Below are positions 1 to 64,000 of a stretch of 64,000 nucleotides of DNA, one piece after another. The stretch's first letter is position 1; each line of letters begins with the position of its first letter. This DNA is from Candidatus Bathyarchaeota archaeon. GTDB taxonomy: Archaea; Thermoproteota; Bathyarchaeia; Bathyarchaeales; Bathycorpusculaceae. The notes beneath the pieces are model-generated. The model worked only from the letters and a program-made list of their open reading frames with translations. It did no database searches and was not told the origin of the DNA. Where the stretch lies: contig JAOZHW010000005.1 in NCBI GenBank assembly GCA_026014685.1, forward strand, positions 310,001 to 374,000, given 5' to 3'. The position numbers and the translations under genes were made by a program.

Positions 1-1775
1 CGGTCGCCAGCAACGGAGAAGAACACCAGTTCGTCGCAGACAAAAACAACAACGACAAGCAACTTCTCAACGACTTCAACGCTTACATCAAAAAATTCGA
101 CCCCGACGTCATCGTAAACTACGGCGGCAACGCAACCGACTGGACATACCTAAAAAGCCGAAGCCACAAACACAACCTGAAACTGGATTTTGACCGCGCA
201 GGATTCGAACCCCACACCAGTGTTTACGGTCACGTCTCAGTAACTGGCATCGTGAATGTGGATGTGGCTGATTTTTCAGACATGTTCCCTGAGGTCAAGG
301 TTAAGACGCTTGCAAATTTCGCTGAGCACTTAGGCGTAGGCGCAGCTGGAAGTGGGGTGGTTGAGGATGTTTTGGTCGCGGAGTACTGGGATAACCCGAA
401 AAAACGTCCAGAACTGGAGCGGTTTTCGTTGGAGAGCGCTCGTAGAGTTTACGGCGTGGGGGAGTTGCTTGTTGATTTTGCCATGCAAATGGCGGGTTTA
501 ACCAGCCTCCCCTTGGATCATGTTATGACGGCCGCGACGGGGTTTCGCGTGGACTGGTATCTGGTTAAGTTGGCGCAGAAAATCGGAGAGTTAGTGCCAA
601 GACGCCTAGAACAACAGTACATATCCTACGCTGGGGGGTTGGTGCTTTCACCCAAACCTGGTTTGCACGATAACATCGCGGTGTTGGACTTCAAATCCAT
701 GTACCCAAACATCATGATAACCTACAACATCTCCCCTGACACCTACATTGAACCCGACCAACCTGACCCCGAAGGCGGCTCATACAAAGCACCCGAAGTT
801 GGTTATCGGTTCCGCAAGACGCCGCCAGGATTCTACAAAGAAGCCCTCACATACTTAATCAACATCCGCGGGGAACTACGCCAAAAAATGCTTGCACTTA
901 ACCCTAAAACTGTTGAATACCGCATCTTGGATGCACGCCAAAAAGCCGTCAAAATCCTCACCAACGCCATCTACGGCTACGCAGGATGGGTGGGCGCCAG
1001 ATGGTACATTAAACCCGTCGCTGAAGCCGCTTCGGCTTGGGGGAGGCACATAATTTTGACGGCGTCACAGATGGCTCAACAGGCGGGGTTGGGTGTGGTT
1101 TACGGCGACACTGACAGTTTATTCATCAACTACGACAAAGCCAAAGTTGACCAACTTCAAAAAGGCATCAAGGTTGAACTCAAACTTGACGTAGAAATCG
1201 GCGAAGTCTACAAACGCATCTTTTTCACCGAAGCAAAAAAACGCTACGCAGGCTTACGTCAAGATGGCACCTTGGATGTTGTGGGTTTAGAGGTGATTCG
1301 GGGTGACTGGGCAGAAGTCGCTAAGCAAGTGCAAGAGCATGTGCTCGAAATTATCCTCAAAGAGCAGACGCCCAAAAACGCCGTCGCCTACGTGCACTCG
1401 GTGGTGTCTGATTTACGACACAGAAGACTACCACTGGATAGCCTTATTATTTGGAAGACTCTGACTAAGCCGCCTGAGCAGTATGCGGTGAGAGCTCCTC
1501 ATGTAGAGGCGGCGAAACTGCTGCTTGAGAAAGGCTGGCGATTGGGAAGCGGCGACAAAGTAGGCTATGTGGTTGTAGCTGGGAAAGGGGCGCTTAACCG
1601 CCGCGTTAAACCACATGTTTTTGCTAAACTCGACGAAATCGACGTTGACTATTACGTGACTAATCAGGTTTTACCTGCGGCAGCGCGGATACTGGAATTC
1701 TTTAACGTAACCCAAAAAGACTTAGAGAAAACAACAAAAGAAGAGAAAACAAAGAGCCTAAGTGAATACTTTTAG
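1..1775 (+). CDS. polB: Family-B DNA polymerase, 5' end beyond the window
   Basis: The reading frame is open from the left edge (codons in phase with base 3), so the N-terminus is missing. It continues past the first internal start codon at 252 without a break, so 252 is not the true start. Polymerase motifs are complete: motif A DFKSMYPNIM, motif B KILTNAIYGYAGW and motif C YGDTDS, with YAGG before motif A. An Exo II-like segment (N..G.NATDW) lies upstream of base 252. The Exo III position reads FSLESA where active archaeal enzymes have YSMEDA-type residues, so proofreading may be impaired. The C-terminus SLSEYF resembles a PIP box for the sliding clamp. The stop codon shares four bases with the convergent primase gene. 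Replicative role is inferred from the family. Confidence 0.95.
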   Translation, partial: VASNGEEHQFVADKNNNDKQLLNDFNAYIKKFDPDVIVNYGGNATDWTYLKSRSHKHNLKLDFDRAGFEPHTSVYGHVSVTGIVNVDVADFSDMFPEVKVKTLANFAEHLGVGAAGSGVVEDVLVAEYWDNPKKRPELERFSLESARRVYGVGELLVDFAMQMAGLTSLPLDHVMTAATGFRVDWYLVKLAQKIGELVPRRLEQQYISYAGGLVLSPKPGLHDNIAVLDFKSMYPNIMITYNISPDTYIEPDQPDPEGGSYKAPEVGYRFRKTPPGFYKEALTYLINIRGELRQKMLALNPKTVEYRILDARQKAVKILTNAIYGYAGWVGARWYIKPVAEAASAWGRHIILTASQMAQQAGLGVVYGDTDSLFINYDKAKVDQLQKGIKVELKLDVEIGEVYKRIFFTEAKKRYAGLRQDGTLDVVGLEVIRGDWAEVAKQVQEHVLEIILKEQTPKNAVAYVHSVVSDLRHRRLPLDSLIIWKTLTKPPEQYAVRAPHVEAAKLLLEKGWRLGSGDKVGYVVVAGKGALNRRVKPHVFAKLDEIDVDYYVTNQVLPAAARILEFFNVTQKDLEKTTKEEKTKSLSEYF

Positions 1776-2962
1776 GCTGGGGGAATTGCCTGCTGGAAGG
1801 TTATCAAGTCAACGTTGAGTGCAGGTTTTACTGCTTCAGAGATGCGTGAGGCAACGATGCGTTTGATGGATTTGTCTGCTGCGATGTCCACGATGCGTTG
1901 AGTTATGATGCCGTCAAAGACTATGGTGTCTACGCCTGTTACCTGTTGAAGTTTCTCTGCGAGTTGGCTAACGGGAAGGCGCTCGATTAATTCGAGTTTT
2001 TCGTTTAGCAAGACTGCTTCGAGGGTGCCTACGAGTGCTTTGGCTGCTTGGCTTATGGTGTCGGGCACTTGGATTTTGGGGGGTTGAGGAATGGATACTT
2101 TTTTGGGTGCGGGTGGCTGCGGTGGGGCTTGCGGTGGTTGTTGTTGCTGTTGTTGGGGTTTGCCTTCTTTGAGTTCAGAAACTGGAACTTTGCCTTCTAT
2201 GGCGTCGTTGATTTCTTTGCAGTTGCATTCCTCGATTTCTTTGCCTCTTGGAGCGCGACCGACAAATTTGACGTTGGTGACTTGCAGGAGTTCTTTTTGG
2301 ATTAAATCTCCGCCTCTATCGCCGTCAAGCAGTGCGGTAGCATTGCGTTCTTTGGTGATTTTCTTGATGGAATCAGGAATTTTTGCGCCTTCAAGTGCAA
2401 CCGTGTTAAAGATGCCGCAACGCATGAGGTTTATGATGTCTGCCCGGCCTTCAACTATGAAGATGTCTTTTGCGCCTTCTAAGCCGGGGCCTGCAGGTAA
2501 TTCTTCAGGTCCGTATTTTTCGACTTTGCCGACTTTCATGGTGTCGCTGATTTCTTTGTAAACTTCGTCGACGCTAGGCATGGATTCTATGTTCCATCGG
2601 TGGAGGATTTCTTTGGCGCGGTCGATGATGACTTTTCGGCGGGCTTCGCGGATGTCTTCGATGCGTTCAAGGTTGACTTTGGCGCTGCAGGGTCCGACGC
2701 GGTTTATGCTTTCGACGCTTGCAGCTATGAGGGCTGTGGATACGCGGTCGAGGCTGGTGGGTATGGTGATTGAGCCTGTTGTGCGGTCATTTTTAGAATG
2801 CAGGTCGATTTCGATTCTGCCGATGCGTCCTGTTTTTTGCAGTTCGCGCAAGTCGAGTTCTGGACCAAAAAGGCCTTCGGTTTGCCCGAAAACTGCCCCT
2901 ATGACGTCGGGTTTTTCTACGACCCCTTCAATATCAAATTTAGCGTGTACAACGTACTTTAT
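1772..2962 (-). CDS. dnaG: Archaeal DnaG-like primase
   Basis: This encodes an archaeal DnaG-type protein, a TOPRIM primase that in some archaea also associates with the exosome. The TOPRIM signature is visible (IVEGRAD, later DGDRGGD), followed by a Gln/Pro-rich linker and a C-terminal domain. The conserved archaeal N-terminus (IKYVVHAKFD, then KPDVIGAVFGQTEG) lies upstream of the first canonical in-frame start, a TTG at 2851. No ATG, GTG or TTG is in frame between 2851 and the upstream stop at 3011-3013. I therefore place the start at ATA (2962), where homologues have Met; the true start is unresolved. A Shine-Dalgarno-like AGGAGA lies at 2996-3001. The gene is convergent with polB, sharing the tetranucleotide TTAG. 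Confidence 0.9.
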   Translation of the reverse strand: MKYVVHAKFDIEGVVEKPDVIGAVFGQTEGLFGPELDLRELQKTGRIGRIEIDLHSKNDRTTGSITIPTSLDRVSTALIAASVESINRVGPCSAKVNLERIEDIREARRKVIIDRAKEILHRWNIESMPSVDEVYKEISDTMKVGKVEKYGPEELPAGPGLEGAKDIFIVEGRADIINLMRCGIFNTVALEGAKIPDSIKKITKERNATALLDGDRGGDLIQKELLQVTNVKFVGRAPRGKEIEECNCKEINDAIEGKVPVSELKEGKPQQQQQQPPQAPPQPPAPKKVSIPQPPKIQVPDTISQAAKALVGTLEAVLLNEKLELIERLPVSQLAEKLQQVTGVDTIVFDGIITQRIVDIAADKSIKRIVASRISEAVKPALNVDLITFQQAIPPA

Positions 2963-3031
2963 CGTAAAGGTTTGGGATGCTCCCGTAAGTGTGACTCTCC
3001 TGTGAATTATTTATGTTTAGGTTGATTATGT

Positions 3032-3048
3032 AATCGCATTATGCGATT
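3032..3048. promoter_or_regulatory. Perfect inverted repeat upstream of dnaG
   Basis: AATCGCA and TGCGATT form a 7-bp perfect inverted repeat around TTA. It sits between dnaG and the divergent ParB-like gene, next to the dnaG 5' end, and could be an operator for either. No binding protein can be named from sequence. Confidence 0.4.
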
Positions 3049-3225
3049 TTACTCGCAATGATGAGATTAGGTTAACTGATTAAGAATTAGGGTGCATTGC
3101 GTCTAATAATACTTGTGGTGTACCCGTCCAACGTACATTAAGCATCAAATCTGGCTGAGGCACGCTCAAAAGACCGTTTACCCTTTAACTTAAATAATTA
3201 TTCACACAAAGAGAAAGCGACAAAC

Positions 3226-4023
3226 ATGAGCCTTCACTTAAACCCCGAATACGACAAGCTCCTGCCCCGAATGTCAGAAGAAGAATTCGCTGAACTCAAA
3301 CGCTCCATTCAAACTGAAGGTCAACATTACCCCATAATCGTAAACGGAGACCTCGAAGTCCTAGACGGCCACCACCGCTTCCGCGCCTGCACAGAGTTGG
3401 GGATAGAACCCGATTTTGAAGTTAAACACTTTGAAGATAAACTGCTGGAGAAAAAGTTTGTTATAGAAGCCAACTTGCGGCGTAGGCACCTAAACAACTT
3501 TCAACTTGTAGAGTTAGCTGTTCCGCTGCTGGAGATAGAGAAAGCCCTTGCCAAGAAAAGACAGCAGAAGGGCGGCAAAAACGGACGCGATGCACAGTTG
3601 GGGTTAGCGTCACAAGACGCAGAGCCGCTGTTTGAACCTGAAATCAAGGCAAAAGCAACAGAAATTGTGGCGAAAAAAGCTGGTGTTTCCACGCGGACTC
3701 TGGAGCGGGGGAAAAAAATCATAGAGAAAGCCAGCGAAGATGAAAAACAAAAACTCCGCGAAGGCAAAACCAGCATCTCAAGGGTTTATCAGGAAATAGT
3801 GAACGAAGAAAAACCCAAACCACAAGAGCCGCCAGCGCCTAAAGTGGAGTCTGAACGTGACTTGCACAATAAGGCGGAGCTTTTGTCTATTCTGGAGCGC
3901 CTGCTAAGCGAGGAATTATTCTGCCCCTCCTGCGGTAACGCCATGTTTGAATGTAGCAAATGCCACAAAACCCTAAAAGAACTACTCAAGGCAGCCAAAA
4001 ATGAAAGCCATAATCAACCCTGA
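3226..4023 (+). CDS. ParB-like nuclease-domain protein with C-terminal zinc finger
   Basis: The N-terminal about 100 residues match the ParB/sulfiredoxin fold (PIIVNGDLEVLDGHHRFRA, with DGHHRF around residues 47-52). An HTH-like middle follows (VSTRTLERGKKII) and then a Pro-rich linker. The C-terminus carries CPSC (233-236) and CSKC (243-246), a probable zinc ribbon. ParB-fold proteins of this size in archaea are usually DNA-binding regulators or nucleases; no ParA partner is next to it, so a partition role is not supported. Its last 23 bases overlap the ferredoxin gene in another frame, suggesting translational coupling. A TATA-like CTTAAATAAT lies about 30-40 bases upstream of the ATG. Confidence 0.8.
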   Translation: MSLHLNPEYDKLLPRMSEEEFAELKRSIQTEGQHYPIIVNGDLEVLDGHHRFRACTELGIEPDFEVKHFEDKLLEKKFVIEANLRRRHLNNFQLVELAVPLLEIEKALAKKRQQKGGKNGRDAQLGLASQDAEPLFEPEIKAKATEIVAKKAGVSTRTLERGKKIIEKASEDEKQKLREGKTSISRVYQEIVNEEKPKPQEPPAPKVESERDLHNKAELLSILERLLSEELFCPSCGNAMFECSKCHKTLKELLKAAKNESHNQP

Positions 4024-4192
4024 AAAATGCACTTGCTGCAAAAAATGCGCTGTAGCCAAAGCCTGCCCGATTAAGGCGGTTTTCCGTCTGGGTGAAGGGG
4101 AGCCCGTGGTGGTTGATGTGAGTTTATGTCACGGCTGTGGATTATGCGCTGCCGAGTGCCCTTCAGACGCGGTTGTTCTTAGAGAAAGCTAA
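4001..4192 (+). CDS. Small 2[4Fe-4S] ferredoxin-like protein
   Basis: The 63-residue protein has two cluster motifs. The first uses C10, C13, C16 and C22 followed by Pro; the spacing before CP is longer than the usual three residues. The second is canonical (C43, C46, C49, C53-Pro). It probably acts as a soluble electron carrier or as the Fe-S partner of another enzyme. It starts inside the ParB-like gene, implying coupled translation, which is an unusual pairing of a DNA-binding and a redox gene. Its stop overlaps the convergent regulator gene by four bases (CTAA). Confidence 0.85.
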   Translation: MKAIINPEKCTCCKKCAVAKACPIKAVFRLGEGEPVVVDVSLCHGCGLCAAECPSDAVVLRES

Positions 4193-4872
4193 AATTTGCT
4201 TTCGATTATCTGCTTGATTAGCCGCTGTTCAGCTTTGCGCAGGTGTTCAACGACCGTGGAGTTTACCAAGCCTATCTTTTTTGCGAGTTCCTCGGAAGTT
4301 ATTTTTCGGGGGATGTCGTAGTACCCGTACTTGTATGCAGCAAGCAAAACCTCCCGCTGCTTCGCAGTTAATTGGCTAAGTGGCGAGATGGGTGAAAAGT
4401 TGGCGTCCGCCAACAGAACCACGCGGAAATGGATGCCTATTGCGTTAACTTTTTCCATGAAACTCTTAATCTGCTGCTCGTTGCCCAAAAAAGAAAAACG
4501 TACTTTGCCATCTGCAATTCCCAGCGGCGGAAACAGGTAGCCTCCTTCGATGCCTAAGTCGTTTAAGACGTTTTGTAGGGTGGGTGAGGCGGTGCGGGTG
4601 AAAAGTATATAGGCTCCGCTTTTTTCTTGTTCAATGATTTGTGCGTCTAAGAGTAAGCCTGAGTCTTTTAGATCTTGGATTTTTGTGGAGGGGTCGAGGA
4701 GTTCTATGCGTGAAATTGTGGCGAGTTCTTGGTCGTCTTGTCTTAGGAAGTAGAGGAGTTCGAGGGATTTTATTTTTTTCAGCGGTGGAAGTTCGATGCC
4801 TGCTTTTTGCAGTTCTTTCTCTGAGGCTTCAAGTATTAAGCGGCGCATACGTCTAATGTTGTTTGTACACAT
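4189..4872 (-). CDS. Bat-type (HTH_10) transcription regulator
   Basis: The C-terminal about 55 residues are a bacterio-opsin-activator type HTH (LTAKQREVLLAAYKYGYYDI, then SEELAKKIGL and VVEHLRKAEQRLI). The first 160 residues form an alpha/beta sensor-like region with no recognised ligand motif. In archaea this family regulates redox, light or energy genes; the target here is unknown. The neighbouring ferredoxin and the MMPL exporter, which is transcribed divergently from it, are candidate targets by position only. Confidence 0.8.
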   Translation of the reverse strand: MCTNNIRRMRRLILEASEKELQKAGIELPPLKKIKSLELLYFLRQDDQELATISRIELLDPSTKIQDLKDSGLLLDAQIIEQEKSGAYILFTRTASPTLQNVLNDLGIEGGYLFPPLGIADGKVRFSFLGNEQQIKSFMEKVNAIGIHFRVVLLADANFSPISPLSQLTAKQREVLLAAYKYGYYDIPRKITSEELAKKIGLVNSTVVEHLRKAEQRLIKQIIESKF

Positions 4873-4977
4873 ATATTTCTATTGAGAAGCCGAGTATATT
4901 CGGTACAATCTTAAAGAGACGCCCTGCCTTCCTAAAAAGGATTAAAATCACCATTCAACAAACGGAAGTGTTCATAT

Positions 4978-7900
4978 TTGAGTAACGGAAATAACGCCTT
5001 CACAAAACTCGGCCACATAATAACTAAACGTAAGTGGGCAATAATCGGCGTCTGGATGCTGCTTTTGGCGATCATCTTGCCTATCGTGGTGACAGCGTCG
5101 GGTGTTTCCTCCTTAAACATGGAAGCATCAAGCGATAGCAACCAAGAATCCGCCATAGCAGAAGATATAATCTCTGCACAATTCAAGAAATCAGTATCCA
5201 ACGATTCACTGGTCATCGTAATCTCCACCCGTGACGCATCGTCACTGGCAACTCAGCAATTTATAAAAGAATTAACAGACGCCATAAACGGCAGCTCCAG
5301 CATAACGGGAATAAAAAACATAACCAGCGTCTACACAATTTTAATCCCAGCGCTTAATCAAACCAACGAAGGAGTCTACGCTGCCTACTACGGCGGCAAC
5401 TTGACTTATAATTTACTTTACAGCGTCTCCACTATCTACTCGAACGTCTGGTATCAAGCGTACAACACAGCCAAAGAACAACTATCCTCAGGCATAAACC
5501 AAACCAACCAAGGCGTTTACACACTACTGGAAAACGCCAACATGACATACAACCTACTTTATGGCGTCCCAGCCGCCTACAGCACAGTTTGGGCTACCGC
5601 CTACAACCAAACTCGCCTGCAACTCATCGAAGGCCTCAACCAAACCAACCAAGGCGTACATCTCGCATTACAAAACGCCAACTTAACCTACAACCTCCTC
5701 TACGGCGCACCAGCCATCTACCTAAACATTTGGACCCAAACATACAGCCAAACAGGCGACATCAACCAATCTAACCAAATCGCCTATCAACAAACCGCCA
5801 CCATCCTACAGCAAACCGACCCAGAAGCATTCGCCCAGTACACCTCACCGTTGCTGGACGCCTTCTACGGGATATGGACTCAAAGTTTCTCAGACCCACA
5901 AACCGCCGCCTGGACACCGCTTGAACGCGCAGTCTACGCTTCAACTCAAACAAACCAACTCTACATCAACACCTTCCTAGCAGGCGACCCCACCAGCCAA
6001 GCGTTCGTCACAGCTTTAACGGGTGCATTGACCTTTGAGAACTATCTAACTTTTACTCAAGAACAAAACAACGCCGCATTAACCGCGTTTGCCATACAGA
6101 CTGTGGTCGCGGGTTCAGGTGGGTTATCTTCAGCTGAATTCGTCACTGCAGCCTACAACTTGGGCGAAAACCCCTCGCTTTCAGCGTTGAGTACTTTGGC
6201 TGAGGCAATAATCGTTGACCCAGACACATACAACATGGGAACAAACTTCATCGCAACTTTTAACCAAGTTGCGTACACTCAAACAGCTGCCATACTCCAG
6301 CAAGCTGACCCCGCCTCATACAACCAGTACACTGCACCTTTGCTCTACGCGTTCAACGCTACTTGGGTGGGTACCTTCCAGAACCCTGAAACCCAAGCCT
6401 TACCCGTTATGGTTCGGGCATCTCTTGCTGCAAACATCACCAACCAGCAATACATCAACACCGCGCTTGCAGGCAACGCAACCATGAAAGCCTTCGTTAC
6501 TGCTCTAACGCAAGCCTTCACGCTTGACAACTTTATGTACAACACTCAAGACCAAAACAACGCTCAACTCCAAGACTTCGCAATCAAATATGTTGCCAAC
6601 CAAGCAAACTCGGCTGTTTCCTTCGTAAAAGCCGCTTACGACTTAGGAAAATCTCCTTCATCTTATGCTTTGTCTTATCTTGCCGACGAGGTAATCTGGT
6701 ATCCAGACTTCTATGGCATGAGCAAACTAATACCCACCTTTAACAGCGTCTCTTATGAGCAAACAGAAAAGATACTAAAAGACCTCGACAAAGAAGCCTT
6801 CAACGATTACACGTCCCATCTCCTTAAATTCTTTAATGCTTCTTGGACAAAACGAGTTCCAACCCAACCAATATCTGGCGTAGCTTGGATAAACAGCACT
6901 GCCTCTATTGCCGCCGACGTAGCCAACACACAATTCATCGCCGCCTACCTAAACGACACCGCAGACTTCGCCAGCCAAATCGCTTCAAACCTAAAACTGC
7001 AGGACTACCTAAACGGCAACACCACTTATTCAAACGCCAAAATCAAAAACCTAACCATAAACTACGTCGCAGACGAATCTGGTTTATCCACAAAATTAGT
7101 TGAAGCCATCTACGATATGGGAGAAAACGCAACTGAAAGCGCGATTAGAGCTTTAGCTTCACAAGTTGTCTCTAACCCTGATGCCTTCAACATCGGGCAA
7201 CCCTTCAAATCTTTAATCACCTCTTTCGTATCACCCGCAAAAGATGTTACTTTGGTTTCTATTACTTTTGAGAACTCAGATAACACTAACCTCTTAGCGA
7301 TACGAGGAATCATCGCAGAAAAGTTAGTTCAAAACCCCGCCGACGTATCCTCAGCGTTAGTCACAGGAAATGACGCCTTAAACTACGACTTTGGGCAATC
7401 AACCAACGAAGACCTCGACCTCATTCTCCCCGTAACGATTGCACTTCTGGTCATTGCTACTGCACTGTTTTTCCGCTCCATCATCACCCCCATAGTCACC
7501 TTGGGCACTATCGGTGTGGGGCTGGGTGTTTCCCAGATTTTCCCCTACCTCGTGGGCACATACATAAACCAAGTGGACTACACCATCACCACGGTACTGT
7601 TAACTGTCCTCATAGGCGTGGGCACCGACTACAGCATCTTCGTCATAGCTCGTCATCGCGAGGAAAGAATCAACCAGTTGCCCCTCTTTGAGGCAATCAA
7701 GAAATCCATCACATGGGCAGGCGAAAGCATCGTAACCAGCGGCGCCACAGTTATAATCTCTTTCCTTGCACTTTCAGCCACCTCGATGGTTTTCATGCAA
7801 ACCATGGGCATCATCGTAGGTTTAGGCGTCATCGTCACGTTGCTTGCCTCCCTAACGTTTGCCCCTGCCCTAACCGCGATTTTGGGCGACAGAATCTTTT

Positions 7901-9174
7901 GGCCCAACTCAGGCGAACGCTTTGAACGCTACGCAAAAGGCATCACAGAGAAGAACAACCGCAGAGGCGGCTACTTCGCCAGAAGTGGGGCTTTCTCGGT
8001 GAAACACGGTAAAGTAATCATTCTGTTAGCGGTCTTAGTTACAGTGCCTGCTTTCTATGTCTATGCAACTACTACGCCGACATACAACCTCTTAGGCAGT
8101 GCATCTGAAAACTTGGAGTCTGTTGCTGCGTCTAACACCTTAACGGACTCCTTCGGTGGGGGTAGATTAATGCCGACATACGTTGTCGTTACCTTCGCCA
8201 ACCCCATCATCAATAACGGCAGCCTCAACACAGGAGAAATGGCGACGCTGCAAAGAATCGCTTCAGACATCGCGGACAGCGAAGGCATCCATCAAGTTAC
8301 AGGACCAACGATGCCGTATGGCGAAACAGTCGATTACAAAACCATAACCAACGAAACCGACTCAACCACCTACAGCGCCATACTGGACACTATAGGTGAA
8401 GACAACAAGTCAGCGTTAATAACCGTGCAGTTCAACGTTGACCCGTACTCAACGGAAGCCATGAACTACGCTCAGGCGCTACGTGAATCTCTCCATGCAA
8501 CCTATGACGACGCAGCTAACGTAACAGGCATCTATGTGGGTGGAACAACAGGCTCCATCCTTGACACCAGAGTTTCCTTCCAGAACCAGTTTAACCAGAT
8601 TCTGCCAATCGTAGCAGTAGGCGTCGGTTTGGTGTTGTTCTTCGTGTTGGGTTCACTGATTCTGCCCGTCTTCGCGGTTCTTTCAGTGCTAATGAGTATC
8701 GTCTGGACCCTTGCACTTACCATGGTGGTTTTCCAAAGTGTATTCAGCTACGGCTTGCTCTTCATAACCCCCTTGATACTCTTTGTGTTGCTGCTTGGTT
8801 TAGGCATGGACTACAACATATTCATCCTAACCCGCATACGTGAAGAAGCAGCTAAGGGTCAGAGCCTAAACGACGCCATCGTACACGCGGTTCAACAAAC
8901 AGGCGGCATCATCACCGCTGCAGCCGTCATCCTCGCAGGGTCGCTTGGAGCGTTGATGCTTTCAAGCAACATGATGATGAAAGAGATGGGTTTCGCATTC
9001 GCCTTTAGCATCTTAATCGACGCATTGGTGGTGCGAACTTACCTTGTGCCCGCGGTGATGTCAGTGTTTGGCAAATGGAACTGGTACAACCCCATAAAAC
9101 GTCTGCAACGCATAAAACACTTCGAAGACAACCAAACCCCAGAGCAGCCGCCAACAGCGCAAAAAGCTGACTAA
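4978..9174 (+). CDS. MMPL/RND-family exporter with giant repeat-containing outer loop
   Basis: This is a 1398-residue membrane transporter of the RND superfamily (MMPL/SSD type). TM1 is near residues 20-42 and the first TM bundle starts near 812. Two homologous six-TM halves are seen, with GTDYSIFVIAR and GMDYNIFILTR as the matching motifs that carry the Asp relays. The loop between TM1 and TM2 is about 770 residues. It contains three units of about 47 residues starting LNQTN/INQTN (residues about 125, 173 and 220) and then three units of about 160 residues starting near 262, 429 and 588. The loop is rich in N-x-S/T sequons. Family members export lipids or drugs; the substrate here is unknown. 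The start is TTG at 4978. Confidence 0.9.
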   Translation: MSNGNNAFTKLGHIITKRKWAIIGVWMLLLAIILPIVVTASGVSSLNMEASSDSNQESAIAEDIISAQFKKSVSNDSLVIVISTRDASSLATQQFIKELTDAINGSSSITGIKNITSVYTILIPALNQTNEGVYAAYYGGNLTYNLLYSVSTIYSNVWYQAYNTAKEQLSSGINQTNQGVYTLLENANMTYNLLYGVPAAYSTVWATAYNQTRLQLIEGLNQTNQGVHLALQNANLTYNLLYGAPAIYLNIWTQTYSQTGDINQSNQIAYQQTATILQQTDPEAFAQYTSPLLDAFYGIWTQSFSDPQTAAWTPLERAVYASTQTNQLYINTFLAGDPTSQAFVTALTGALTFENYLTFTQEQNNAALTAFAIQTVVAGSGGLSSAEFVTAAYNLGENPSLSALSTLAEAIIVDPDTYNMGTNFIATFNQVAYTQTAAILQQADPASYNQYTAPLLYAFNATWVGTFQNPETQALPVMVRASLAANITNQQYINTALAGNATMKAFVTALTQAFTLDNFMYNTQDQNNAQLQDFAIKYVANQANSAVSFVKAAYDLGKSPSSYALSYLADEVIWYPDFYGMSKLIPTFNSVSYEQTEKILKDLDKEAFNDYTSHLLKFFNASWTKRVPTQPISGVAWINSTASIAADVANTQFIAAYLNDTADFASQIASNLKLQDYLNGNTTYSNAKIKNLTINYVADESGLSTKLVEAIYDMGENATESAIRALASQVVSNPDAFNIGQPFKSLITSFVSPAKDVTLVSITFENSDNTNLLAIRGIIAEKLVQNPADVSSALVTGNDALNYDFGQSTNEDLDLILPVTIALLVIATALFFRSIITPIVTLGTIGVGLGVSQIFPYLVGTYINQVDYTITTVLLTVLIGVGTDYSIFVIARHREERINQLPLFEAIKKSITWAGESIVTSGATVIISFLALSATSMVFMQTMGIIVGLGVIVTLLASLTFAPALTAILGDRIFWPNSGERFERYAKGITEKNNRRGGYFARSGAFSVKHGKVIILLAVLVTVPAFYVYATTTPTYNLLGSASENLESVAASNTLTDSFGGGRLMPTYVVVTFANPIINNGSLNTGEMATLQRIASDIADSEGIHQVTGPTMPYGETVDYKTITNETDSTTYSAILDTIGEDNKSALITVQFNVDPYSTEAMNYAQALRESLHATYDDAANVTGIYVGGTTGSILDTRVSFQNQFNQILPIVAVGVGLVLFFVLGSLILPVFAVLSVLMSIVWTLALTMVVFQSVFSYGLLFITPLILFVLLLGLGMDYNIFILTRIREEAAKGQSLNDAIVHAVQQTGGIITAAAVILAGSLGALMLSSNMMMKEMGFAFAFSILIDALVVRTYLVPAVMSVFGKWNWYNPIKRLQRIKHFEDNQTPEQPPTAQKAD

Positions 9175-9182
9175 GCTATTAT

Positions 9183-9200
9183 GGGAACGTGTTTGTTCCC
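9183..9200. promoter_or_regulatory. Inverted repeat before the MFS gene
   Basis: GGGAAC and GTTCCC form a perfect 6-bp repeat spaced by six bases. It lies nine bases after the MMPL stop and about ten bases before the MFS TATA box. It could be an operator for the transporter or the end hairpin of the MMPL transcript, as it is followed by a T-rich run. Confidence 0.45.
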
Positions 9201-9210
9201 TAACAATCTT

Positions 9211-9219
9211 TTTATAAAT
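9211..9219 (+). promoter_or_regulatory. TATA box of the MFS transporter gene
   Basis: TTTATAAAT lies about 40-48 bases before the ATG at 9259, giving a short leader if transcription starts about 25 bases downstream. Confidence 0.5.
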
Positions 9220-9258
9220 CCCCTGCCTTTTTAGCAAAAAATTCCCAATCAAGCTCAG

Positions 9259-10944
9259 ATGACTAAATTTATGGTACAATACAAGTGGGTGGCACTTTCA
9301 AACACAACCCTTGGCATGCTGATGGCATCCATTGACATGACCATCGTTTTGATTGCTTTGCCGTCGATTTTTAGAGGCATAAACATTGACCCCTTCACCA
9401 GTTTCCAGTATCTGCTCTGGGTCATGTTTGGCTACAGCATCGTAACCGCGGTGCTGCTGGTAACTTTCGGGCGACTCTCAGACATCTACGGCAGAGTGCG
9501 CCTCTACAACTTGGGCTTCGCCATATTCACCGCAGGCTCCATCCTGCTATCCATCACACCCCACACGGGAGACGCAGGAGCCATCGAACTCATAGTATTC
9601 CGCATCATACAGGGCGTCGGCGCAGCCTTCCTCTTCTCCAACAGCGGAGCCATCATAACCGACGCCTTCCCAGAGAACGAACGCGGCAAAGCGCTGGGCA
9701 TAAACCAGTTGGCGTTCCTTGCAGGTTCACTCATCGGCTTGGTTTTAGGCGGTGTCTTGGCTGTTTACGATTGGCGTCTGGTCTTCTTGGTCAGCGTCCC
9801 CGTCGGCGTAGTTGGCACCGTTTGGTCTTACTGGAAACTAAAAGAGCAACACGTTATCCGGAAGAAACAGAAACTCGACGTCTGGGGCAACTTATGTTTC
9901 GGCGGCGGCTTAACCCTGATACTGCTGGGCATAACTTACGGGTTGACGCCTTACGGTGACTCGCCGATGGGTTGGGGTAACCCGTTCGTTGCTGCCTCTT
10001 TAGCGGTCGGCGCCGCGTTGTTGATGGCGTTTCCCTTCATAGAGCGCCATGTAGAGGACCCGATGTTTCGTCTTGACCTCTTCAAGAACCGCACCTTCGC
10101 CGCAGGCAACATAGCCACCTTCCTGAGTTCCATGTCACGAGGCGGCGTAATGATTATGTTGGTTGTGTTGCTGCAGGGGATTTGGCTGCCTCTGCATGGC
10201 TACAGTTATGAAGATGCACCCTTCTGGGCGGGCATATTTATGATACCCCTCTCCGTTGGCATCGCAATCACTGGTCCGCTGAGCGGTTGGCTCTCTGACA
10301 AACACGGCGCAAGAGTACTCGCAACAGTCGGCATGATAATCACAGGCATAACCTTCTTAGTCTTCACCTTGCTACCCGCTAACTTTGACTACTTACCCTT
10401 CGCGCTCATACTGCTCATAATGGGCCTCGGTAACGGCATATTCATGTCCCCCAACATGGCATCCGTCATGAACAGCTGCCCCGCTGAGCACCGAGGAGCC
10501 GCCTCAGGCATGCGGTCCACACTGCAAAACTGCGGCCAAACCATCAGCCAAGCCGTATTCTTCAGCATCATAATCATATCCCTAAACGCAACCCTGCCTG
10601 AAGCGCTTTCCACAGCTGTTGCAAACGCAGGCGCATCGCAGCAACTCGCCGACGCATTTAGCACTACGCCTGCTTCAGGCGCGCTTTTCGCGGCTTTTTT
10701 GGGGTATAACCCCATTGGCACACTGCTTCAAAGTATGGGTCCACTTGCAGCGGGGTTGCCCGATGCTTCCCGGGCGATTCTGGAAGGACAAACTTTCTTC
10801 CCCAACGCCATCGCCGCGCCCTTCATGTCAGCCTTAACCCTTGCATTCATCATCGCTGCAGCGCTATGTTTTATCGCAGCCGCTTTCTCTGCGTTGAGAG
10901 GACCAAAAAACCAGAACTGTGGGTCGCCAGCTAAAGGCAATTAG
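9259..10944 (+). CDS. MFS transporter, DHA2 (14-TM, EmrB/QacA) type
   Basis: The 561-residue, very hydrophobic protein resembles the 14-helix drug:H+ antiporters. Landmarks are the acidic TM1 segment MASIDMTIVLIALPSI, the motif A region GRLSDIYGRVRLY, and motif C-like glycines in helix 5 (LAFLAGSLIGLVLGGVL). It probably exports hydrophobic compounds across the cell membrane; the substrate cannot be read from sequence. It has its own TATA box and follows the MMPL exporter in the same direction. Its stop shares four bases (TTAG) with the convergent protease gene. Confidence 0.9.
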   Translation: MTKFMVQYKWVALSNTTLGMLMASIDMTIVLIALPSIFRGINIDPFTSFQYLLWVMFGYSIVTAVLLVTFGRLSDIYGRVRLYNLGFAIFTAGSILLSITPHTGDAGAIELIVFRIIQGVGAAFLFSNSGAIITDAFPENERGKALGINQLAFLAGSLIGLVLGGVLAVYDWRLVFLVSVPVGVVGTVWSYWKLKEQHVIRKKQKLDVWGNLCFGGGLTLILLGITYGLTPYGDSPMGWGNPFVAASLAVGAALLMAFPFIERHVEDPMFRLDLFKNRTFAAGNIATFLSSMSRGGVMIMLVVLLQGIWLPLHGYSYEDAPFWAGIFMIPLSVGIAITGPLSGWLSDKHGARVLATVGMIITGITFLVFTLLPANFDYLPFALILLIMGLGNGIFMSPNMASVMNSCPAEHRGAASGMRSTLQNCGQTISQAVFFSIIIISLNATLPEALSTAVANAGASQQLADAFSTTPASGALFAAFLGYNPIGTLLQSMGPLAAGLPDASRAILEGQTFFPNAIAAPFMSALTLAFIIAAALCFIAAAFSALRGPKNQNCGSPAKGN

Positions 10945-13319
10945 CTTCTGCGTTTCAGAACAGCCACTGTCAAGATTAAAGCTGACGCAAACATTAAGAA
11001 GAAAACGATTGGGGCGTTGAGTTCTGGAATTGCAGGTGTCGGCTCACTTGTGGCCTGTGGACTCTGCGTCGGAGTGGTCGAATCCATCTGAGAGCTGAAC
11101 TGAACCGCTTGGAGCGTCACCGTGCAGCTAGCAATGGTGGAGAGGCCTGCGTTGTCTAAGAATTCCACGTAGACGGTTTTTGTACCCACATCACTTGAGA
11201 TAGTCCATGCTTTCTGTGTGGTATACGGCTCCCAACTTGACCAGTCTTCATCTTCGTTTGCGAAACGCATCAACCAAACGCCCGAAGTTGCGTCACTTGC
11301 AGAGACTGTTAAAATTATGCTCGTTGAAGTTGTTGTGGGGTTAGTCCAAACACTACCTGTCGGCGGCGTCTTGTCAAGTTTAATCCCGCTAAGAGTTACA
11401 TGGGGCAATTCGACGATTGTTTCCTCAGATGGGTTCCATGTACTCCAATACTCCAACGTGTTGCCTGCACTCTCTGTGGTTATTAATGGTTGACCGTGGG
11501 CAGTTACGTTGAGGATGTCGCCTTCGTTTAGGCGGTAGAATGTTTCAGTCACTTCCCCATCTGAAGTTAAACTGACCGCGAAATCCGCCGTTTGCCATCC
11601 AGCCACATAATCGTCTACTGTACGGGGCGCACACGTTACATTTACCGACAGATTCACTGCTCCGTCACTGACTGTTAAAGTGTGTTTACCGATAGATGTA
11701 TCAAAAACGGTTAATGTCGCCGAAAAAGAACCTGCCCCGTCAACCAACCAATTTCCTACTTCGGTGCCATCCCAAAAAATGGTTACAGTACCAGCTCGGA
11801 ATCCATTTCCAACCACAGTGGCACCAACGCCTCTTTGAATAAACGCCTTCTGGGTTAAGTCTGTGTTGTTACCGTATACACCTTGGGCGGTTGTGGTTCC
11901 AACCTGTTTTAAGCCTCTGCGGAGTTCTTTGAATGTGGTGTAGTAGGATTTTCCGTCGCTGTTGTCGGTGGCTCTAAAGACTACGTTGTCGGATAGTTGT
12001 GTGTTGTCGCCTGCGGGGTTGCATGCTAAGAGGTCAGGTGCATTCGTTGAGAAGGTAAAGTTGCCGTTCACTGTTGCAGTGTTATTAGCTATCGAAATCC
12101 AAGACATATTCAGAGGGTTCTGGTAGGATATGTTCACTGAAGCCCCAGCGAAACCTACTCCACTAAGTGTAATTGCGCCTTCAGCTGGACCAGAATCGGG
12201 TGAAACCGATAGTTGTGTACCAAAATTCAACGTTAAGGGGCTGCCTAAACCCGTAACGAGATCGTAACCCACGGTCGCGCTGTACTTGTAGTTAGCTCCA
12301 GAGGTGATGTCTCGGAAGTATGATGAATAAGAGTTTTTTGCAGATGTGTAGAGGTTAGTGTTGGTTGCAGATTGCCCAAGCGCATGGATACCTGCCCATT
12401 GCGGGGCCCCCGCGCTGGTTCCACCCACCTTCCACCAAGTTCCGTTATAAACCGCTACGCCTGTTGTGACGTTGGCGTTGTAGGAGACGTCGGGAACGGC
12501 GCGTCGGGCGTAGGTTAATCCATAGTTGGTTTGGTAGCTGGGTCTGCTTAGGTATTTACTGACTCCCCCGCTACTACCTTGCCAAGCGGTTTCAGAGATA
12601 ACAGTTCCGTCAGGATTAAGCTTAAGGGTAGTTCCACCCACACTCACAACATACCTTGAGACTGCAGGCCAATTCACAACAGATCCATCGTCACCTGAAG
12701 CAACGAAGTACTCTATTCCCGATTTACTAAAGTAGCTCTCGTAATAGCCTTCACTTGCAAATTCTTCGCCACCCCAACTCATCGAAACCGCCACCACTCC
12801 AGGATAGTTAGATGCATAATCCACCGCTGAAAGCAACGCAGTATTACTCGCATCTACCGCCTCTACCAGCAGGATTTTCGCTTGAGGCGCTATGGCATGA
12901 GCCCACTGGACATCCAAACAGGCTTCCAGGGACCAATCGCTGCGGACTTCAATGTTGGATGCCATTTGGTGAACAATAAAGTTAGCGGACTCTGAACTGT
13001 TAACAGGTAAACCGAATTCTAAAGAAAACGTGTTAAAGTATTCCTCTATGTTGGGCGTGTGGTAAGCTATTACTACGGCTATGGTGGTTCCGTTTCCCCC
13101 GCTGGAAGGCAAGTTGTACGCCGTTCGAACCTGCGTTGGCGTGTAACCTATTGGGTTTGGTGCGCCCGCAAACGGTGAAATATGCATGGGGTGAGCTACC
13201 CAATCGTCGTCATCTGGAAGGGCAGAAATGGGCACTGTGAAACAGGAGACCATCATGCCTACCAGAAACAATACTATCACGATGTGTGGGAGAATTTTTT
13301 TCCCATTCAACCTATCCAC
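10941..13319 (-). CDS. Secreted, membrane-anchored S53 (sedolisin/kumamolisin-like) peptidase
   Basis: The 792-residue protein has a signal peptide (residues 1-34) and an S53 catalytic domain (about 58-370). Catalytic residues are visible: E132 and D136 in SLEACLDVQW, oxyanion Asp210 in SGD, and nucleophile Ser302 in GGTSAGAP. Ig-like beta domains follow and a C-terminal TM helix ends in Lys-Arg-Arg. Sedolisins are acid-active serine-carboxyl endopeptidases. The usual long N-terminal propeptide is absent: the mature-type start (YTPTQVRTAYNLP) comes about 25 residues after the signal peptide. It is probably a cell-surface protease. It faces the MFS gene tail to tail. Confidence 0.9.
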   Translation of the reverse strand: MDRLNGKKILPHIVIVLFLVGMMVSCFTVPISALPDDDDWVAHPMHISPFAGAPNPIGYTPTQVRTAYNLPSSGGNGTTIAVVIAYHTPNIEEYFNTFSLEFGLPVNSSESANFIVHQMASNIEVRSDWSLEACLDVQWAHAIAPQAKILLVEAVDASNTALLSAVDYASNYPGVVAVSMSWGGEEFASEGYYESYFSKSGIEYFVASGDDGSVVNWPAVSRYVVSVGGTTLKLNPDGTVISETAWQGSSGGVSKYLSRPSYQTNYGLTYARRAVPDVSYNANVTTGVAVYNGTWWKVGGTSAGAPQWAGIHALGQSATNTNLYTSAKNSYSSYFRDITSGANYKYSATVGYDLVTGLGSPLTLNFGTQLSVSPDSGPAEGAITLSGVGFAGASVNISYQNPLNMSWISIANNTATVNGNFTFSTNAPDLLACNPAGDNTQLSDNVVFRATDNSDGKSYYTTFKELRRGLKQVGTTTAQGVYGNNTDLTQKAFIQRGVGATVVGNGFRAGTVTIFWDGTEVGNWLVDGAGSFSATLTVFDTSIGKHTLTVSDGAVNLSVNVTCAPRTVDDYVAGWQTADFAVSLTSDGEVTETFYRLNEGDILNVTAHGQPLITTESAGNTLEYWSTWNPSEETIVELPHVTLSGIKLDKTPPTGSVWTNPTTTSTSIILTVSASDATSGVWLMRFANEDEDWSSWEPYTTQKAWTISSDVGTKTVYVEFLDNAGLSTIASCTVTLQAVQFSSQMDSTTPTQSPQATSEPTPAIPELNAPIVFFLMFASALILTVAVLKRRS

Positions 13320-13365
13320 ATGTTCCCTAAGATTTAACCGCTAAGCCCAAATTAACGATTGATGG

Positions 13366-13374
13366 ATATTTAAA
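13366..13374 (-). promoter_or_regulatory. TATA-like element of the S53 peptidase gene
   Basis: TTTAAATAT on the minus strand lies about 50 bases before the peptidase start. It is partly symmetric, so assignment to this strand rests on distance. Confidence 0.35.
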
Positions 13375-13498
13375 GGGGCGGCTTCTTTTATGGATTGTTA
13401 CCGCTAAATCTACATGTAGAACACTATCCAAAAATCAACATCCTCAGCGCCGCCAAAGCGCAAATGATATAGGGACACCAAACAGCAACATTAACAAA

Positions 13499-14731
13499 GT
13501 GAAACTCATGCAGCGTTCATACTCACGTTTACTGGGCGTAGTGGGCAAGCCAAACACGGGCAAATCAACCTTTTTCTGCGCAGCAACCCTTGCAACCGTA
13601 GAAATCGCCAACTACCCCTTCACAACCATCAAACCCAACCGCGGCGTCGGCTACGTCCGAACCCCCTGTGTCCACGAAGAATTCCACGTCAAAGACAACC
13701 CCAAAAACAGCCTCTGCCTAGACGGCTCCCGCATGGTTCCCGTGGAACTAGTAGACATCGCGGGCATAGTGCCTGGAGCTTGGGAAGGACGCGGGTTAGG
13801 CAACCAGTTCCTTGACGAAATCCGCCGCGCAGACGCACTTATCCACGTCGTGGACGCTTCAGGCGGCACCGACTGTGAAGGCAAAAGCTGCAAACCCGGC
13901 GAGCACGACCCACTTGAGGATGTGCAGTTTCTTGAAAAAGAAATCACCATGTGGATGGTTACGATTCTAAAGAAGGATTGGCCTAGAATCGCACGGACTG
14001 CTGAACAGGACAAAAAAGGAATCGCACATCACCTCGAAGACCGCTTAACAGGACTGAGCATAAAGAAACAGTACGTTAATGAAGCTATACGAAAAGCAGG
14101 CTTAAGCGTCGATAAACCAGCAACCTGGAGCGATGACGACTTTTACCGCTTCGTAGACACACTGAGACGTATCTCAAAGCCAGTGCTGATTGTAGCTAAC
14201 AAAGTTGACCTACCAACAGCGCAAGCCAATGTAGAACGGTTAAGGAAACTTGACTACATTGTTATCCCCGCCAGCGCCGAAGCGGAACTTGCACTCCGCA
14301 GAGCTGCAGAAAAAGGCTTAATCGAGTATAAACCAGGCGACAACGACTTCAAGATAAAGCAGCCAGAGAAACTCTCAGCGGGGCAGATACAGGCGCTTGA
14401 ACGCATCAGAGAAAAAATTGTTAAAACCAACGGAACCACAGGCGTCCAAGAAGCCATAAACACCGCATACTTTAAGCTACTTGACATGATAACCGTCTAC
14501 CCAGTGGAAGACATAGAGCACCTATCCGACCACAACGGCCGCGTACTGCCAGATACGTATCTGGTTCCAAAGGGCATCACTGCTCATCAGTTTGCCTACG
14601 TGATCCACAGCGAACTCGGAGACAACTTCCTCTACGCAGTAGATGCCAGAGATAAACGCCGAATCGGAGAAGACGCCATCCTAAAAGACCGCGACGTTAT
14701 CAGCATAGTCAGCGCCAAAAAACGGGCATAA
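13499..14731 (+). CDS. YchF/OBG-family GTPase (archaeal type)
   Basis: The TRAFAC GTPase has G1 GKPNTGKST (residues 16-24), a G2 region near NYPFTTI, G3-like DIAGIVPGAWEG, and G4 NKVD. A C-terminal TGS domain is present (about residues 320-405). Proteins of the YchF/OBG branch bind ribosomes and hydrolyse ATP or GTP. The insertion containing GGTDCEGKSC is typical of archaeal members. The start may be GTG at 13499 or ATG at 13508; the difference is three residues. It is a single gene by spacing. Confidence 0.92.
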   Translation: MKLMQRSYSRLLGVVGKPNTGKSTFFCAATLATVEIANYPFTTIKPNRGVGYVRTPCVHEEFHVKDNPKNSLCLDGSRMVPVELVDIAGIVPGAWEGRGLGNQFLDEIRRADALIHVVDASGGTDCEGKSCKPGEHDPLEDVQFLEKEITMWMVTILKKDWPRIARTAEQDKKGIAHHLEDRLTGLSIKKQYVNEAIRKAGLSVDKPATWSDDDFYRFVDTLRRISKPVLIVANKVDLPTAQANVERLRKLDYIVIPASAEAELALRRAAEKGLIEYKPGDNDFKIKQPEKLSAGQIQALERIREKIVKTNGTTGVQEAINTAYFKLLDMITVYPVEDIEHLSDHNGRVLPDTYLVPKGITAHQFAYVIHSELGDNFLYAVDARDKRRIGEDAILKDRDVISIVSAKKRA

Positions 14732-14879
14732 TCGCCCGATTTAGCCTCCATCCTCCATCTGTCACCCTAAATAATTGCAAATGCGTATCATCCAAACAAA
14801 AAACGCCACAACCACACGCTCACCCGCGACCCCTTTTGCACCCGCCAAGCAACCTAAGCCTAAACCAACACCTGCACAG

Positions 14880-14890
14880 TCTATATAAGG
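14880..14890. promoter_or_regulatory. Orphan TATA-like element
   Basis: TCTATATAAGG lies in the 195-base gap between the GTPase gene and uppS. On the plus strand it would start transcription antisense to the uppS 3' end; on the minus strand it would transcribe the gap itself. Neither direction has a coding sequence. Confidence 0.3.
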
Positions 14891-14926
14891 CAGGGGAGAG
14901 GGTGGCAGAGAAACATAAAGTGCGGT

Positions 14927-15709
14927 TTAGGTTCCGTAGCGGCGTTTGCGTTTCTGGAAGGTACGAATCGCTCTTAGCAGGTCGATGAAGCGGAAGTCAG
15001 GCCAGTACACATCCAAAAAGACCAGTTCGCTGTAGGCGGATTGCCACACCAGAAAGCCACTTAAGCGTTCTTCACCTGAGGTTCTTATAATCAAGTCAGG
15101 ATCCTGCTTTGTCATGTGTGCTGTGTAGAGGTACTTTTCAACCGTGCTTTCTTGAATATCGTCTGGTTCAAGTTTGCCTTCTTTAACCAGTCTCGCTATT
15201 GCTTTTGCAGCGTCAACGATTTCGGCCCTGCCACCATACGCAAAAGCGAAATTAAGGAAATGGTTATCGTAGCCTTCGGTTGCCTTCTCGACGTCATGAA
15301 TACGCTTTTGAAGGTCATCAGGAAGCATGTTGATTCGCCCCAACACCTTTACATGGACCCTGTTTTTGTGGATACGTTCATCTGTGAGCAGCTTTAGGAA
15401 CCGCTCCCCCGCAATACGCATGATTTCCTCAACTTCTTTGGGGTTGCGCGCAAAATTCTCCGTTGAAAACGTATAAAGCGTGACGTATTTCACGTTTAGC
15501 TTTAGGCACCAATCGAGGAGTTTCTCAACGGTTTCTGCACCTTTCTCATGCCCCAACCAGGGGTTAATTTCTTTTTCAGAAGCCCAACGGCGGTTGCCAT
15601 CCAAAATGATTGCTATGTGCTCGGGGGGCACACCGTTTTTAACTTGCCCCCATAACCACCTTTGATATGCCTTATAGATACCCAGTACCGAGAGGACTCT
15701 TGTAAGCAC
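14927..15709 (-). CDS. uppS: Cis-prenyltransferase (undecaprenyl diphosphate synthase family)
   Basis: The enzyme elongates allylic prenyl diphosphates with isopentenyl diphosphate to make the polyprenyl carrier used in archaeal glycosylation. The catalytic segment IAIILDGNRRWA (Asp37) is near the N-terminus; TLYTFSTENFAR and the C-terminal DLIIRTSGEERLSGFL follow, all family hallmarks. The 260-residue length is normal. The start is GTG. In archaea the product is usually a dolichyl-type lipid, so the bacterial gene name describes the family, not the exact chain length. Confidence 0.93.
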   Translation of the reverse strand: MLTRVLSVLGIYKAYQRWLWGQVKNGVPPEHIAIILDGNRRWASEKEINPWLGHEKGAETVEKLLDWCLKLNVKYVTLYTFSTENFARNPKEVEEIMRIAGERFLKLLTDERIHKNRVHVKVLGRINMLPDDLQKRIHDVEKATEGYDNHFLNFAFAYGGRAEIVDAAKAIARLVKEGKLEPDDIQESTVEKYLYTAHMTKQDPDLIIRTSGEERLSGFLVWQSAYSELVFLDVYWPDFRFIDLLRAIRTFQKRKRRYGT

Positions 15710-15821
15710 TAATTGAACCCCTATTGGATGTCGCGACAGATTAAATTCTAAAAACTAAATCCGAATGCTTCAATTAAAGCTTACTCATGTCTCAACAAGC
15801 CACCAAAAGCCAGTTTACGTT

Positions 15822-17057
15822 TTAGACTTCTTCGATTTTTTCTTCTTTCTTCTTAAAGAAACCCTTAGCCGACTTGTTAACGATGTATATTAGCAAAACA
15901 GAGGCAACACCGATGAGAATACCCACGATTATCGTGAACAGGAAAGTGGCGAAAACGGGGTCATTTAAGCCGACCACCGTGGACTGCCCCTTATAGTAGG
16001 AAATCATCAGTTTTGCAGTACCGTCAAGAATCATCCTAGACCATGCAACAGAAACTATCAAAGCAACGTTACGGAGCAGTTTCGAATCCCGCTCAAAATA
16101 TAACCGTATACTTCTACCCAAAAGAACAATACATATACCTACTGTCAATAAGTCTTCAAAACCTAAAATAAAGCTTCCAGCAATGTTAGGAAGCGCACTA
16201 ATCCAAGCGCCTACATCTGCGGGGAAAGGCTGCACGTTGATGTACACGTTCGTAACACCCAAATATATGCTCACAGCTACACAGAGAATCCCCGCGATGA
16301 TTGTATAGTTGGAAATCTGAATAGGCAAAGCAGGTGGCTCATAATTCTTCGCCCAATTATAGAAATCTCTGCTGGCGCGATCAACACCGAAGCCTTTAAG
16401 CAGCAAAAACCCGCCTACCACTATCACAAAAGCGATGCCGAACAGGTAGATTGCGCCTGGGTAGATGCCTGAATTGTCTATTCCCCAAAGGACTCCGAAA
16501 ATGAGAACCAAAATACCAGGCAAACCTAAAGCTATCCGAGCGTAACGCGGATTATCCACCAGTAAACGAACATATTTGGTAAAGACTGCAGCAGTTTCCT
16601 CGATGGATTCGCTGTGCTTAATCACAATGCGCCTCACAGAGGACACTGGAACGCGGGATTCCACAAGTGGCAAAACCGCTTCGTCAGAGAAACCGTCAGA
16701 GACCAATATGACCTCGTTGGCGCCAAAACTTTCCTGTAAACTGTTAAGTTCCGCAACAAGTTTACGGTCAGCACTAACTCCGCCTAAGTCGGTTCCAGAA
16801 ATGGTGGCTACCTCAAAAACTTCGTCAGCTTGCTTATTAGCGGTTAGTCGATCGTAGAGGCTTACGGCTTCAAACATGGCGTTAGCGTCGGGTTCCTCTG
16901 AATCTTTAAGTGCCAACGCAACCGCAGCGTCTAAATTGGCGGTTCTTCCCAAAAGCGGCGTTTTGATGGCTGCTTTAGCTTCTAGATCGCCATCTCTATC
17001 AACACATAAAATTAAGATGCGCTTTTGCATCTGCTGATTCGATTCCCGCTTAGCCAT
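15822..17057 (-). CDS. DUF373 family membrane protein
   Basis: The first 180 residues are a soluble alpha/beta domain (RILILCVDRDGDLEAKA, then VILVSDGFSDEAVLP) characteristic of archaeal DUF373. About six to seven TM helices follow, beginning near residue 185, and the tail is Lys/Glu-rich. The function is unknown. It lies just downstream of the coiled-coil gene on the same strand, 40 bases apart, and the two may be cotranscribed. Confidence 0.85.
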   Translation of the reverse strand: MAKRESNQQMQKRILILCVDRDGDLEAKAAIKTPLLGRTANLDAAVALALKDSEEPDANAMFEAVSLYDRLTANKQADEVFEVATISGTDLGGVSADRKLVAELNSLQESFGANEVILVSDGFSDEAVLPLVESRVPVSSVRRIVIKHSESIEETAAVFTKYVRLLVDNPRYARIALGLPGILVLIFGVLWGIDNSGIYPGAIYLFGIAFVIVVGGFLLLKGFGVDRASRDFYNWAKNYEPPALPIQISNYTIIAGILCVAVSIYLGVTNVYINVQPFPADVGAWISALPNIAGSFILGFEDLLTVGICIVLLGRSIRLYFERDSKLLRNVALIVSVAWSRMILDGTAKLMISYYKGQSTVVGLNDPVFATFLFTIIVGILIGVASVLLIYIVNKSAKGFFKKKEEKIEEV

Positions 17058-17098
17058 CGAAATCTCTATCTCATTAATACAAGCACTTAACTTTAAGC

Positions 17099-18043
17099 TT
17101 ACGTTTCAGCCTCGTCGTCCTCGCCGTCGCCCAGCATCATGGCGAACTCTTCCCAACTGACTTTCTCGCCGCGGCTGAGTTTCTCTCGAGCTTCAGACCC
17201 GATTTTTTCCTTGATGGCTGCTTCCTTAATTGCGCGTTCAGCTTGCTCCTGTTTGCGTTTCTCTTCTTGTTCTTTGCGGCGAGCTTCATTTTCCTGTCTT
17301 CGAGCCTGATACTGCTCCCGCATAGACGCACGGATACCCGTTGATTGGTTAATTAATTCCTTGATTTGCTCATAGATGAGGCTGTTCTGTTCCTTTGCTT
17401 TAATGAACGATTGATGGAGACTATCGGCTTCTGCGCGATCCCGTTTCATGGAGTTAAGTTTCTCCATCATCTGCGCATGTAAGTCTTGGCTTTTCTTGGC
17501 CAACTCCGTTAATTCCTTGTGATAAACGTCTGCTTGAGCGTCGAAGGTTTTACGGTGCTCAAGGAGTTCTTTAATTTTTTTACGTTGACTCTCGATTTTT
17601 TTGTATCCGCTGAGTTGAATCTCCAACTCTTTTACGTTTTCAACGAGCCGTTTCTCCTCTTTTAGATCCAACGTTGTAGTTGAAATCTTCCATTCGATGG
17701 CTTCTAACTCTTTTTTAAGTTCACGCTGGCTAATGCGGGGCAAGTTTTTCTTAAGAGCCTCGATCTTCTCGTTGAGGGCGTTTATTTCTTCCATAATAGG
17801 AGTGACATTAACCCTGACAGCATCGCGCTGTGCCTTTAGCTCTTTAACTCGGATGTTTAAGGCATCTCGTTCCGTTTTCAGTTGGTTAACTTCTTCACGG
17901 ACTTTACGTACCTTCTCGTGAAGTTCATCTCTTTTTTCGATGAATTTTTTAATTTGGTCGTTGTTCTCTTGTATTTGCTGTTTTAGTTTGTTGATTTGAA
18001 GGTTGATGTTTGAAATTTGGCTTGGGTTTTGTTTCTCAGTCAA
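17099..18043 (-). CDS. Long coiled-coil protein (COG1340-like)
   Basis: The 314 residues are almost entirely charged heptads, predicted to be one long coiled coil, ending in an acidic tail. Such archaeal proteins are often labelled phosphoserine-phosphatase-like, but no phosphatase motif is visible. The role may be structural. The gene is divergent from the aIF2-beta gene and sits upstream of the DUF373 gene. Confidence 0.75.
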   Translation of the reverse strand: MTEKQNPSQISNINLQINKLKQQIQENNDQIKKFIEKRDELHEKVRKVREEVNQLKTERDALNIRVKELKAQRDAVRVNVTPIMEEINALNEKIEALKKNLPRISQRELKKELEAIEWKISTTTLDLKEEKRLVENVKELEIQLSGYKKIESQRKKIKELLEHRKTFDAQADVYHKELTELAKKSQDLHAQMMEKLNSMKRDRAEADSLHQSFIKAKEQNSLIYEQIKELINQSTGIRASMREQYQARRQENEARRKEQEEKRKQEQAERAIKEAAIKEKIGSEAREKLSRGEKVSWEEFAMMLGDGEDDEAET

Positions 18044-18156
18044 GAGTTAGCCTTCTGAAATGGGACTTATTACCTACGATGTAACAATCGAATTTATATT
18101 ACTTACCTCTGGAGCCTACATAAAAAACATTGTTATTTTATGTGTGTTCTTATAAT

Positions 18157-18165
18157 CTTAAATAC
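18157..18165 (+). promoter_or_regulatory. TATA box of the aIF2-beta operon
   Basis: CTTAAATAC lies 34-42 bases before the ATG at 18199, a spacing expected for a short-leader archaeal transcript; GGTGA lies just before the start. Confidence 0.5.
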
Positions 18166-18198
18166 ATCCGAGTTCCCTTCATTGGGTGAAGTGGAAAT

Positions 18199-18609
18199 AT
18201 GAGCTTCAACTACGATGAACTGCTAAAACGTGCATGTGAACAAATGCCTGAAGTTCAAGCAAAAAAAGAGCGCTTAGAACTGCCCAGAATCCAAATTCAA
18301 ACTGTGGGTATGCGCACAACCATAGCGAACTTTAAAGAAATCGCCGATGCACTCGACCGTGACCCTCAACATATTCTAAAATTCTTAACCCGTGAGATGG
18401 CGACGGCAGCTACATTCCACGATTCCCGCGCAATATTCCAAGGCAAATTCCGAACAGACAGCTTTGAACGGCTCCTACAGCGATACCTTGAAGCTTATGT
18501 TGTTTGTCCAGTGTGCAAACGCCCCGATACAAAAATCGCAAAAGAAAAACGATTGTCCTTCTTAGTCTGTAACGCTTGTGGAGCAAGATCGTCAATTAAA
18601 CAGCTTTGA
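18199..18609 (+). CDS. Translation initiation factor aIF2 beta subunit
   Basis: The 136-residue protein has the aIF2-beta/aIF5 fold (TIANFKEIADALDRDPQHIL) and a C-terminal C4 zinc ribbon (CPVCKRPDTK ... CNACG). With the alpha and gamma subunits it delivers initiator tRNA to the small ribosomal subunit; those genes are not in the window. The stop overlaps the TTG start of the next gene, so the two are translationally coupled. Confidence 0.95.
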   Translation: MSFNYDELLKRACEQMPEVQAKKERLELPRIQIQTVGMRTTIANFKEIADALDRDPQHILKFLTREMATAATFHDSRAIFQGKFRTDSFERLLQRYLEAYVVCPVCKRPDTKIAKEKRLSFLVCNACGARSSIKQL

Positions 18610-18917
18610 GCGGTAAAGAGATGGACGTTTACCTCAACCTGCAAAAAGTCGGTCAAAACGTGGTGCTTGCCGTTTGCGACTGCGATTTGTTGGGCAAAAC
18701 GTTAAAGGAAGGCAAGATTGTTTTCCGAGTTAAAGAAAACTTTTACAAAGGCCGCAAAGCCACGCTAGAGGAAGCGGTAGGATTGATTAACAATTCAACT
18801 ATCGTTAATTTAGTTGGCCAGAACTGTGTCGGGGAAGCCATCGCGAAGGGTTATGTTCACCCTGAAGCTGTACTGAAAATCGAAGGCGTGCCCCACGCGC
18901 AGATAGTGAAGCTTTAA
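18606..18917 (+). CDS. DUF424 family protein
   Basis: The 103-residue archaeal protein is in the position, right after aIF2-beta, where DUF424 genes are commonly found, which suggests a translation-related role. The conserved core includes ENFYKGRKATLEEAV and NLVGQNCVGEAI. The start is TTG at 18606, overlapping the upstream stop, or ATG at 18621. Its stop shares TTAA with the convergent WbqC-like gene. Confidence 0.85.
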   Translation: MSGKEMDVYLNLQKVGQNVVLAVCDCDLLGKTLKEGKIVFRVKENFYKGRKATLEEAVGLINNSTIVNLVGQNCVGEAIAKGYVHPEAVLKIEGVPHAQIVKL

Positions 18918-19678
18918 GCAGCCTGCGCTAAACTTTGCGCTTGGTCAACGGTTAGCTGTTTTAAACCTAATTTTTCTGTTTGTGCAGTTGTTTCTAAGGA
19001 GCCACCTTTGAGGAGTATCTCTTTTGCGGCAGGTCCCACATTGAACAGCAAATCTATTATCGACATGTTGGATTGAAATCCTTCAAACCTTTGCTGATAG
19101 ATCGGATGCATATAACTGTGGTATTGTACTTTGATTTTTGCTTCTGCAAAGAGTGCTTCGTTAACGTAGGTTTTTCCGCCTGAACCGCAAAGGTAGGTGT
19201 CTGCGCCTAAGAATTTGCACATGGAAACGAGTTTTTCGGTTTTTTCTTCTCCATCGTAGGGAAATTCTGAGGAACGTAACATCTGTACATCAATTTCTAG
19301 AACTTTGGCGATGGCTTTAATGAGGTGCATGTTTAGGTTCAATAGAAATTCATGGTTTTGGGTGATTGCCTCTTTTATGATTGGGAAATATTCTTTAAAG
19401 TATGGAGTTCTGTCGTAATACAATGTTATCTTATCAATTTGTCGATTTTTCCACTGGTTGTCGGCGATTTTTACATCTTTAATCGTTTGAGGATGACCAT
19501 GCATTATGGGAACAGTAAGCCATTCCCATCCTTGTGGTGTTCTGATTCGGTTTCGATTATGGAATCCCCCATGCTGATACTGGGCATCATCGTAGATGAC
19601 GTAGGTGTCGCATCTTGCAAGTTTATCAAAGAAGCCCAGCCATGGGATGTATTCCGGTTGATGAACAAAAACTCTCAT
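18914..19678 (-). CDS. WbqC-like family protein
   Basis: The N-terminus VFVHQPEYIPWLGFFDKL and following YDDAQYQHGGFHNRNRIRT are the WbqC family signature. Members occur in polysaccharide or surface-glycan gene sets, and some are thought to transfer amino-acid or acyl groups to sugars; the reaction is not established. Its 254 residues are of normal length. No other glycan genes adjoin it. Confidence 0.85.
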   Translation of the reverse strand: MRVFVHQPEYIPWLGFFDKLARCDTYVIYDDAQYQHGGFHNRNRIRTPQGWEWLTVPIMHGHPQTIKDVKIADNQWKNRQIDKITLYYDRTPYFKEYFPIIKEAITQNHEFLLNLNMHLIKAIAKVLEIDVQMLRSSEFPYDGEEKTEKLVSMCKFLGADTYLCGSGGKTYVNEALFAEAKIKVQYHSYMHPIYQQRFEGFQSNMSIIDLLFNVGPAAKEILLKGGSLETTAQTEKLGLKQLTVDQAQSLAQAA

Positions 19679-19911
19679 CTATGCACTCCTCAAAGGGGGA
19701 AGCTGTATGTTTCTACGGTTGTAGCGGGCTTTTTTTGGATAGTTTGCTGAAACTGTGAGTTAAAATTCCCTGCAATAGCTTCATTCTGTGTCTAACAAGC
19801 AGCTTCAGGATAAAAAGGATAAAATCGAGATAATAAGGACTAGCTACACATGCATAACACCCACAATTTTCAAGGCATGTTAGCAGCTACGGTAGAAAGC
19901 AACTGCCTGTC

Positions 19912-20481
19912 TTATGGAGGTTTTTTCCAAAGTTCCATTTTCTCTTTCTTTAGTTCGGTGCGTTTGCGTTGCAGATACTTGTAAACTGTGTGATGCTGGC
20001 ATCCGTCCACAATCATCTGAACGGCGTTGCGTGCCGTGTCTGCTTGCTCGAAGCTGCCGATGATTCCCACCGTGTGGCCGTAAACAACCACGTCTGCTTC
20101 GCTTAGTTCTTCGATGAGTTTGCGGGTTTTGCCCTCTGTGCCGATGATTCTTGCTTTGACGCGTTTAATGTCTGAATCGCTGCGCCCAAAAATTAAACGT
20201 AAATCCACCATGTCAAAGATGTCGTCTTCGTTTCGGATTAACCTGAAAGCGGTTTCAGGTGTGAAACCTCTGCCGATGGCTGTTGCGACATCCTTTGCTC
20301 TGAGCAGAACTGATGGATCTGATGCTTTTTCGGTTAAGGTTATGGTTATGCTGCCCTCTGTTTCTATGTCGAGGTTTACGCCTAGTTTTTCTTCTATGTA
20401 CTGTTTGGTTTTGCCTTCGGGGCCGATGAGGATACCGACGCGTTCTTTGGGGATTCGAACAAAGGTGTCTGGTCCAGACAT
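19912..20481 (-). CDS. KH-domain protein, Dim2/PNO1-like ribosome biogenesis factor
   Basis: The 189-residue protein has two KH domains. The first shows VGILIGPEGKTKQYIEE and the second ARIIGTEGKTRKLIEE, both with the GxxG loop. Archaeal Dim2-like KH proteins bind the 3' end of pre-16S rRNA and work with Rio1. The gene directly follows rio1 with one base of overlap, and aIF1A precedes them, forming the conserved aIF1A-Rio1-KH cluster. Confidence 0.92.
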   Translation of the reverse strand: MSGPDTFVRIPKERVGILIGPEGKTKQYIEEKLGVNLDIETEGSITITLTEKASDPSVLLRAKDVATAIGRGFTPETAFRLIRNEDDIFDMVDLRLIFGRSDSDIKRVKARIIGTEGKTRKLIEELSEADVVVYGHTVGIIGSFEQADTARNAVQMIVDGCQHHTVYKYLQRKRTELKKEKMELWKKPP

Positions 20482-21266
20482 TATTTTCCAACAACCAATT
20501 TGTGTAATTCTTCGATTGGGACAATATCAACGTTTAGGCGACTAAAGAACCTATTTAGGTTCGTTAAGTCACGCCGAAGCATAAAGTCAGCCATCGGATG
20601 CTCAATCGACACTGACTGGGAAAGGTCAAAAATTAGCGGTTTACCCTTCCACATCATGATGTTGTATTCGCTGAGGTCACCGTGGACGATTTTTGCTTTC
20701 TGATAGAGCCGCTTCAGATAAGTAATAAGTAACTTGTAGACGCGCTGTGGATTCTCGGGCCACTCCTCCTTAAGTGAAGGTGCACTAACACCGTGCTCAC
20801 CGATGAACTCCATAACAACGACGTTGCTCTTCACAGCGATGGGTTTTGGAACGGGCACCTTCGCCTCGGACGCTTCTCTTAGGTTGCGGAACTCTTTCTG
20901 AGCCCACAACGCCATAAGCGAACGTGTGTCGCGTTTAACGTTTTTGAAGCGTGGGTCGCCTTCAATGTATTTATACATGCCTTTCTTGAATTCTGCAGAT
21001 GAGGTGAGGTAGATTTTTACTGCTAAGTCTTTGCCTTCCTTGTTAGTCGCCCAATACACTTTCGCTTCTTTGCCGCTACTCACTGCGCCGTTGACTTCGT
21101 AGAGAACACCGCTGTTTAGAAAGTCGAATACGACCATGCGGGTGGTTTGGTCGAAGACTTCTTCTACAGTGGCTCGCTCTTTTGCGCGGTCATGGATGAG
21201 CATTTTGTCTCGACGTTCCACTGCTTTTTCGAGGTGGTCAAGGCGTTCACGAACTTTATTAGGCAT
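20481..21266 (-). CDS. rio1: RIO1-type serine/threonine kinase
   Basis: The RIO kinase core is complete: a Gly-poor P-loop around SGKEAKVYWATN, catalytic loop HGDLSEYNIM and metal-binding IFDLSQ. Rio1 acts in late maturation of the small ribosomal subunit as a kinase/ATPase. The length (261 residues) is typical of archaeal Rio1. It lies upstream of and coupled to the KH gene. Confidence 0.95.
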   Translation of the reverse strand: MPNKVRERLDHLEKAVERRDKMLIHDRAKERATVEEVFDQTTRMVVFDFLNSGVLYEVNGAVSSGKEAKVYWATNKEGKDLAVKIYLTSSAEFKKGMYKYIEGDPRFKNVKRDTRSLMALWAQKEFRNLREASEAKVPVPKPIAVKSNVVVMEFIGEHGVSAPSLKEEWPENPQRVYKLLITYLKRLYQKAKIVHGDLSEYNIMMWKGKPLIFDLSQSVSIEHPMADFMLRRDLTNLNRFFSRLNVDIVPIEELHKLVVGK

Positions 21267-21353
21267 GTTTAGTCACAGAAAAGTTAGCCGTCGAGTATTT
21301 AAAAGCAATCAAACCAGAAATTTCACGTTTACAGATGCTACAATAAGTGAGGT

Positions 21354-21659
21354 TTAGAGGGTTAACAAACCCTTACGCCTCAAGGTTTCAGCCTGTGCAT
21401 GGGTATAACGCCATGTAACGTCGCCGCGTGTGTCAGTCTGAAAATCCCAAGGAGAAACTATAACGATGTCACCTTCGCGGATCCATACACGTCGTTTCAT
21501 TTTTCCGCGGATGCGGCAGAGACGTTCTGCGCCATCTTGACATTTAACCATGATACGGTCAAAACCCAGTAACTTCGTTACCACACCTAAGACTTCGCCT
21601 TGGCCGGGGTAGACCATTTCGCTTATTGCGCCTTCGCTTAACACTTTTTTCTTTCCCAA
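21354..21659 (-). CDS. Translation initiation factor aIF1A
   Basis: The 101-residue S1/OB-fold protein contains GEVLGVVTKLLGFDRIMVKC and RGKMKRRVWIREGDIVIV, the eIF1A signature, with a basic N-terminus. It binds the A site of the small ribosomal subunit during initiation. It heads the group that also contains rio1 and the KH gene. Confidence 0.95.
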   Translation of the reverse strand: MGKKKVLSEGAISEMVYPGQGEVLGVVTKLLGFDRIMVKCQDGAERLCRIRGKMKRRVWIREGDIVIVSPWDFQTDTRGDVTWRYTHAQAETLRRKGLLTL

Positions 21660-21760
21660 ACAGATGCCTCATTATTCGGATTTGTTTACATTAGTTTCTA
21701 CTTCCTTAAAAGCCTGTTTATCCAAACTTGTCTGTTGAGCTGTGAAATCTGGAGATAACT

Positions 21761-21847
21761 ATGAAAAAGTGTCTGTTTTCTGTCGTGTTTGCGTTTTTTC
21801 TTTTTTGGGCAAGAGGGTTTTTTGGTTATCGCTGCTCGTTCGTTTGA
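21761..21847 (+). CDS. Possible 28-residue hydrophobic peptide
   Basis: An ATG preceded by a good Shine-Dalgarno (GGAGATAACT) opens a 28-codon frame, MKKCLFSVVFAFFLFW..., which resembles a signal peptide or small membrane peptide and ends at TGA. It stands alone in the 226-base gap upstream of the HD gene. It could equally be chance; no homologue is known to me. Confidence 0.3.
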   Translation: MKKCLFSVVFAFFLFWARGFFGYRCSFV

Positions 21848-21850
21848 TGT

Positions 21851-21860
21851 AAGTTTAAAT
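21851..21860 (+). promoter_or_regulatory. TATA-like element of the HD-domain gene
   Basis: AGTTTAAATC lies 26-35 bases before the GTG at 21886, so the transcript would be nearly leaderless. Confidence 0.4.
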
Positions 21861-21885
21861 CTCAACTCAAAATATTACTTCTCAG

Positions 21886-22704
21886 GTGTCCATCAAAGTG
21901 TCCTTTATCTTCAACATACCCTATCGTGACAATTTAAAACTTAAGCAAGTTATGGAGAAAGTCAAAAAAGACAAAAAACTCCAAACATACTGGAAATGCT
22001 CAAACGTTATGGCGATTGAACGCATGGGCTACACCGACCACGGACCAACCCACGTTAAAATCGTCGCCAACATCGCGTTACGTCTTCTACGTATTTTGGT
22101 GGAAAAGAAACTAATCACACCAAGCATCGTGGAAGATTACAAGATGAACAACGACGACGCCGAAGTGGTAGTCGTGTTAGGATCAATACTGCATGACTTA
22201 GGCATGATTGTCCAGAGGTTAAACCACGAAAAGTACAGCGCCACACTTGCCCTCACAGTTTTAGATAACCTCCTTTCACCCACCTACAACGAGGAAGAAC
22301 GCGTCATCATAACCTCCGAAGTACTTCACGCCATTGTCTGCCATGAAGAGCAACCCAACAATGAGCCCTCCAACCGAATCTTAACCAAAGAAGCAGGCAT
22401 CGTAGGTATTGCGGATGCGTTGGATATGGAAGCGGGCAGAGCAAGGATTCCGTTTAATGCAGGAAAAATCGACATCCACGCCGTCTCAGCACTCAGCATC
22501 GAAAAAGTCGAAGTAGAAGTAACAGAAGGCACACCTAAACCCATCACCATAAAAATAAAAATGTCTAACTCGGCAGGCGTCTTCCAAATCGACGAACTCC
22601 TCAAACCCCGCATCGTCAAATCTGGGCTGGAAAAATTCTTCCACGTAACAGCCGAAATCACAGGCGAAAAAGAAACACGGATAATAGAAAAATTCGAAAT
22701 CTAA
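21886..22704 (+). CDS. HD-domain metal-dependent phosphohydrolase
   Basis: HD-superfamily metal ligands are visible: H in DHGPTHVKIV, HD in ILHDLGM, a further H in HAIVCHEEQ and the trailing D in GIADALDME. The 272-residue protein is an archaeal HD protein of unknown substrate, possibly a nucleotide or phosphate ester. The C-terminal third is a beta-rich domain. It ends only 16 bases before the flavoprotein start and may be cotranscribed with it. The start is GTG. Confidence 0.88.
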   Translation: MSIKVSFIFNIPYRDNLKLKQVMEKVKKDKKLQTYWKCSNVMAIERMGYTDHGPTHVKIVANIALRLLRILVEKKLITPSIVEDYKMNNDDAEVVVVLGSILHDLGMIVQRLNHEKYSATLALTVLDNLLSPTYNEEERVIITSEVLHAIVCHEEQPNNEPSNRILTKEAGIVGIADALDMEAGRARIPFNAGKIDIHAVSALSIEKVEVEVTEGTPKPITIKIKMSNSAGVFQIDELLKPRIVKSGLEKFFHVTAEITGEKETRIIEKFEI

Positions 22705-22720
22705 ACTTTTGAGGAAAAAC

Positions 22721-24448
22721 ATGATCCACCAGTACGATGTTGTGGTAATCGGTGGCGGAATCGCAGGGCTCTACACTGCTTTGACTGCGGCGCAGGGCAA
22801 CTGTCGAGTTGCAGTTGTAAGCAAGGTTCATGTTATGCGTTCGCACTCGGTTGCTGCACAAGGCGGCATCGCGGCAAGCTTAGGCAACGAAGAAGAAGAC
22901 CACTGGGAATGGCACTTCTACGATACCGTAAAAGGCAGCGACTATTTAGCTGACCAAGACGCCGCAGAAATCCTCGCAAAAGAAGCCCCCGCCAGCATCT
23001 ATGCACTTGAACATTTAGGTGTGCCGTTTAGCCGAAACGCTGAAGGCAAAATTGAGCAGCGCCGATTTGGAGGGCACACCAAAAATCAAGGTCAAGCCCC
23101 AATAAAACGTGCATGTTATGCGGCAGACCGCACAGGCAGAACCATCATGGATGCCCTTTTTGATAGATGTCAACAGAAAGGCATAGCTTTCCACAACGAA
23201 GTCTTCATCCAGCATCTGCTTTTTTCATCCAACCACTGCTGCGGCGCCTCAGGATACGACCTTGCAGCCACTAACCCACAGGTTTTCCATGCTAAAGCAG
23301 TCGTGCTCGCGACGGGCGGATGCGGCAAAATCTACAAAACCACCAGCAACTGTTTTGCGTCTACAGGCGACGGATTCGCGCTGGCTTTGGATGCTTTGTT
23401 GCCGCTTGAGGATTTGGAGTTTGTGCAGTTTCACCCTACAGGCATCTACGGTTTGGGCATATTGATCAGTGAAGCAGCAAGGGCAGAAGGAGGCGTTTTG
23501 CGTAACGGTTCAGGTGAACGTTTCATGGAGCGGTATGCGCCGACTTTGAAGGATTTGGCGCCAAGAGACATAGTTTCCCGAGCGATTCTAAGAGAAATCC
23601 GCGAAGGCAGAGGCGTAGAAGGCAAAGACTATGTGCATTTGGATTTGCGGGGCATCGGCAAAGACCGCCTCAACCAGAAGCTTCCTGAAATCACTTCGTT
23701 CATCCAAACCTACTTAGGTATTGATCCTGCTGAATCGCTTGTTCCTGTTGCGCCGACATGCCACTACATGATGGGCGGCATCCCCACGGACGTGGATGGA
23801 CATGTTTTATCTGATAATTTGGGTACTGCTGTTTCTGGCTTGTATGCTGTAGGCGAATGCGCCTGCGTTAGCGTTCATGGTGCGAACCGTTTAGGCTGCA
23901 ACTCGCTCATTGACTTGGTTGTTTTTGGTAAACGGGTTGGTGAAAGCATTTTGCGGGAAACAAAAAGTAACGACTTGCCGCCGCTGCCTCAACAAGCTGA
24001 AAACATAATTGCCGATGAAATCTCAAAGCTACTTGAAAACAAAGGAACTGAGCGCGTGGCTGAACTGCGGGAAACCATGCAGCTCCTCATGACTCAGAAA
24101 GTTAGCGTTTTCCGCGAAGCCTCAACCCTAAAATCCGCCCTCACACAGATTCGCCAGTTACGTAAACGCAGCCAAAACTTATGCTTAAACGACAAATCCA
24201 GAGTTTTTAATTACGAATTGCAGGAAGCCTTTGAACTTGCCAACATGTTGCAGGTCGCTGAAGCCATCATTTACTGTGCCATTAAACGCAGAGAAAGCCG
24301 CGGAGCACATTACCGACAAGATTTCCCTGAACGCAACGATGCAGAATGGCTAAAACACACCCTCGTGAAAGCTTCGCCTCAAGGGCTGGAAGTAACCTAC
24401 AAACCAGTTAATGTAACACGATTGGCGCCTCAAAAACGGAGCTATTAA
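22721..24448 (+). CDS. sdhA: Succinate dehydrogenase/fumarate reductase flavoprotein subunit
   Basis: FAD-binding subunit that interconverts succinate and fumarate. The Rossmann motif VVVIGGGIAGLYTA is at the N-terminus. SHSVAAQGGI holds the His (residue 42) that normally binds FAD covalently. HPTG, the active-site segment EGGVLRNGSGERFMERY and HGANRLGCNSL follow. The ATG at 22721 has GAGG six bases upstream and is preferred over the TTG at 22709. The next gene starts two bases after the stop. Direction in vivo (reductase or dehydrogenase) cannot be told from sequence, though the downstream lyase favours fumarate reduction. Confidence 0.95.
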   Translation: MIHQYDVVVIGGGIAGLYTALTAAQGNCRVAVVSKVHVMRSHSVAAQGGIAASLGNEEEDHWEWHFYDTVKGSDYLADQDAAEILAKEAPASIYALEHLGVPFSRNAEGKIEQRRFGGHTKNQGQAPIKRACYAADRTGRTIMDALFDRCQQKGIAFHNEVFIQHLLFSSNHCCGASGYDLAATNPQVFHAKAVVLATGGCGKIYKTTSNCFASTGDGFALALDALLPLEDLEFVQFHPTGIYGLGILISEAARAEGGVLRNGSGERFMERYAPTLKDLAPRDIVSRAILREIREGRGVEGKDYVHLDLRGIGKDRLNQKLPEITSFIQTYLGIDPAESLVPVAPTCHYMMGGIPTDVDGHVLSDNLGTAVSGLYAVGECACVSVHGANRLGCNSLIDLVVFGKRVGESILRETKSNDLPPLPQQAENIIADEISKLLENKGTERVAELRETMQLLMTQKVSVFREASTLKSALTQIRQLRKRSQNLCLNDKSRVFNYELQEAFELANMLQVAEAIIYCAIKRRESRGAHYRQDFPERNDAEWLKHTLVKASPQGLEVTYKPVNVTRLAPQKRSY

Positions 24449-24449
24449 C

Positions 24450-25175
24450 ATGCAAATCACCCTCAAAGTTTACCGTTTCAACCCCCAAACCAGCCCGCAA
24501 CCGCACTACGATACCTTTCAAATCGAAGCCGAACCCACCGAGCGTTTGCTGGATTGCCTCAACAGAATCCGATCTAATGTTGACAGTTCGCTTTCGTTTC
24601 GCATGTCCTGTGCGCATGGAGTCTGCGGTTCGGATGGTTTAACCATAAATGGGCAACCTGCTTTGGCCTGCCAAAAACTCATTAAAGACTATGATTACAG
24701 CAAAGAAATAATGATTGAACCTCTTTTGGGTTTCAAAGTGGTTAAAGACCTGATTGTGGATTTTGAGCCCTTTTTTGAGCGGATCAAATCCGTAAATCCT
24801 CAATCGGTAGAAGTTGCCCCTTTTGTCCAGCCCGAAAAAGAGCGTATCCAAACAATCGAAGAACACAGCAACTACGCTGATTCATTAAAATGTGTCCTTT
24901 GCGGTTGCTGCTTTAGCGCCTGTCCAGTTGCCACAGTTGAAGACCCAGATTTTGTCGGTCCCGCCGCATCTTTGCGTTCGCAACGCTACCTATTTGACAG
25001 CAGAACCACCGACCGAAAAGAAAGATTGGAGCTTGCAGCTAAACCTCATGGTGTCACAGCCTGCAAAGGCTACTACAAGTGCACGCTTGTTTGTCCAAAG
25101 AAAATAAAGGTCACCCAAGCCATACTTAAGACCAAAAAACAAATTACACAAGAACAGCAACAAAGAGAGCAATAA
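24450..25175 (+). CDS. sdhB: Succinate dehydrogenase/fumarate reductase iron-sulfur subunit
   Basis: The 241-residue protein has the standard three clusters. The [2Fe-2S] ligands are C54, C59, Asp62 (as in some SdhB proteins, GSD instead of GSC) and C74. The [4Fe-4S] site is C148, C151, C154 and Cys158-Pro, with C205, C211 and C215 as the other-cluster ligands. It passes electrons between the flavin and an acceptor. No CCG-domain extension, as in methanogen TfrB, and no cytochrome b or other anchor gene follows; the next gene is a lyase 12 bases on. Confidence 0.95.
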   Translation: MQITLKVYRFNPQTSPQPHYDTFQIEAEPTERLLDCLNRIRSNVDSSLSFRMSCAHGVCGSDGLTINGQPALACQKLIKDYDYSKEIMIEPLLGFKVVKDLIVDFEPFFERIKSVNPQSVEVAPFVQPEKERIQTIEEHSNYADSLKCVLCGCCFSACPVATVEDPDFVGPAASLRSQRYLFDSRTTDRKERLELAAKPHGVTACKGYYKCTLVCPKKIKVTQAILKTKKQITQEQQQREQ

Positions 25176-25187
25176 GGCGACAGAGTT

Positions 25188-26570
25188 ATGGCTACACGTA
25201 AAGAAGCTGACCCACTAGGCGAACGGTTAATCCCCAAAGACGCCTACTTTGGCATTCAAACGTTTAGGGCAACAGAAAACTTTCCTGTAAGCGGACTAAA
25301 AGCGCCCATCCAAATCATCAAAGCATACGTGCTTATCAAAAAAGCCGCCGCAACCGCTAACATGCAGGTGGGGTGGCTGGACGAAAAAATCGGCAAAGCT
25401 ATCATAGCCGCCTGTGACGAAGTCCTCGACGGCAAACTCGTTGACCAATTTGTGGTGGATGTTTTTCAAGCGGGTGCGGGCACATCGTTTAACATGAACG
25501 TAAACGAGGTTCTGGCTAATCGGGCTCTGGAACTCTTGGGCAAAACTAAAGGTGACTACAAATCTATTAGCCCAAACGACCACGTTAACATGGCGCAATC
25601 CACCAACGATACATACCCAACCGCGCTGCATGTTTCGGTTTTGATGGCGCTTCAACCTCTGCTAAAAGCGCTCGACGAATTAGCCGCTGCTTTCGAGGAG
25701 TTAGGCAAAAAGAACGCGGACGTTTTGAAGTCAGGCAGGACACATTTACAGGATGCAGTTCCCGTAACGGTGGGGCAAGAGTTTTCTGCTTACGCTTCAG
25801 CCATCGCTCACGCTGCCGCTGAGTTGCGCAGGCGCCAAGAAAACCTCTACATGGTTGCTTTAGGCGGCACCGCCACGGGAACAGGCGCCAACAGCCACCC
25901 AAAATACAAGCGGCTTGCGGTAGCAGAACTCGCTAAACTTTCAGGGTTCCCCCTAAAACCCGCAGCAAACAACTTTGAAGCGCTCCAAAGCCACAGGGCT
26001 GCGCAAACGGTTTCCAGCGGCTTAAAAGAACTTGCTTTAGAACTTATCCGCATAGCTAACGATTTGCGGTTGCTTGCTTCTGGACCCACCACGGGTTTGA
26101 ACGAAATTACTTTGCCGCCTGTGCAGCCTGGCTCATCGATTATGCCTGGCAAAGTTAACCCTGTGATGGCGGAGTGCCTAAACATGGTTGCTTTCCAAGT
26201 GGTTGGCTGTGACGCTGCGGTTTCTTTGGCGGTGCAAGCGGGGCAGTTGGAGCTTAACGTGATGACTCCTGCAATCGCCTACAACATGCTCTTTAGCATC
26301 CAAATCTTAAGCAACTATCTTCCAGCGTTCACCGAACGATGCGTCAGGGGTATAACTGTGGACGAGAAGCGATGCGAACAATACCTAGAGAAGAACCCTT
26401 CACTTGCCACTTTGCTTGCGCCCAAAATCGGCTACTTGGAAGCAGCAAAAATCGCAAAGCAAGCACAAGCCGAAAACCGCACCGTGAAAGAGGTCGCGCT
26501 CGAAAAGGGGCTGCCTAAAGCCGAGTTGGAGCGGATTTTTAGCCGCAAAAACCTCCTAAACGAACAATAA
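25188..26570 (+). CDS. Aspartate ammonia-lyase / class II fumarase family lyase
   Basis: The 460-residue protein has the family signature GSSIMPGKVNP and the conserved sites STNDTYPTALH and GRTHLQDAVP. The N-terminus (DPLGERLIPKDAYFGIQT, ENFPVSGL) and GAGTSFNMNVNEVLANRALE resemble aspartase more than fumarase, so L-aspartate to fumarate plus ammonia is the likelier reaction. It forms an operon with the two subunits upstream; together they could route aspartate to fumarate to succinate. Fumarase activity remains possible. Confidence 0.88.
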   Translation: MATRKEADPLGERLIPKDAYFGIQTFRATENFPVSGLKAPIQIIKAYVLIKKAAATANMQVGWLDEKIGKAIIAACDEVLDGKLVDQFVVDVFQAGAGTSFNMNVNEVLANRALELLGKTKGDYKSISPNDHVNMAQSTNDTYPTALHVSVLMALQPLLKALDELAAAFEELGKKNADVLKSGRTHLQDAVPVTVGQEFSAYASAIAHAAAELRRRQENLYMVALGGTATGTGANSHPKYKRLAVAELAKLSGFPLKPAANNFEALQSHRAAQTVSSGLKELALELIRIANDLRLLASGPTTGLNEITLPPVQPGSSIMPGKVNPVMAECLNMVAFQVVGCDAAVSLAVQAGQLELNVMTPAIAYNMLFSIQILSNYLPAFTERCVRGITVDEKRCEQYLEKNPSLATLLAPKIGYLEAAKIAKQAQAENRTVKEVALEKGLPKAELERIFSRKNLLNEQ

Positions 26571-27021
26571 CGACCTTTTTCATCCTGTTGCCCTTTTGGG
26601 TTCTATAACCCCATTATTTAGCGGCGCATACGAAATCGTATCCGCACCTGTTGGAAACCACGCGACGTCTCAGCAGCTACCTCCCCTCCCTTATATAAAG
26701 AACAAACGCGCTGCAAGAATACCCTTATTGGTAAAGTAACTCGATTGAAATTTGAAAGATGTTATTCCACCTGACACTAAGCTGAAGATTATCCCAACAA
26801 AACCCGAAGTTTGTTAGCTTTTCCGCTAAGTGCTCTTTCGCTCACAGTCAAAACCTTTCTAAAACATGAGTTACAATTATATCTCTTGCGTCATTGAGGT
26901 TACGCTTTGCTGTCAAACAGGAATGGGGCCTCTTAAGCTTATATCAGAGTTGTTCTCTAAAAAAATGTATTAACATATCCTTGTAAAAAGAACTATAACA
27001 AAATGTTCTGCAATTCAAAAT
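26571..27021. other. 451-base gap without a recognised gene
   Basis: The first part contains a TATA-like run (CTTATATAAAG near 26690) with no start codon of a plausible gene behind it. The rest is AT-rich. No tRNA-like fold or inverted repeat stands out. Confidence 0.5.
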
Positions 27022-27291
27022 TCATTCGATTTTATTCTTTAGTTTTTCTTTGTATTTGTCTACTTTATGTTTAATCTCCAACGTTGATGGCGTTTTTGCG
27101 CTGCTAAGTAAAAGTTGTTTTGTTATCTTAGCACAGGCTATGTTAAGTTTTTCCTCGTCAGGTAAAGATAAGTTCTCTCGAATACATTCATTTTGGACTT
27201 CTTGTTTGACAGTTTTAAAGACTAATAGAAATCTAAGTCCATCTTGGTTAAAATTGTCTGCGATCTTATCAATTACTGTTTTGTTAACCAT
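27022..27291 (-). CDS. Hypothetical protein, 89 residues
   Basis: An unrecognised, mostly helical, Lys-rich protein. The ATG at 27291 has GTGAT just upstream and is preferred over the TTG at 27321. It lies five bases after the stop of the 174-residue gene on the same strand, so the two form a pair. Both are more AT-rich than their neighbours and flanked by long gaps, which suggests acquisition by transfer. Confidence 0.55.
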   Translation of the reverse strand: MVNKTVIDKIADNFNQDGLRFLLVFKTVKQEVQNECIRENLSLPDEEKLNIACAKITKQLLLSSAKTPSTLEIKHKVDKYKEKLKNKIE

Positions 27292-27295
27292 GTTA

Positions 27296-27820
27296 TCACT
27301 TTTTGCGTGTTTGCTCAGCAAGGAAATTACGTACGAAATCTACTTCCACGTCGGTTATTTTTTCAACCACTCGAGAAAAACAAGCTTTTACTTCTGGTTG
27401 CAAAGGTGCAGGGACTATTCTGCTTATCTGCGACCAAAAAATGTCTGTTTGGGCATCTGTAAGACAATCTTTCACTATATCAGTACCAATCACTTTTGCT
27501 AAACCATCGGGTCCTTTTTTGTCGTAAATACTATACAAATTAGAAATCAACGCCCAATTAGTCCACAAGAAATCAGCCGCGACGTATGCAGCATGTATTT
27601 CGTTAATTAAGGGTACTTGCCCAAGTGCATTAATGACGGTTGAAATTTTCAAGTTTTCCTTTTGCTGTAACATTTGCCTGTAATTTCTGGGTTGTACTGA
27701 TAGTTCCCTAAGAACATTTTTACCTATTCTTGGGAGGTATTGTTTATTATATGAACCATATCCATACGAGTAGAAATGTCCACCAGTCTTTCTGTTTGTA
27801 CGCCAACCTCCGCGTCGCAT
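27296..27820 (-). CDS. Hypothetical protein, 174 residues
   Basis: An unrecognised protein. The N-terminus is Gly/Tyr/Arg-rich (RRGGWRTNRKTGGHFYSYGY) and the middle is hydrophobic (PLINEIHAAYVAADFLW). The rest is helical. No signal peptide or catalytic motif is seen. It is the first gene of an orphan pair in an AT-rich island between the lyase and dCTP deaminase genes. Confidence 0.55.
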   Translation of the reverse strand: MRRGGWRTNRKTGGHFYSYGYGSYNKQYLPRIGKNVLRELSVQPRNYRQMLQQKENLKISTVINALGQVPLINEIHAAYVAADFLWTNWALISNLYSIYDKKGPDGLAKVIGTDIVKDCLTDAQTDIFWSQISRIVPAPLQPEVKACFSRVVEKITDVEVDFVRNFLAEQTRKK

Positions 27821-28092
27821 ACTCTTATCCTAATTATCTATCTTAATAAAATTTTTTAAAAAGAAAGCGAGCGGGTTGTTAGATGAAACTAAAGAAAATA
27901 GCGAAAGCAGGAGGCGTATGATATTAATCAAATTGTAAAATAATTACTTTACAGTGGCGCCTTATTCTATTTGGGAATTGTGGGAACTTGATTTGTGGGT
28001 TGCAGTTACAAAAATGAGATGGAAATCAAAGCACTAATACTTCGCCGTCGCAATTTTGATATGTGAATGTTACACTTAGTCGTTAAGTTTCG

Positions 28093-28629
28093 GTGAAAAA
28101 ACAAATGGTATTGTCTGCTGTTGATTTGAGAAAAGCTATCGAGCAGGGTTCGCTAGTAATTGACCCGTTGAGTAAGGACACGATTAGGGAGAATGGGGTT
28201 GATTTACGGTTTTCTGAGGAGATTGTCCGTTTACAGCCAACGGATAAGGTGCTGGATATTTCTGCGCCTTGCAGTGAGGGGTTGTATGTTAAGGAGAAAG
28301 TTACTGATTCATTTGTTTTAGGTAAGTACGAGAAGGTACTCGTCGCCACACTGGAGCGGGTAAAGTTGAGCAACGACTTCATGGCGTTCTGTCAACTTCG
28401 AAGCACCTTCTCAAGGGCAGGCGTCTCCATCCCCCCCACTGTGGTGGATGCAGGGTTCGAAGGTAACCTTACCATCCAAATTTCAGGTGGCCCCTTCCCC
28501 GTCAAAATCCCCACAAAAACGCGGTTCCTGCATTTGGTGTTTGCAGAACTCAAAACGCCGCTTGTGACGGGTTATGAGGGCAAGTATAAGCATGATAATG
28601 GTGTAGCGCCGCCTAAAAAAGACCGTTAG
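28093..28629 (+). CDS. dcd: dCTP deaminase (dUTPase-fold)
   Basis: The 178-residue trimeric-type protein has the family core: LRSTFSRAGVSIPPT, VVDAGFEGNLTIQI and the substrate-binding C-terminal loop region with GYEGKYKHDNG. The family deaminates dCTP to dUTP (some archaeal members also hydrolyse dUTP to dUMP), feeding thymidylate synthesis. Which activity applies cannot be decided here. The start is GTG at 28093. Confidence 0.85.
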   Translation: MKKQMVLSAVDLRKAIEQGSLVIDPLSKDTIRENGVDLRFSEEIVRLQPTDKVLDISAPCSEGLYVKEKVTDSFVLGKYEKVLVATLERVKLSNDFMAFCQLRSTFSRAGVSIPPTVVDAGFEGNLTIQISGGPFPVKIPTKTRFLHLVFAELKTPLVTGYEGKYKHDNGVAPPKKDR

Positions 28630-28678
28630 GAGCGCAGTACGTTTTTATCCGTATCCGTGCAGTGTGTGGTGAGGAATC

Positions 28679-29101
28679 GTGGACTTTACTTACCCTGCAA
28701 ACGTTTGCTTCGAATGTAACGGTTGCGCGTTGTGCTGCGGCGACACAGACCATAAACTACGCCACATCCTGCTACTGGAAAGCGAGGCAGAGGAGATTTC
28801 GGCGGCTACTGGGCAACCCATCGAGGATTTCTGCAAAGACTCCAACGGCACGCAACCCTACATTTACGAGATGAAAAAATTTGAGGGGGACTGTGTTTTC
28901 CTAAAAGACCACAAATGCACCATCTATGAGCTTCGGCCGCTGATTTGCCGCTTCTACCCCTTCACATTAAAGTTCGATGCAGACAAAGACACCCACGTAT
29001 TCACTGCGACTTCGGAATGCCCCATGATTGGGCAGGGCACACTGATGACACACAAAGATTTTGAAGCACTCTACAGGTTGGCTAAGCAGAGGCTGCCTTA
29101 A
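28679..29101 (+). CDS. YkgJ-like Cys-cluster (zinc/iron-chelating) protein
   Basis: The 140-residue protein has the CxxCxxCC-type motif (CFECNGCALCCG) and later CTIYELRPLICRFYPF and CP, the pattern of the YkgJ/CxxCxxCC family that binds a metal or Fe-S cluster. The biochemical role is unknown. The start is GTG. The stop shares TTAA with the convergent pyrI gene. Confidence 0.85.
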   Translation: MDFTYPANVCFECNGCALCCGDTDHKLRHILLLESEAEEISAATGQPIEDFCKDSNGTQPYIYEMKKFEGDCVFLKDHKCTIYELRPLICRFYPFTLKFDADKDTHVFTATSECPMIGQGTLMTHKDFEALYRLAKQRLP

Positions 29102-29562
29102 AGCTGTTTTAACACATCAGCCTTCTCGATAGATACACCGCAGTAATGGCACTTCAGCGAGAGAGGTTCTTCGTTTTTTACGTGGAATTTGGATGAGACG
29201 GGTTCGCCGCTGTTGCTTACGCAGCAGGGGTTAGTGCATTTTATGATGCCCTCGATGGTTTTGGGCAACTCCACTTCCTGCTTCGCCACAACCGCGTAGT
29301 CGTGGATGATGTTTATGGATGCATGCGGCGCCACCAACGCGATACGGTTGACTTCCTGCGCACTAAGAGCCATACCTTCGATTTTGATGATGTCTTTAAC
29401 ACCGAAGCGTTTGCTGGGAACATTAATCGCGATGGTCATGACACGTTTTTCTTGACCAGTGATTCCCAATATGCGCACAACGTCAAGCGCGTAGCCGCCT
29501 CGGATGTGGTCGATGACTGTGCCGTCTTTGATTTTAGTTACCCGCAGCTCCTTCTCACTCAT
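29098..29562 (-). CDS. pyrI: Aspartate carbamoyltransferase regulatory subunit
   Basis: The 154-residue protein has the nucleotide-binding N-terminal domain (VIDHIRGGYALDVVRILGI) and the C-terminal zinc domain (KCTNPCCVS, then KCHYCG). It carries allosteric nucleotide control of the first committed step of pyrimidine synthesis. The catalytic gene pyrB is not adjacent, unlike the usual pyrBI pair. Confidence 0.95.
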   Translation of the reverse strand: MSEKELRVTKIKDGTVIDHIRGGYALDVVRILGITGQEKRVMTIAINVPSKRFGVKDIIKIEGMALSAQEVNRIALVAPHASINIIHDYAVVAKQEVELPKTIEGIIKCTNPCCVSNSGEPVSSKFHVKNEEPLSLKCHYCGVSIEKADVLKQL

Positions 29563-29627
29563 AGCATCCCTGCAAGGCTATTGCTGGCGGGGCAAATAAG
29601 AATTATCTCCAAAAAACACAGGAAACT

Positions 29628-30338
29628 TTAGGAGCGCAGGTCAATCACGGTGGTGCCAGCGAACTTGTCAAAGTAACGCATAAACGCCTGATTCTTAATC
29701 CGCCACCCAATCAGCAAATCAAAAGGCAACAGCGGCAGCACTTTGCCAAAGTTGCGCACAGCCGCGTGGTCATAGCTCATTTTTTTGCCGTCGGTGCGAA
29801 CCACTTTTAGACCGATGACGCGTTTGCCGATGCTTTGCCCGTTAAAGCCCTCAAGCAACGTGGAGTACAGCCACAGCAACCCGGTGGTGATGAAGATTAT
29901 GGTGCTGATTTCGGCGCCGAGGCTAATCTCAGACAACGAAAGCAACTGGGGCAGAAGCGTAATCGCTAAAGTAATGGCGAAGATCAAAGCGAAATCGATG
30001 AGAAACGCGCTTGCCCGTTTCCTAAAACTGGAAAGCGGCAGCGAACTGGCTTTGCCCTGCACATCAGCGGCTTCCGCCCAGCCCTCCACGTCGTGGATAA
30101 CTCGGACGGCACTTTCCCCTGCGCGGCTAAGCTTGTATTTGCCGCTGGGCGTCTGCTCGATGAAGGGCGATAGGGCACGGAGGTGGAAGCTGAGCTTCCC
30201 AGTATCGACCTTAAGCAGGTTAAGCAAGTCTGTGAAAGACGACTCGCCGTTGTTGCTTAAGTCCAACAGTATGTCTCTTCTCAGCGGGTGGGATAGAACT
30301 GAGAGGACTTTAGAGACGTTGTCCTGATTGACCGCCAT
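29628..30338 (-). CDS. ArsR-type winged helix fused to an RDD membrane domain
   Basis: Residues 1-75 are a winged helix (VLSVLSHPLRRDILLDLS, KLSFHLRAL). Residues about 95-230 form an RDD domain with three hydrophobic helices (RKRASAFLIDFALIF, NGQSIGKRVIGLKVVR). This would tether a DNA-binding domain to the membrane, or sense a membrane signal. Target genes are unknown. The gene is divergent from rio2. Confidence 0.85.
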   Translation of the reverse strand: MAVNQDNVSKVLSVLSHPLRRDILLDLSNNGESSFTDLLNLLKVDTGKLSFHLRALSPFIEQTPSGKYKLSRAGESAVRVIHDVEGWAEAADVQGKASSLPLSSFRKRASAFLIDFALIFAITLAITLLPQLLSLSEISLGAEISTIIFITTGLLWLYSTLLEGFNGQSIGKRVIGLKVVRTDGKKMSYDHAAVRNFGKVLPLLPFDLLIGWRIKNQAFMRYFDKFAGTTVIDLRS

Positions 30339-30490
30339 ACCCTAAAACCTACGGTTCACTGATTTTTCCTTTCTTTTTGCACGCTTATGCCCATAATTGG
30401 GTTTACTCCAATATAAGCCAAACTCTAAAAAACCCTTTAATCTTAAGCTAACTCTAACCTAGACAAAACAGCCTATTAAAGGATTCATAC

Positions 30491-31390
30491 ATGTCAAGCG
30501 CTGAGGTAGCCGTCAAGGTTTTCCGAGAGTTAGAAAGCGAAGACTTCCGAGTGCTCCATATAATCGAAGCCGCCATGGCTAAACGTGAATTCGTACCCAC
30601 AGAACAAATCCACAAGTACTCCAAAGTCCCCCTCGACCGCATCACCTACACACTGGGCAAACTCAACAAACTCGGCTTAATCTACCAAACCAGAGGCGCC
30701 TACACAGGACACACACTAAACTATGCAGGTTACGACTGCTTAGCCATAAACGCACTGGTCAAAGCAGGAGTCATTTCCTCGTTTGGGCATTCGCTGGGAG
30801 TCGGCAAAGAAGCAGACGTCTACGACGCGCTTAGCCCCAGCGGCAACCGCATAGCCGTCAAATTCCACCGCCTAGGACGCATCAGCTTCCGCCAAACCCG
30901 ACGAAAACGCGGCTACATCCGCGAACACTCCACGTGGCTGTTCCAGTCGCATCTGGCGGCGGAAAAAGAGTTTCAAGCCATGAAACTGGTCTACCAACAC
31001 GGCGTCTCGGTGCCTGAGCCGCTTAGCCACAACCGCCACGTGATCGCCATGGGCATGATTGAAGGCGGGGAACTATCCAAATACAAAGACATAGGCGAAG
31101 GGGAAAAAGTTCTGCGCGAAATCTTACAGAACGTCAAAAAAGCCTACACAGAAGCCCACATCATCCACGCGGACTTGAGCGAATACAACATCATCCTGCA
31201 ACCCGATGGGCATGTTTTGATAATCGACTGGCCTCAAGCAGTTAAAACTGACCACGCCAACGCTGCCGAGTTGCTGGAGCGGGATTTGAAGAATGTGCTT
31301 ACTGTTTTTAGCCGAAAATTCAACATAGAATTAGCGCTAAAAGATGCCGTTGCATATGTGGTTGGGGAAGCGAAACGCTTGCCCGTTTAG
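30491..31390 (+). CDS. rio2: RIO2-type serine/threonine kinase
   Basis: The N-terminal winged helix (residues about 1-85) precedes a RIO kinase domain with the nucleotide loop GVGKEADVYDAL, catalytic HADLSEYNII and metal-binding IIDWPQ. Rio2 acts in small-subunit ribosome maturation. The 299-residue length is typical of archaeal Rio2. A TATA-like TTTAATCTTAAG lies about 40-55 bases upstream. It overlaps the lsm gene tail to tail by four bases. Confidence 0.95.
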   Translation: MSSAEVAVKVFRELESEDFRVLHIIEAAMAKREFVPTEQIHKYSKVPLDRITYTLGKLNKLGLIYQTRGAYTGHTLNYAGYDCLAINALVKAGVISSFGHSLGVGKEADVYDALSPSGNRIAVKFHRLGRISFRQTRRKRGYIREHSTWLFQSHLAAEKEFQAMKLVYQHGVSVPEPLSHNRHVIAMGMIEGGELSKYKDIGEGEKVLREILQNVKKAYTEAHIIHADLSEYNIILQPDGHVLIIDWPQAVKTDHANAAELLERDLKNVLTVFSRKFNIELALKDAVAYVVGEAKRLPV

Positions 31391-31635
31391 TGCTTGTTTG
31401 CGTCTAAGATAATGTAGAGTATGTTGTTTCCTCGGAGAAGCACGTTACCGTAGTTGGTCATAAGTTGGTCTTCTTTGCATTCGGTAGCGCCTTCCAAGAG
31501 TATGTTCATGTGTCCGTCGCATTTAATCATTTTACCCTTGTATTCGTAGCCGCTTTTGAGAACAACTTGGATGTTGCCGTGCAACTGTTTTATGAGAACG
31601 TTTAGTGGTTTTTTACTTGGTTCCATCATCGACAT
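31387..31635 (-). CDS. Sm-like (Lsm) RNA-binding protein
   Basis: The 82-residue protein shows Sm1 (VVLKSGYEYKGKMIKCDGHMN) and Sm2 (NYGNVLLRGNNILYI). Archaeal Lsm proteins form heptameric rings that bind U-rich RNA. The eL37 gene that often follows lsm in archaea is absent; the convergent rio2 gene lies there instead. Confidence 0.92.
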   Translation of the reverse strand: MSMMEPSKKPLNVLIKQLHGNIQVVLKSGYEYKGKMIKCDGHMNILLEGATECKEDQLMTNYGNVLLRGNNILYIILDANKH

Positions 31636-31760
31636 ATGTTAGTCACTGACCATTCCGTTTATTATGCAACAACCCGCTACCAAATATAAAAGGCTTATGA
31701 AAACCAAGTAACCTATGGATAAACAAAAACTTGGTGGGTAAAGAAAAAAGAGGATAGGAT

Positions 31761-32021
31761 CTACAGTTTAGCCAGAACCGACAGCGCCGCAACTACGAGG
31801 AAAGCTATGCCTGTCCAGAAAAGGTCGCCGCCTGTGAGGAACCAAACCACTATGGCTACGAGGATTGCGGGGATAAGCACTAAGAAGAGCTTGATTAGCA
31901 CGATTATTATTAAGCCGATGATGACCAGTATTATCAGAAACGTCAGGTCTAAGCCGCCGAGCCCTAAACTGTCGAGAACCGAGTAGACGAACGCCATCAA
32001 TAGTGGAAGAAAACTCATCAT
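31761..32021 (-). CDS. Small hydrophobic membrane protein
   Basis: The 86 residues contain three hydrophobic segments and no recognised motif. RBS AGGAGAT lies just before the ATG. A structural or unknown membrane role is all that can be said. Confidence 0.65.
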   Translation of the reverse strand: MMSFLPLLMAFVYSVLDSLGLGGLDLTFLIILVIIGLIIIVLIKLFLVLIPAILVAIVVWFLTGGDLFWTGIAFLVVAALSVLAKL

Positions 32022-32087
32022 ATCTCCTCTAAAAATGTAGGTTGTTGCATCATAGTAATATGTCTTTAGGAAACAGCGGTAAGCTGC

Positions 32088-32558
32088 TTAAGCCATCTTA
32101 CCCCGAAGCTTAGTGAGCACTTCATCCTCAACCCATTTCTCGCCTTGCATGGTGAGTTTGAAGTCGGGTTTGTTGGGGTCAGGCTTGAAAACTTGCCCCC
32201 GTTTGGTCATCTCGTTTAAGCGGGCTGGAACCATGACTTTTATGCCGCTGGATTCAAGCAGCTTCTGCACCTGCGCCGCCGTGTTCCGCCTGTCGTCTGA
32301 GGCATACAGCACCAGCCCGACGGATTCGTAATGGGTCAGGTTTTCCCGTGTGACTATGACGGGCCCTTCCGTGGTGGGTTCAACGATGCCTTTTAGCTGT
32401 GCACCAGAGGGAGTTAAACGGTTGGCAACGAAGTCGGAGAGTTTCTCAGTAAAGTTTTCAGGCATGCTGGCGAGCATGTCAAGGATTTCCTGGGGGGTTT
32501 CACCTTCGATTACGACTTCGCCGAATCCTGTTTTTATTCGGGCTTCTATGCGTTTCAT
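32088..32558 (-). CDS. Hypothetical archaeal protein, 156 residues
   Basis: An unrecognised soluble protein. The N-terminal half has beta-strand character and the C-terminal half (SVGLVLYASDDRRNTAAQVQ onward) looks like a winged helix. It lies 75 bases downstream of gatE on the same strand and may be cotranscribed with the gatDE genes. Confidence 0.65.
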   Translation of the reverse strand: MKRIEARIKTGFGEVVIEGETPQEILDMLASMPENFTEKLSDFVANRLTPSGAQLKGIVEPTTEGPVIVTRENLTHYESVGLVLYASDDRRNTAAQVQKLLESSGIKVMVPARLNEMTKRGQVFKPDPNKPDFKLTMQGEKWVEDEVLTKLRGKMA

Positions 32559-32633
32559 GGCGGTGCCTCAGTGGGGTATATGGGTGTTTTGGCTTTTTAG
32601 GATTTATGACAGGTTTACGGCAAAGAAGAAGGG

Positions 32634-34541
32634 CTATTTTAGCCGTTCACGCAGCAGCTTGTTGACGAGTTCAGGGTTGCATTTGCCCCTGACTTCCTTC
32701 ATCGCCGCGCCCATCAGCATTCCGAAGGCGTTTTTGCCGAGTTTGTCAATTTGGGCTTTGTTGGCGGAGACGATGCGGTCGATGATCGGCGCCAAATCCT
32801 CTTCAGTCAACATCTTTAATCCTAAAGCGCATGTTGCGTCAGCCAGCGACTTGCCCTCATTTCGAGCAAACCAACTGAAAACGCCTGAAATTGCTTCTTT
32901 AGCAAGTTCACCTGCGCCCACTGCCCCAAAGATCGCGGCTATTTGTTCGTCGGTGACGTTCTCGGTGGGAACCCCATCACGTTTGAGCGACTTCACGGTT
33001 TCGGTTAGGAAGGCTGCGATTGTTGAGGCTTGTGTGCCGCTGGTTTTGGCGGTTTCCTCGAATATGGCGATGTATTCGGAGTCGATGAGTTGCTTGGCGA
33101 GTTTCTCGTTTAGGCTGTACTGTTTGATGAGGCGAGCGAGTTTCTTGTCAGCTGGCTCAGGCAGGTTGGCTTTGATTTGCGCTACGAGCGCCTTGGTGAT
33201 TGGCTGAGGAGGTATGTCGGTTTCAGGGTACATGCGAGCTGCTCCGGGGCGGGGTCGCATGTAACGTGTGGTGCCGTCGTCTTTGGCTGTGCGTGTCTCC
33301 TGCGGGATACATTTGCAGGCGACTTGTGCACGGTCAACTACAGCTTTTAGGGCGTCGTGGGTGTTTTCGGCGGTGTCGGCTACGAAGACCACGGCGTCGC
33401 CTTCGCTGGCGCCAACTGCTTCCCGCAAGGCTTTTACCTCTTCTGGTGTGATGCCGTAGTTTGCCAAGACTTCGTCGGTGTGGAATATGCCGCCCACTCT
33501 GCCCCAGAATTTGGCGTAATCTGACAGTTCGCTGCCTAAACGGAAGCCAGGCATGAGTTCGCGTCCAGTTAAGCCTGCAAAGCCTGCGAGTTTGACGGCT
33601 AAGACGGTCTGTTTCTTGTCCACTGCTTTGCGGATGACTTTGCTCTTGGTATCCTTGAACAAACGGGTCACATCGACGAATTCGGGTTTTAGCGATTCGG
33701 GAGTTATGCCTCGTTTAGCAAGTTCCTCTTTTATCTCGATTAAACCCAACTGCCGCTTGACCTCGTACTCCACGACGGTTGAAATCAATTCGAGTTCCTG
33801 TACACCTTTGATTTCTATGAGTGCACCGTTGGGTATGGATACGTTTAGGTCCTGTCGAATGGTGCCTAAACCACGCATAACTTTGCCTGTATCACGCAGA
33901 ATTCTGCCGATGGCAAACGCAACTTCCTGGGCCTCCTGTGGCGAGTAGATTACGGGTGCTGTGGCCACTTCGATTAATGGGATGCCGAGGCGGTCGATGC
34001 GGTAGCGGATGGTTTTACCCTCGTCCTGTGTGCCTGTTTTGCGGGCTGCATCCTCCTCAAGGAAAGCTGCCTGCATAGGAATGGTTTTTTCGCCAACTTT
34101 AATCCAGCCGTCTAGGGCGATGGTACAGGTGCGCTGGAAGCCCGTGGTGTTGCTGCCGTCTATGACGGTTTTACGCATAACGTGAACTTCGTCAACGGGT
34201 TGCATGTTCATCATAAGTGAAGCCGTCAAAACAACCTTCACCGCATCCAAGTTGATTGGGTGTGGGGGTTCCTCATCCATTTCTACGAGGCAGCTACTTT
34301 GGCGGTTGGCTTCGTAGAGGATTTTCACGCCCTTCTGGAATTCAAAGTAGGCTGCGGGGTCAACTTGGCCCAGTTCGCTCTGGGTCGGTCTCAGCCTGCG
34401 GAGGAAAGTGATTTCGGGGTCCTCCTTGAATAAGAGTGGGGGGCAGCTGCAGAAGAGTTTGCTGTTTACGTTTAATTGCTGATGGATTTCTAAGCCGCAT
34501 TTTAAACCCACTTTTGCGTAGTCAATTGGAGTTTTGGACAT
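32634..34541 (-). CDS. gatE: Glu-tRNA(Gln) amidotransferase subunit E
   Basis: The archaea-specific GatDE complex converts Glu-tRNA(Gln) to Gln-tRNA(Gln). The 635-residue GatE shows the GatB-type kinase core (KCGLEIHQQLNV, RTCTIALDGWIKVG, DEEPPHP), the inserted GAD domain in the middle, and the C-terminal YqeY-like helical tail. It starts immediately after gatD (zero-base spacing), so the two are translated together. Confidence 0.97.
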   Translation of the reverse strand: MSKTPIDYAKVGLKCGLEIHQQLNVNSKLFCSCPPLLFKEDPEITFLRRLRPTQSELGQVDPAAYFEFQKGVKILYEANRQSSCLVEMDEEPPHPINLDAVKVVLTASLMMNMQPVDEVHVMRKTVIDGSNTTGFQRTCTIALDGWIKVGEKTIPMQAAFLEEDAARKTGTQDEGKTIRYRIDRLGIPLIEVATAPVIYSPQEAQEVAFAIGRILRDTGKVMRGLGTIRQDLNVSIPNGALIEIKGVQELELISTVVEYEVKRQLGLIEIKEELAKRGITPESLKPEFVDVTRLFKDTKSKVIRKAVDKKQTVLAVKLAGFAGLTGRELMPGFRLGSELSDYAKFWGRVGGIFHTDEVLANYGITPEEVKALREAVGASEGDAVVFVADTAENTHDALKAVVDRAQVACKCIPQETRTAKDDGTTRYMRPRPGAARMYPETDIPPQPITKALVAQIKANLPEPADKKLARLIKQYSLNEKLAKQLIDSEYIAIFEETAKTSGTQASTIAAFLTETVKSLKRDGVPTENVTDEQIAAIFGAVGAGELAKEAISGVFSWFARNEGKSLADATCALGLKMLTEEDLAPIIDRIVSANKAQIDKLGKNAFGMLMGAAMKEVRGKCNPELVNKLLRERLK

Positions 34542-35888
34542 TTAGTTACCTCCCTCGCAGGATAGTTTCTCTTCTTGTGGAAGCGTCCGAGGCGAGTATT
34601 CGCCTGCTACGTTAGCTTTCAGTAACGCGGTGGCTTCTTTGGGATCGCTGGTTTGTCCAAGCGCCCACATGAGCTTCACTAAACCAGTTTCGGGGAACAT
34701 ATCCTCCAATGGCACAACGCCGAAGGAAAGCAAGTCTCTTCCTGTGTCGTAGACGTTCATGTCCACTCTTCCCCAAATGCACTGGGAGGCAAGCGCCACT
34801 ACGACGCCTTTGGCGGTGGCGCGTTTGATGGCGTCAAAGCAGAATTTGCTCACATGCCCAAGCCCTGAGCCTTCAAGCAGGATGCCCCGGAAGCCCTTGT
34901 CAACGTAGAAGTCGATTACGGCTGGGTCGAGTCCAGGGTAGAATTTGACAAGCGCCACTTTGTCACAGAAGTTTGGTTTGAGGAGCAATTTACGTTGGGG
35001 GTCACGTTTCTGGTAATTATCATCGTTCATTGTTACTTTTAGGTCTTGGACTTTGGCGATTGGGAACCCATTTATGGATTTGAAAGTGTCTCGGCGGCTG
35101 GTATGGCACTTGCGCACCTTTGTACCTCGATGTATGACTGTTGCGGTATCTGAGACGGATTCGTGCATGGCTAAACCGACCTCCGCAAACGGTGCTTCGC
35201 CTGCAGCTTTGACTGCGCCGATGAGGTTGGTTGCGGCGTCACTGCTGGGACGGTCAGAAGAGCGTTGGGCGCCGACGAGAATAACTGGGACAGGCAGGTT
35301 CTGCAACGCAAAACTCAGCGCCGCCGAAGTGTAAGCCATCGTGTCAGTGCCGTGTGCGATGACTACGCCGTCTACGCCTTGTTCGATGCGTTTGGCGACG
35401 GTTTGGGCAAGTTCAGTCCAGTTCTGTGGAGTGAGGTTCTCGCTGTAGATGCTGTAGACGATTTCTGTGTCTACGCGGGCGATGTCGGCGAGTTCGGGCA
35501 CGACACCGTAGAGGTCGCTTGCGGACATGGCGCTGCGGACTGCACCTGTGCGGTAGTCAACTCGGCTGGCGATGGTTCCGCCTGTACTCATGATAACGAC
35601 GTGGGGCAATGCGGGGTTCTGTTTGGGCAACGGTGGCGCCTCGAATTTGGGCGCGGTGCCTTTCCCGATTTTGTCCACTTTGATGTCTGCGGTGGCTTCG
35701 ATGCCGATGTTGTAGCCGCTCTTCATCTTTATGATGATGGCTGCGCCTTCGCCGAAACGGGGAATCAGGATGCCCTCGTAGGTTTTGCCTTTGCTTGTGA
35801 TTTTTAATATGTCGCCAACGCTGCAATCCGCTTGCTTTAGCAGTTGGAGCGCTTTGCCTTTGTAGCCTGAACCTTCAAGTTCACTCAT
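34542..35888 (-). CDS. gatD: Glu-tRNA(Gln) amidotransferase subunit D
   Basis: This asparaginase-like subunit releases ammonia for GatE. The active-site threonines are in MSTGGTIASR and VIAHGTDTMAYT. The N-terminal about 85 residues form the GatD beta-barrel (GSGYKGKALQLL). The gene overlaps elp3 by four bases (ATGA) and abuts gatE, giving an elp3-gatD-gatE translation operon. Confidence 0.97.
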   Translation of the reverse strand: MSELEGSGYKGKALQLLKQADCSVGDILKITSKGKTYEGILIPRFGEGAAIIIKMKSGYNIGIEATADIKVDKIGKGTAPKFEAPPLPKQNPALPHVVIMSTGGTIASRVDYRTGAVRSAMSASDLYGVVPELADIARVDTEIVYSIYSENLTPQNWTELAQTVAKRIEQGVDGVVIAHGTDTMAYTSAALSFALQNLPVPVILVGAQRSSDRPSSDAATNLIGAVKAAGEAPFAEVGLAMHESVSDTATVIHRGTKVRKCHTSRRDTFKSINGFPIAKVQDLKVTMNDDNYQKRDPQRKLLLKPNFCDKVALVKFYPGLDPAVIDFYVDKGFRGILLEGSGLGHVSKFCFDAIKRATAKGVVVALASQCIWGRVDMNVYDTGRDLLSFGVVPLEDMFPETGLVKLMWALGQTSDPKEATALLKANVAGEYSPRTLPQEEKLSCEGGN

Positions 35889-37480
35889 GCTGTCTTTAGC
35901 CTCTTTGAAACGTAAACTCCATCACGCTGGTAACCCAGTCGCATGTAGTATCGTCTTGTTCCTAACGCACTAATGACTAAAAGCTTTTCCCGCCCAAACT
36001 CGACCCGTGCAATCCGCTCGGCTTCAGCCAGTAGTTCTTTTCCGTAGCCACGGTGCTGCCATTCACCGTCTGGCCGCTTGCCAACAGGAACAAGCGGCCC
36101 GTAAACATGCAGTTCACGAACAATTGCCGAAGGCGCTTCGGTGATTTCGGGGCGATGCGCTTTAGTCGAGGGAATTCTCAGTCTCAGGTAACCCAAGAGT
36201 ACGTTGTTTTGGGGGTCTTCGGCGGAGATGAAGACTTCGGTACCCTCTGAAGCTTCGTACTGCTGGGTGAGGATTTGGATTTTCTTCAAGTCAGGCTTCA
36301 CATGATCAACCTGCAAGCGGTGCCCCACCTCGCGGCAGCGAATGCATTGACAGCGGAACCCGTGTTCGACAAGTTTTTGCTGTGCAAGTTCGCGAAGGTT
36401 GCTCTTCTTGACTCCTGCCAAAATCAGCTGAGCGGGAATGTCGCGTTGGACACGCATCACCCGCACCCATTTAGGGATGAACCGTTTGATTTCAGCTATG
36501 ACTTCTGCTGCCTGCTCGGTTGTGTAAGGTGTGTATGTGCCTTGCTTGTACCATTCATGTGCTTTTGTGCCTTCTATGGCGAGGCAAGGATAGATTTTTA
36601 TCATGTCAGGCTTAAAGGCGGCGTCAGTAAAGACCCGCTTGAATGCTTCAACATCCTTCGGGGGGTTGGAGCCAGGCATCCCAGGCATCAGGTGATAGAC
36701 GATTTTTAGCCCCGCGTCCTTAGCAATACGAGTTGCCTCAACCACGTCGGCTACGGTGTGAGTTCTGCCCACTAAACGGTAGATTTGGTCGTCGGGGTTC
36801 TGCACGCCCAGCTCGATGCGGGTTACACCCATGTCTAGCATGGCGTCGATGTGGGGTTGCTTTGCCCAGTCAGGACGAGTCTCGACGGTTATGCCGACGT
36901 TGCGGGTTGCGCTGACTTCCGCGTTCGCCTTAGCCTCTTCGAGGCTTGCCGAGGTTTTGCCCGTCACTGCATCGAGGCAACGCTGAATAAACCACGTTTG
37001 ATATTCGGGAGGAGTAGCAGGAAAAGTGCCCCCCATCACGATTAACTCAATTTTGTCGACTTTGTGACCGATTTGGGTTAACTGCTCGATTCGGCTCATC
37101 ACTTGGCTATAGGGGTCGAAGCTGTTCTGGGCGCCGCGCATTGCTGCGGGCTCGTGGCCTGTGTAGCTTTGCGGTGAACCAATGGAGGGACCGCCGGGAC
37201 AGTAGGCGCAGGGCTCTGGCTGAGGACATGGATAGGGCTTAGTCATGGTGGCAACGACTGTTACGCCGCTGATGGTGCGTGTGGTTTTGCGTTTCAACAG
37301 CGGCAAAAGCACCTTGGATTCTTCGGGGGTTAACTGCGCTATTATGTCTGCGCTGGATGGCACCTTATCTAAATGGTATTTGCCTGCGGTTCGGATTTTT
37401 AAGCGATTGACATCATCACGTGTAGGGGAAGGCATAGAAAGAAGCGTATCGATGATTTCGCGAATTGCCGTATCAGTCAA
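35885..37480 (-). CDS. elp3: Elp3-type tRNA uridine carboxymethyltransferase (radical SAM/acetyltransferase)
   Basis: The 531-residue enzyme modifies wobble uridine (cm5U-type) in tRNA. Residues about 75-330 hold the radical SAM domain with a CPQPEPCAYC cluster motif followed by PGGPS. The C-terminus is a GNAT acetyltransferase domain (HRGYGKELLAEAERIA). The start is TTG at 37480. It heads the elp3-gatD-gatE run. A TATA-like CTTTTATAC lies about 60-70 bases upstream on this strand. Confidence 0.95.
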   Translation of the reverse strand: MTDTAIREIIDTLLSMPSPTRDDVNRLKIRTAGKYHLDKVPSSADIIAQLTPEESKVLLPLLKRKTTRTISGVTVVATMTKPYPCPQPEPCAYCPGGPSIGSPQSYTGHEPAAMRGAQNSFDPYSQVMSRIEQLTQIGHKVDKIELIVMGGTFPATPPEYQTWFIQRCLDAVTGKTSASLEEAKANAEVSATRNVGITVETRPDWAKQPHIDAMLDMGVTRIELGVQNPDDQIYRLVGRTHTVADVVEATRIAKDAGLKIVYHLMPGMPGSNPPKDVEAFKRVFTDAAFKPDMIKIYPCLAIEGTKAHEWYKQGTYTPYTTEQAAEVIAEIKRFIPKWVRVMRVQRDIPAQLILAGVKKSNLRELAQQKLVEHGFRCQCIRCREVGHRLQVDHVKPDLKKIQILTQQYEASEGTEVFISAEDPQNNVLLGYLRLRIPSTKAHRPEITEAPSAIVRELHVYGPLVPVGKRPDGEWQHRGYGKELLAEAERIARVEFGREKLLVISALGTRRYYMRLGYQRDGVYVSKRLKTA

Positions 37481-37562
37481 AGTTAAAGCCGAATAAAGGT
37501 TAATCTACAAATAAATAAAGTAAACTAGCTAAAAGCACCGTATAAAAGGGAGAACGGGCAGT

Positions 37563-37727
37563 TTAGGACATCCAGTTTTGGCCCGCTTTCCGCTGCAGAA
37601 TCACACGTTTCTCGTAGTTGCGTCTGCTGCGGTTTTTTGGGCTTGGAGCAGTCCTTTCTTGAGCCTGGATTTTGGGGGTTTGGTTCCTTACTTTCCCGGC
37701 TTTTGAGAGTGATCCGTGAGTTGGCAT
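37563..37727 (-). CDS. Small ribosomal subunit protein eS30
   Basis: This 54-residue protein is easily missed because of its size. It begins [20 protein letters not shown] and ends [14 protein letters not shown], the full-length archaeal S30e pattern. RBS AAGGTG is seven bases before the ATG. eS30 occurs in TACK archaea and eukaryotes and is generally missing from Euryarchaeota, which helps place the organism. It sits between cdvC and elp3 on the same strand. Confidence 0.92.
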
Positions 37728-37829
37728 ATTTTACACCTTTTCCACAATAAGCATGGATGTCACACTTAAACCTTTAGCTACAGAAAAGGGCAGAATAGAA
37801 AAAGAGTGCACATGGAGGGGCGCAAGCTT

Positions 37830-37941
37830 CAAAGACTGGGTTGGTTTAGGGTTTGTGGGGCCCGGAGATAGTTTGAGGGGGAGAAGGGAGAGCGTGCAAA
37901 AATTATCGTTCTCCAAGCCTTTCCACCCAACCCATTCTTTG
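37830..37941. other. Candidate structured RNA element between cdvC and eS30
   Basis: Bases 37830-37844 pair with 37927-37941 (14 of 15 positions), closing about 82 bases. Inside, 37855-37858 can pair with 37923-37926, and GGAGA at 37864-37868 with TCTCC at 37910-37914. No known RNA family is recognised. On the minus strand it would be in the eS30 leader or the cdvC 3' end. Confidence 0.4.
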
Positions 37942-37961
37942 TTTCTTGTTGCCCTCCGTGA

Positions 37962-39146
37962 CTATAGCGCCTTGAAGGCGTCGAACCATCGGTTGTAGCT
38001 GGTCAGCATGTCCAGTGACACGCTTGGTTTACGTTCTTCGAGTATCTGTCGGAAGTCAGCCATGGTTAACGGACGCGGTTTTGCTTCTTTGTTCATAGCT
38101 TGACCTGTCTCGAAGAATTCGCCGATGAGTTTAAGCTGCGCTGATTGGCAAACGTCGCGTATGTCGCTGCCGCTGAAGCCCTCAGATAACCGCGCGAGTT
38201 CTTGCAGGTCAACGTCTGAGGCGATCTGTAGCGTCTCAGTGTAATGCTTTAGCATGTTAAGTCTGGTTGAATGATCTGCCAATGGTACCAAGATGCGTTT
38301 CTGGAAGCGGCGTATGAATGCCCAGTCGAGGTCCCAGGGCTTGTTGGTTGCACCGATCACGTACACGTGAAGCGCTTTGCCCTTGTCAACTATGCCGTCC
38401 ATTTCTTTAAGGAACTGGTTTTTAACGCGGATTTCTCCACCGACCTCGTTGCTGTGATTACCCATCAGTGAATCTAACTCGTCCACAAAGACGATGGCTG
38501 GTTTACCTTCAGTTGCAGACTTTCGGGCTGAACCGAAGAGTTTAGCCACATTCTGCTCTGCCTCGCCGAGCCATTTAGACATGATTGACGCTGCATCGAT
38601 CGAGTAGAAGTTGGCGTCGATCTCTGTTGCAACCGCCGCCGCTAGCAAGGTTTTACCGCAGCCAGGGGGACCAAACAGCAGGATACCCCGTGGCCAGCCG
38701 AGTGGGAACAGGTCTGGTCGCTGCACAGGGTAAACGATGGCTTCTTTCACCGCTTTTTTGGCGACTTCTAGGCCGACGACTTCGCCCCAGTTAACTTTGG
38801 GTTTTTCTGTGACTACGAGTTCTTCATTAGGTTTAGATAGACTACCGTTTCCTTCCATGGTTGCTCCTCCTCCGCCGCCTTCTGCTTCTTCGTTTGCTGC
38901 TTGATTCATTTCAGTAGGCGAAACTGAACCTTGCAGAGCTTTGATGCGTTCTTGGTAGGCGATTGCTCTTTGAACGTAAACTTTGTTCAATCCGTATTCG
39001 GGGTAAAGTTGAACCAGCTGCAGAAGGCTCTCGATTGCTTTTTGGTAGAGTGTTATGGCTCTGCCTTTTTGCCCCTGCTTATCCAGTCGTACAGCATCCA
39101 GCGCATAGGCTGTTGCCGCTCGTTCCAACTCGTTTGACGCGCTCAT
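37962..39146 (-). CDS. cdvC: CdvC: Vps4-like AAA ATPase with MIT domain
   Basis: The ATPase remodels ESCRT-III filaments during division. Residues 1-75 form the MIT three-helix domain (ELERAATAYALDAVRLDKQG), a Gly/Glu-rich linker follows, and the AAA domain has Walker A GPPGCGKT (158-165), Walker B IVFVDELD (217-224) and the arginine-finger region FIRRFQKRI. The 394-residue length is normal. It is the last of four same-strand Cdv genes, 30 bases after cdvB. Confidence 0.95.
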   Translation of the reverse strand: MSASNELERAATAYALDAVRLDKQGQKGRAITLYQKAIESLLQLVQLYPEYGLNKVYVQRAIAYQERIKALQGSVSPTEMNQAANEEAEGGGGGATMEGNGSLSKPNEELVVTEKPKVNWGEVVGLEVAKKAVKEAIVYPVQRPDLFPLGWPRGILLFGPPGCGKTLLAAAVATEIDANFYSIDAASIMSKWLGEAEQNVAKLFGSARKSATEGKPAIVFVDELDSLMGNHSNEVGGEIRVKNQFLKEMDGIVDKGKALHVYVIGATNKPWDLDWAFIRRFQKRILVPLADHSTRLNMLKHYTETLQIASDVDLQELARLSEGFSGSDIRDVCQSAQLKLIGEFFETGQAMNKEAKPRPLTMADFRQILEERKPSVSLDMLTSYNRWFDAFKAL

Positions 39147-39176
39147 CTTGATTTTTTTCTCTCCTTTCTCCTTTTT

Positions 39177-40100
39177 TTATTCAGGTGAACGTAATTCTAT
39201 CTTGATCTTGCCTTGTGTCCCCAAGTTTTCTAGGGCACGCTCTATGGCTTCGTTTGAGGTTTTGAGCTCAGAGGAGCATTTTCCTAAATCTATTTCACCG
39301 TTAGTTTTACGGACATACTCCAAGAGTACCTCTTCGAGGTTTGGAGTTGGCTTCTCAACTTTAACCGAGAACTCTTTAATCTCGGATTTCTTGTATGAGA
39401 ACAAGGTTTTTTCTGGGTCAAATCCCGTGGTTTCACGAGTCTTCTGACCGAAAACCTGCGACGAACTCGCCGTTAAGGCAACCATCTCGCGGATGGGGGT
39501 GGAAACTTTCTCTCTAACCTCTGCTGCGCTGGGAGGCTCAGGCAATGTTTCAGCAAGTTTCTGCTCCATGAAACAGGAGACTTCTTTTAGGATTTCTTCT
39601 CCAGCAGCGGTTTTTTTGCCCACGCCAACGATGTTTTCGTCTGCAGTAAGCTTTGTCTGTTGGAGGGTATCCTGTATTGCTGAGTTAACGTTGTTTAATT
39701 CAGTGCTTACGTCGGGTAGCACTTGGAATAGTTCTTGTGAAACGCCTTGAAGCAGATTCAATGCAGGTCTAAGATCAGCGACTATGTCGCCGAGTTCTTT
39801 TATGGTTTCAAGGCGCATGATTACACGTTCAATAGCTAATTGGACGTTGTAGAGGAATTTTACTAGTTTGCGCACTTCTGCAATCTCAGTGGCGCATATG
39901 GCGGCTTTTTCTTTGTTGTTCTTCTTTAGCGCGCCCATACAGGTTTCAAAAAGAATGCGGTCTCGCTCTTTTAAGCGAAAACTAGCCTGCTCAAGCTTGT
40001 TCTGTTGAATTTTTAGGGTACAGATAGATTTAGTGGCGACTTCACGAATAGGTGGAGGGTTTGAGTTTCCAAAGCCCATTTTTCTGTTTTCCCCCTCCAT
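39177..40100 (-). CDS. cdvB: CdvB: ESCRT-III protein with C-terminal winged helix
   Basis: Residues about 20-200 are the Snf7/ESCRT-III helical core (LKERDRILFETCMGALKKNN, EIAEVRKLVKFLYNVQLAIE). A Pro-containing MIM2-like stretch (TLPEPPSA) that could bind the CdvC MIT domain follows. Residues about 250-300 form a winged helix (LEEVLLEYVRKTNGEIDL), the part that contacts CdvA in Sulfolobus. RBS AAGGAG abuts the ATG at 40100, so the in-frame ATG at 40079 with GGAGGGG ten bases upstream is an alternative start. Confidence 0.93.
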   Translation of the reverse strand: MEGENRKMGFGNSNPPPIREVATKSICTLKIQQNKLEQASFRLKERDRILFETCMGALKKNNKEKAAICATEIAEVRKLVKFLYNVQLAIERVIMRLETIKELGDIVADLRPALNLLQGVSQELFQVLPDVSTELNNVNSAIQDTLQQTKLTADENIVGVGKKTAAGEEILKEVSCFMEQKLAETLPEPPSAAEVREKVSTPIREMVALTASSSQVFGQKTRETTGFDPEKTLFSYKKSEIKEFSVKVEKPTPNLEEVLLEYVRKTNGEIDLGKCSSELKTSNEAIERALENLGTQGKIKIELRSPE

Positions 40101-40125
40101 ACTCCTTTTCGTGTATTTTCCTTGG

Positions 40126-40854
40126 TTAGATGCCTGCTTTGCCGATTTCTTTCACGTAGACGACGACAGGAGGCTCAGGCAGCTTGGTGGTGGTTGTGCT
40201 GTTAACTGTTTCTGCGTAGACTTTGTTGGTGACTGGTTTGGGTGGCAGTTGTGATTGCTCGCCTAGAAGCACACTGGAGAGTTTGCTCTTAGTCAATTCG
40301 TAGTCCGTTTTCTCTGAAGTTGCACGACGCAGAGTTTCCTGCAGTAAACTGAAGGCTGCTTTGTAGCTTTCCTCGTCAACCTTGCCGATTTCATGCTCGA
40401 TCTCTAAGTTAGCTATGGCGTAGCTGAGTGAAGAGATTTCTTCGTTGCAACGTTCGATTTCTATGGCTGACTCATCGATGATTACTTGGGCTTCCTTTTT
40501 GAGTTGAGTAAGCACGTTATCGAAGCTGCTGTGGAGATCTTGGTAGATGTCAGGGGTGATTTTCTTTTTGTCCACAAGGTCTTTTAGTGCCTCATCTTTG
40601 CGCCATATGAGGGGAATTTGGTCGCAGAGTGTGCCTGCTTGTGACTTAATTTTAGAGAGGAATGTGATTTCAGCGCCATTAAACCGTAAGCTTTCCATGG
40701 GCTGCTTTGAGAATTGGCCGTCACCAAACTCGACGTACACGGCTTCGAATTTGCCGTTGGGTGAAAGAGCGAAAGACGCAACTTTACCGATTATTCGGCC
40801 GTACTCGTTTTTAATGGGTTTACCGATAGAAAGAAAAAGATTGGAGTTAGACAT
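40126..40854 (-). CDS. cdvA: CdvA: membrane-recruiting division protein
   Basis: The 242-residue protein has the CdvA layout: an N-terminal PRC-barrel-like domain (LFLSIGKPIKNEYGRIIGKV), a central coiled coil (about 90-185) and a short Pro-containing tail (KLPEPPVVVYVKEIG) like the ESCRT-III-binding strand that docks on the CdvB winged helix. It has a strong RBS (AAGGAGGAC). CdvA binds the membrane and recruits CdvB. It lies between the two ESCRT-III genes. Confidence 0.92.
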   Translation of the reverse strand: MSNSNLFLSIGKPIKNEYGRIIGKVASFALSPNGKFEAVYVEFGDGQFSKQPMESLRFNGAEITFLSKIKSQAGTLCDQIPLIWRKDEALKDLVDKKKITPDIYQDLHSSFDNVLTQLKKEAQVIIDESAIEIERCNEEISSLSYAIANLEIEHEIGKVDEESYKAAFSLLQETLRRATSEKTDYELTKSKLSSVLLGEQSQLPPKPVTNKVYAETVNSTTTTKLPEPPVVVYVKEIGKAGI

Positions 40855-40877
40855 TTTGTGTTTTGTCCTCCTTATCT

Positions 40878-41534
40878 TTAGAATGTTTTATCTGCTTGAG
40901 AAGCAGGGGATGCTGGCATTCCCGGTGGTAGGTCTGGGAACTTGTCTTTTATCTTCTGCTCTGCAACGGTTGCTGCTTCGGTGAGAATCTTTGATGCGTC
41001 TTCGTTTACTGTGTCGAAGTTGAGTGTCATGCCGCTGCCTTGGCCTGCTTCGATCATGATGCCGCTTAGCATGTTGCCGATTTCGCCAAGTTCACTTTCT
41101 GCTTCTGGAAATACGCTTGTTAATCCTGATCGGACGCTGCGTAGAACACCGACTGCTGGGCCGAGTGTTGAAACTACGTCGCCTAATTCTGATACTGTTC
41201 GTAAGCGTAAGGTGATTTGTTCTAATGCGAGTTTTGCGTTCATGATTAATTTTGACATCTTTCTGACTTCGGCTAGTTCGTTTGCGAAGACGTTTGCGCG
41301 TGCACTGTCGTGTTTTGTGTATGCGTCGACGATGCGGGCAAAGATTGCTTTGTCGCGTTGGCTGAATCTTTCGGTTGCTTGGTCTAGTTTTTGGACTTGG
41401 AGTTCGATGCGTCTGACCGCGAAGTCAAGTCTTGGTTTTAGGGGTCCTGGTGGTTTTACTGCGTCTTTAATGCGGTTTGCGAAGGGCTCATCTTCCCGTT
41501 TACTTTCCCACTTTTTAGCGAATCTTTCTGACAT
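40878..41534 (-). CDS. Second ESCRT-III (CdvB-paralogue) protein without winged helix
   Basis: The 218-residue ESCRT-III core (LDQATERFSQRDKAIFARIV, FANELAEVRKMSKLIMNAKL) is related to the downstream CdvB but lacks the C-terminal winged helix, ending in FPDLPPGMP, a possible MIM2 motif for CdvC. It is comparable to the CdvB1/B2-type paralogues that act in constriction and scission. It is the first gene of the Cdv run, with RBS GAGGTAAT upstream. Confidence 0.92.
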   Translation of the reverse strand: MSERFAKKWESKREDEPFANRIKDAVKPPGPLKPRLDFAVRRIELQVQKLDQATERFSQRDKAIFARIVDAYTKHDSARANVFANELAEVRKMSKLIMNAKLALEQITLRLRTVSELGDVVSTLGPAVGVLRSVRSGLTSVFPEAESELGEIGNMLSGIMIEAGQGSGMTLNFDTVNEDASKILTEAATVAEQKIKDKFPDLPPGMPASPASQADKTF

Positions 41535-41762
41535 TTAGTAATTACCTCTGTGATGCGTAAAGTGCTGAAAAGTGAGTTAACCATTGTTAATATGATGGAA
41601 ATATGCACGTATATATGTAGGGATATATGTACTTTGTAATTGTCCATTGTTCTAGCAATAAACGAGTTAAAGCTGATGCCTGCGCCATCTGGTTTATACA
41701 CATACATGTTAGTTAGCCTAAAAAGAACCGCCGACCAATCCACTAACAAAAGGTGAAAATAA

Positions 41763-41987
41763 ATGAACAGTAGACTAAAAGTATTCGGCGTAATTGCCCT
41801 GCTGGGTTTCGTCGCAGGCGTCATAGCACAACTCACTGCCTCAGTAGTCATCCCCTGGCTTGTAACCGTTCTACCGCTGCTTGGCGGAGTAACAAACTAC
41901 CTCATCTCAGGGTTTGCTGGTGCATGCCTAACAGTTGCGCTCGTCAGCGTCTGGGCATACATGACAGGCAAAAAAGAACACTATTAA
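41763..41987 (+). CDS. Small two-helix membrane protein (cassette A)
   Basis: The 74-residue protein has two hydrophobic helices (about 7-30 and 40-68) and a charged C-terminus, a holin-like size and layout but no assignable family. RBS AGGTGA precedes the ATG. It ends tail to tail with the coiled-coil gene. In the second cassette the corresponding place after the coiled-coil gene also holds a small membrane protein. Confidence 0.7.
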   Translation: MNSRLKVFGVIALLGFVAGVIAQLTASVVIPWLVTVLPLLGGVTNYLISGFAGACLTVALVSVWAYMTGKKEHY

Positions 41988-42121
41988 ACAAACCCCCGCC
42001 CCTTTCTTTACACCCAAAACCAGACAACCTAGCAGCTATTAAGATACCAGAAAATACTGGTTCTATCAGAAAACGGCGGCAACATAAAAAAAAGAAAAAG
42101 CAAGCTTTGACTTGTCTATAG

Positions 42122-42310
42122 TTACTGCTTTGCTTTTAGTTCAGCGTTTTCCTTCCTCAGAGCTTCATTCTCCTCAGCCATCGCCTTCATAACCGTGTTA
42201 AGCTGAGTTGCCAAATCACTAATACGCAGATGCAAAACACCAATCTGCTGTCCTAATAGCGGAGGCTGACGGAAAGCTGGAGGAACAACTGCATTCTTTA
42301 CTTGGGACAT
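42122..42310 (-). CDS. Small coiled-coil protein (cassette A copy)
   Basis: The 62-residue protein has a Pro-rich N-terminus and then a leucine-zipper-like coiled coil ending ALRKENAELKAKQ. The ATG at 42310 is preceded by AAGGTGGTGA. Its C-terminal 42 residues match the protein at 61198-61380 at 32 positions. The function is unknown; it may trimerise or attach to the large protein encoded upstream. Confidence 0.8.
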   Translation of the reverse strand: MSQVKNAVVPPAFRQPPLLGQQIGVLHLRISDLATQLNTVMKAMAEENEALRKENAELKAKQ

Positions 42311-42385
42311 ATTCAATCACCACCTTTTTGTTTTTTGGATTGCCCTAACCTAATTTTAGTTTAGGAAAAGAAAGGAAGAGGGAGT

Positions 42386-42511
42386 CTATCCCACTTTTGT
42401 GTATGTATTGGTTGCAGGGTTGTAGATGTAGGGTTTGGATGCAGGAGGCACAAAGTTTGCTGGGAAAGTGGGTGCTGCTGGTTGAGGTTTAGCAGATGCG
42501 TTTGAAGACAT
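42386..42511 (-). CDS. 41-residue Pro/Ala-rich peptide gene
   Basis: A very small gene with a good RBS (AGGTGA, five bases before ATG). The product starts MSSNASAKPQPAAPTFPANF and ends TNTYTKVG, low-complexity and probably disordered. It begins 15 bases after the stop of the large repeat protein and precedes the coiled-coil gene, so all three are probably one transcript. Confidence 0.65.
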   Translation of the reverse strand: MSSNASAKPQPAAPTFPANFVPPASKPYIYNPATNTYTKVG

Positions 42512-42525
42512 ACCGTTCACCTCTA

Positions 42526-45500
42526 TCATCCTTGCCAATTATAGTAGATGTTGACTGTGTTGCCCCAAACGAAGGTCCATACGTCAAATGGAATGCTGTA
42601 GCACCATTGTTCGCTACCTCCGCCCCAATTGGGAATATATGCATAGCTGAAGTAGTCAGTGCCCCAGCCCCATGGATCATTGATAGAGTAGTCAACGTAT
42701 TGAGACACTGGACCACCACCGTGCAAATCAGAGCCATGACAATAGTTGGGACCATCACGTTCTTCCCATGCGACACGGTATTCTGTCGAGTTAACTAACA
42801 TGTCACCACAGTAGTCATTGTGGGCATACACGTTAAATGTCACCGGATAGTAGTATGGAGCTGAATGTACGACAACGCTATGAGCGGACTGGATGGTGTT
42901 GAATGTTATTGAACCTGCATTTGCCGAACCGTATTCTGTTGGATTATGAGAAGCGCCATCAACGATTACTTCTGTGATGTAGCAATAGTAAGATCCATAA
43001 TCATCCGCACATTGCCATGAAACAACTGGACTTGTTCCACCATTCACCGTTTGCGACCCTGTAATGGCAACATCTGCCGTTGCACTCGTCGATACGGTGT
43101 ATGTATTGACTGCAAAGTAAGCTACCATGGAAACGTCCGCTGCGATGTTGAATTCTTCGTGTTGGTTGTAGTCATAGACTTGTTCATTTGCCAGCCAATA
43201 GGCGAAGTGATACCCTGCGGCTGGTGTTGCATCCATAGTTATGTGAGTGTTTGGTGCTACGTATCCATTTGCGGTGTTGCTTGAGACTGTTCCTTGGTTT
43301 GCATTTGAAGTGGTGCATGACCACGAGAACTGTTGAGTGAAGTACGCAGTGCATGTTATGTCGCTTGTTACAGTTACGTCACGTTGACTGTAGAGGTAGT
43401 AGTCGGTTCCTGCAATGTTCAATTTATTGAAAACGTATCCAGTATTTGGTGTTGCAACAATATGTACAGTTGTGCCTGTATCCACTACTTGTGTTCCTGG
43501 TGATGTGGTTCCGCCGGTGCCGTGGTTTATGGTTATGGTGTATTGTCTGATGAAGTATGCTGTTGCTGTTGTGTCACTGGTAATGGTTACATTTGTTGTA
43601 GCTGTTGTGTAGGAATTGCTTCCGGAGGCGTTAACGACTGTCCAATGATCAAATCGGTAACCGCTAGCAGGGGTTGCTGATAAGGTCACATTCGCTCCGT
43701 TATCGTACAGACCGGATGATGGTGACACTGAACCCTGACCGCTCCCAATGCCTGTCGTCAATGTACACTGGTTAGAGAAGCTTGCATAGAACGTCAAGTT
43801 GGAACCGATGTTGGTAGCAGAGTATTGATTGTTTGAAACACTGCCCATTACTGAGTTGCCATTGCATGTCAGGTCGGCGAGGTGGTAGCCGCTGTTTGGC
43901 TTCATCAAAACCATTGCAGTACTGCTCCCTGCAACTTCGAGGGTTCCGTTGGGAATTATTGTGCCACCTGAACTTGCAGAAGCCGATAGGCTATAAGTTG
44001 AAGCGGCGCCGGCTGTGTAGTGGGCTGTGAGATATGTTGTTGCTGTAGGTGTGTAGGTCATTGGATTGGTTGTTGAGGTGCCGATAAGTTGGTTGCTGCT
44101 GTTTCTGAGTTCCCAGTGGTCGAAGTGGCAGGTATAATCAGGAGGAGAACCAAAATAGGGATCCATTGAATTTACTGTGGCATAGAAGCTGTGCGGTTCA
44201 TTGGAGGTTACGCAGGCAGCTACGTTTCCAAGGTTAGTTACCGTATAGCCAGTTCCATCTACTGCGATTCCTATGCTGCTGGTGAGTGGTGTCATGAGGT
44301 GTATGGGGGAATGATCTGCCGCCCCAAGAGTAAATGTAGCGGTAATGGTACTGTCGCTATAAACAGCTGGGTATGTGTAGGTGTAGTGTTGGCCTCCGGC
44401 TTGTATATGGGTACCGCCAACGTTGATGTCAGAAATCACATAGCAATCATAGGCATCAACACTAAAGCTTGGAGTTGCCCCTTCATTAACGGTCACATAA
44501 TTGTAAGGATTAATAGAACCACCTTCACTAGAACTATCATAGATAGTATAGGTAGTGGTAGGGGGCGTGCCGCAAATGCTTTCAGTTCTATATGTACGGT
44601 AAACGTTGATTGCCGGATCTAGCATTATGACGTCATAATCGCTATTGTTTACTAGAACCACTTCGTTGTATCCGTCATCATCATAGGCTGGACAATTAAC
44701 TAGGTTGAAACTTGGTGCAAATCCGCCTTCTGGAATGCTACTTATGTGATAATCGGTGCAATGAGTGCCGTTAACCCATAGTTGAAGTTCAAGATCGGTT
44801 GTAGTGGGGTTTTGATTTGGAACGATAGCTATTTGGTTGAAATTGAAGAGACATGTTTCTGGTCCAACATAGTTATATTGACTAAATGATGTCCAATCGA
44901 TGTTCCATTGGAAGCAGCCGCCGTTTTTAGGTATTGTTTGATTGTGGAGCTCTGGGTTTTGGTAGAAACTATAGCTTCGTGAACCACAAAAGTATATTCC
45001 ACCTATTTCGTGTTCTTGAAGATTGCACGGGTAGTCCAGACGACCGAAGAAATCGCCAGAATTATCAGTATTACTTCCAGATTTGACAATATAACGAGGC
45101 TGAGTTGGGTCATTACAGGTATTAGTATCATTACAATATCCACTTGCATCACATTCAGTGCTACCCATCACGTAAACTCGTTGTATTTGGAAATTACTAA
45201 TAGTTACGCTATGAGTCTGACTTCTGTTGTATATTGAAAAAATGTTTCTCTCGTCGTCGTTGTATCTGCCAGTATTTGCAAGATCAATGCACTGCCAACC
45301 ACCATTTCCTGTCCCGCTAAGAAAACAGCTTCCGGGGGTTGTTAAATTTGGATCGTTTGTATAATAGTCGAGTCTAACTTGCTCTCCGTTCGGATTGTTT
45401 GCGTTTGCATTGAACAAAAGATTACATACATCCTGTTTTGTGTGGCATCGAGGAACAGTACAAGTGAATTGTATGTCTATATGATCTTGCGGCGGTATTA

Positions 45501-45681
45501 TGTAGGTTCTTCCGGAGTTCAACCCACAATATGGATATCCGCCCCAGTAAGTAACCCCCCGTCCATCAATGTATCTGTATGGATTATTTGGGTTTCTATC
45601 ACATGCATAGTTAGTTTTTTTGAAGTTTACAGGGTCAAATTGAAAAGCACTTGCATCAGTGCTTACTTTAGTACAGGTCAT
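42526..45681 (-). CDS. Large Cys-rich protein with InlB-type B-repeats, no signal peptide (cassette A)
   Basis: The 1051-residue protein starts at the ATG with RBS AGGAGAT (45681); the upstream frame extension to 45774 has no support. The first about 420 residues are Cys-rich and lack a family assignment. The rest is a chain of about 70-residue beta units (for example GGTTSPGTQVVDTGTTV, SGYRFDHWTVVN and TSDTTATAYFIRQY), which resemble the divergent InlB B-repeat/bacterial repeat domain of surface adhesins. No signal peptide, TM helix or anchor is present, odd for such a protein. It occupies the position held by the fibre protein in the second cassette. Confidence 0.82.
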   Translation of the reverse strand: MTCTKVSTDASAFQFDPVNFKKTNYACDRNPNNPYRYIDGRGVTYWGGYPYCGLNSGRTYIIPPQDHIDIQFTCTVPRCHTKQDVCNLLFNANANNPNGEQVRLDYYTNDPNLTTPGSCFLSGTGNGGWQCIDLANTGRYNDDERNIFSIYNRSQTHSVTISNFQIQRVYVMGSTECDASGYCNDTNTCNDPTQPRYIVKSGSNTDNSGDFFGRLDYPCNLQEHEIGGIYFCGSRSYSFYQNPELHNQTIPKNGGCFQWNIDWTSFSQYNYVGPETCLFNFNQIAIVPNQNPTTTDLELQLWVNGTHCTDYHISSIPEGGFAPSFNLVNCPAYDDDGYNEVVLVNNSDYDVIMLDPAINVYRTYRTESICGTPPTTTYTIYDSSSEGGSINPYNYVTVNEGATPSFSVDAYDCYVISDINVGGTHIQAGGQHYTYTYPAVYSDSTITATFTLGAADHSPIHLMTPLTSSIGIAVDGTGYTVTNLGNVAACVTSNEPHSFYATVNSMDPYFGSPPDYTCHFDHWELRNSSNQLIGTSTTNPMTYTPTATTYLTAHYTAGAASTYSLSASASSGGTIIPNGTLEVAGSSTAMVLMKPNSGYHLADLTCNGNSVMGSVSNNQYSATNIGSNLTFYASFSNQCTLTTGIGSGQGSVSPSSGLYDNGANVTLSATPASGYRFDHWTVVNASGSNSYTTATTNVTITSDTTATAYFIRQYTITINHGTGGTTSPGTQVVDTGTTVHIVATPNTGYVFNKLNIAGTDYYLYSQRDVTVTSDITCTAYFTQQFSWSCTTSNANQGTVSSNTANGYVAPNTHITMDATPAAGYHFAYWLANEQVYDYNQHEEFNIAADVSMVAYFAVNTYTVSTSATADVAITGSQTVNGGTSPVVSWQCADDYGSYYCYITEVIVDGASHNPTEYGSANAGSITFNTIQSAHSVVVHSAPYYYPVTFNVYAHNDYCGDMLVNSTEYRVAWEERDGPNYCHGSDLHGGGPVSQYVDYSINDPWGWGTDYFSYAYIPNWGGGSEQWCYSIPFDVWTFVWGNTVNIYYNWQG

Positions 45682-45698
45682 TTTTTTTATCTCCTGAT

Positions 45699-45715
45699 AG
45701 AGATTAGTGATCTCT
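45699..45715. promoter_or_regulatory. Hairpin in the leader of the large repeat protein gene
   Basis: AGAGAT and ATCTCT pair around five bases, 18-34 bases upstream of the start at 45681 and next to the ribosome-binding site; it could influence translation. Confidence 0.35.
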
Positions 45716-45810
45716 GGGTATAAGGCAGGCGAGATATTTCTGAAATACCGGAAAAGCTTGAGTATCAGGAACAATATAATGGTGATTGCTCTAAAGAGAA
45801 GGGGGTTAAA

Positions 45811-47043
45811 ATGAAAACTAAGACCTACGGCTCCCTTTTATTCATTATGATTGTGCTTATTTCCACTTTTCCGGTGGCAAATGCAGACAGCCAAATGTGG
45901 TCCGTTCAAATTTTAGACGTTAACTCTGCTTATTTAAATGGTGGACTTATTGCCATTGACTCAAAAAGTGACCCGCATATAGTCTATTCTGTTTATAATG
46001 AAAATTATCCTGAAACTAATATATTGTACAAAAGCTGGAATGGCTCAGCTTGGAAAGTAGAAACTGTCATTAGAGGAGGAATTGCTGTCGACTTCGTACT
46101 TGATTCCAAAAATACCCCACATATATTATACAAAGATACTAACCCAGGGGTTGGGTTAAAATATGCAACATTTACGGGTGTAAACTGGAGCAGTCAAATT
46201 GTAGATGTAAAAGGGTTTGAAGGCTCTCTTGCTTTAGACTCAATCGAAAAACCCCACGTAGCCTATACTGACGGTCGGGATTTGAAGTATGCCATTTTAA
46301 CAGACTTGAATTGGAGCATCCAAACCCTAAAGACGGCAGGCAATATTTTTGGGCCTTGTTTAGCATTGGACTCGAATAACAAACCGCACATATTATATGT
46401 TGAAGGAGCCTATGAAAGTACAGAGGCTATTAGATATGCCGTATGGAACGAGAACGGAAGTTGGAATTACCAAACTGTCGTAAATAACGCCAGAATTGGA
46501 CACCTATCTTTGGGTACTGATGGCTACCCACACTTTACTTATTTTGAACAAGTTCATATCGGGAATAATACTTTAGCAAAATTAGCGTATAAAAGCTGTC
46601 ATGGATCTACTTGGGAAACGCAGATTATCGCTTCAGATATTGAGCCAGGTTCACGAGGAGGCAATTTTATTTTAGACCAGCAAAATGACCCTCATATCTG
46701 TTACTTTGTTCCTTCGACGTCTTCTGCTCGACAGGGCGATTTAATTTATGCTAAGCTTGTAGACAATATTTGGAACATTCAAACTATAACTAATAGCAAC
46801 GCGACAGGACCGGGAACAATTGCAGTAGATACGCAGGGCAATCCACATATAAGCTATCCAGGACCTGTAAACGGGAATTATTTACCGACATACTTAATGT
46901 ATACTACGGTGACTCCGCTTGACCAAGCAACCAACTCGCGAATGCCGGCTGTGATTTCATGGACAATAGCGATAATCGCGGTCATAATAGTCATAGCAAT
47001 AATAATTTATGCACAAAAAAGGAAGAGAAAAATTACCTTCTAA
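45811..47043 (+). CDS. Secreted repeat protein with C-terminal membrane anchor (cassette A)
   Basis: The 410-residue protein has a signal peptide (about 1-25), then six or so repeats of about 50 residues with the pattern LDS..KPHI.Y and alternating W.IQT strands, suggesting a beta-propeller. It ends in a TM helix (about 380-402) and a Lys/Arg-rich tail. It is probably displayed on the cell surface. It is transcribed divergently from the large repeat protein, with about 130 bases between starts. Confidence 0.8.
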   Translation: MKTKTYGSLLFIMIVLISTFPVANADSQMWSVQILDVNSAYLNGGLIAIDSKSDPHIVYSVYNENYPETNILYKSWNGSAWKVETVIRGGIAVDFVLDSKNTPHILYKDTNPGVGLKYATFTGVNWSSQIVDVKGFEGSLALDSIEKPHVAYTDGRDLKYAILTDLNWSIQTLKTAGNIFGPCLALDSNNKPHILYVEGAYESTEAIRYAVWNENGSWNYQTVVNNARIGHLSLGTDGYPHFTYFEQVHIGNNTLAKLAYKSCHGSTWETQIIASDIEPGSRGGNFILDQQNDPHICYFVPSTSSARQGDLIYAKLVDNIWNIQTITNSNATGPGTIAVDTQGNPHISYPGPVNGNYLPTYLMYTTVTPLDQATNSRMPAVISWTIAIIAVIIVIAIIIYAQKRKRKITF

Positions 47044-47078
47044 CACCTTTAAGGTGAAGCATGCATACTGCCAAGCTT

Positions 47079-47223
47079 CTATGGGAAGCCACAATATTCT
47101 GGGTTGGGTATGTTTGTTCCGCATTTTTGGCATTTGTAGCTGCGTATTTTGCGTTTTCGACAGTCTTCACATCGGCTCTGTATTATTGAGGTGCCGCATT
47201 GGGGGCAGGTCAACTACTTTCAT
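47079..47223 (-). pseudogene. Small zinc-ribbon protein, apparently frameshifted
   Basis: From TTG at 47213 one frame encodes 44 residues with four Cys pairs or knuckles (CPQCG, CEDC, CQKCG, then a lone C). A strong RBS (GGAGGTGA) instead fits the ATG at 47223, whose frame (MKVVDL) leaves the ribbon frame after five codons. A one-base shift near 47205-47213 would join them. The ATG overlaps the upstream stop as ATGA, so the unit looks like a coupled gene damaged by a frameshift or a sequence error. Confidence 0.5.
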
Positions 47224-47444
47224 GGGGTGCTGTCACCTCCATTGGTGTCGGCATTAACAGTTAGTGTGAGGTTCCAGGAACATGGCGCTGAGGCATCAAA
47301 AACTCCGCTGAAGGGGGCGGTTTCAAAGCGTGGGCCGTTTTCCTGTCTTGAAAACCAAAAGTAGCTGTGGGTGTATTGGAAAACGGTTTTTGGTCCTGCG
47401 CGTTTGATTTTTGGTGGTGATGCTTTGGGTGGCTCTATGTTCAC
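47220..47444 (-). CDS. Hypothetical 74-residue protein
   Basis: An unrecognised protein starting at GTG with GAGG about nine bases upstream. It overlaps the following zinc-ribbon ATG as ATGA, which supports its being translated. The composition is rich in Pro, Ser, Asn and Thr. It follows the winged-helix gene on the same strand. Confidence 0.35.
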   Translation of the reverse strand: MNIEPPKASPPKIKRAGPKTVFQYTHSYFWFSRQENGPRFETAPFSGVFDASAPCSWNLTLTVNADTNGGDSTP

Positions 47445-47481
47445 TGGTTAGTCCTCACTGGAAAAATTGTTGAGTTTGCTG

Positions 47482-47803
47482 TTAAAGGGGGCGATGTGTT
47501 TCTGAAACACTGCAGACTGCAGGGTTTTGTTGTTCGAGTGTTTTTAGGACTTGGATTAGAATTATGGTTTTTGGGTTGTTTTTGTTTAGCCGAATAATGC
47601 GCACTTTTCCACGCCGCACCTTGATGGGGGTACTCGTTGATTATGATGCCTTCTTTCTCCAAAATTGCTAGGTTGCGGTTGAGTTCGTTGTAGGTGCTGC
47701 CCACTGCGCTGACTAGCTGCATGACTTGGAGTTCTCGCTTCTCGGAGAGGGTTCTTAGGGTGTTTTGGCGTACGGAGGAGGCGAGGATTTTTCTGAGATC
47801 CAA
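47482..47803 (-). pseudogene. Winged-helix regulator with an apparent frameshift (cassette A)
   Basis: The N-terminal 60 residues are a winged helix (MDLRKILASSVRQNTLRTLS, then LAILEKEGIIINEY). After EYPHQG the frame degenerates, while another frame gives VRIIRLNKNNPKTIILIQVL and KTLEQQN, the normal C-terminus of this archaeal family, ending at 47482. The switch must fall near 47604-47618, which includes a TTTT run. Uncorrected, the frame runs to 47441. The start is TTG at 47803 with RBS AGGTG. Confidence 0.6.
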
Positions 47804-47820
47804 ACGGAGGCACCTGCTGG

Positions 47821-48153
47821 ATTAATGTTTTTTATGAATTTAAACTATTTTCATGTTGAAAATGCATTATTCAGTAATGCTTATTGTAAAATACTTATTG
47901 AATCAGCAAAACTTTTCGGAGCACCCACACCACATATTGCACTCAAGCCGCATTGGCGTCAATTGTTCTATATACAAGGGAGGGGGCTTCTTTTGAGAGC
48001 AACCAAACTAAAGGTCACCTTAAGAAGTGTTAGCCCCCCAAAAAAAGGGGGGAGAGGGGGGAACACCTACAAGAGTTTGTGATGCCTGTAACTTAGAGGA
48101 TGCCTGGTTAGGTTAGAATAAAAAAGAAAGAAAGGGTTGTTGAGAAGCCCTGT
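47821..48153. other. 333-base gap without a recognised gene
   Basis: AT-rich on the left. On the right is a C6-A7-G6 tract at 48034-48052 able to form a hairpin, followed by further G runs. No coding sequence is supported. Confidence 0.4.
48034..48052. terminator. C6-A7-G6 hairpin tract
   Basis: Six C, seven A and six G form a perfect GC stem. It lies 102 bases past the ftsZ stop on the minus strand and might end that transcript; there is no T tract, so the role is uncertain. Confidence 0.25.
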
Positions 48154-49233
48154 TTAGAATTTGAATTTGATTGGGCCGAGGTGCTTCTCGTTTTTGCGCA
48201 GGAATGCACTTTCTACGCCTGTGACGACCGCCATGACTGAAACTGCGCCTTTTAGTTCTTTGTCAACTCTTGCGCCCCAGATGATCTTTACGTTGGGTGG
48301 CAAGCTGCGTTTCATGATTTCAGCTGCGCGGTTAACTTCGCTTAAGGTCAAATCTTCACCACCAGATACGTGGATCAGTAAGCCTTGAGCTTTAGTTACG
48401 TCTTCAATGTCTAAGAGGCGTCCGTTAAGTGCTTTTTCTACTGCAGTTTCAACACGTGTCTCGCCTGTGCCTTCGCCGATGCCGATGGATGCTAAACCTG
48501 AGCCAGTCATGATTGCTTTGAGGTCTGCGTAGTCGAGGTTGATGAGGCTTGCTGTGGTGATGGTTTCAGTTACTCCTTTAACGAATTTACCGACGGTGGT
48601 GTTTGCTACACCGAGGGCTTCACGGAAAGGCAAGTTACCTGCAACTTTAACTAGCCTGTTGTTGTCGATTACGACTACGGAGTCACATGAGGCTTTCAAA
48701 CGGTTTAAGCCACGTTTGGCAGAGGCCATTCTGGCGGTTTCAACTTCGAACGGAAGAGTAACTACACCTACGATCAAGGGCGCCATGGGGTTGCCTGCGA
48801 ATTTTTTGCGTAAAACATCTGCTAAGCCGACGATGGAGCCTGTACCGGTACCACCACCTAAGCCAGCGACCATGAAGATGATGTTTGACTTTGACAATTC
48901 GTAGACGACTTCGTTGGCGTTTTCGTAGAGTGCTTTCTCACCGACTTCAGCGTATCCACCGCTTCCTAGACCGCGGGTGAGTTTTTCACCGATGAGGATT
49001 CTTTTGTCTGCTTTGGTTATCATGAGGTGTGTAGCGTCAGTGTTGACTGCGATGAGTTTTCCGCCGGTGATTCCTTTTTCTTTTGCCCAGCTAATGACGT
49101 TGCATCCGGCACCACCTAAACCGACAGCGACAACTGTTGGTGCAGCCATCCTTGCGTATTTCATGATTTTTTCTTCTTGTGTTTCCCTATAGGGAGTTTC
49201 TTCGAATTGAGTTTCTTCTTGTGGTTGTTCCAT
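48154..49233 (-). CDS. ftsZ: Cell division GTPase FtsZ
   Basis: The tubulin-family GTPase has the signature GGGTGTG at 126-132 and an intact T7 catalytic loop (N231, D233 and D236 in NLDYADLKAIM), so it should polymerise and hydrolyse GTP. The N-terminal about 25 residues are Glu/Gln-rich and the C-terminus ends GPIKFKF. The 359-residue length is normal for archaeal FtsZ. It lies 6.6 kb from the Cdv genes, so both division systems are present in this segment. A palindrome lies in its promoter region. Confidence 0.96.
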   Translation of the reverse strand: MEQPQEETQFEETPYRETQEEKIMKYARMAAPTVVAVGLGGAGCNVISWAKEKGITGGKLIAVNTDATHLMITKADKRILIGEKLTRGLGSGGYAEVGEKALYENANEVVYELSKSNIIFMVAGLGGGTGTGSIVGLADVLRKKFAGNPMAPLIVGVVTLPFEVETARMASAKRGLNRLKASCDSVVVIDNNRLVKVAGNLPFREALGVANTTVGKFVKGVTETITTASLINLDYADLKAIMTGSGLASIGIGEGTGETRVETAVEKALNGRLLDIEDVTKAQGLLIHVSGGEDLTLSEVNRAAEIMKRSLPPNVKIIWGARVDKELKGAVSVMAVVTGVESAFLRKNEKHLGPIKFKF

Positions 49234-49284
49234 TTTTACTTCTTACCCCTCAATAATTGTTTAGTTATATCTTGAGAGACAATA

Positions 49285-49306
49285 TACAATATATAAATAT
49301 ATTGTA
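49285..49306. promoter_or_regulatory. Perfect palindrome over the ftsZ promoter region
   Basis: TACAATATAT and ATATATTGTA are perfect inverted arms around AA, 52-73 bases upstream of the ftsZ ATG. The A/T core can also serve as a TATA box, so a dimeric regulator bound here would block or position the basal factors. A second partial copy (ACAATAT) overlaps its left edge at 49280-49286. Confidence 0.55.
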
Positions 49307-49430
49307 TTAATGTTTACGACACATTCAATGTACAACACAAATACATCAAACAACCCAAAAAAGACAAGTTTGAGCCGAAAAACCGCAGGTTAGAACTACA
49401 ACCCCACCATTTTCCTGTTTAGCAATATAC

Positions 49431-49440
49431 CTTATATACT
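49431..49440 (+). promoter_or_regulatory. TATA box of the 49476 gene
   Basis: CTTATATACT lies 36-45 bases before the ATG at 49476. Confidence 0.5.
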
Positions 49441-49475
49441 ACTTTAGTTAAACAAAAGCCGAGGCAACCCTCTAA

Positions 49476-49898
49476 ATGAGAAAGCTTACACTGATGAAGA
49501 AATTTATGCAAAACTTTGTGGGCAAAGGCGTCCACTTAGTCATAAAGGAGAAAGAAGGAAACTTTAGAGTCCACACCATAGAAATCATGCAGAAAACCGA
49601 TGAGTCCTGCCCAGTGAAGGATATCTCTGTTGGCGACTATTTTCTGCATCTGGTGGCGGTGAATCGGCAGGGCAGTGAAGCCTCGATTGTGTGTAACTGG
49701 TCTGATGACTTGCTGAAGAGTTTGATGGCGAACTATAAAGAAGTCAAAGACGCCGAATGCTCACAGATAACCATGTTCCGCGACCCCTCAGGCGACGAAA
49801 ACAAATGGCTATTAACCTGGGGCAACCAAGACCAAACAAGCAGTCAACCAGCCAAACGGCAACCTCAGAAAAAAGACCCCATCCGCTACATCAGCTAA
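49476..49898 (+). CDS. Hypothetical protein, 140 residues
   Basis: An unrecognised protein with alternating strand/helix pattern in residues 15-110 and a disordered, Gln/Lys-rich tail. No signal peptide. It has its own TATA box and is divergent from ftsZ; a link to division is only positional. Confidence 0.6.
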   Translation: MRKLTLMKKFMQNFVGKGVHLVIKEKEGNFRVHTIEIMQKTDESCPVKDISVGDYFLHLVAVNRQGSEASIVCNWSDDLLKSLMANYKEVKDAECSQITMFRDPSGDENKWLLTWGNQDQTSSQPAKRQPQKKDPIRYIS

Positions 49899-49957
49899 AC
49901 CGCTGCTGCTCTCAAGAGACCCCCCTCCCTTAGGGGTAGGGAACTGCGCACAGGGCA

Positions 49958-50500
49958 TTATGCATTCTGGATGGTTCTTAGAATCGTCAGCACCTGTGCA
50001 TCCTGTGCTCTTTTGGTTAGGTAACTTAGATCTAGTTTGCCTTCCTGCCTCACCAAAACGCTCTTTAAATCCTGCTCATCGATAACGCCCCGGTCTGGTC
50101 TAGCCAGTTTGGTAACAATAAAGTCTTCAGGTGAAACAACCCACGCCGAAAAATCCTCGCTCAGCTGCATCCTATTGCGCCGAGTTAACGTTTCTTGGTC
50201 AAAAACGATGCCGTCGGGTCTACTCCATAATTCGAACTCCATTCCTTCTTTGTGGTCAACGATGACAGTTAACGGGTTGTTTGGAGAGCAAATTGTAGGT
50301 TCAAAGTCGGCTGCTCTGAGTAGATTTAGCAGAGCATTGTAGGCGTCTTTTGTTTTGACGGCAACGGCAAGGTCCAAATCCACGGTGGTTCGGATTCTGC
50401 CATAGAAAGGCAAAGCGTAGCCGCCTATGATCATATAGTCGATTCGGTTTTTCTCAAAGAGTGCTACTAGTCTTTGAAGACTTCTCAATATTGCTGGCAA
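49958..50500 (-). CDS. Nucleotidyltransferase-fold protein (AbiEii/MNT-like)
   Basis: The 180-residue protein has the minimal nucleotidyltransferase signature: G26-G27 in MIIGGYALPFYGR and D41, D43 in TTVDLDLAV. Such proteins act as toxins or antitoxins in several two-gene systems (AbiE type, HEPN/MNT type). The gene begins 47 bases inside the upstream winged-helix gene, typical of coupled toxin-antitoxin pairs. Confidence 0.8.
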   Translation of the reverse strand: MPAILRSLQRLVALFEKNRIDYMIIGGYALPFYGRIRTTVDLDLAVAVKTKDAYNALLNLLRAADFEPTICSPNNPLTVIVDHKEGMEFELWSRPDGIVFDQETLTRRNRMQLSEDFSAWVVSPEDFIVTKLARPDRGVIDEQDLKSVLVRQEGKLDLSYLTKRAQDAQVLTILRTIQNA

Positions 50501-50864
50501 TTGTGTTTAACTCCATGAAGACTTGAAAAGTTGAGTGCCCCCTCTCAGCAATTCTTTTGGCGTAGAGGGCGTCTTTTGTAGCGCGCTCTAAGTCTACTTT
50601 GCGGGCTTTGAGGCGTTTAAGGTTTAATTTTTTGTATGCTTCGTAGAATTCAATGCCTAGTGGAGTGACGTTTATGTGTTTTTTTGGGCGACCTCTTTTT
50701 GTGCCTTTAACTTCCGTTATTTTGATGAGGCCTTCGTCTTCCATTCGTCTTAGCAGTGATATGGTGTTGGCGTTTTTCAGTTTGAGCGTTTGGATGAGTT
50801 CTCTGATGCCACAGTCGTTTGATTGGGTGGTGTGGATAATTTTTGCGCGTTGTTCTAAAGACAT
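50454..50864 (-). CDS. Winged-helix regulator paired with the nucleotidyltransferase
   Basis: The 136-residue protein has a winged helix in residues 1-75 (LLRRMEDEGLIKITEVKGTK, then GRPKKHINVTPLG) and a basic helical C-terminal half. It is the first gene of the pair. An inverted repeat covers its ribosome-binding region, consistent with autoregulation as in AbiEi-type antitoxins, although overall AbiEi homology is not evident. Confidence 0.78.
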   Translation of the reverse strand: MSLEQRAKIIHTTQSNDCGIRELIQTLKLKNANTISLLRRMEDEGLIKITEVKGTKRGRPKKHINVTPLGIEFYEAYKKLNLKRLKARKVDLERATKDALYAKRIAERGHSTFQVFMELNTIASNIEKSSKTSSTL

Positions 50865-50867
50865 TTT

Positions 50868-50884
50868 GTTTCCCTAAAGGAAAC
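50868..50884. promoter_or_regulatory. Operator-like inverted repeat of the winged-helix/nucleotidyltransferase pair
   Basis: GTTTCC and GGAAAC are perfect arms around CTAAA, beginning four bases before the start codon at 50864. Binding or folding here would block translation or transcription start. Confidence 0.5.
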
Positions 50885-51284
50885 ATTATCGCTGCATTAT
50901 TTAGGTTTTCTGTTTTACTTGCGGCGCTCCATGTTTTTCTTTGTTGAGAACCACACGACCGCTCACCGAAGAAGCCCTCCCATACATAGAAACTAAAACC
51001 CCATCATTTCAATGCAGCCGAGCTTCAAAGCATCCGAGCACATCGCAACCACGCTTGGAGGTCTGCTCCATAAATCAGGCCCAGTCGTCAAGCGGGGGTG
51101 GGTTCATGCGTTACCGCTATATTAAATCTTCTTAAGCTCGTCTTTTAAACAGCCACCTTTTTTCTGGTTGTTTTGGGTGTGTTTTTGGGAAAGTTTAATA
51201 TGGTTTAGAGTCGAAGTTTGGTTATAATGGCAAGTTCAACCTACAGTTACCCCAAACTTGCCTAAACCCCAAGGAAGTGAGCAG
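50885..51284. other. 400-base gap with one possible promoter
   Basis: GGTTATAATGG near 51220 is a reasonable TATA box for the 51285 gene. A 64-codon open frame at 50941-51135 lacks a ribosome-binding site and family resemblance, so I do not call it. Confidence 0.4.
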
Positions 51285-51593
51285 ATGAACCTAAAACTCT
51301 ACGCAATCAAAAACCCCAAACCACACCCCGAACGCATCCAACTCGTCGTAGTCGACCTCGACCAAAACAAACGCTACCCCCTCAACTTCGTCTGCGTCCT
51401 CCCCCGCTACTTCCGCATCCTAGAAAAACGCAGCAGCAAATTCGCCAAAATGTTCGGCGAAAAAAGCCTCCACATAGCAAAAAAACTGCTCGTGGACGCA
51501 GCACACCAAGAAGCAGACCCCGAAATTCAAACCGTGATAAGCCGACGCATAAAAGACATCGACTCAAAAACGGAATGCCCAAAACAACTCTAA
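51285..51593 (+). CDS. Hypothetical protein, 102 residues
   Basis: An unrecognised basic protein starting MNLKLYAIKNPKPHPERIQL. The ATG at 51285 has GGAAGTGA eight bases upstream and is preferred over the TTG at 51258. The N-terminal half is beta-strand-like and the rest helical. No motif identified. Confidence 0.6.
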   Translation: MNLKLYAIKNPKPHPERIQLVVVDLDQNKRYPLNFVCVLPRYFRILEKRSSKFAKMFGEKSLHIAKKLLVDAAHQEADPEIQTVISRRIKDIDSKTECPKQL

Positions 51594-51630
51594 CCCACCA
51601 TTTTTTAACAAAGTTTACAAAAAAAAAAGG

Positions 51631-52848
51631 TTACCTGTAAGAGAGCAGAAGCGAAAGCAAATACTCCTTCTCCACCAAGCCAAAACCGCCCTTTTTAGCT
51701 GATTCCTCATCGAAAACAGTAACACCGTCGGGTTTCAGGGAAGGCGCGGCTATGACGAAGGGCACGGGGTCACGGGAGTGAGTGCGGAGTTTTATGGGTG
51801 TGGGGTGGTCAGGCAAAATCGCGATTGCATAAGGCTCCTTCATTGCGCTCATAATTTTGCCTATCAGGCGGCTGTCGAGGTCTTCGATGGTTTTAACTTT
51901 GAGTTTGTAGTCGCCTACGTGGCCTGCTTCGTCGGGGGCTTCCACATGCACAAAAACCAAATCGTTGGTTTCCAATGCTTTTATGGCGGCGTCGGCTTTG
52001 CCCTCATAGTTGGTGTTGTAGAGCCCTGTTGCGCCTTCTACGTTTATGATTTCCATGCCTGCGTAGGCGCCGATGCCTTTGACGAGGTCAACAGCGGATA
52101 TGACGGCGGATTTTACGCCGAATTTCTCTTTGAGTGTGGGCATGGTGGGTTTTTTGCCGCCGCCCCAAGGCCAAATCAGGTTGCCTGGGCGATGGGCGCT
52201 CATTTCGCGGGCGATGTTAACCGGGTGGTCTTTGAGGATTTCTCGGGAGCCTAAAATCATGTCGCGGAGGAGTTGGGCGGTTTTTTCTGCTTGCGGTGCC
52301 AATGCCTTTGGCAGAATCTCTGAGACTTGGACGCCTCTTGCGTCATGGGGCGGTGTGCATTTGATTAGTTCGGGTGTGGTAAAGTTTCTTAGGATTAAGA
52401 AGTGTCTGTAGTCGAGGCCTGAGTAGAATTCGATTTCGCCTGGCTTGTCATATTTTTTCTTCACTGCCGCGATTAACTCGGCGGCTTCTTCGGTGGTTAT
52501 GTGGCCTGCGGAGTAGTCGGCTATGGCGCCGTTTTCTTCGGTTATGATGTTGCAGCGATAAGCGGTGTCGTTTGGACCCAGTTTTAAGCCTCGTGCGGGT
52601 ACTTCAAGCGGGCCTCTGCCAGGGCAGAAACGAACGGGATCGTAGCTGAGTACGGAACATATGGCTACGTCTGAGCCTGGAGTGCATTGGTCGGGAACGT
52701 TTTTTATGAGTCCGCTTTGTCCTCTGGCGGCTATGGCGTCCATGTTGGGTTTGTGGGCGGCTTGGAGGGGGGTTTTGTTGCCTAATTCGGGGATGGGGTA
52801 GTCGGACATGCCGTCTCCGACGATGAGTATGTACTTCATGGATGGCAC
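51631..52848 (-). CDS. apgM: Cofactor-independent phosphoglycerate mutase, archaeal type
   Basis: The alkaline-phosphatase-superfamily enzyme interconverts 2- and 3-phosphoglycerate in glycolysis and gluconeogenesis. Metal ligand D12 is in IVGDGMSDYP and the phosphoserine nucleophile S59 is in CTPGSDVAICS. Later metal motifs are HVEAPDEAGHVGD and LPDHPTP. Its 405 residues match the archaeal family. The homoserine kinase-like branch is a less likely alternative. Confidence 0.94.
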   Translation of the reverse strand: MPSMKYILIVGDGMSDYPIPELGNKTPLQAAHKPNMDAIAARGQSGLIKNVPDQCTPGSDVAICSVLSYDPVRFCPGRGPLEVPARGLKLGPNDTAYRCNIITEENGAIADYSAGHITTEEAAELIAAVKKKYDKPGEIEFYSGLDYRHFLILRNFTTPELIKCTPPHDARGVQVSEILPKALAPQAEKTAQLLRDMILGSREILKDHPVNIAREMSAHRPGNLIWPWGGGKKPTMPTLKEKFGVKSAVISAVDLVKGIGAYAGMEIINVEGATGLYNTNYEGKADAAIKALETNDLVFVHVEAPDEAGHVGDYKLKVKTIEDLDSRLIGKIMSAMKEPYAIAILPDHPTPIKLRTHSRDPVPFVIAAPSLKPDGVTVFDEESAKKGGFGLVEKEYLLSLLLSYR

Positions 52849-53060
52849 CGTTGTTTGTGGATGGTTAATGTGGGGCGTGTATTTATCTTCTTATTGCCAG
52901 AAAATGGGGGTTGGATGTTGGGTTGGCTTGGTTTTTGGTGGGGTTGGTTTAGGGTGAATCTGGATTTGTGTGAAGTAATCTTTTAATTGGGTTTTTGGTT
53001 TGTTTCTGTATAATTGTATTAAGTAATAATATACCCTAATCTGTAGGATAGCAGGCTTCG

Positions 53061-55037
53061 ATGACACAAAGACAAGAAAACAACAACTTCAACCCAGTTA
53101 TCATAGACGCCACCACAAAAGAACCCGTAGACAAAGACTGCCTACTCGAAATCCTAAAAGCCCACCACGTCGACACCGCCCCCGTGGAAAACCCCCAAAT
53201 CCGCCTCGAAGATGTCCTGCCCACCCTGCGAAAAGCCAAAATCATCCTCCCCCAAGCATTCTACAAAGACCTAGCCGACAGATTAGGCATGCCCTTCATC
53301 GACTATCAGAAGGTAACTAAACTCTACCAAGAAGAAAAAAGAAGTAAACTCATAACCGTCATGCCTTACCCAGTTATAAGCAAATACAAAGTCATCCCCC
53401 TAGAAATCGAGGGGTGCTGCGTAGATTTAGCTGTCGACAACCCCTTAGACCGCCGCGTTCTACTCACCATCCAGTACCTTTTCCCCACCCGACAAATCAG
53501 CCTCCACGTCGTCTCAGCGAAATCCATGGAGTGGGCTATCGACAACATCTATCGGGAAATTCACAAAAAAACCGCCATGCTGGACCTCTTCAACCGTACA
53601 CCTGACCAGTCAGCTTACAAGGTTTTGATGCCTAACCAAAAAACCTTCATCATAGCCGTCATCGCCGCCGTAGCGGTTGCAGCTATAATTAACTCTATGG
53701 TTACGTTTATGGTGCTCTTTGCAGCCATAAGCATCGGCTACTTCATCGTTAACCCCATCAAAATCTACATTTCACTGCGCGGATTCAAAGGCGGCAGAGC
53801 ACCAACCAGAATCACAAAAGGGGAAATGGAGTGGACAAGAGACGAAGACCTACCAACTTACACCGTGCTCATCCCAGTTTTCCGCGAATCAGCCATGCTG
53901 GGACAGAACCTACGCAACATGTACAACATCAACTACCCCCGAGACAAACTCGACATCAAAGTTCTCATGGAAGAAAAAGACGAAGAAACCATAAACGAAG
54001 CAAAACGCCTCGGGTTGTTTGGGTGCCCAGAGAAAATGGTAGAAGGCATCCCCAAAGAGGAATACACCGAGTTCCTAAAACTCTTCGACCCCCTAATCAT
54101 CCCCAAAGCGGACATCACAACCAAGCCCCGTGCCTGCAACTACGGCTTACTGCGAGCCAGAGGGGAACTCTGCGTCATCTACGACGCCGAAGACAAACCC
54201 GACCCAGATCAACTCAAAAAAGCCGCCATAGTCTTCCTGCGGTCACCTGAAGAAGTAGTCTGTTTACAGTCAAAGTTGAACTTCTACAACGCTGACGAAA
54301 ACCTCCTAACTAAATGGTTTAGCATCGAATACGCAAACTGGTATGAATTCTACCTCCAAGGCTTGGACTGGATTGATGCACCCATACCTTTAGGTGGAAC
54401 CAGCAATCACTTCCGCAAAAAAGGCCTCGACGAGTTAGGCCGCTGGGATCCCTACAACGTCACCGAAGACGCCGACTTAGGCATCAGACTATCGCGTAAG
54501 AAACTCAAAACCGAAATGATAGACAGCTACACCTACGAGGAAGCCACCCTGACCCCTAAATGCTGGGTCGTTCAGAGGTCACGATGGTACAAAGGGCACC
54601 TTCAAACCTACCTAGTACACATGCGAAACCCCAGAAAACTATACCGAGACTTGGGCGCAGCAAAATTCTGGAAGCTACAGTTAACGTTTGGAACAAGCGT
54701 GTTTATTCCAGTAATTAACCCTGTGTTGTGGGCTGTTTTAGGCGTAAGCCTCATCGCGCCGAACGCTTTAGGGTGGCTTATACCGCCTCTGCTGGCGCCG
54801 ATTTGCCTCTTCAACCTCATAGTCGGCAACCTCTCATACCTCTCAATCTACGTCGTGGCCTGCATGAAACTCAAAAAATACCGCTACATCCCCTACGCAT
54901 TATTGATGCCAGCGTACTGGGCACTGCTGAGTGTAGCTGCTTGGAGAGGGCTTATTCAACTCATAAAGAAGCCCTTCTACTGGGACAAAACCACCCATGG
55001 CGTCTCCAAAGTCGCCAGAGACAAATGCGTCACCTAA
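53061..55037 (+). CDS. GspE-N/MshEN-like domain fused to a processive family-2 glycosyltransferase
   Basis: The 658-residue protein has residues about 45-170 resembling the N-terminal domain of type II secretion ATPases (LADRLGMPFIDYQKV, VIPLEIEGCCVDLAVDNPLD), a domain that binds c-di-GMP in some bacteria. Two TM helices (195-235) precede a GT2 domain with DAED (375-378), TED (468-470) and QRSRW (505-509), the pattern of cellulose/hyaluronan-type synthases. Further TM helices follow. It probably makes or extrudes a surface polysaccharide. No other synthesis genes adjoin it. Confidence 0.87.
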   Translation: MTQRQENNNFNPVIIDATTKEPVDKDCLLEILKAHHVDTAPVENPQIRLEDVLPTLRKAKIILPQAFYKDLADRLGMPFIDYQKVTKLYQEEKRSKLITVMPYPVISKYKVIPLEIEGCCVDLAVDNPLDRRVLLTIQYLFPTRQISLHVVSAKSMEWAIDNIYREIHKKTAMLDLFNRTPDQSAYKVLMPNQKTFIIAVIAAVAVAAIINSMVTFMVLFAAISIGYFIVNPIKIYISLRGFKGGRAPTRITKGEMEWTRDEDLPTYTVLIPVFRESAMLGQNLRNMYNINYPRDKLDIKVLMEEKDEETINEAKRLGLFGCPEKMVEGIPKEEYTEFLKLFDPLIIPKADITTKPRACNYGLLRARGELCVIYDAEDKPDPDQLKKAAIVFLRSPEEVVCLQSKLNFYNADENLLTKWFSIEYANWYEFYLQGLDWIDAPIPLGGTSNHFRKKGLDELGRWDPYNVTEDADLGIRLSRKKLKTEMIDSYTYEEATLTPKCWVVQRSRWYKGHLQTYLVHMRNPRKLYRDLGAAKFWKLQLTFGTSVFIPVINPVLWAVLGVSLIAPNALGWLIPPLLAPICLFNLIVGNLSYLSIYVVACMKLKKYRYIPYALLMPAYWALLSVAAWRGLIQLIKKPFYWDKTTHGVSKVARDKCVT

Positions 55038-55039
55038 AG

Positions 55040-55756
55040 CTAATGCTTAGGCGCTATGGTGTGCCAAACTTTTCTTTTCACAAAAATAAACGAAGTTACC
55101 CCCGTAACAAGCGTCGTAGCTACCAGCAAAATGTTAGCCGCCGTCACCCACTCAGGCTCAAAAACCATCCCAACCAAAACCGCAACGGACACATACAACG
55201 AAAAAGCCCCCGTCACCCCTTGAGCTACAACGATGAAACGTTTAGCTCGGTCTGCTTTGCCTTTAAGCCAGTTTAAACTTGCTTCAACCCGCTTAGAAAC
55301 ATCAGGCAAATCATCCAGCAACAAGGCAAGTCCACCTAAAAGGAAAAACCGTCCGACATTTACTTCAGCGCTAGTGTTGTTTACAAAAAATAGCGCATGC
55401 AACGGAACAGGCGAAAACAGCACCACATAGATGGCGGCAAACACGATTACGAGAAAACCGTAAAAGTAGTGGTGAAAAAGGAATCTACCGGTATGGAGTT
55501 TTCTGCCCAACAGTGCGCTGGGAAAGATGTTGATGGCTGCAGCTGCGATGACAAACCAGAACACGTTGCCGTCCAACAAGTAAGGCGAGAAGGGTTTCCA
55601 GTCAGGAAAGTAGAAAAAGAAACCCGCAATGATGCCCACACAACACGCTATAGTCAGCAGTGCGTTGAAGACCAGAGAGATGCTGAACGTCTTTTTACAA
55701 ATAACCCAAACGCGACCCATGCCGTTTCCCATCAAATTCGAAAAGAACAAAGCCAC
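55040..55756 (-). CDS. Six-TM membrane protein of unknown function
   Basis: The 238-residue protein has about six hydrophobic helices, an HHYFYG motif between helices 3 and 4, and a soluble loop (DLPDVSKRVEASLNWLKG). No family recognised. It is convergent with the glycosyltransferase gene, two bases apart. Confidence 0.65.
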   Translation of the reverse strand: MALFFSNLMGNGMGRVWVICKKTFSISLVFNALLTIACCVGIIAGFFFYFPDWKPFSPYLLDGNVFWFVIAAAAINIFPSALLGRKLHTGRFLFHHYFYGFLVIVFAAIYVVLFSPVPLHALFFVNNTSAEVNVGRFFLLGGLALLLDDLPDVSKRVEASLNWLKGKADRAKRFIVVAQGVTGAFSLYVSVAVLVGMVFEPEWVTAANILLVATTLVTGVTSFIFVKRKVWHTIAPKH

Positions 55757-55781
55757 GACAAATTTGAATGTTATGCATCAA

Positions 55782-56990
55782 CTAAAGCTTTGCACCAAAC
55801 CGCCTCTTAGCAACCCACCTAACAACTGGCGTCATAACCTTAGTCTGCAAACCCCCTAACTCTTTCTTAACCATCCCAAGCTCCTGTGGAATCGCAATGT
55901 GCTGCGGGCACTTCTTAACGCAAACCCCGCAGTTCACGCACAAAGAGGCATCACAACGCTCTCCACCCAAAACACCCAGCAGCGAAACGATGTACATGCC
56001 TCTTGCGTAGAGTTTTTGGTCGAACATGTGGTACTGGTTGTAGGCGTTAAAGTTGGCGGGTATGTTTACACCGTTAGGGCAGGGCATACAGTAGAGGCAG
56101 CCAGTGCAGGGCACCCTCATGAGTTTTTTGTAGCTATCCACCACACCTTCGATGACTTCGAGGTCTTTTGTGGATAGCGAGTTAGGTAGGGCGGTTTGTG
56201 CGGTTTTGATGTTTTCTTGGATTTGGGCTTCGTCGTTCATGCCTGAGAGCACCACGGTGACTTCGGGGTGATTCCACACCCAACGCAGCGCCCACTCCGC
56301 AGCAGACCAACCATTTGGGGCGTTATCATACTTTTCCTGAACCGCCTTGGGCAGTTTACCCACCAGCGCCCCGCCTCTAAGCGGCTCCATAACCATAACA
56401 GCCAACCCCTTAGACGCCGCATAATGCAACCCCTCGGTTCCAGCCTGCATTTTCTGGTCTAAAATGTTGTATTGAATCTGACACATAGCCCAGTCGTTGG
56501 CGTCCACGATTTCTTTAAAGGTTCCAAGTGAACCATGAAACGAGAAACCCACTTTAACTATTCTGCCGTCGCTTTGGGCTTTCTGCAAAAAATCCAGCAC
56601 ATTAAAACCTAAAAGTTTCTTCCATGAAGCAGCTTCCAGTGAATGCAGTAAGTAGTAGTCTATGTGGTCAGTTTGCAGCTTAGAGAGCTGCCCGCTTAGC
56701 ATCCGCTCCATGTCTTCGGGCTTGTTGAGCATGAAGGGGGAAAGTTTAGTCGCCACTTTGACCTTGTCGCGGTAGCCGTCCTGTAAGGCTTTACCCAGCA
56801 CCCGCTCACTCTCCCCTGCATGGTATGGCGGGGCAGTGTCGAAGTAGTTAACGCCTTCGTCAATGGCGTAGCGTATCTGGCTGATTGCTCGTTGCTCATC
56901 GATTTTACCTACCTTTTGGGGCAGACGCATCAAGCCAAAGCCTAAAGCAGAGAGTTTGTCCCCGTTTTTTGGAACCGTTCGGTACTGCAT
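55782..56990 (-). CDS. Aldo/keto reductase with C-terminal ferredoxin domain
   Basis: Residues 1-290 are an aldo/keto reductase barrel with the catalytic Asp/Tyr segment FDTAPPYHAGESE. The C-terminus holds two cluster motifs: CTGCLYCMPCPNG and CVNCGVCVKKCP. These Fe-S aldo/keto reductases are common in anaerobes; substrates are mostly unknown. It may pass electrons between NAD(P)H-like cofactors and ferredoxin pools. Confidence 0.92.
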   Translation of the reverse strand: MQYRTVPKNGDKLSALGFGLMRLPQKVGKIDEQRAISQIRYAIDEGVNYFDTAPPYHAGESERVLGKALQDGYRDKVKVATKLSPFMLNKPEDMERMLSGQLSKLQTDHIDYYLLHSLEAASWKKLLGFNVLDFLQKAQSDGRIVKVGFSFHGSLGTFKEIVDANDWAMCQIQYNILDQKMQAGTEGLHYAASKGLAVMVMEPLRGGALVGKLPKAVQEKYDNAPNGWSAAEWALRWVWNHPEVTVVLSGMNDEAQIQENIKTAQTALPNSLSTKDLEVIEGVVDSYKKLMRVPCTGCLYCMPCPNGVNIPANFNAYNQYHMFDQKLYARGMYIVSLLGVLGGERCDASLCVNCGVCVKKCPQHIAIPQELGMVKKELGGLQTKVMTPVVRWVAKRRFGAKL

Positions 56991-57458
56991 AAATTTGGGT
57001 CCCCATGGATGTGGGTTGCACTAGGTGTGTTTAGCTACGGTTGCTTAAAAGCGTCGCTCACATAGACACAGACAGTATGTATGGGGCTTTGGTGGCGGTT
57101 TTATCAGAAAGGGTAAATAATCCAGCGGGTTGTATTGGTTTGGACGATGAGGTTATCGAGGTACGATGAAGCCGAAAGCGGGGTAAAAGAAGCTGGAGGC
57201 TAGTGAATACTTTTTCCGCAACTGAGTCCAATAATCCAAGGGTAATTAATCCCTTTGCAATTCATCTCGATTTTGAAATAGAATTCGCGACCTCGAAGCA
57301 CCCTATTATAAAAAACATTCATTTTTCGCAAATTTTTAGATAAATCCGTTCACTTTCACTCACCCCTCACCTACTCCAGAATATCGAGTTAACTAACCGT
57401 TTAAAAGGCAAAAAGTCGATTCTCGTAGTTGCGTGAGTAGTGGGGGAGACAAATAATT
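56991..57458. other. 468-base gap with regulatory signals only
   Basis: AAGGG and CCCTT flank TAATTAAT at 57238-57255, an operator-like repeat. TATA-like runs lie near 57303 (CTATTATAAAA) and 57402 (GTTTAAAAGG), the second well placed for the winged-helix gene at 57459. No gene or tRNA recognised. Confidence 0.4.
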
Positions 57459-57710
57459 GTGAAGAATCTAAACACCGAGTTAGCGAAAATCATTCTGCAT
57501 GAGCTAAGCCGTCAACCTTTAAGCCGAACAGAACTTGAGAAGCACACGATACAAAAAGGCGGCATAACACATGCAATGTTTGAAAGTACGTTTAGCCATC
57601 TAGTCTACGGTGGCTATGTTGAGAAAAACTCGCCAAAGTACCGAGCTAAATATGTGATGACGGATAAAGGCACAACAATGTTAAAGGCTCTTGAGGAACC
57701 CAGGCATTAG
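57459..57710 (+). CDS. Small winged-helix protein (cassette B)
   Basis: The 83-residue protein is a single winged helix (LAKIILHELSRQPLSRTELE, then FESTFSHLVYGGYVEKNS and the wing YVMTDKGTTML). GTG start with GGGGGAG upstream. It is convergent with the anchored surface-protein gene, sharing TTAG. The same gene order occurs around the winged helix at 47482-47803. Confidence 0.8.
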   Translation: MKNLNTELAKIILHELSRQPLSRTELEKHTIQKGGITHAMFESTFSHLVYGGYVEKNSPKYRAKYVMTDKGTTMLKALEEPRH

Positions 57711-58588
57711 ACGGCGTTGCTGGTTTGCTTTGTGCTTTTTCTAAGTGAAAACACCAGAGCGAATGCTAACACCAAAACTGCGGCGCCTAATAGGATTAGG
57801 GCTATTTGTTCCCAGTCAAGACCAAAAAAAGCCCCGCTTTGGATGCTTGACTGTTGAGGCGTTGTTGTCGGTTCTGAAAGTGAATTTGATGGATTTGTAG
57901 TTGCTGACGGTGATGGTGAGTCAGGATACACTGAATTATCGTTGATGGTTATTGTTTGTATGCTACTCCAGTCACTTGTTTGACCCCTATAGATCATGTA
58001 ATAATCGTTGTCGTGAAATGGGTTACGTGGCATTGGAACAAGCTCAGAGTAACCTATTGCCGCTTGGACTTGAAAATCTACTTGACCGCCTGTGGGCACT
58101 CCGTCCAAGTAATAATCATAGTAAAAGTCTTTATTTCCTCTAATTCCTGGATTTTCCTTCCAATCTAAACCAAAAACTATAGACGTATATTTGGAATTTG
58201 TGGCTCCAAAGTAAGCGGTTCTATTAGGCAAGTTATTCCATGAGTCGCTGTAATGTCCTTTCCAACGGACAGCGTAGGCTAAATTAATATAATGACCATT
58301 AGCATCAGTATAAGGAGTAAAAGGTTGGTTCATAATTATTACTTCTATAGATCTGTTAGAAACATGGTAGCCAGCTTGAGTCATTACGGTTTTATTTCCG
58401 GTATATGGATCTATTTTTGTAGTTGTGGTTGGCGGTACGTCATACGAATTGTCTACATACTTTAAAGTAAATTCTGGAATAGAGGGCTTGGTTATTTCTA
58501 AACTTGGGTTAACCATTATTAAACTTGATAAAGTCAAGATAACAGTGAGAATTAAGGCAACATGTTTGCGCATACTTAACCCAAACAA
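57707..58588 (-). CDS. Secreted protein with C-terminal membrane anchor (cassette B)
   Basis: The 293-residue protein has a signal peptide (about 1-30), an extracellular beta-rich region (about 35-225), a Ser/Thr/Pro-rich stalk (225-250) and a C-terminal TM helix (about 260-282) with basic residues after it. The fold is unrecognised. It is divergent from the fibre gene, mirroring the gene at 45811-47043. Confidence 0.78.
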   Translation of the reverse strand: MFGLSMRKHVALILTVILTLSSLIMVNPSLEITKPSIPEFTLKYVDNSYDVPPTTTTKIDPYTGNKTVMTQAGYHVSNRSIEVIIMNQPFTPYTDANGHYINLAYAVRWKGHYSDSWNNLPNRTAYFGATNSKYTSIVFGLDWKENPGIRGNKDFYYDYYLDGVPTGGQVDFQVQAAIGYSELVPMPRNPFHDNDYYMIYRGQTSDWSSIQTITINDNSVYPDSPSPSATTNPSNSLSEPTTTPQQSSIQSGAFFGLDWEQIALILLGAAVLVLAFALVFSLRKSTKQTSNAV

Positions 58589-58876
58589 TGTCCCCTGATA
58601 AAAAAGTTACTCAAAACGTTGGTTTTTTACTCTTACATAGGTATTTTGCTTGTTAAAAAAGCATTTTCTAAAAAGCCTTTTTAGTTCATGCTAAATAATT
58701 CAGCCCGTTCTTTTCATACCGAAAAATTTATGCTGAAAAAATAATGCCGAATTTTAAAGGGTGAATAATTAATATAGAATTTTTTATGCTGAAAAAACCG
58801 CAAAATTGTTTAAATTACAAAAATACTAGTGATTAGCTGATGATCAAAAATGTTAGAGAATAAATCAGAACCAAAC
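58589..58876. other. AT-rich divergent promoter region
   Basis: This stretch between the anchored-protein gene and the fibre leader is strongly AT-rich. It repeats variants of TATGCTGAAAAA (58729-58740 and 58787-58797). It contains several A/T runs that could be promoters for both directions. Confidence 0.4.
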
Positions 58877-58935
58877 AAAGGCTGGACCAGCGCTCAGCCT
58901 TTAAACAACGGGAATTGTCTTGGCGCATTCCCGTT
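58877..58935 (+). promoter_or_regulatory. Two tandem hairpins in the fibre gene leader
   Basis: AAAGGCTG (58877-58884) pairs perfectly with CAGCCTTT (58895-58902). AACGGGAAT (58907-58915) pairs perfectly with ATTCCCGTT (58927-58935). A strong RBS, AAGGAGGCG, follows about 30 bases later. The layout suggests a structured leader controlling expression or mRNA stability. Confidence 0.5.
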
Positions 58936-58977
58936 TGAACGAAAGATTGGAACTTTAATCGATAAGGAGGCGAGCGT

Positions 58978-61173
58978 ATGACAGACTTTACTGATCAAGT
59001 GTTCATAAAAATCGCAAGCAAAGACGCACCAGATTTTTATAACCCTAATGATCCCTGGGCACTGGTTAGAAAAATATGGGGATTCACTGATGGTAAATGG
59101 CTACCTCTTGGATTTCAAGACTACCTCAATAATCCAAATGTTGTCAGTTACTTAACATTTGCAAAACCAATCAACAGCCCTCCAACTCAGTATGTAAATT
59201 TAAACTTGTTTGAAATCACTACAGATGGTGAACCTCTTTTTGTAATCGATCGAGGCGTTACGATTCAGAAGGATATTACCGCTGGCGGATTCGTTGGGAG
59301 CAACCAAGGCGAGCTATGGCTAGGTAGTGGAAGAGCAAATCAACTCGACATACCAAAAATCATCCTTATGCATTCAGACGTGTCAATTCTCGATGGCCAG
59401 GGTTCAATAAACACATCTGCAGTGCCAACAGGCTATTCTGGCAGCGGAAGTTTCCCACCTAGTCAATCAGGCACATATTATCTCCGAACTGATGCAAACG
59501 AGCCATACCATAACAGAGTATTCAAGTTTGATGGAAGCAACTGGAATGATACTACACCAGATAATCCTGCGGCTAGCCAACTTTTCAGATCGACCAATGC
59601 AGTATTTGGTGAAGCAGCAGATACTATTTTCAAATCTTCATACGATGCACAAACAGGTTGGAGTTGGTCAAAAGTAGGCCCAGCTTCAGACTATGCTGGA
59701 AGATACTTTGATACGCTTTACCTAACCAAATTAGATGGCACGCCTGCCCATTTGGATCTGGGTAACTTGACTGTTGAGGGTCAATTGAAGTTGCAGTCCC
59801 AAAATAAGAAGATATTTGGGGTTGCTGCTGGCGACAATTACCCAACTGACAACAATGCCTACTTAATTCCGATTAACCCCCCAGATGGCGGTTTAGGCTT
59901 AGGAACAGCCACATACCCGTTCAAATGGGTTGATGCAACAACTGTATTCACAAACGAAGTCAACAGCCTCAACTATGGAGGCATAACCCTGTTCGATAAG
60001 CTAAAGTTCGGTGGACAAAACAACGACGTCTACCTAGACAGAGCAGGCACCGGCGTTTTGCAAGTCTACAACAGCACAGGCCAAGCGGGTACGTTTAACG
60101 CAAGCAACATCTTCGTTGATCACATCAACAGCCTCTCCGGAGGTGCCGTTACACTGTACAAGCCTTTGGGTTATCCTTTTACTGCAGGAGCAGCAATTTC
60201 CGCATACCGCATAGTCGCCATGAACGCAAACAACACCGTCGTAACCGCAAACCGCAGCAACGCAACAAAACAAATAGGCGTAGCAGTAGCAGACATCAAC
60301 TCAGGACAACAAGGCGTCATAGCGTATTCTGGAACAGTTCAAGTAAGAGCAGGCATGAACCTAACCGCAGGCATGCATGTCACCACCGACGATCAAGGCA
60401 GAGCATACCAATACAGCGGACACAACCACACCATAACATCTCTGAACATACAAAACGCCAACATAGGCGCACACAACCACCAAGCAGGCACAAACCTACA
60501 AACAAGCACACAGGGCAACCATAGTCATGGATTCCCCGCTGGATACGCAGCAACCGATACTCAAGGAGCACACCAACATGGATTCCCCTCAGGTTCAGCG
60601 GCAACAGACACCGTGGGCAACCACAGCCACGGCTTCCCTTCAGGTTACGCTGCAACCGACTCACAAGGCAGCCATAGCCACGGCGCATCTTCAGGCAGCA
60701 CAAATATCGCACACACCCACGGAATCACTATGGGCTCGACAAACACAGGTCCTGCAACTGCAGGTACAGCCCACACTCACAGCTATGCATACAGCACCTC
60801 GCCAACTCAATCCGCAGGCGGCTCCCACAATCACAGCATCTCAACTGATTCAGCGGGAAACCACAGTCACACCGTTGGCGGATCAACTGGATACACAGGA
60901 GACCACAGCCACTCGGTAGGAGGTTCAACTGGTTCAGCAGGTGGACATAGTCACAGTGTGGGTGGTTCAACTGGAAGCGCAGGTGACCATAGTCACTAAG
61001 TGGGTGGCTACACAGGCGACGTCTGGACCGGAAGTGGCGGAATCGGGCAGGGCAGTCACACGCACAGCTTAGACTCAGCGTCCACTGGCTCGGTGACGGA
61101 TGAGCGACCAATTGGTGTAGTCATCGTAGGCGCCTCAACTGATCAGCTTGCAACAATTCTGCTGGGAGCATAG
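58978..61173 (+). pseudogene. Fibre-like protein with collar-type His-rich repeats, interrupted by an in-frame TAA
   Basis: An open frame of 673 residues ends at TAA (60997-60999). The same frame then continues 57 residues (VGGYTGDVWTGSG ... TDERPIGVVIVG) to TAG at 61173. The N-terminal half is unrecognised and lacks a signal peptide. Residues about 399-481 (YPFTAGAAISAYRIVAMNAN onward) resemble phage capsid-decoration (DUF2190-like) barrels. Residues about 480-670 are Gly/His repeats with H-x-H motifs, as in phage tail collar or short fibre proteins. The TAA replaces a Ser or Thr position of a repeat. RBS AAGGAGG is strong. It may be functional as the shorter form. Confidence 0.7.
60514..60999 (+). 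repeat. Gly/His repeat tract inside the fibre gene
   Basis: Three 51-base units (17 residues, G.H.HGFPSGYAATDTQ type) lie at 60514-60564, 60565-60615 and 60616-60666. Three complete 42-base units (14 residues, GDHSHSVGGSTGSA type) lie at 60856-60897, 60898-60939 and 60940-60981. A fourth is cut by TAA at its sixth codon. H-x-H pairs bind metal along trimeric fibres in phage proteins; that role is inferred here. Confidence 0.85.
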
Positions 61174-61197
61174 CAACCAAACTGGAGAAAACACTTA

Positions 61198-61380
61198 ATG
61201 ACCGACACAAAAATGGAACCTCCAACGGTAATGCAGCAAATCGGCATGCTTAACCTGCGCATTAACGACATGATGACTCAGCTTAACGCCGTCATGAAGA
61301 CGATGATGGAAGAGAATACAGCGCTCAAAAAGGAAAACGCTGAATTGAAAGCTAAGCAGGAGAAGGCAAGCAAATCCTAA
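61198..61380 (+). CDS. Small coiled-coil protein (cassette B copy)
   Basis: A 60-residue protein whose residues from QQIGMLNLRIND to the AELKAKQ motif match the protein at 42122-42310 at 32 of 42 positions. It has a coiled-coil core and a Lys-rich end. GGAG lies about ten bases before the ATG. It follows the fibre gene by 24 bases and is presumably cotranscribed. Confidence 0.8.
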   Translation: MTDTKMEPPTVMQQIGMLNLRINDMMTQLNAVMKTMMEENTALKKENAELKAKQEKASKS

Positions 61381-61454
61381 AATAAGAAACAAACAATTTC
61401 CTCCATTTCCTTTTTTGGAAATCAAAGAAAGATCAATCAAGTGAGAGCAAATCA

Positions 61455-61772
61455 ATGTCTATAATTAAGAAGTATAAAAGTTACCTAAAAGAAAGAAACT
61501 ATATCCCAAGGCTAACAGTTAAGGGATTAATCATCTATTGCACAAACAACTTAACAAATAGTCAAACCCAAAAGTTTGATTGGACAGATGCACTAGTTGA
61601 TGCAGCAATCATTAGCGGACTAACCTTCTTTAGTGCTTTGGGCGGAGGCTCTGTTGCAGGACTTGAAGGGCTGTCTGCATTAAAAGCAGCAGCTATAGCT
61701 GCGTGTGCTCAATTCTTTATCTTTTTAGCTCTAAAGAGAGGAATAGTTCAACCAAAACAAGCCTCAGTTTAG
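61455..61772 (+). CDS. Small membrane protein, holin-like layout (cassette B)
   Basis: The 105-residue protein has a basic N-terminus, a long Gly-rich hydrophobic stretch (about 55-70) and a second helix (KAAAIAACAQFFIFLALKR). It resembles holins in size and topology only. It is the third gene after the fibre and coiled-coil genes. Confidence 0.65.
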   Translation: MSIIKKYKSYLKERNYIPRLTVKGLIIYCTNNLTNSQTQKFDWTDALVDAAIISGLTFFSALGGGSVAGLEGLSALKAAAIAACAQFFIFLALKRGIVQPKQASV

Positions 61773-61829
61773 CAGGGTATAGGAAGTTAAACCTAAAAAA
61801 TTTAATCCTCTCCCTTAAGCAGACATAGT

Positions 61830-61976
61830 TTACGAAGAAGAAAAGAAAAATTTGTTCACATAAATTTCTCCTTGGGAGAGCAGTGTACCCACACGGGCTA
61901 TTGTACCAGTTACAGGCAAAGCCAGATTGTTGACATTCACATAACTGAAGGTTTGGATAACATTTGCAGAGATAAC
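61830..61976 (-). pseudogene. Possible remnant of a beta-rich surface gene
   Basis: A 48-codon frame without a start codon encodes VISANVIQTFSYVNVN ... ALPVTGTIARVG, ending at TAA (61830). Its protein-like beta pattern, bounded by stops, suggests a truncated fragment of a fibre or surface gene. It may be chance. Confidence 0.3.
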
Positions 61977-62008
61977 TCAGTGACTGCCTCAACATACCAT
62001 TGAACCAT

Positions 62009-62218
62009 CTACTTGTAGAGGGATTCTTTGGCTTCTTCAGTTAAATCCTTCTCTTCCTCAACGAATTCGTCCAGAGACTCCAAAAGAATCTCCGCTTGCT
62101 CCTCAGTAAAACCATACTGAATGAGAGATTTTTTAAAGTATAATCTACGAGCTTGCTGCGCCTTCTCTGCCGCAGATAATTCCTTCTTAGCTTCAAGAAG
62201 AGGCTCATCTAAAGGCAT
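62009..62218 (-). CDS. Small acidic helical protein, 69 residues
   Basis: An unrecognised Glu/Lys-rich protein (MPLDEPLLEAKKELSAAEKA ... VEEEKDLTEEAKESLYK). The ATG at 62218 has GGTGTC upstream and is preferred over an upstream frame extension. No motif identified; it is likely a helical hairpin or adaptor. Confidence 0.55.
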   Translation of the reverse strand: MPLDEPLLEAKKELSAAEKAQQARRLYFKKSLIQYGFTEEQAEILLESLDEFVEEEKDLTEEAKESLYK

Positions 62219-62292
62219 AAAGACACCCAAATAAAATATGCCCAACTAACGATTTTAAGCTTACCCAACGCCACAAACTCAAGAATTAAATG

Positions 62293-62823
62293 CTACATGT
62301 GACTTTGCTTGGCATACTCGGCTAATCGTTGCCGCTGCCAACCCCGTTCCTCTACCAAACCAGCCTCTATGTTGCCTAAATGCGCGGCTGCGGCTTTGAT
62401 GGCGTAGACGGCGGCTCCAACAGAATGCGTGGGAACATGAGCCGTGGCTACTGCTTGACCTGCGGAACGAGCGGCATAACACGCTGCAGAGTCTTCTGGA
62501 GCGCCTCGGGCGGCGGCGTGGGAGTCAAGGGAAGCCTTACGTATAGCCGCCATCTTGAAAACGCCTGTAGCAGCCCAAGTACGGCATGCCTCAATGGCTC
62601 TTTTGGGTCTATCGTCAGCGGGATATTTCTCTTCAAAAAAGGGAAGAACGTGTTCGGCGCAGTCTGCAGCCCACAAAGCTAATGTTTTCTGGTCTGCCCT
62701 GAAAGCCTGATGCCCCGTAAGCTCAGAAGAGGGCAGGTTAAGAACCTCGACAATCGTTTTTTTAACGTCAGAAACAAGGGCAGGTAGCTTTAATTTGTCA
62801 GGGCTGAAATCTGCTTTTTTCAA
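62293..62823 (-). CDS. Putative immunity-type protein
   Basis: The about 176-residue protein matches the pattern of the family called putative immunity protein: ALWAADCAEHVLPFFEEKYP, DDRPKRAIEACRTWA and Ala-rich helices ending AAARGAPEDSAACYAARSAG. The TTG at 62823 with AGGTG upstream is a likely start; an upstream TTG at 62856 would add 11 residues. Members sit near polymorphic toxins in bacteria, but no toxin gene is next to it here. Confidence 0.72.
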   Translation of the reverse strand: MKKADFSPDKLKLPALVSDVKKTIVEVLNLPSSELTGHQAFRADQKTLALWAADCAEHVLPFFEEKYPADDRPKRAIEACRTWAATGVFKMAAIRKASLDSHAAARGAPEDSAACYAARSAGQAVATAHVPTHSVGAAVYAIKAAAAHLGNIEAGLVEERGWQRQRLAEYAKQSHM

Positions 62824-62945
62824 TTCATCACACCTGAAAGTACCTCTGTCCGCCAATTAACATGTTGCTGTTCCAAGTCTGGAACGACTCGTTCCATGTG
62901 TAGAACTAAATCAGCGTCCAACCATCTCGTCATTGGTGAACTCAC

Positions 62946-63959
62946 ATGGGTAAATGGCAAGATAAATATGGAAATAAAATCCGCTTCTGCATCTTCATCG
63001 CAGTCGCGGTTTACCTCGCATACGGCATCTACTTCGCAGTTTACGGGCTGCAATTCAGCGTGCAGCTCTCTCAGGATCAATACGTTTATGGCTTGATTTC
63101 GAAGAATCCGCTGTGGTGGCAAATCGCCTACTACCTAAGCGAAGGCGTCACAGGCTCCATAGCCATCGTTCTACGTGCATTCGCCGCCTGTTTCGCCGCC
63201 TACGCAGCCTACTTGTACTGGCGCAAAGCTGACTCCGCAATGCCCGCCATCCGCAAAAACGCTTCCCGCGCACTGCTACTGGAAGCGGCATTCTTTTTGG
63301 CAATCATCCCGTCCATAATTGCGGCTTTCGCCTACAACTCAACCAGCGAGTACCTCTTCTACTTCGACCACACGCCTGAGTTGATTCTGCTGTTTGGCAC
63401 GGCGATTCCCTGCTTGGCGATGGTGCTCACTGCAGCGCCGCTACTGCTTAAGCTAAGAGCAAAAATAAACGCCGATGCACCCACCCCAGAAATCGTCAAA
63501 TGGGCCAGCTACACGGCTTTGGCCTACGTTTTGGTGGTGTTCTGGTTCAACTACTGCATGCTCTGGGCCGCTAACATGGTGCCCTACGACCGCGCCAACC
63601 AAGTGTTCGGACTGGAATTCCTGCTGCAACCCGTCAACTTTGTCAGCTTCGCGACCACCGCGTTTGGGTTACTCGCCGTCGGCATAGCCGCTTACGTGAC
63701 GCTTCGACCCGCGCTTAAGGGGCAACACGAAAAAGTCAACCTCACCCACCTCGGCGCAGTCATCGCAGCCTTCGCAGCATACTTCATCTTCAACACCGTC
63801 TACTACATCGCCACAGGCGGCTACGAAGCGCACCCAAGCGTCTGGTACGAAGTCATAAGCCCAATGCACAACGCAAACCTCTGGACCATGGCACTACTCG
63901 TGGTGGGGGTACCGCTGATTTGGGTTGGTAGAAGAAGAAAAAATCATGTTGGGACATAA
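62946..63959 (+). CDS. Multi-pass membrane protein, about 8 TM helices
   Basis: The 337-residue integral membrane protein has a short charged N-terminus (MGKWQDKYGNKIR). No catalytic motif or transporter family is recognised. The C-terminus ends in a basic tail (GRRRKNHVGT). It appears to be a single gene near the right edge; the 40 bases after it hold no gene. Confidence 0.7.
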   Translation: MGKWQDKYGNKIRFCIFIAVAVYLAYGIYFAVYGLQFSVQLSQDQYVYGLISKNPLWWQIAYYLSEGVTGSIAIVLRAFAACFAAYAAYLYWRKADSAMPAIRKNASRALLLEAAFFLAIIPSIIAAFAYNSTSEYLFYFDHTPELILLFGTAIPCLAMVLTAAPLLLKLRAKINADAPTPEIVKWASYTALAYVLVVFWFNYCMLWAANMVPYDRANQVFGLEFLLQPVNFVSFATTAFGLLAVGIAAYVTLRPALKGQHEKVNLTHLGAVIAAFAAYFIFNTVYYIATGGYEAHPSVWYEVISPMHNANLWTMALLVVGVPLIWVGRRRKNHVGT

Positions 63960-64000
63960 AAATAGAGAAGAGAGGGCAAGTTTAGGGCTTGCTTTCCTTG

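Follow-up and report, generated by a model that had tools for sequence, protein, structure and literature searches.

Two overlapping genes preceded by an inverted repeat

The window, that is, the whole stretch of 64,000 nucleotides of Candidatus Bathyarchaeota DNA that we analysed, carries on its reverse strand two overlapping genes, the first encoding a winged-helix protein and the second a nucleotidyltransferase (Table 1). A sequence-only reading of this DNA had reported a 47-base gene overlap, a GG..D.D enzyme motif and a perfect inverted repeat right before the first start codon, and all three are present: the ORFs lie as given in Table 1, the motif residues are G26, G27, D41 and D43 of the enzyme, and the full repeat (TGTTTCC-N5-GGAAACA, 7+7 bp with a 5-base loop, spanning 50867-50885), which is conserved in relatives, leaves 3 bases between its 17-bp core and the start codon at 50862-50864. 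The repeat was found by eye and by script, and is not among the longest 25 of the 52 inverted pairs. Judging from the position of the TATA-like element, transcription would start near or within the palindrome.

Table 1. Features of the two-gene locus (positions in the window).
Feature	Position	Strand	Basis
Winged-helix protein gene, 136 aa, ATG start; putative antitoxin and autorepressor	50454..50864	-	ORF list, AF2 model, fold search
MenT1-like nucleotidyltransferase gene, 180 aa, TTG start; putative toxin	49958..50500	-	ORF list, Pfam, PDB profile, fold match
Overlap of the two genes, 47 bases	50454..50500	-	ORF list; kept in relatives
GGAG, Shine-Dalgarno-like, 10 bases 5' of the enzyme TTG, within the first gene	50511..50514	-	relatives
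Palindromic core GTTTCC-N5-GGAAAC, putative operator	50868..50884	.	conservation in relatives
TATA-like CTAAATAAT	50896..50904	-	read from sequence
Stretch with the pair, missing next to the matching neighbours in G018, the closest relative	49930..51180	.	genome matches

In all 19 loci scored for coupling, the two genes overlap, by 17-50 bases; the enzyme gene starts with TTG in 16 of these loci and with ATG in 3, where the start codons were chosen by us and L051, L061, L063 and L066 were left unscored (in L051, the start codon could not be assigned with certainty). GGAG lies 5' of the enzyme start in 13 of the 19 loci, a conservation owed in part to a conserved peptide, (M/L)-E-L-N. Adjoining the pair in the window is a gene for a 359-aa protein (48154-49233, reverse strand) with glycine stretches that we take to be FtsZ/tubulin-like; a 1082-aa ORF on the same strand (42526-45774) contains repeated GG.. 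stretches, and we assume that it perhaps encodes a surface protein.

The first gene encodes a MarR/PadR-like winged-helix protein

The 136-aa protein of the window has Pfam matches to PadR, HTH_34 and MarR, all of them sub-threshold. Among 18 members of the partner family, searched at E 0.05, 11 match MarR_2 (best 1.2e-8) and two match HVO_A0261_N (best 2.8e-10); the 22 Pfam families matched by these members include no AbiEi family. The best match in a PDB profile search is the heat shock regulator of Pyrococcus furiosus (2p4w, E 1.7e-9, positions 4-66), followed by many MarR, PadR and ArsR proteins. The AF2 model (pLDDT 80.9) consists of a winged helix followed by helices at 89-107 and 112-134, and its nearest folds among the best 50 matches are MarR/PadR repressors (Z 11.6-13.0). 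Residues 58-60 form a GRP motif that does not vary among 16 members and is conserved at 90% or more in 18. No similarity of the partner to a known antitoxin is detectable, and its PADLOC matches to CARF/Csa3 are weak and partial and were ascribed to a general resemblance of fold.

The second gene encodes a MenT1-like nucleotidyltransferase

The enzyme passes the Pfam cut-offs of DUF6036 (30.2 bits vs. 23.6) and DUF2204 (28.8 bits vs. 20.3); an NCBIfam search gave nothing above cut-off. With a profile of 16 relatives, the top PDB match is MenT1 of M. tuberculosis (8an4, E 3.4e-8), and the runner-up has an E of 0.026. MenT1 is also the best match of the AF2 model of the enzyme (pLDDT 93.9) in Foldseek (E 1.7e-9) and in the fold comparison, where 176 residues align with an rmsd of 2.3 and a Z of 20.7; the unrelated entry that comes next reaches Z 13.0. 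Weaker fold matches include ANT(2'') (Z 13.0), LnuA (Z 12.0) and, in Foldseek, CCA-adding enzymes. The AbiEi antitoxin structure 6y8q matches the enzyme model over its residues 54-193 (Z 12.5), which may reflect a shared nucleotidyltransferase-like fold, so that this later part of AbiEi may be nucleotidyltransferase-like as well.

Residues T39, D41, K137 and D152 of MenT1, the residues tested in PMC11375011 (partial text), align in the profile alignment with T39, D41, K131 and D144 of the archaeal enzyme, a mapping that assumes a shift by one, inferred from the letters, between the chain index and the numbering of that paper. This active-site set is nearly constant in the 16 aligned members: T or S at position 39 in 16/16, D41 in 15/16, K131 in 16/16 and D144 in 16/16. 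The exception (L056, the same locus as L035) carries A instead of D41 and S instead of T39; its two reading frames are nevertheless open and its operator is exact, and its enzyme is perhaps inactive. In the enzyme of L060, residues 27 and 90 are altered.

The locus might instead be an operon in which a MarR/PadR-type repressor controls a nucleotidyltransferase whose substrate and inducer would be a small molecule, e.g., an antibiotic. Such an arrangement would fit the MarR/PadR-like fold of the partner, the fold that the enzyme has in common with ANT(2'') and LnuA, and a sub-threshold match of the enzyme to Aminoglyc_resit (E 0.085; 5 of the 16 members match at E 0.01). However, MenT1 outscores the resistance enzymes by a wide margin (Z 20.7 vs. 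13.0), the active-site set is that of MenT1, and a strict pairing, overlapping genes and decayed fragments would sooner be expected of toxin-antitoxin loci, so that we consider a regulated resistance-type enzyme unlikely.

The palindrome is conserved upstream of related gene pairs

To the window we added 16 loci of the search of 256 class genomes and six further loci from a contig scan (both described below), with duplicates removed by coordinate comparison, giving 23 distinct loci, which are related and hence not independent trials. Counted with a fixed loop length, GTTTCC-N5-GGAAAC is exact in 9 loci and present with at most one mismatch in 14, at most two in 15 and at most three in 17; shuffled upstream regions gave frequencies per locus of 0.003 for at most two mismatches and 0.026 for at most three. 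Perfect palindromes with arms of at least 6 bases occur in 16 of the 23 loci, where chance would give 0.13 per locus. Where there are at most two mismatches (15 loci), the palindrome lies 19-21 bases before the start codon and the loop sequence is variable, except that its last base is G in all 15. The information per column in these loci is 1.85 bits in the arms, a value inflated by selecting loci on the arm match, 0.84 in the loop and 0.43 in the upstream 30 bases. Both arms are changed together in L028 and L058; the former was scored as a miss owing to an upstream ATG, and its next start reveals TATTTCC-N5-GGAAATA. Other palindromes are found in L034, L036 and L066, and L025 and L061 have three mismatches; within the 23-locus set, nothing similar was found in L060 and L051. 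The conservation in relatives, together with the kept overlap, indicates that the palindrome is not a chance occurrence. The 17-bp core occurs once in the 2.3 Mb genome of the window, as does a reversed control pattern, so that the single occurrence is no evidence against chance and argues only against a genome-wide regulon.

The centres of the half-sites are 11 bp apart, i.e., one DNA turn, a spacing that would fit a dimeric winged-helix repressor, and the partner probably uses this conserved site 5' of both genes to control both. Could the palindrome rather be an RNA hairpin that controls translation? Its position is at or downstream of the probable start of transcription, and in the predicted RNA, of 72 nt, it takes part in a fold of -11.9 kcal/mol (z -1.83), with 10 of 200 shuffles doing as well. 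Against this, the arm sequence itself is kept, beyond mere pairing. Further, when the loop was left free (3-9 bases), the best palindrome still had a 5-base loop in 15 of the 23 loci (that of L051 being unrelated), the half-sites are one DNA turn apart, and the partner is a winged-helix protein. We therefore hold a hairpin to be improbable and treat the palindrome as a putative DNA operator.

The two genes are strictly paired in the close subfamily

The close subfamily of the enzyme was found in 17 of the 256 class genomes, at full length in 15 and cut by contig ends in two (G005 and G110), and an overlapping winged-helix ORF lies upstream of the enzyme in all 17 loci. Conversely, a partner-profile search of the same 256 genomes (E 1e-10) recovered the same 17 genomes, although at most 16 candidates were scored per genome, so that a weak lone partner could be missed. 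A scan of genome contigs with the single enzyme protein returned 76 stretches and no relative; with an alignment as query, it returned 34 loci, in which the partner profile matches upstream of the enzyme in 20/20 archaeal and 0/14 bacterial loci. Most of these archaeal loci coincide with loci of the 256-genome search; L061 has a weak match to the partner profile (8.9e-6), and L066 shows decay and no overlap. The protein distances of the two genes are correlated across 16 loci (r = 0.92, reached in 0 of 5000 permutations), which in part reflects common descent.

The sequence-only reading had named homologues without the winged-helix partner as the result that would count against a two-gene unit. 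Beyond the 17 loci, two class genomes (G041 and G165) hold enzyme fragments only, and the partner is absent from all 8 stand-alone archaeal relatives examined, at ~30% identity. The association of the two genes is strict in the close subfamily, decayed fragments excepted.

Distribution, possible mobility and decay

In a phylum-wide sample searched at E <= 1e-30, the enzyme was found in 2 of 398 genomes, including that of the window. The records of relatives are mostly titled Candidatus Bathyarchaeota, including that of L062, a locus from the same genus as the window, and otherwise Hadesarchaea, Asgard group, Nitrososphaerales or Nitrososphaeria, and most carriers are metagenome assemblies. In a genome of the same genus without the pair (G007), the matched parts of the flanking genes are ~220 bases apart, vs. 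1.4 kb in the window. The closest relative is G018, whose matches end at 49929 and restart at 51181, on two separate contigs. Comparison of the flanks of 23 loci shows clearly shared genes in two pairs of loci only, namely L052/L064 (same genus, 87-98% identity) and L050/L056 (up to 72%), and weak protein matches (22-41%) in three further pairs.

Fragments of the enzyme, at 66% and 62%, occur in G041, and in G106 a fragment follows the intact pair by ~1.2 kb (L026, near 3198-3369). C-terminal fragments are seen in L003 and L016 (G041), L009 (G058), L044 (G165) and L026 (G106); several of them are disrupted by stop codons or by a break of the reading frame, and they suggest repeated gain and decay. 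The patchy occurrence, the G007 site without the pair and the decayed fragments fit a toxin-antitoxin module.

No relatives were found in phage records or in a pattern scan of viral contigs. Two plasmid records match, at 28.6%; in the one inspected, the nucleotidyltransferase gene adjoins a recombinase gene, IS6 transposase genes lie to either side, and no partner is listed. The scan for tRNA genes found none in the window and some in 4 of 22 pair-carrying loci (L047, L048, L053 and L025). In three of these, a tRNA gene of the same strand ends ~150-260 bases ahead of the pair (L048 3356-3441, L053 3293-3369, L025 907-981). The ORFs next to the pair in L060 resemble, as we take it, other toxin-antitoxin genes.

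Judged by eye, the neighbours of the pair are mostly ordinary-looking chromosomal genes, and this, like the presence of CCA-adding enzymes among the weaker fold matches, would fit a domesticated, autoregulated enzyme that modifies RNA ends in a housekeeping or stress role without toxicity. A patchy occurrence in 17 of 256 class genomes and 2 of 398 genomes across the phylum, as well as the decayed fragments, argues against such a role, to which we assign little probability.

A candidate toxin-antitoxin module

Taken together, the strict pairing, the overlap, the antitoxin-first order, the palindrome, the MenT1-like active site and a distribution marked by patchiness and decay speak for a toxin-antitoxin module. 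Our preferred reading, with a probability of about 0.65, is a MenT1-like toxin-antitoxin module of the nucleotidyltransferase (MenT) kind that regulates itself and has a MarR/PadR-like partner unlike MenA1. Of the earlier proposal of a toxin-antitoxin or phage-defence unit, a toxin-antitoxin type with its own operator is the reading that the sequences support best.

We infer that the enzyme is toxic and, by analogy with MenT1, most likely adds nucleotides to tRNA 3' ends, so that translation stops. A dimer of the winged-helix protein would repress the operon by binding the palindrome that precedes the start codon of its gene, and the two C-terminal helices of the partner might, as a guess, hold the enzyme inactive; neutralisation could possibly proceed via provoked phosphorylation of the active-site Thr39, as by MenA1 on MenT1. 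Given the overlap, the antitoxin-first order and the weak TTG after the internal GGAG, toxin synthesis would be coupled to, and remain below, antitoxin synthesis.

The HEPN/MNT part of the sequence-only reading is not borne out: the partner has the fold of a winged-helix protein, and no HEPN family is found among the Pfam matches of the pair or of the partner members. The reversal of roles seen in HEPN/MNT systems, with the enzyme as an antitoxin that modifies a toxic winged-helix protein, has a precedent in MntA antitoxins, which adenylylate their partner toxin (PMC7641770, partial text), but is very improbable here given the DNA-binding fold of the partner and the position of the enzyme gene, which is second, whereas MNT genes almost always come first (PMC3710099, partial text).

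A broader proposal goes beyond the toxin-antitoxin module itself, and we rate it tentatively, at somewhat below even odds: the partner would represent a further class of antitoxin for tRNA-modifying nucleotidyltransferase toxins, a small MarR/PadR-like repressor whose two C-terminal helices inactivate a MenT1-like enzyme (perhaps by inducing phosphorylation of the conserved Thr39) and which shuts its own operon via one palindrome at the start codon, the archaeal module having been passed among Bathyarchaeota, Hadesarchaea, Asgard archaea and Nitrososphaeria. If true, attack of the MenT kind, most likely by extension of tRNA ends, would reach a large archaeal group, known here chiefly through metagenome assemblies, in which the antitoxin is of another kind. 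The pair would also provide a compact check on the convergence of unrelated antitoxins on one active-site residue, as has been proposed for MenA1 and MenA3 (PMC11375011, partial text), and a testable function for part of DUF6036 and DUF2204, both described in Pfam as of unknown function.

Comparison with known systems

A literature search, mostly of papers open without subscription, yielded no description of this winged-helix/MenT1-like pair. The closest domain families offer different arrangements. Archaeal DUF6036/DUF2204 relatives at ~30% identity are stand-alone in all 8 cases examined. These eight loci (L004-L008, L010, L011 and L017) form a second archaeal DUF6036-like subfamily, and six of the eight have common neighbours as judged by eye. 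Of the bacterial relatives inspected, 9/10 come after a different small ORF. These DUF6036-like genes (L067-L070, L072-L075 and L078) usually overlap the small ORF, which is ~72-151 aa long by mechanical starts, and the combination is possibly another toxin-antitoxin pair; a search among PDB sequences with one such bacterial small ORF showed no likeness to MenA1. PygAT of Pyrococcus yayanosii is likewise an archaeal toxin-antitoxin pair with a nucleotidyltransferase toxin; PygT, in contrast, is assigned to DUF2253 (PMC11375011, partial text).

The proposed relation to AbiE holds at the superfamily level only: the enzyme reaches 14.7 bits with AbiEii vs. a cut-off of 22.5, its best match is MenT1, and the partner has neither an AbiEi match in Pfam nor a large C-terminal domain. 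The match between the enzyme model and the AbiEi structure 6y8q points the other way. PADLOC matches of the enzyme to PDC-M21B (9.2e-5, over residues 35-68) and AbiEii (0.001) are weak and partial, and were taken as general fold similarity.

The toxin most similar to the enzyme is that of MenAT1 (Rv0078B/Rv0078A) of Mycobacterium tuberculosis, with which the archaeal unit shares a nucleotidyltransferase of similar size, a fold match at Z 20.7, the four residues T39/D41/K137/D152 and a partner gene upstream. The partners differ: MenA1 has 68 aa and, in the partial text of PMC10435456, no evident DNA-binding domain, whereas the archaeal partner is a 136-aa winged-helix protein and hence not a short antitoxin of the MenA1 type. 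Regulation would differ as well, in that MenAT1 showed no autoregulation in a reporter test (PMC11375011, partial text), whereas the archaeal pair has a conserved palindrome. In gene order the archaeal unit resembles AbiE and MenAT3/MenAT4, in which a wHTH antitoxin likewise comes first and a nucleotidyltransferase toxin second; there the antitoxin binds inverted repeats in the promoter (PMC3985639 and PMC7319586, partial texts), a role that the conserved palindrome may have in the archaeal unit. However, AbiEi has a C-terminal antitoxin domain and paired 23-bp repeats, in contrast to the two helices after the winged helix and the single 17-bp palindrome of the archaeal unit, and MenT3 and MenT4 are chains of ~290 residues that match the enzyme model at Z 9.5-11.6. 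The module would thus combine a MenAT-like action with an AbiE-style autoregulation and, by its partner, be a member of neither.
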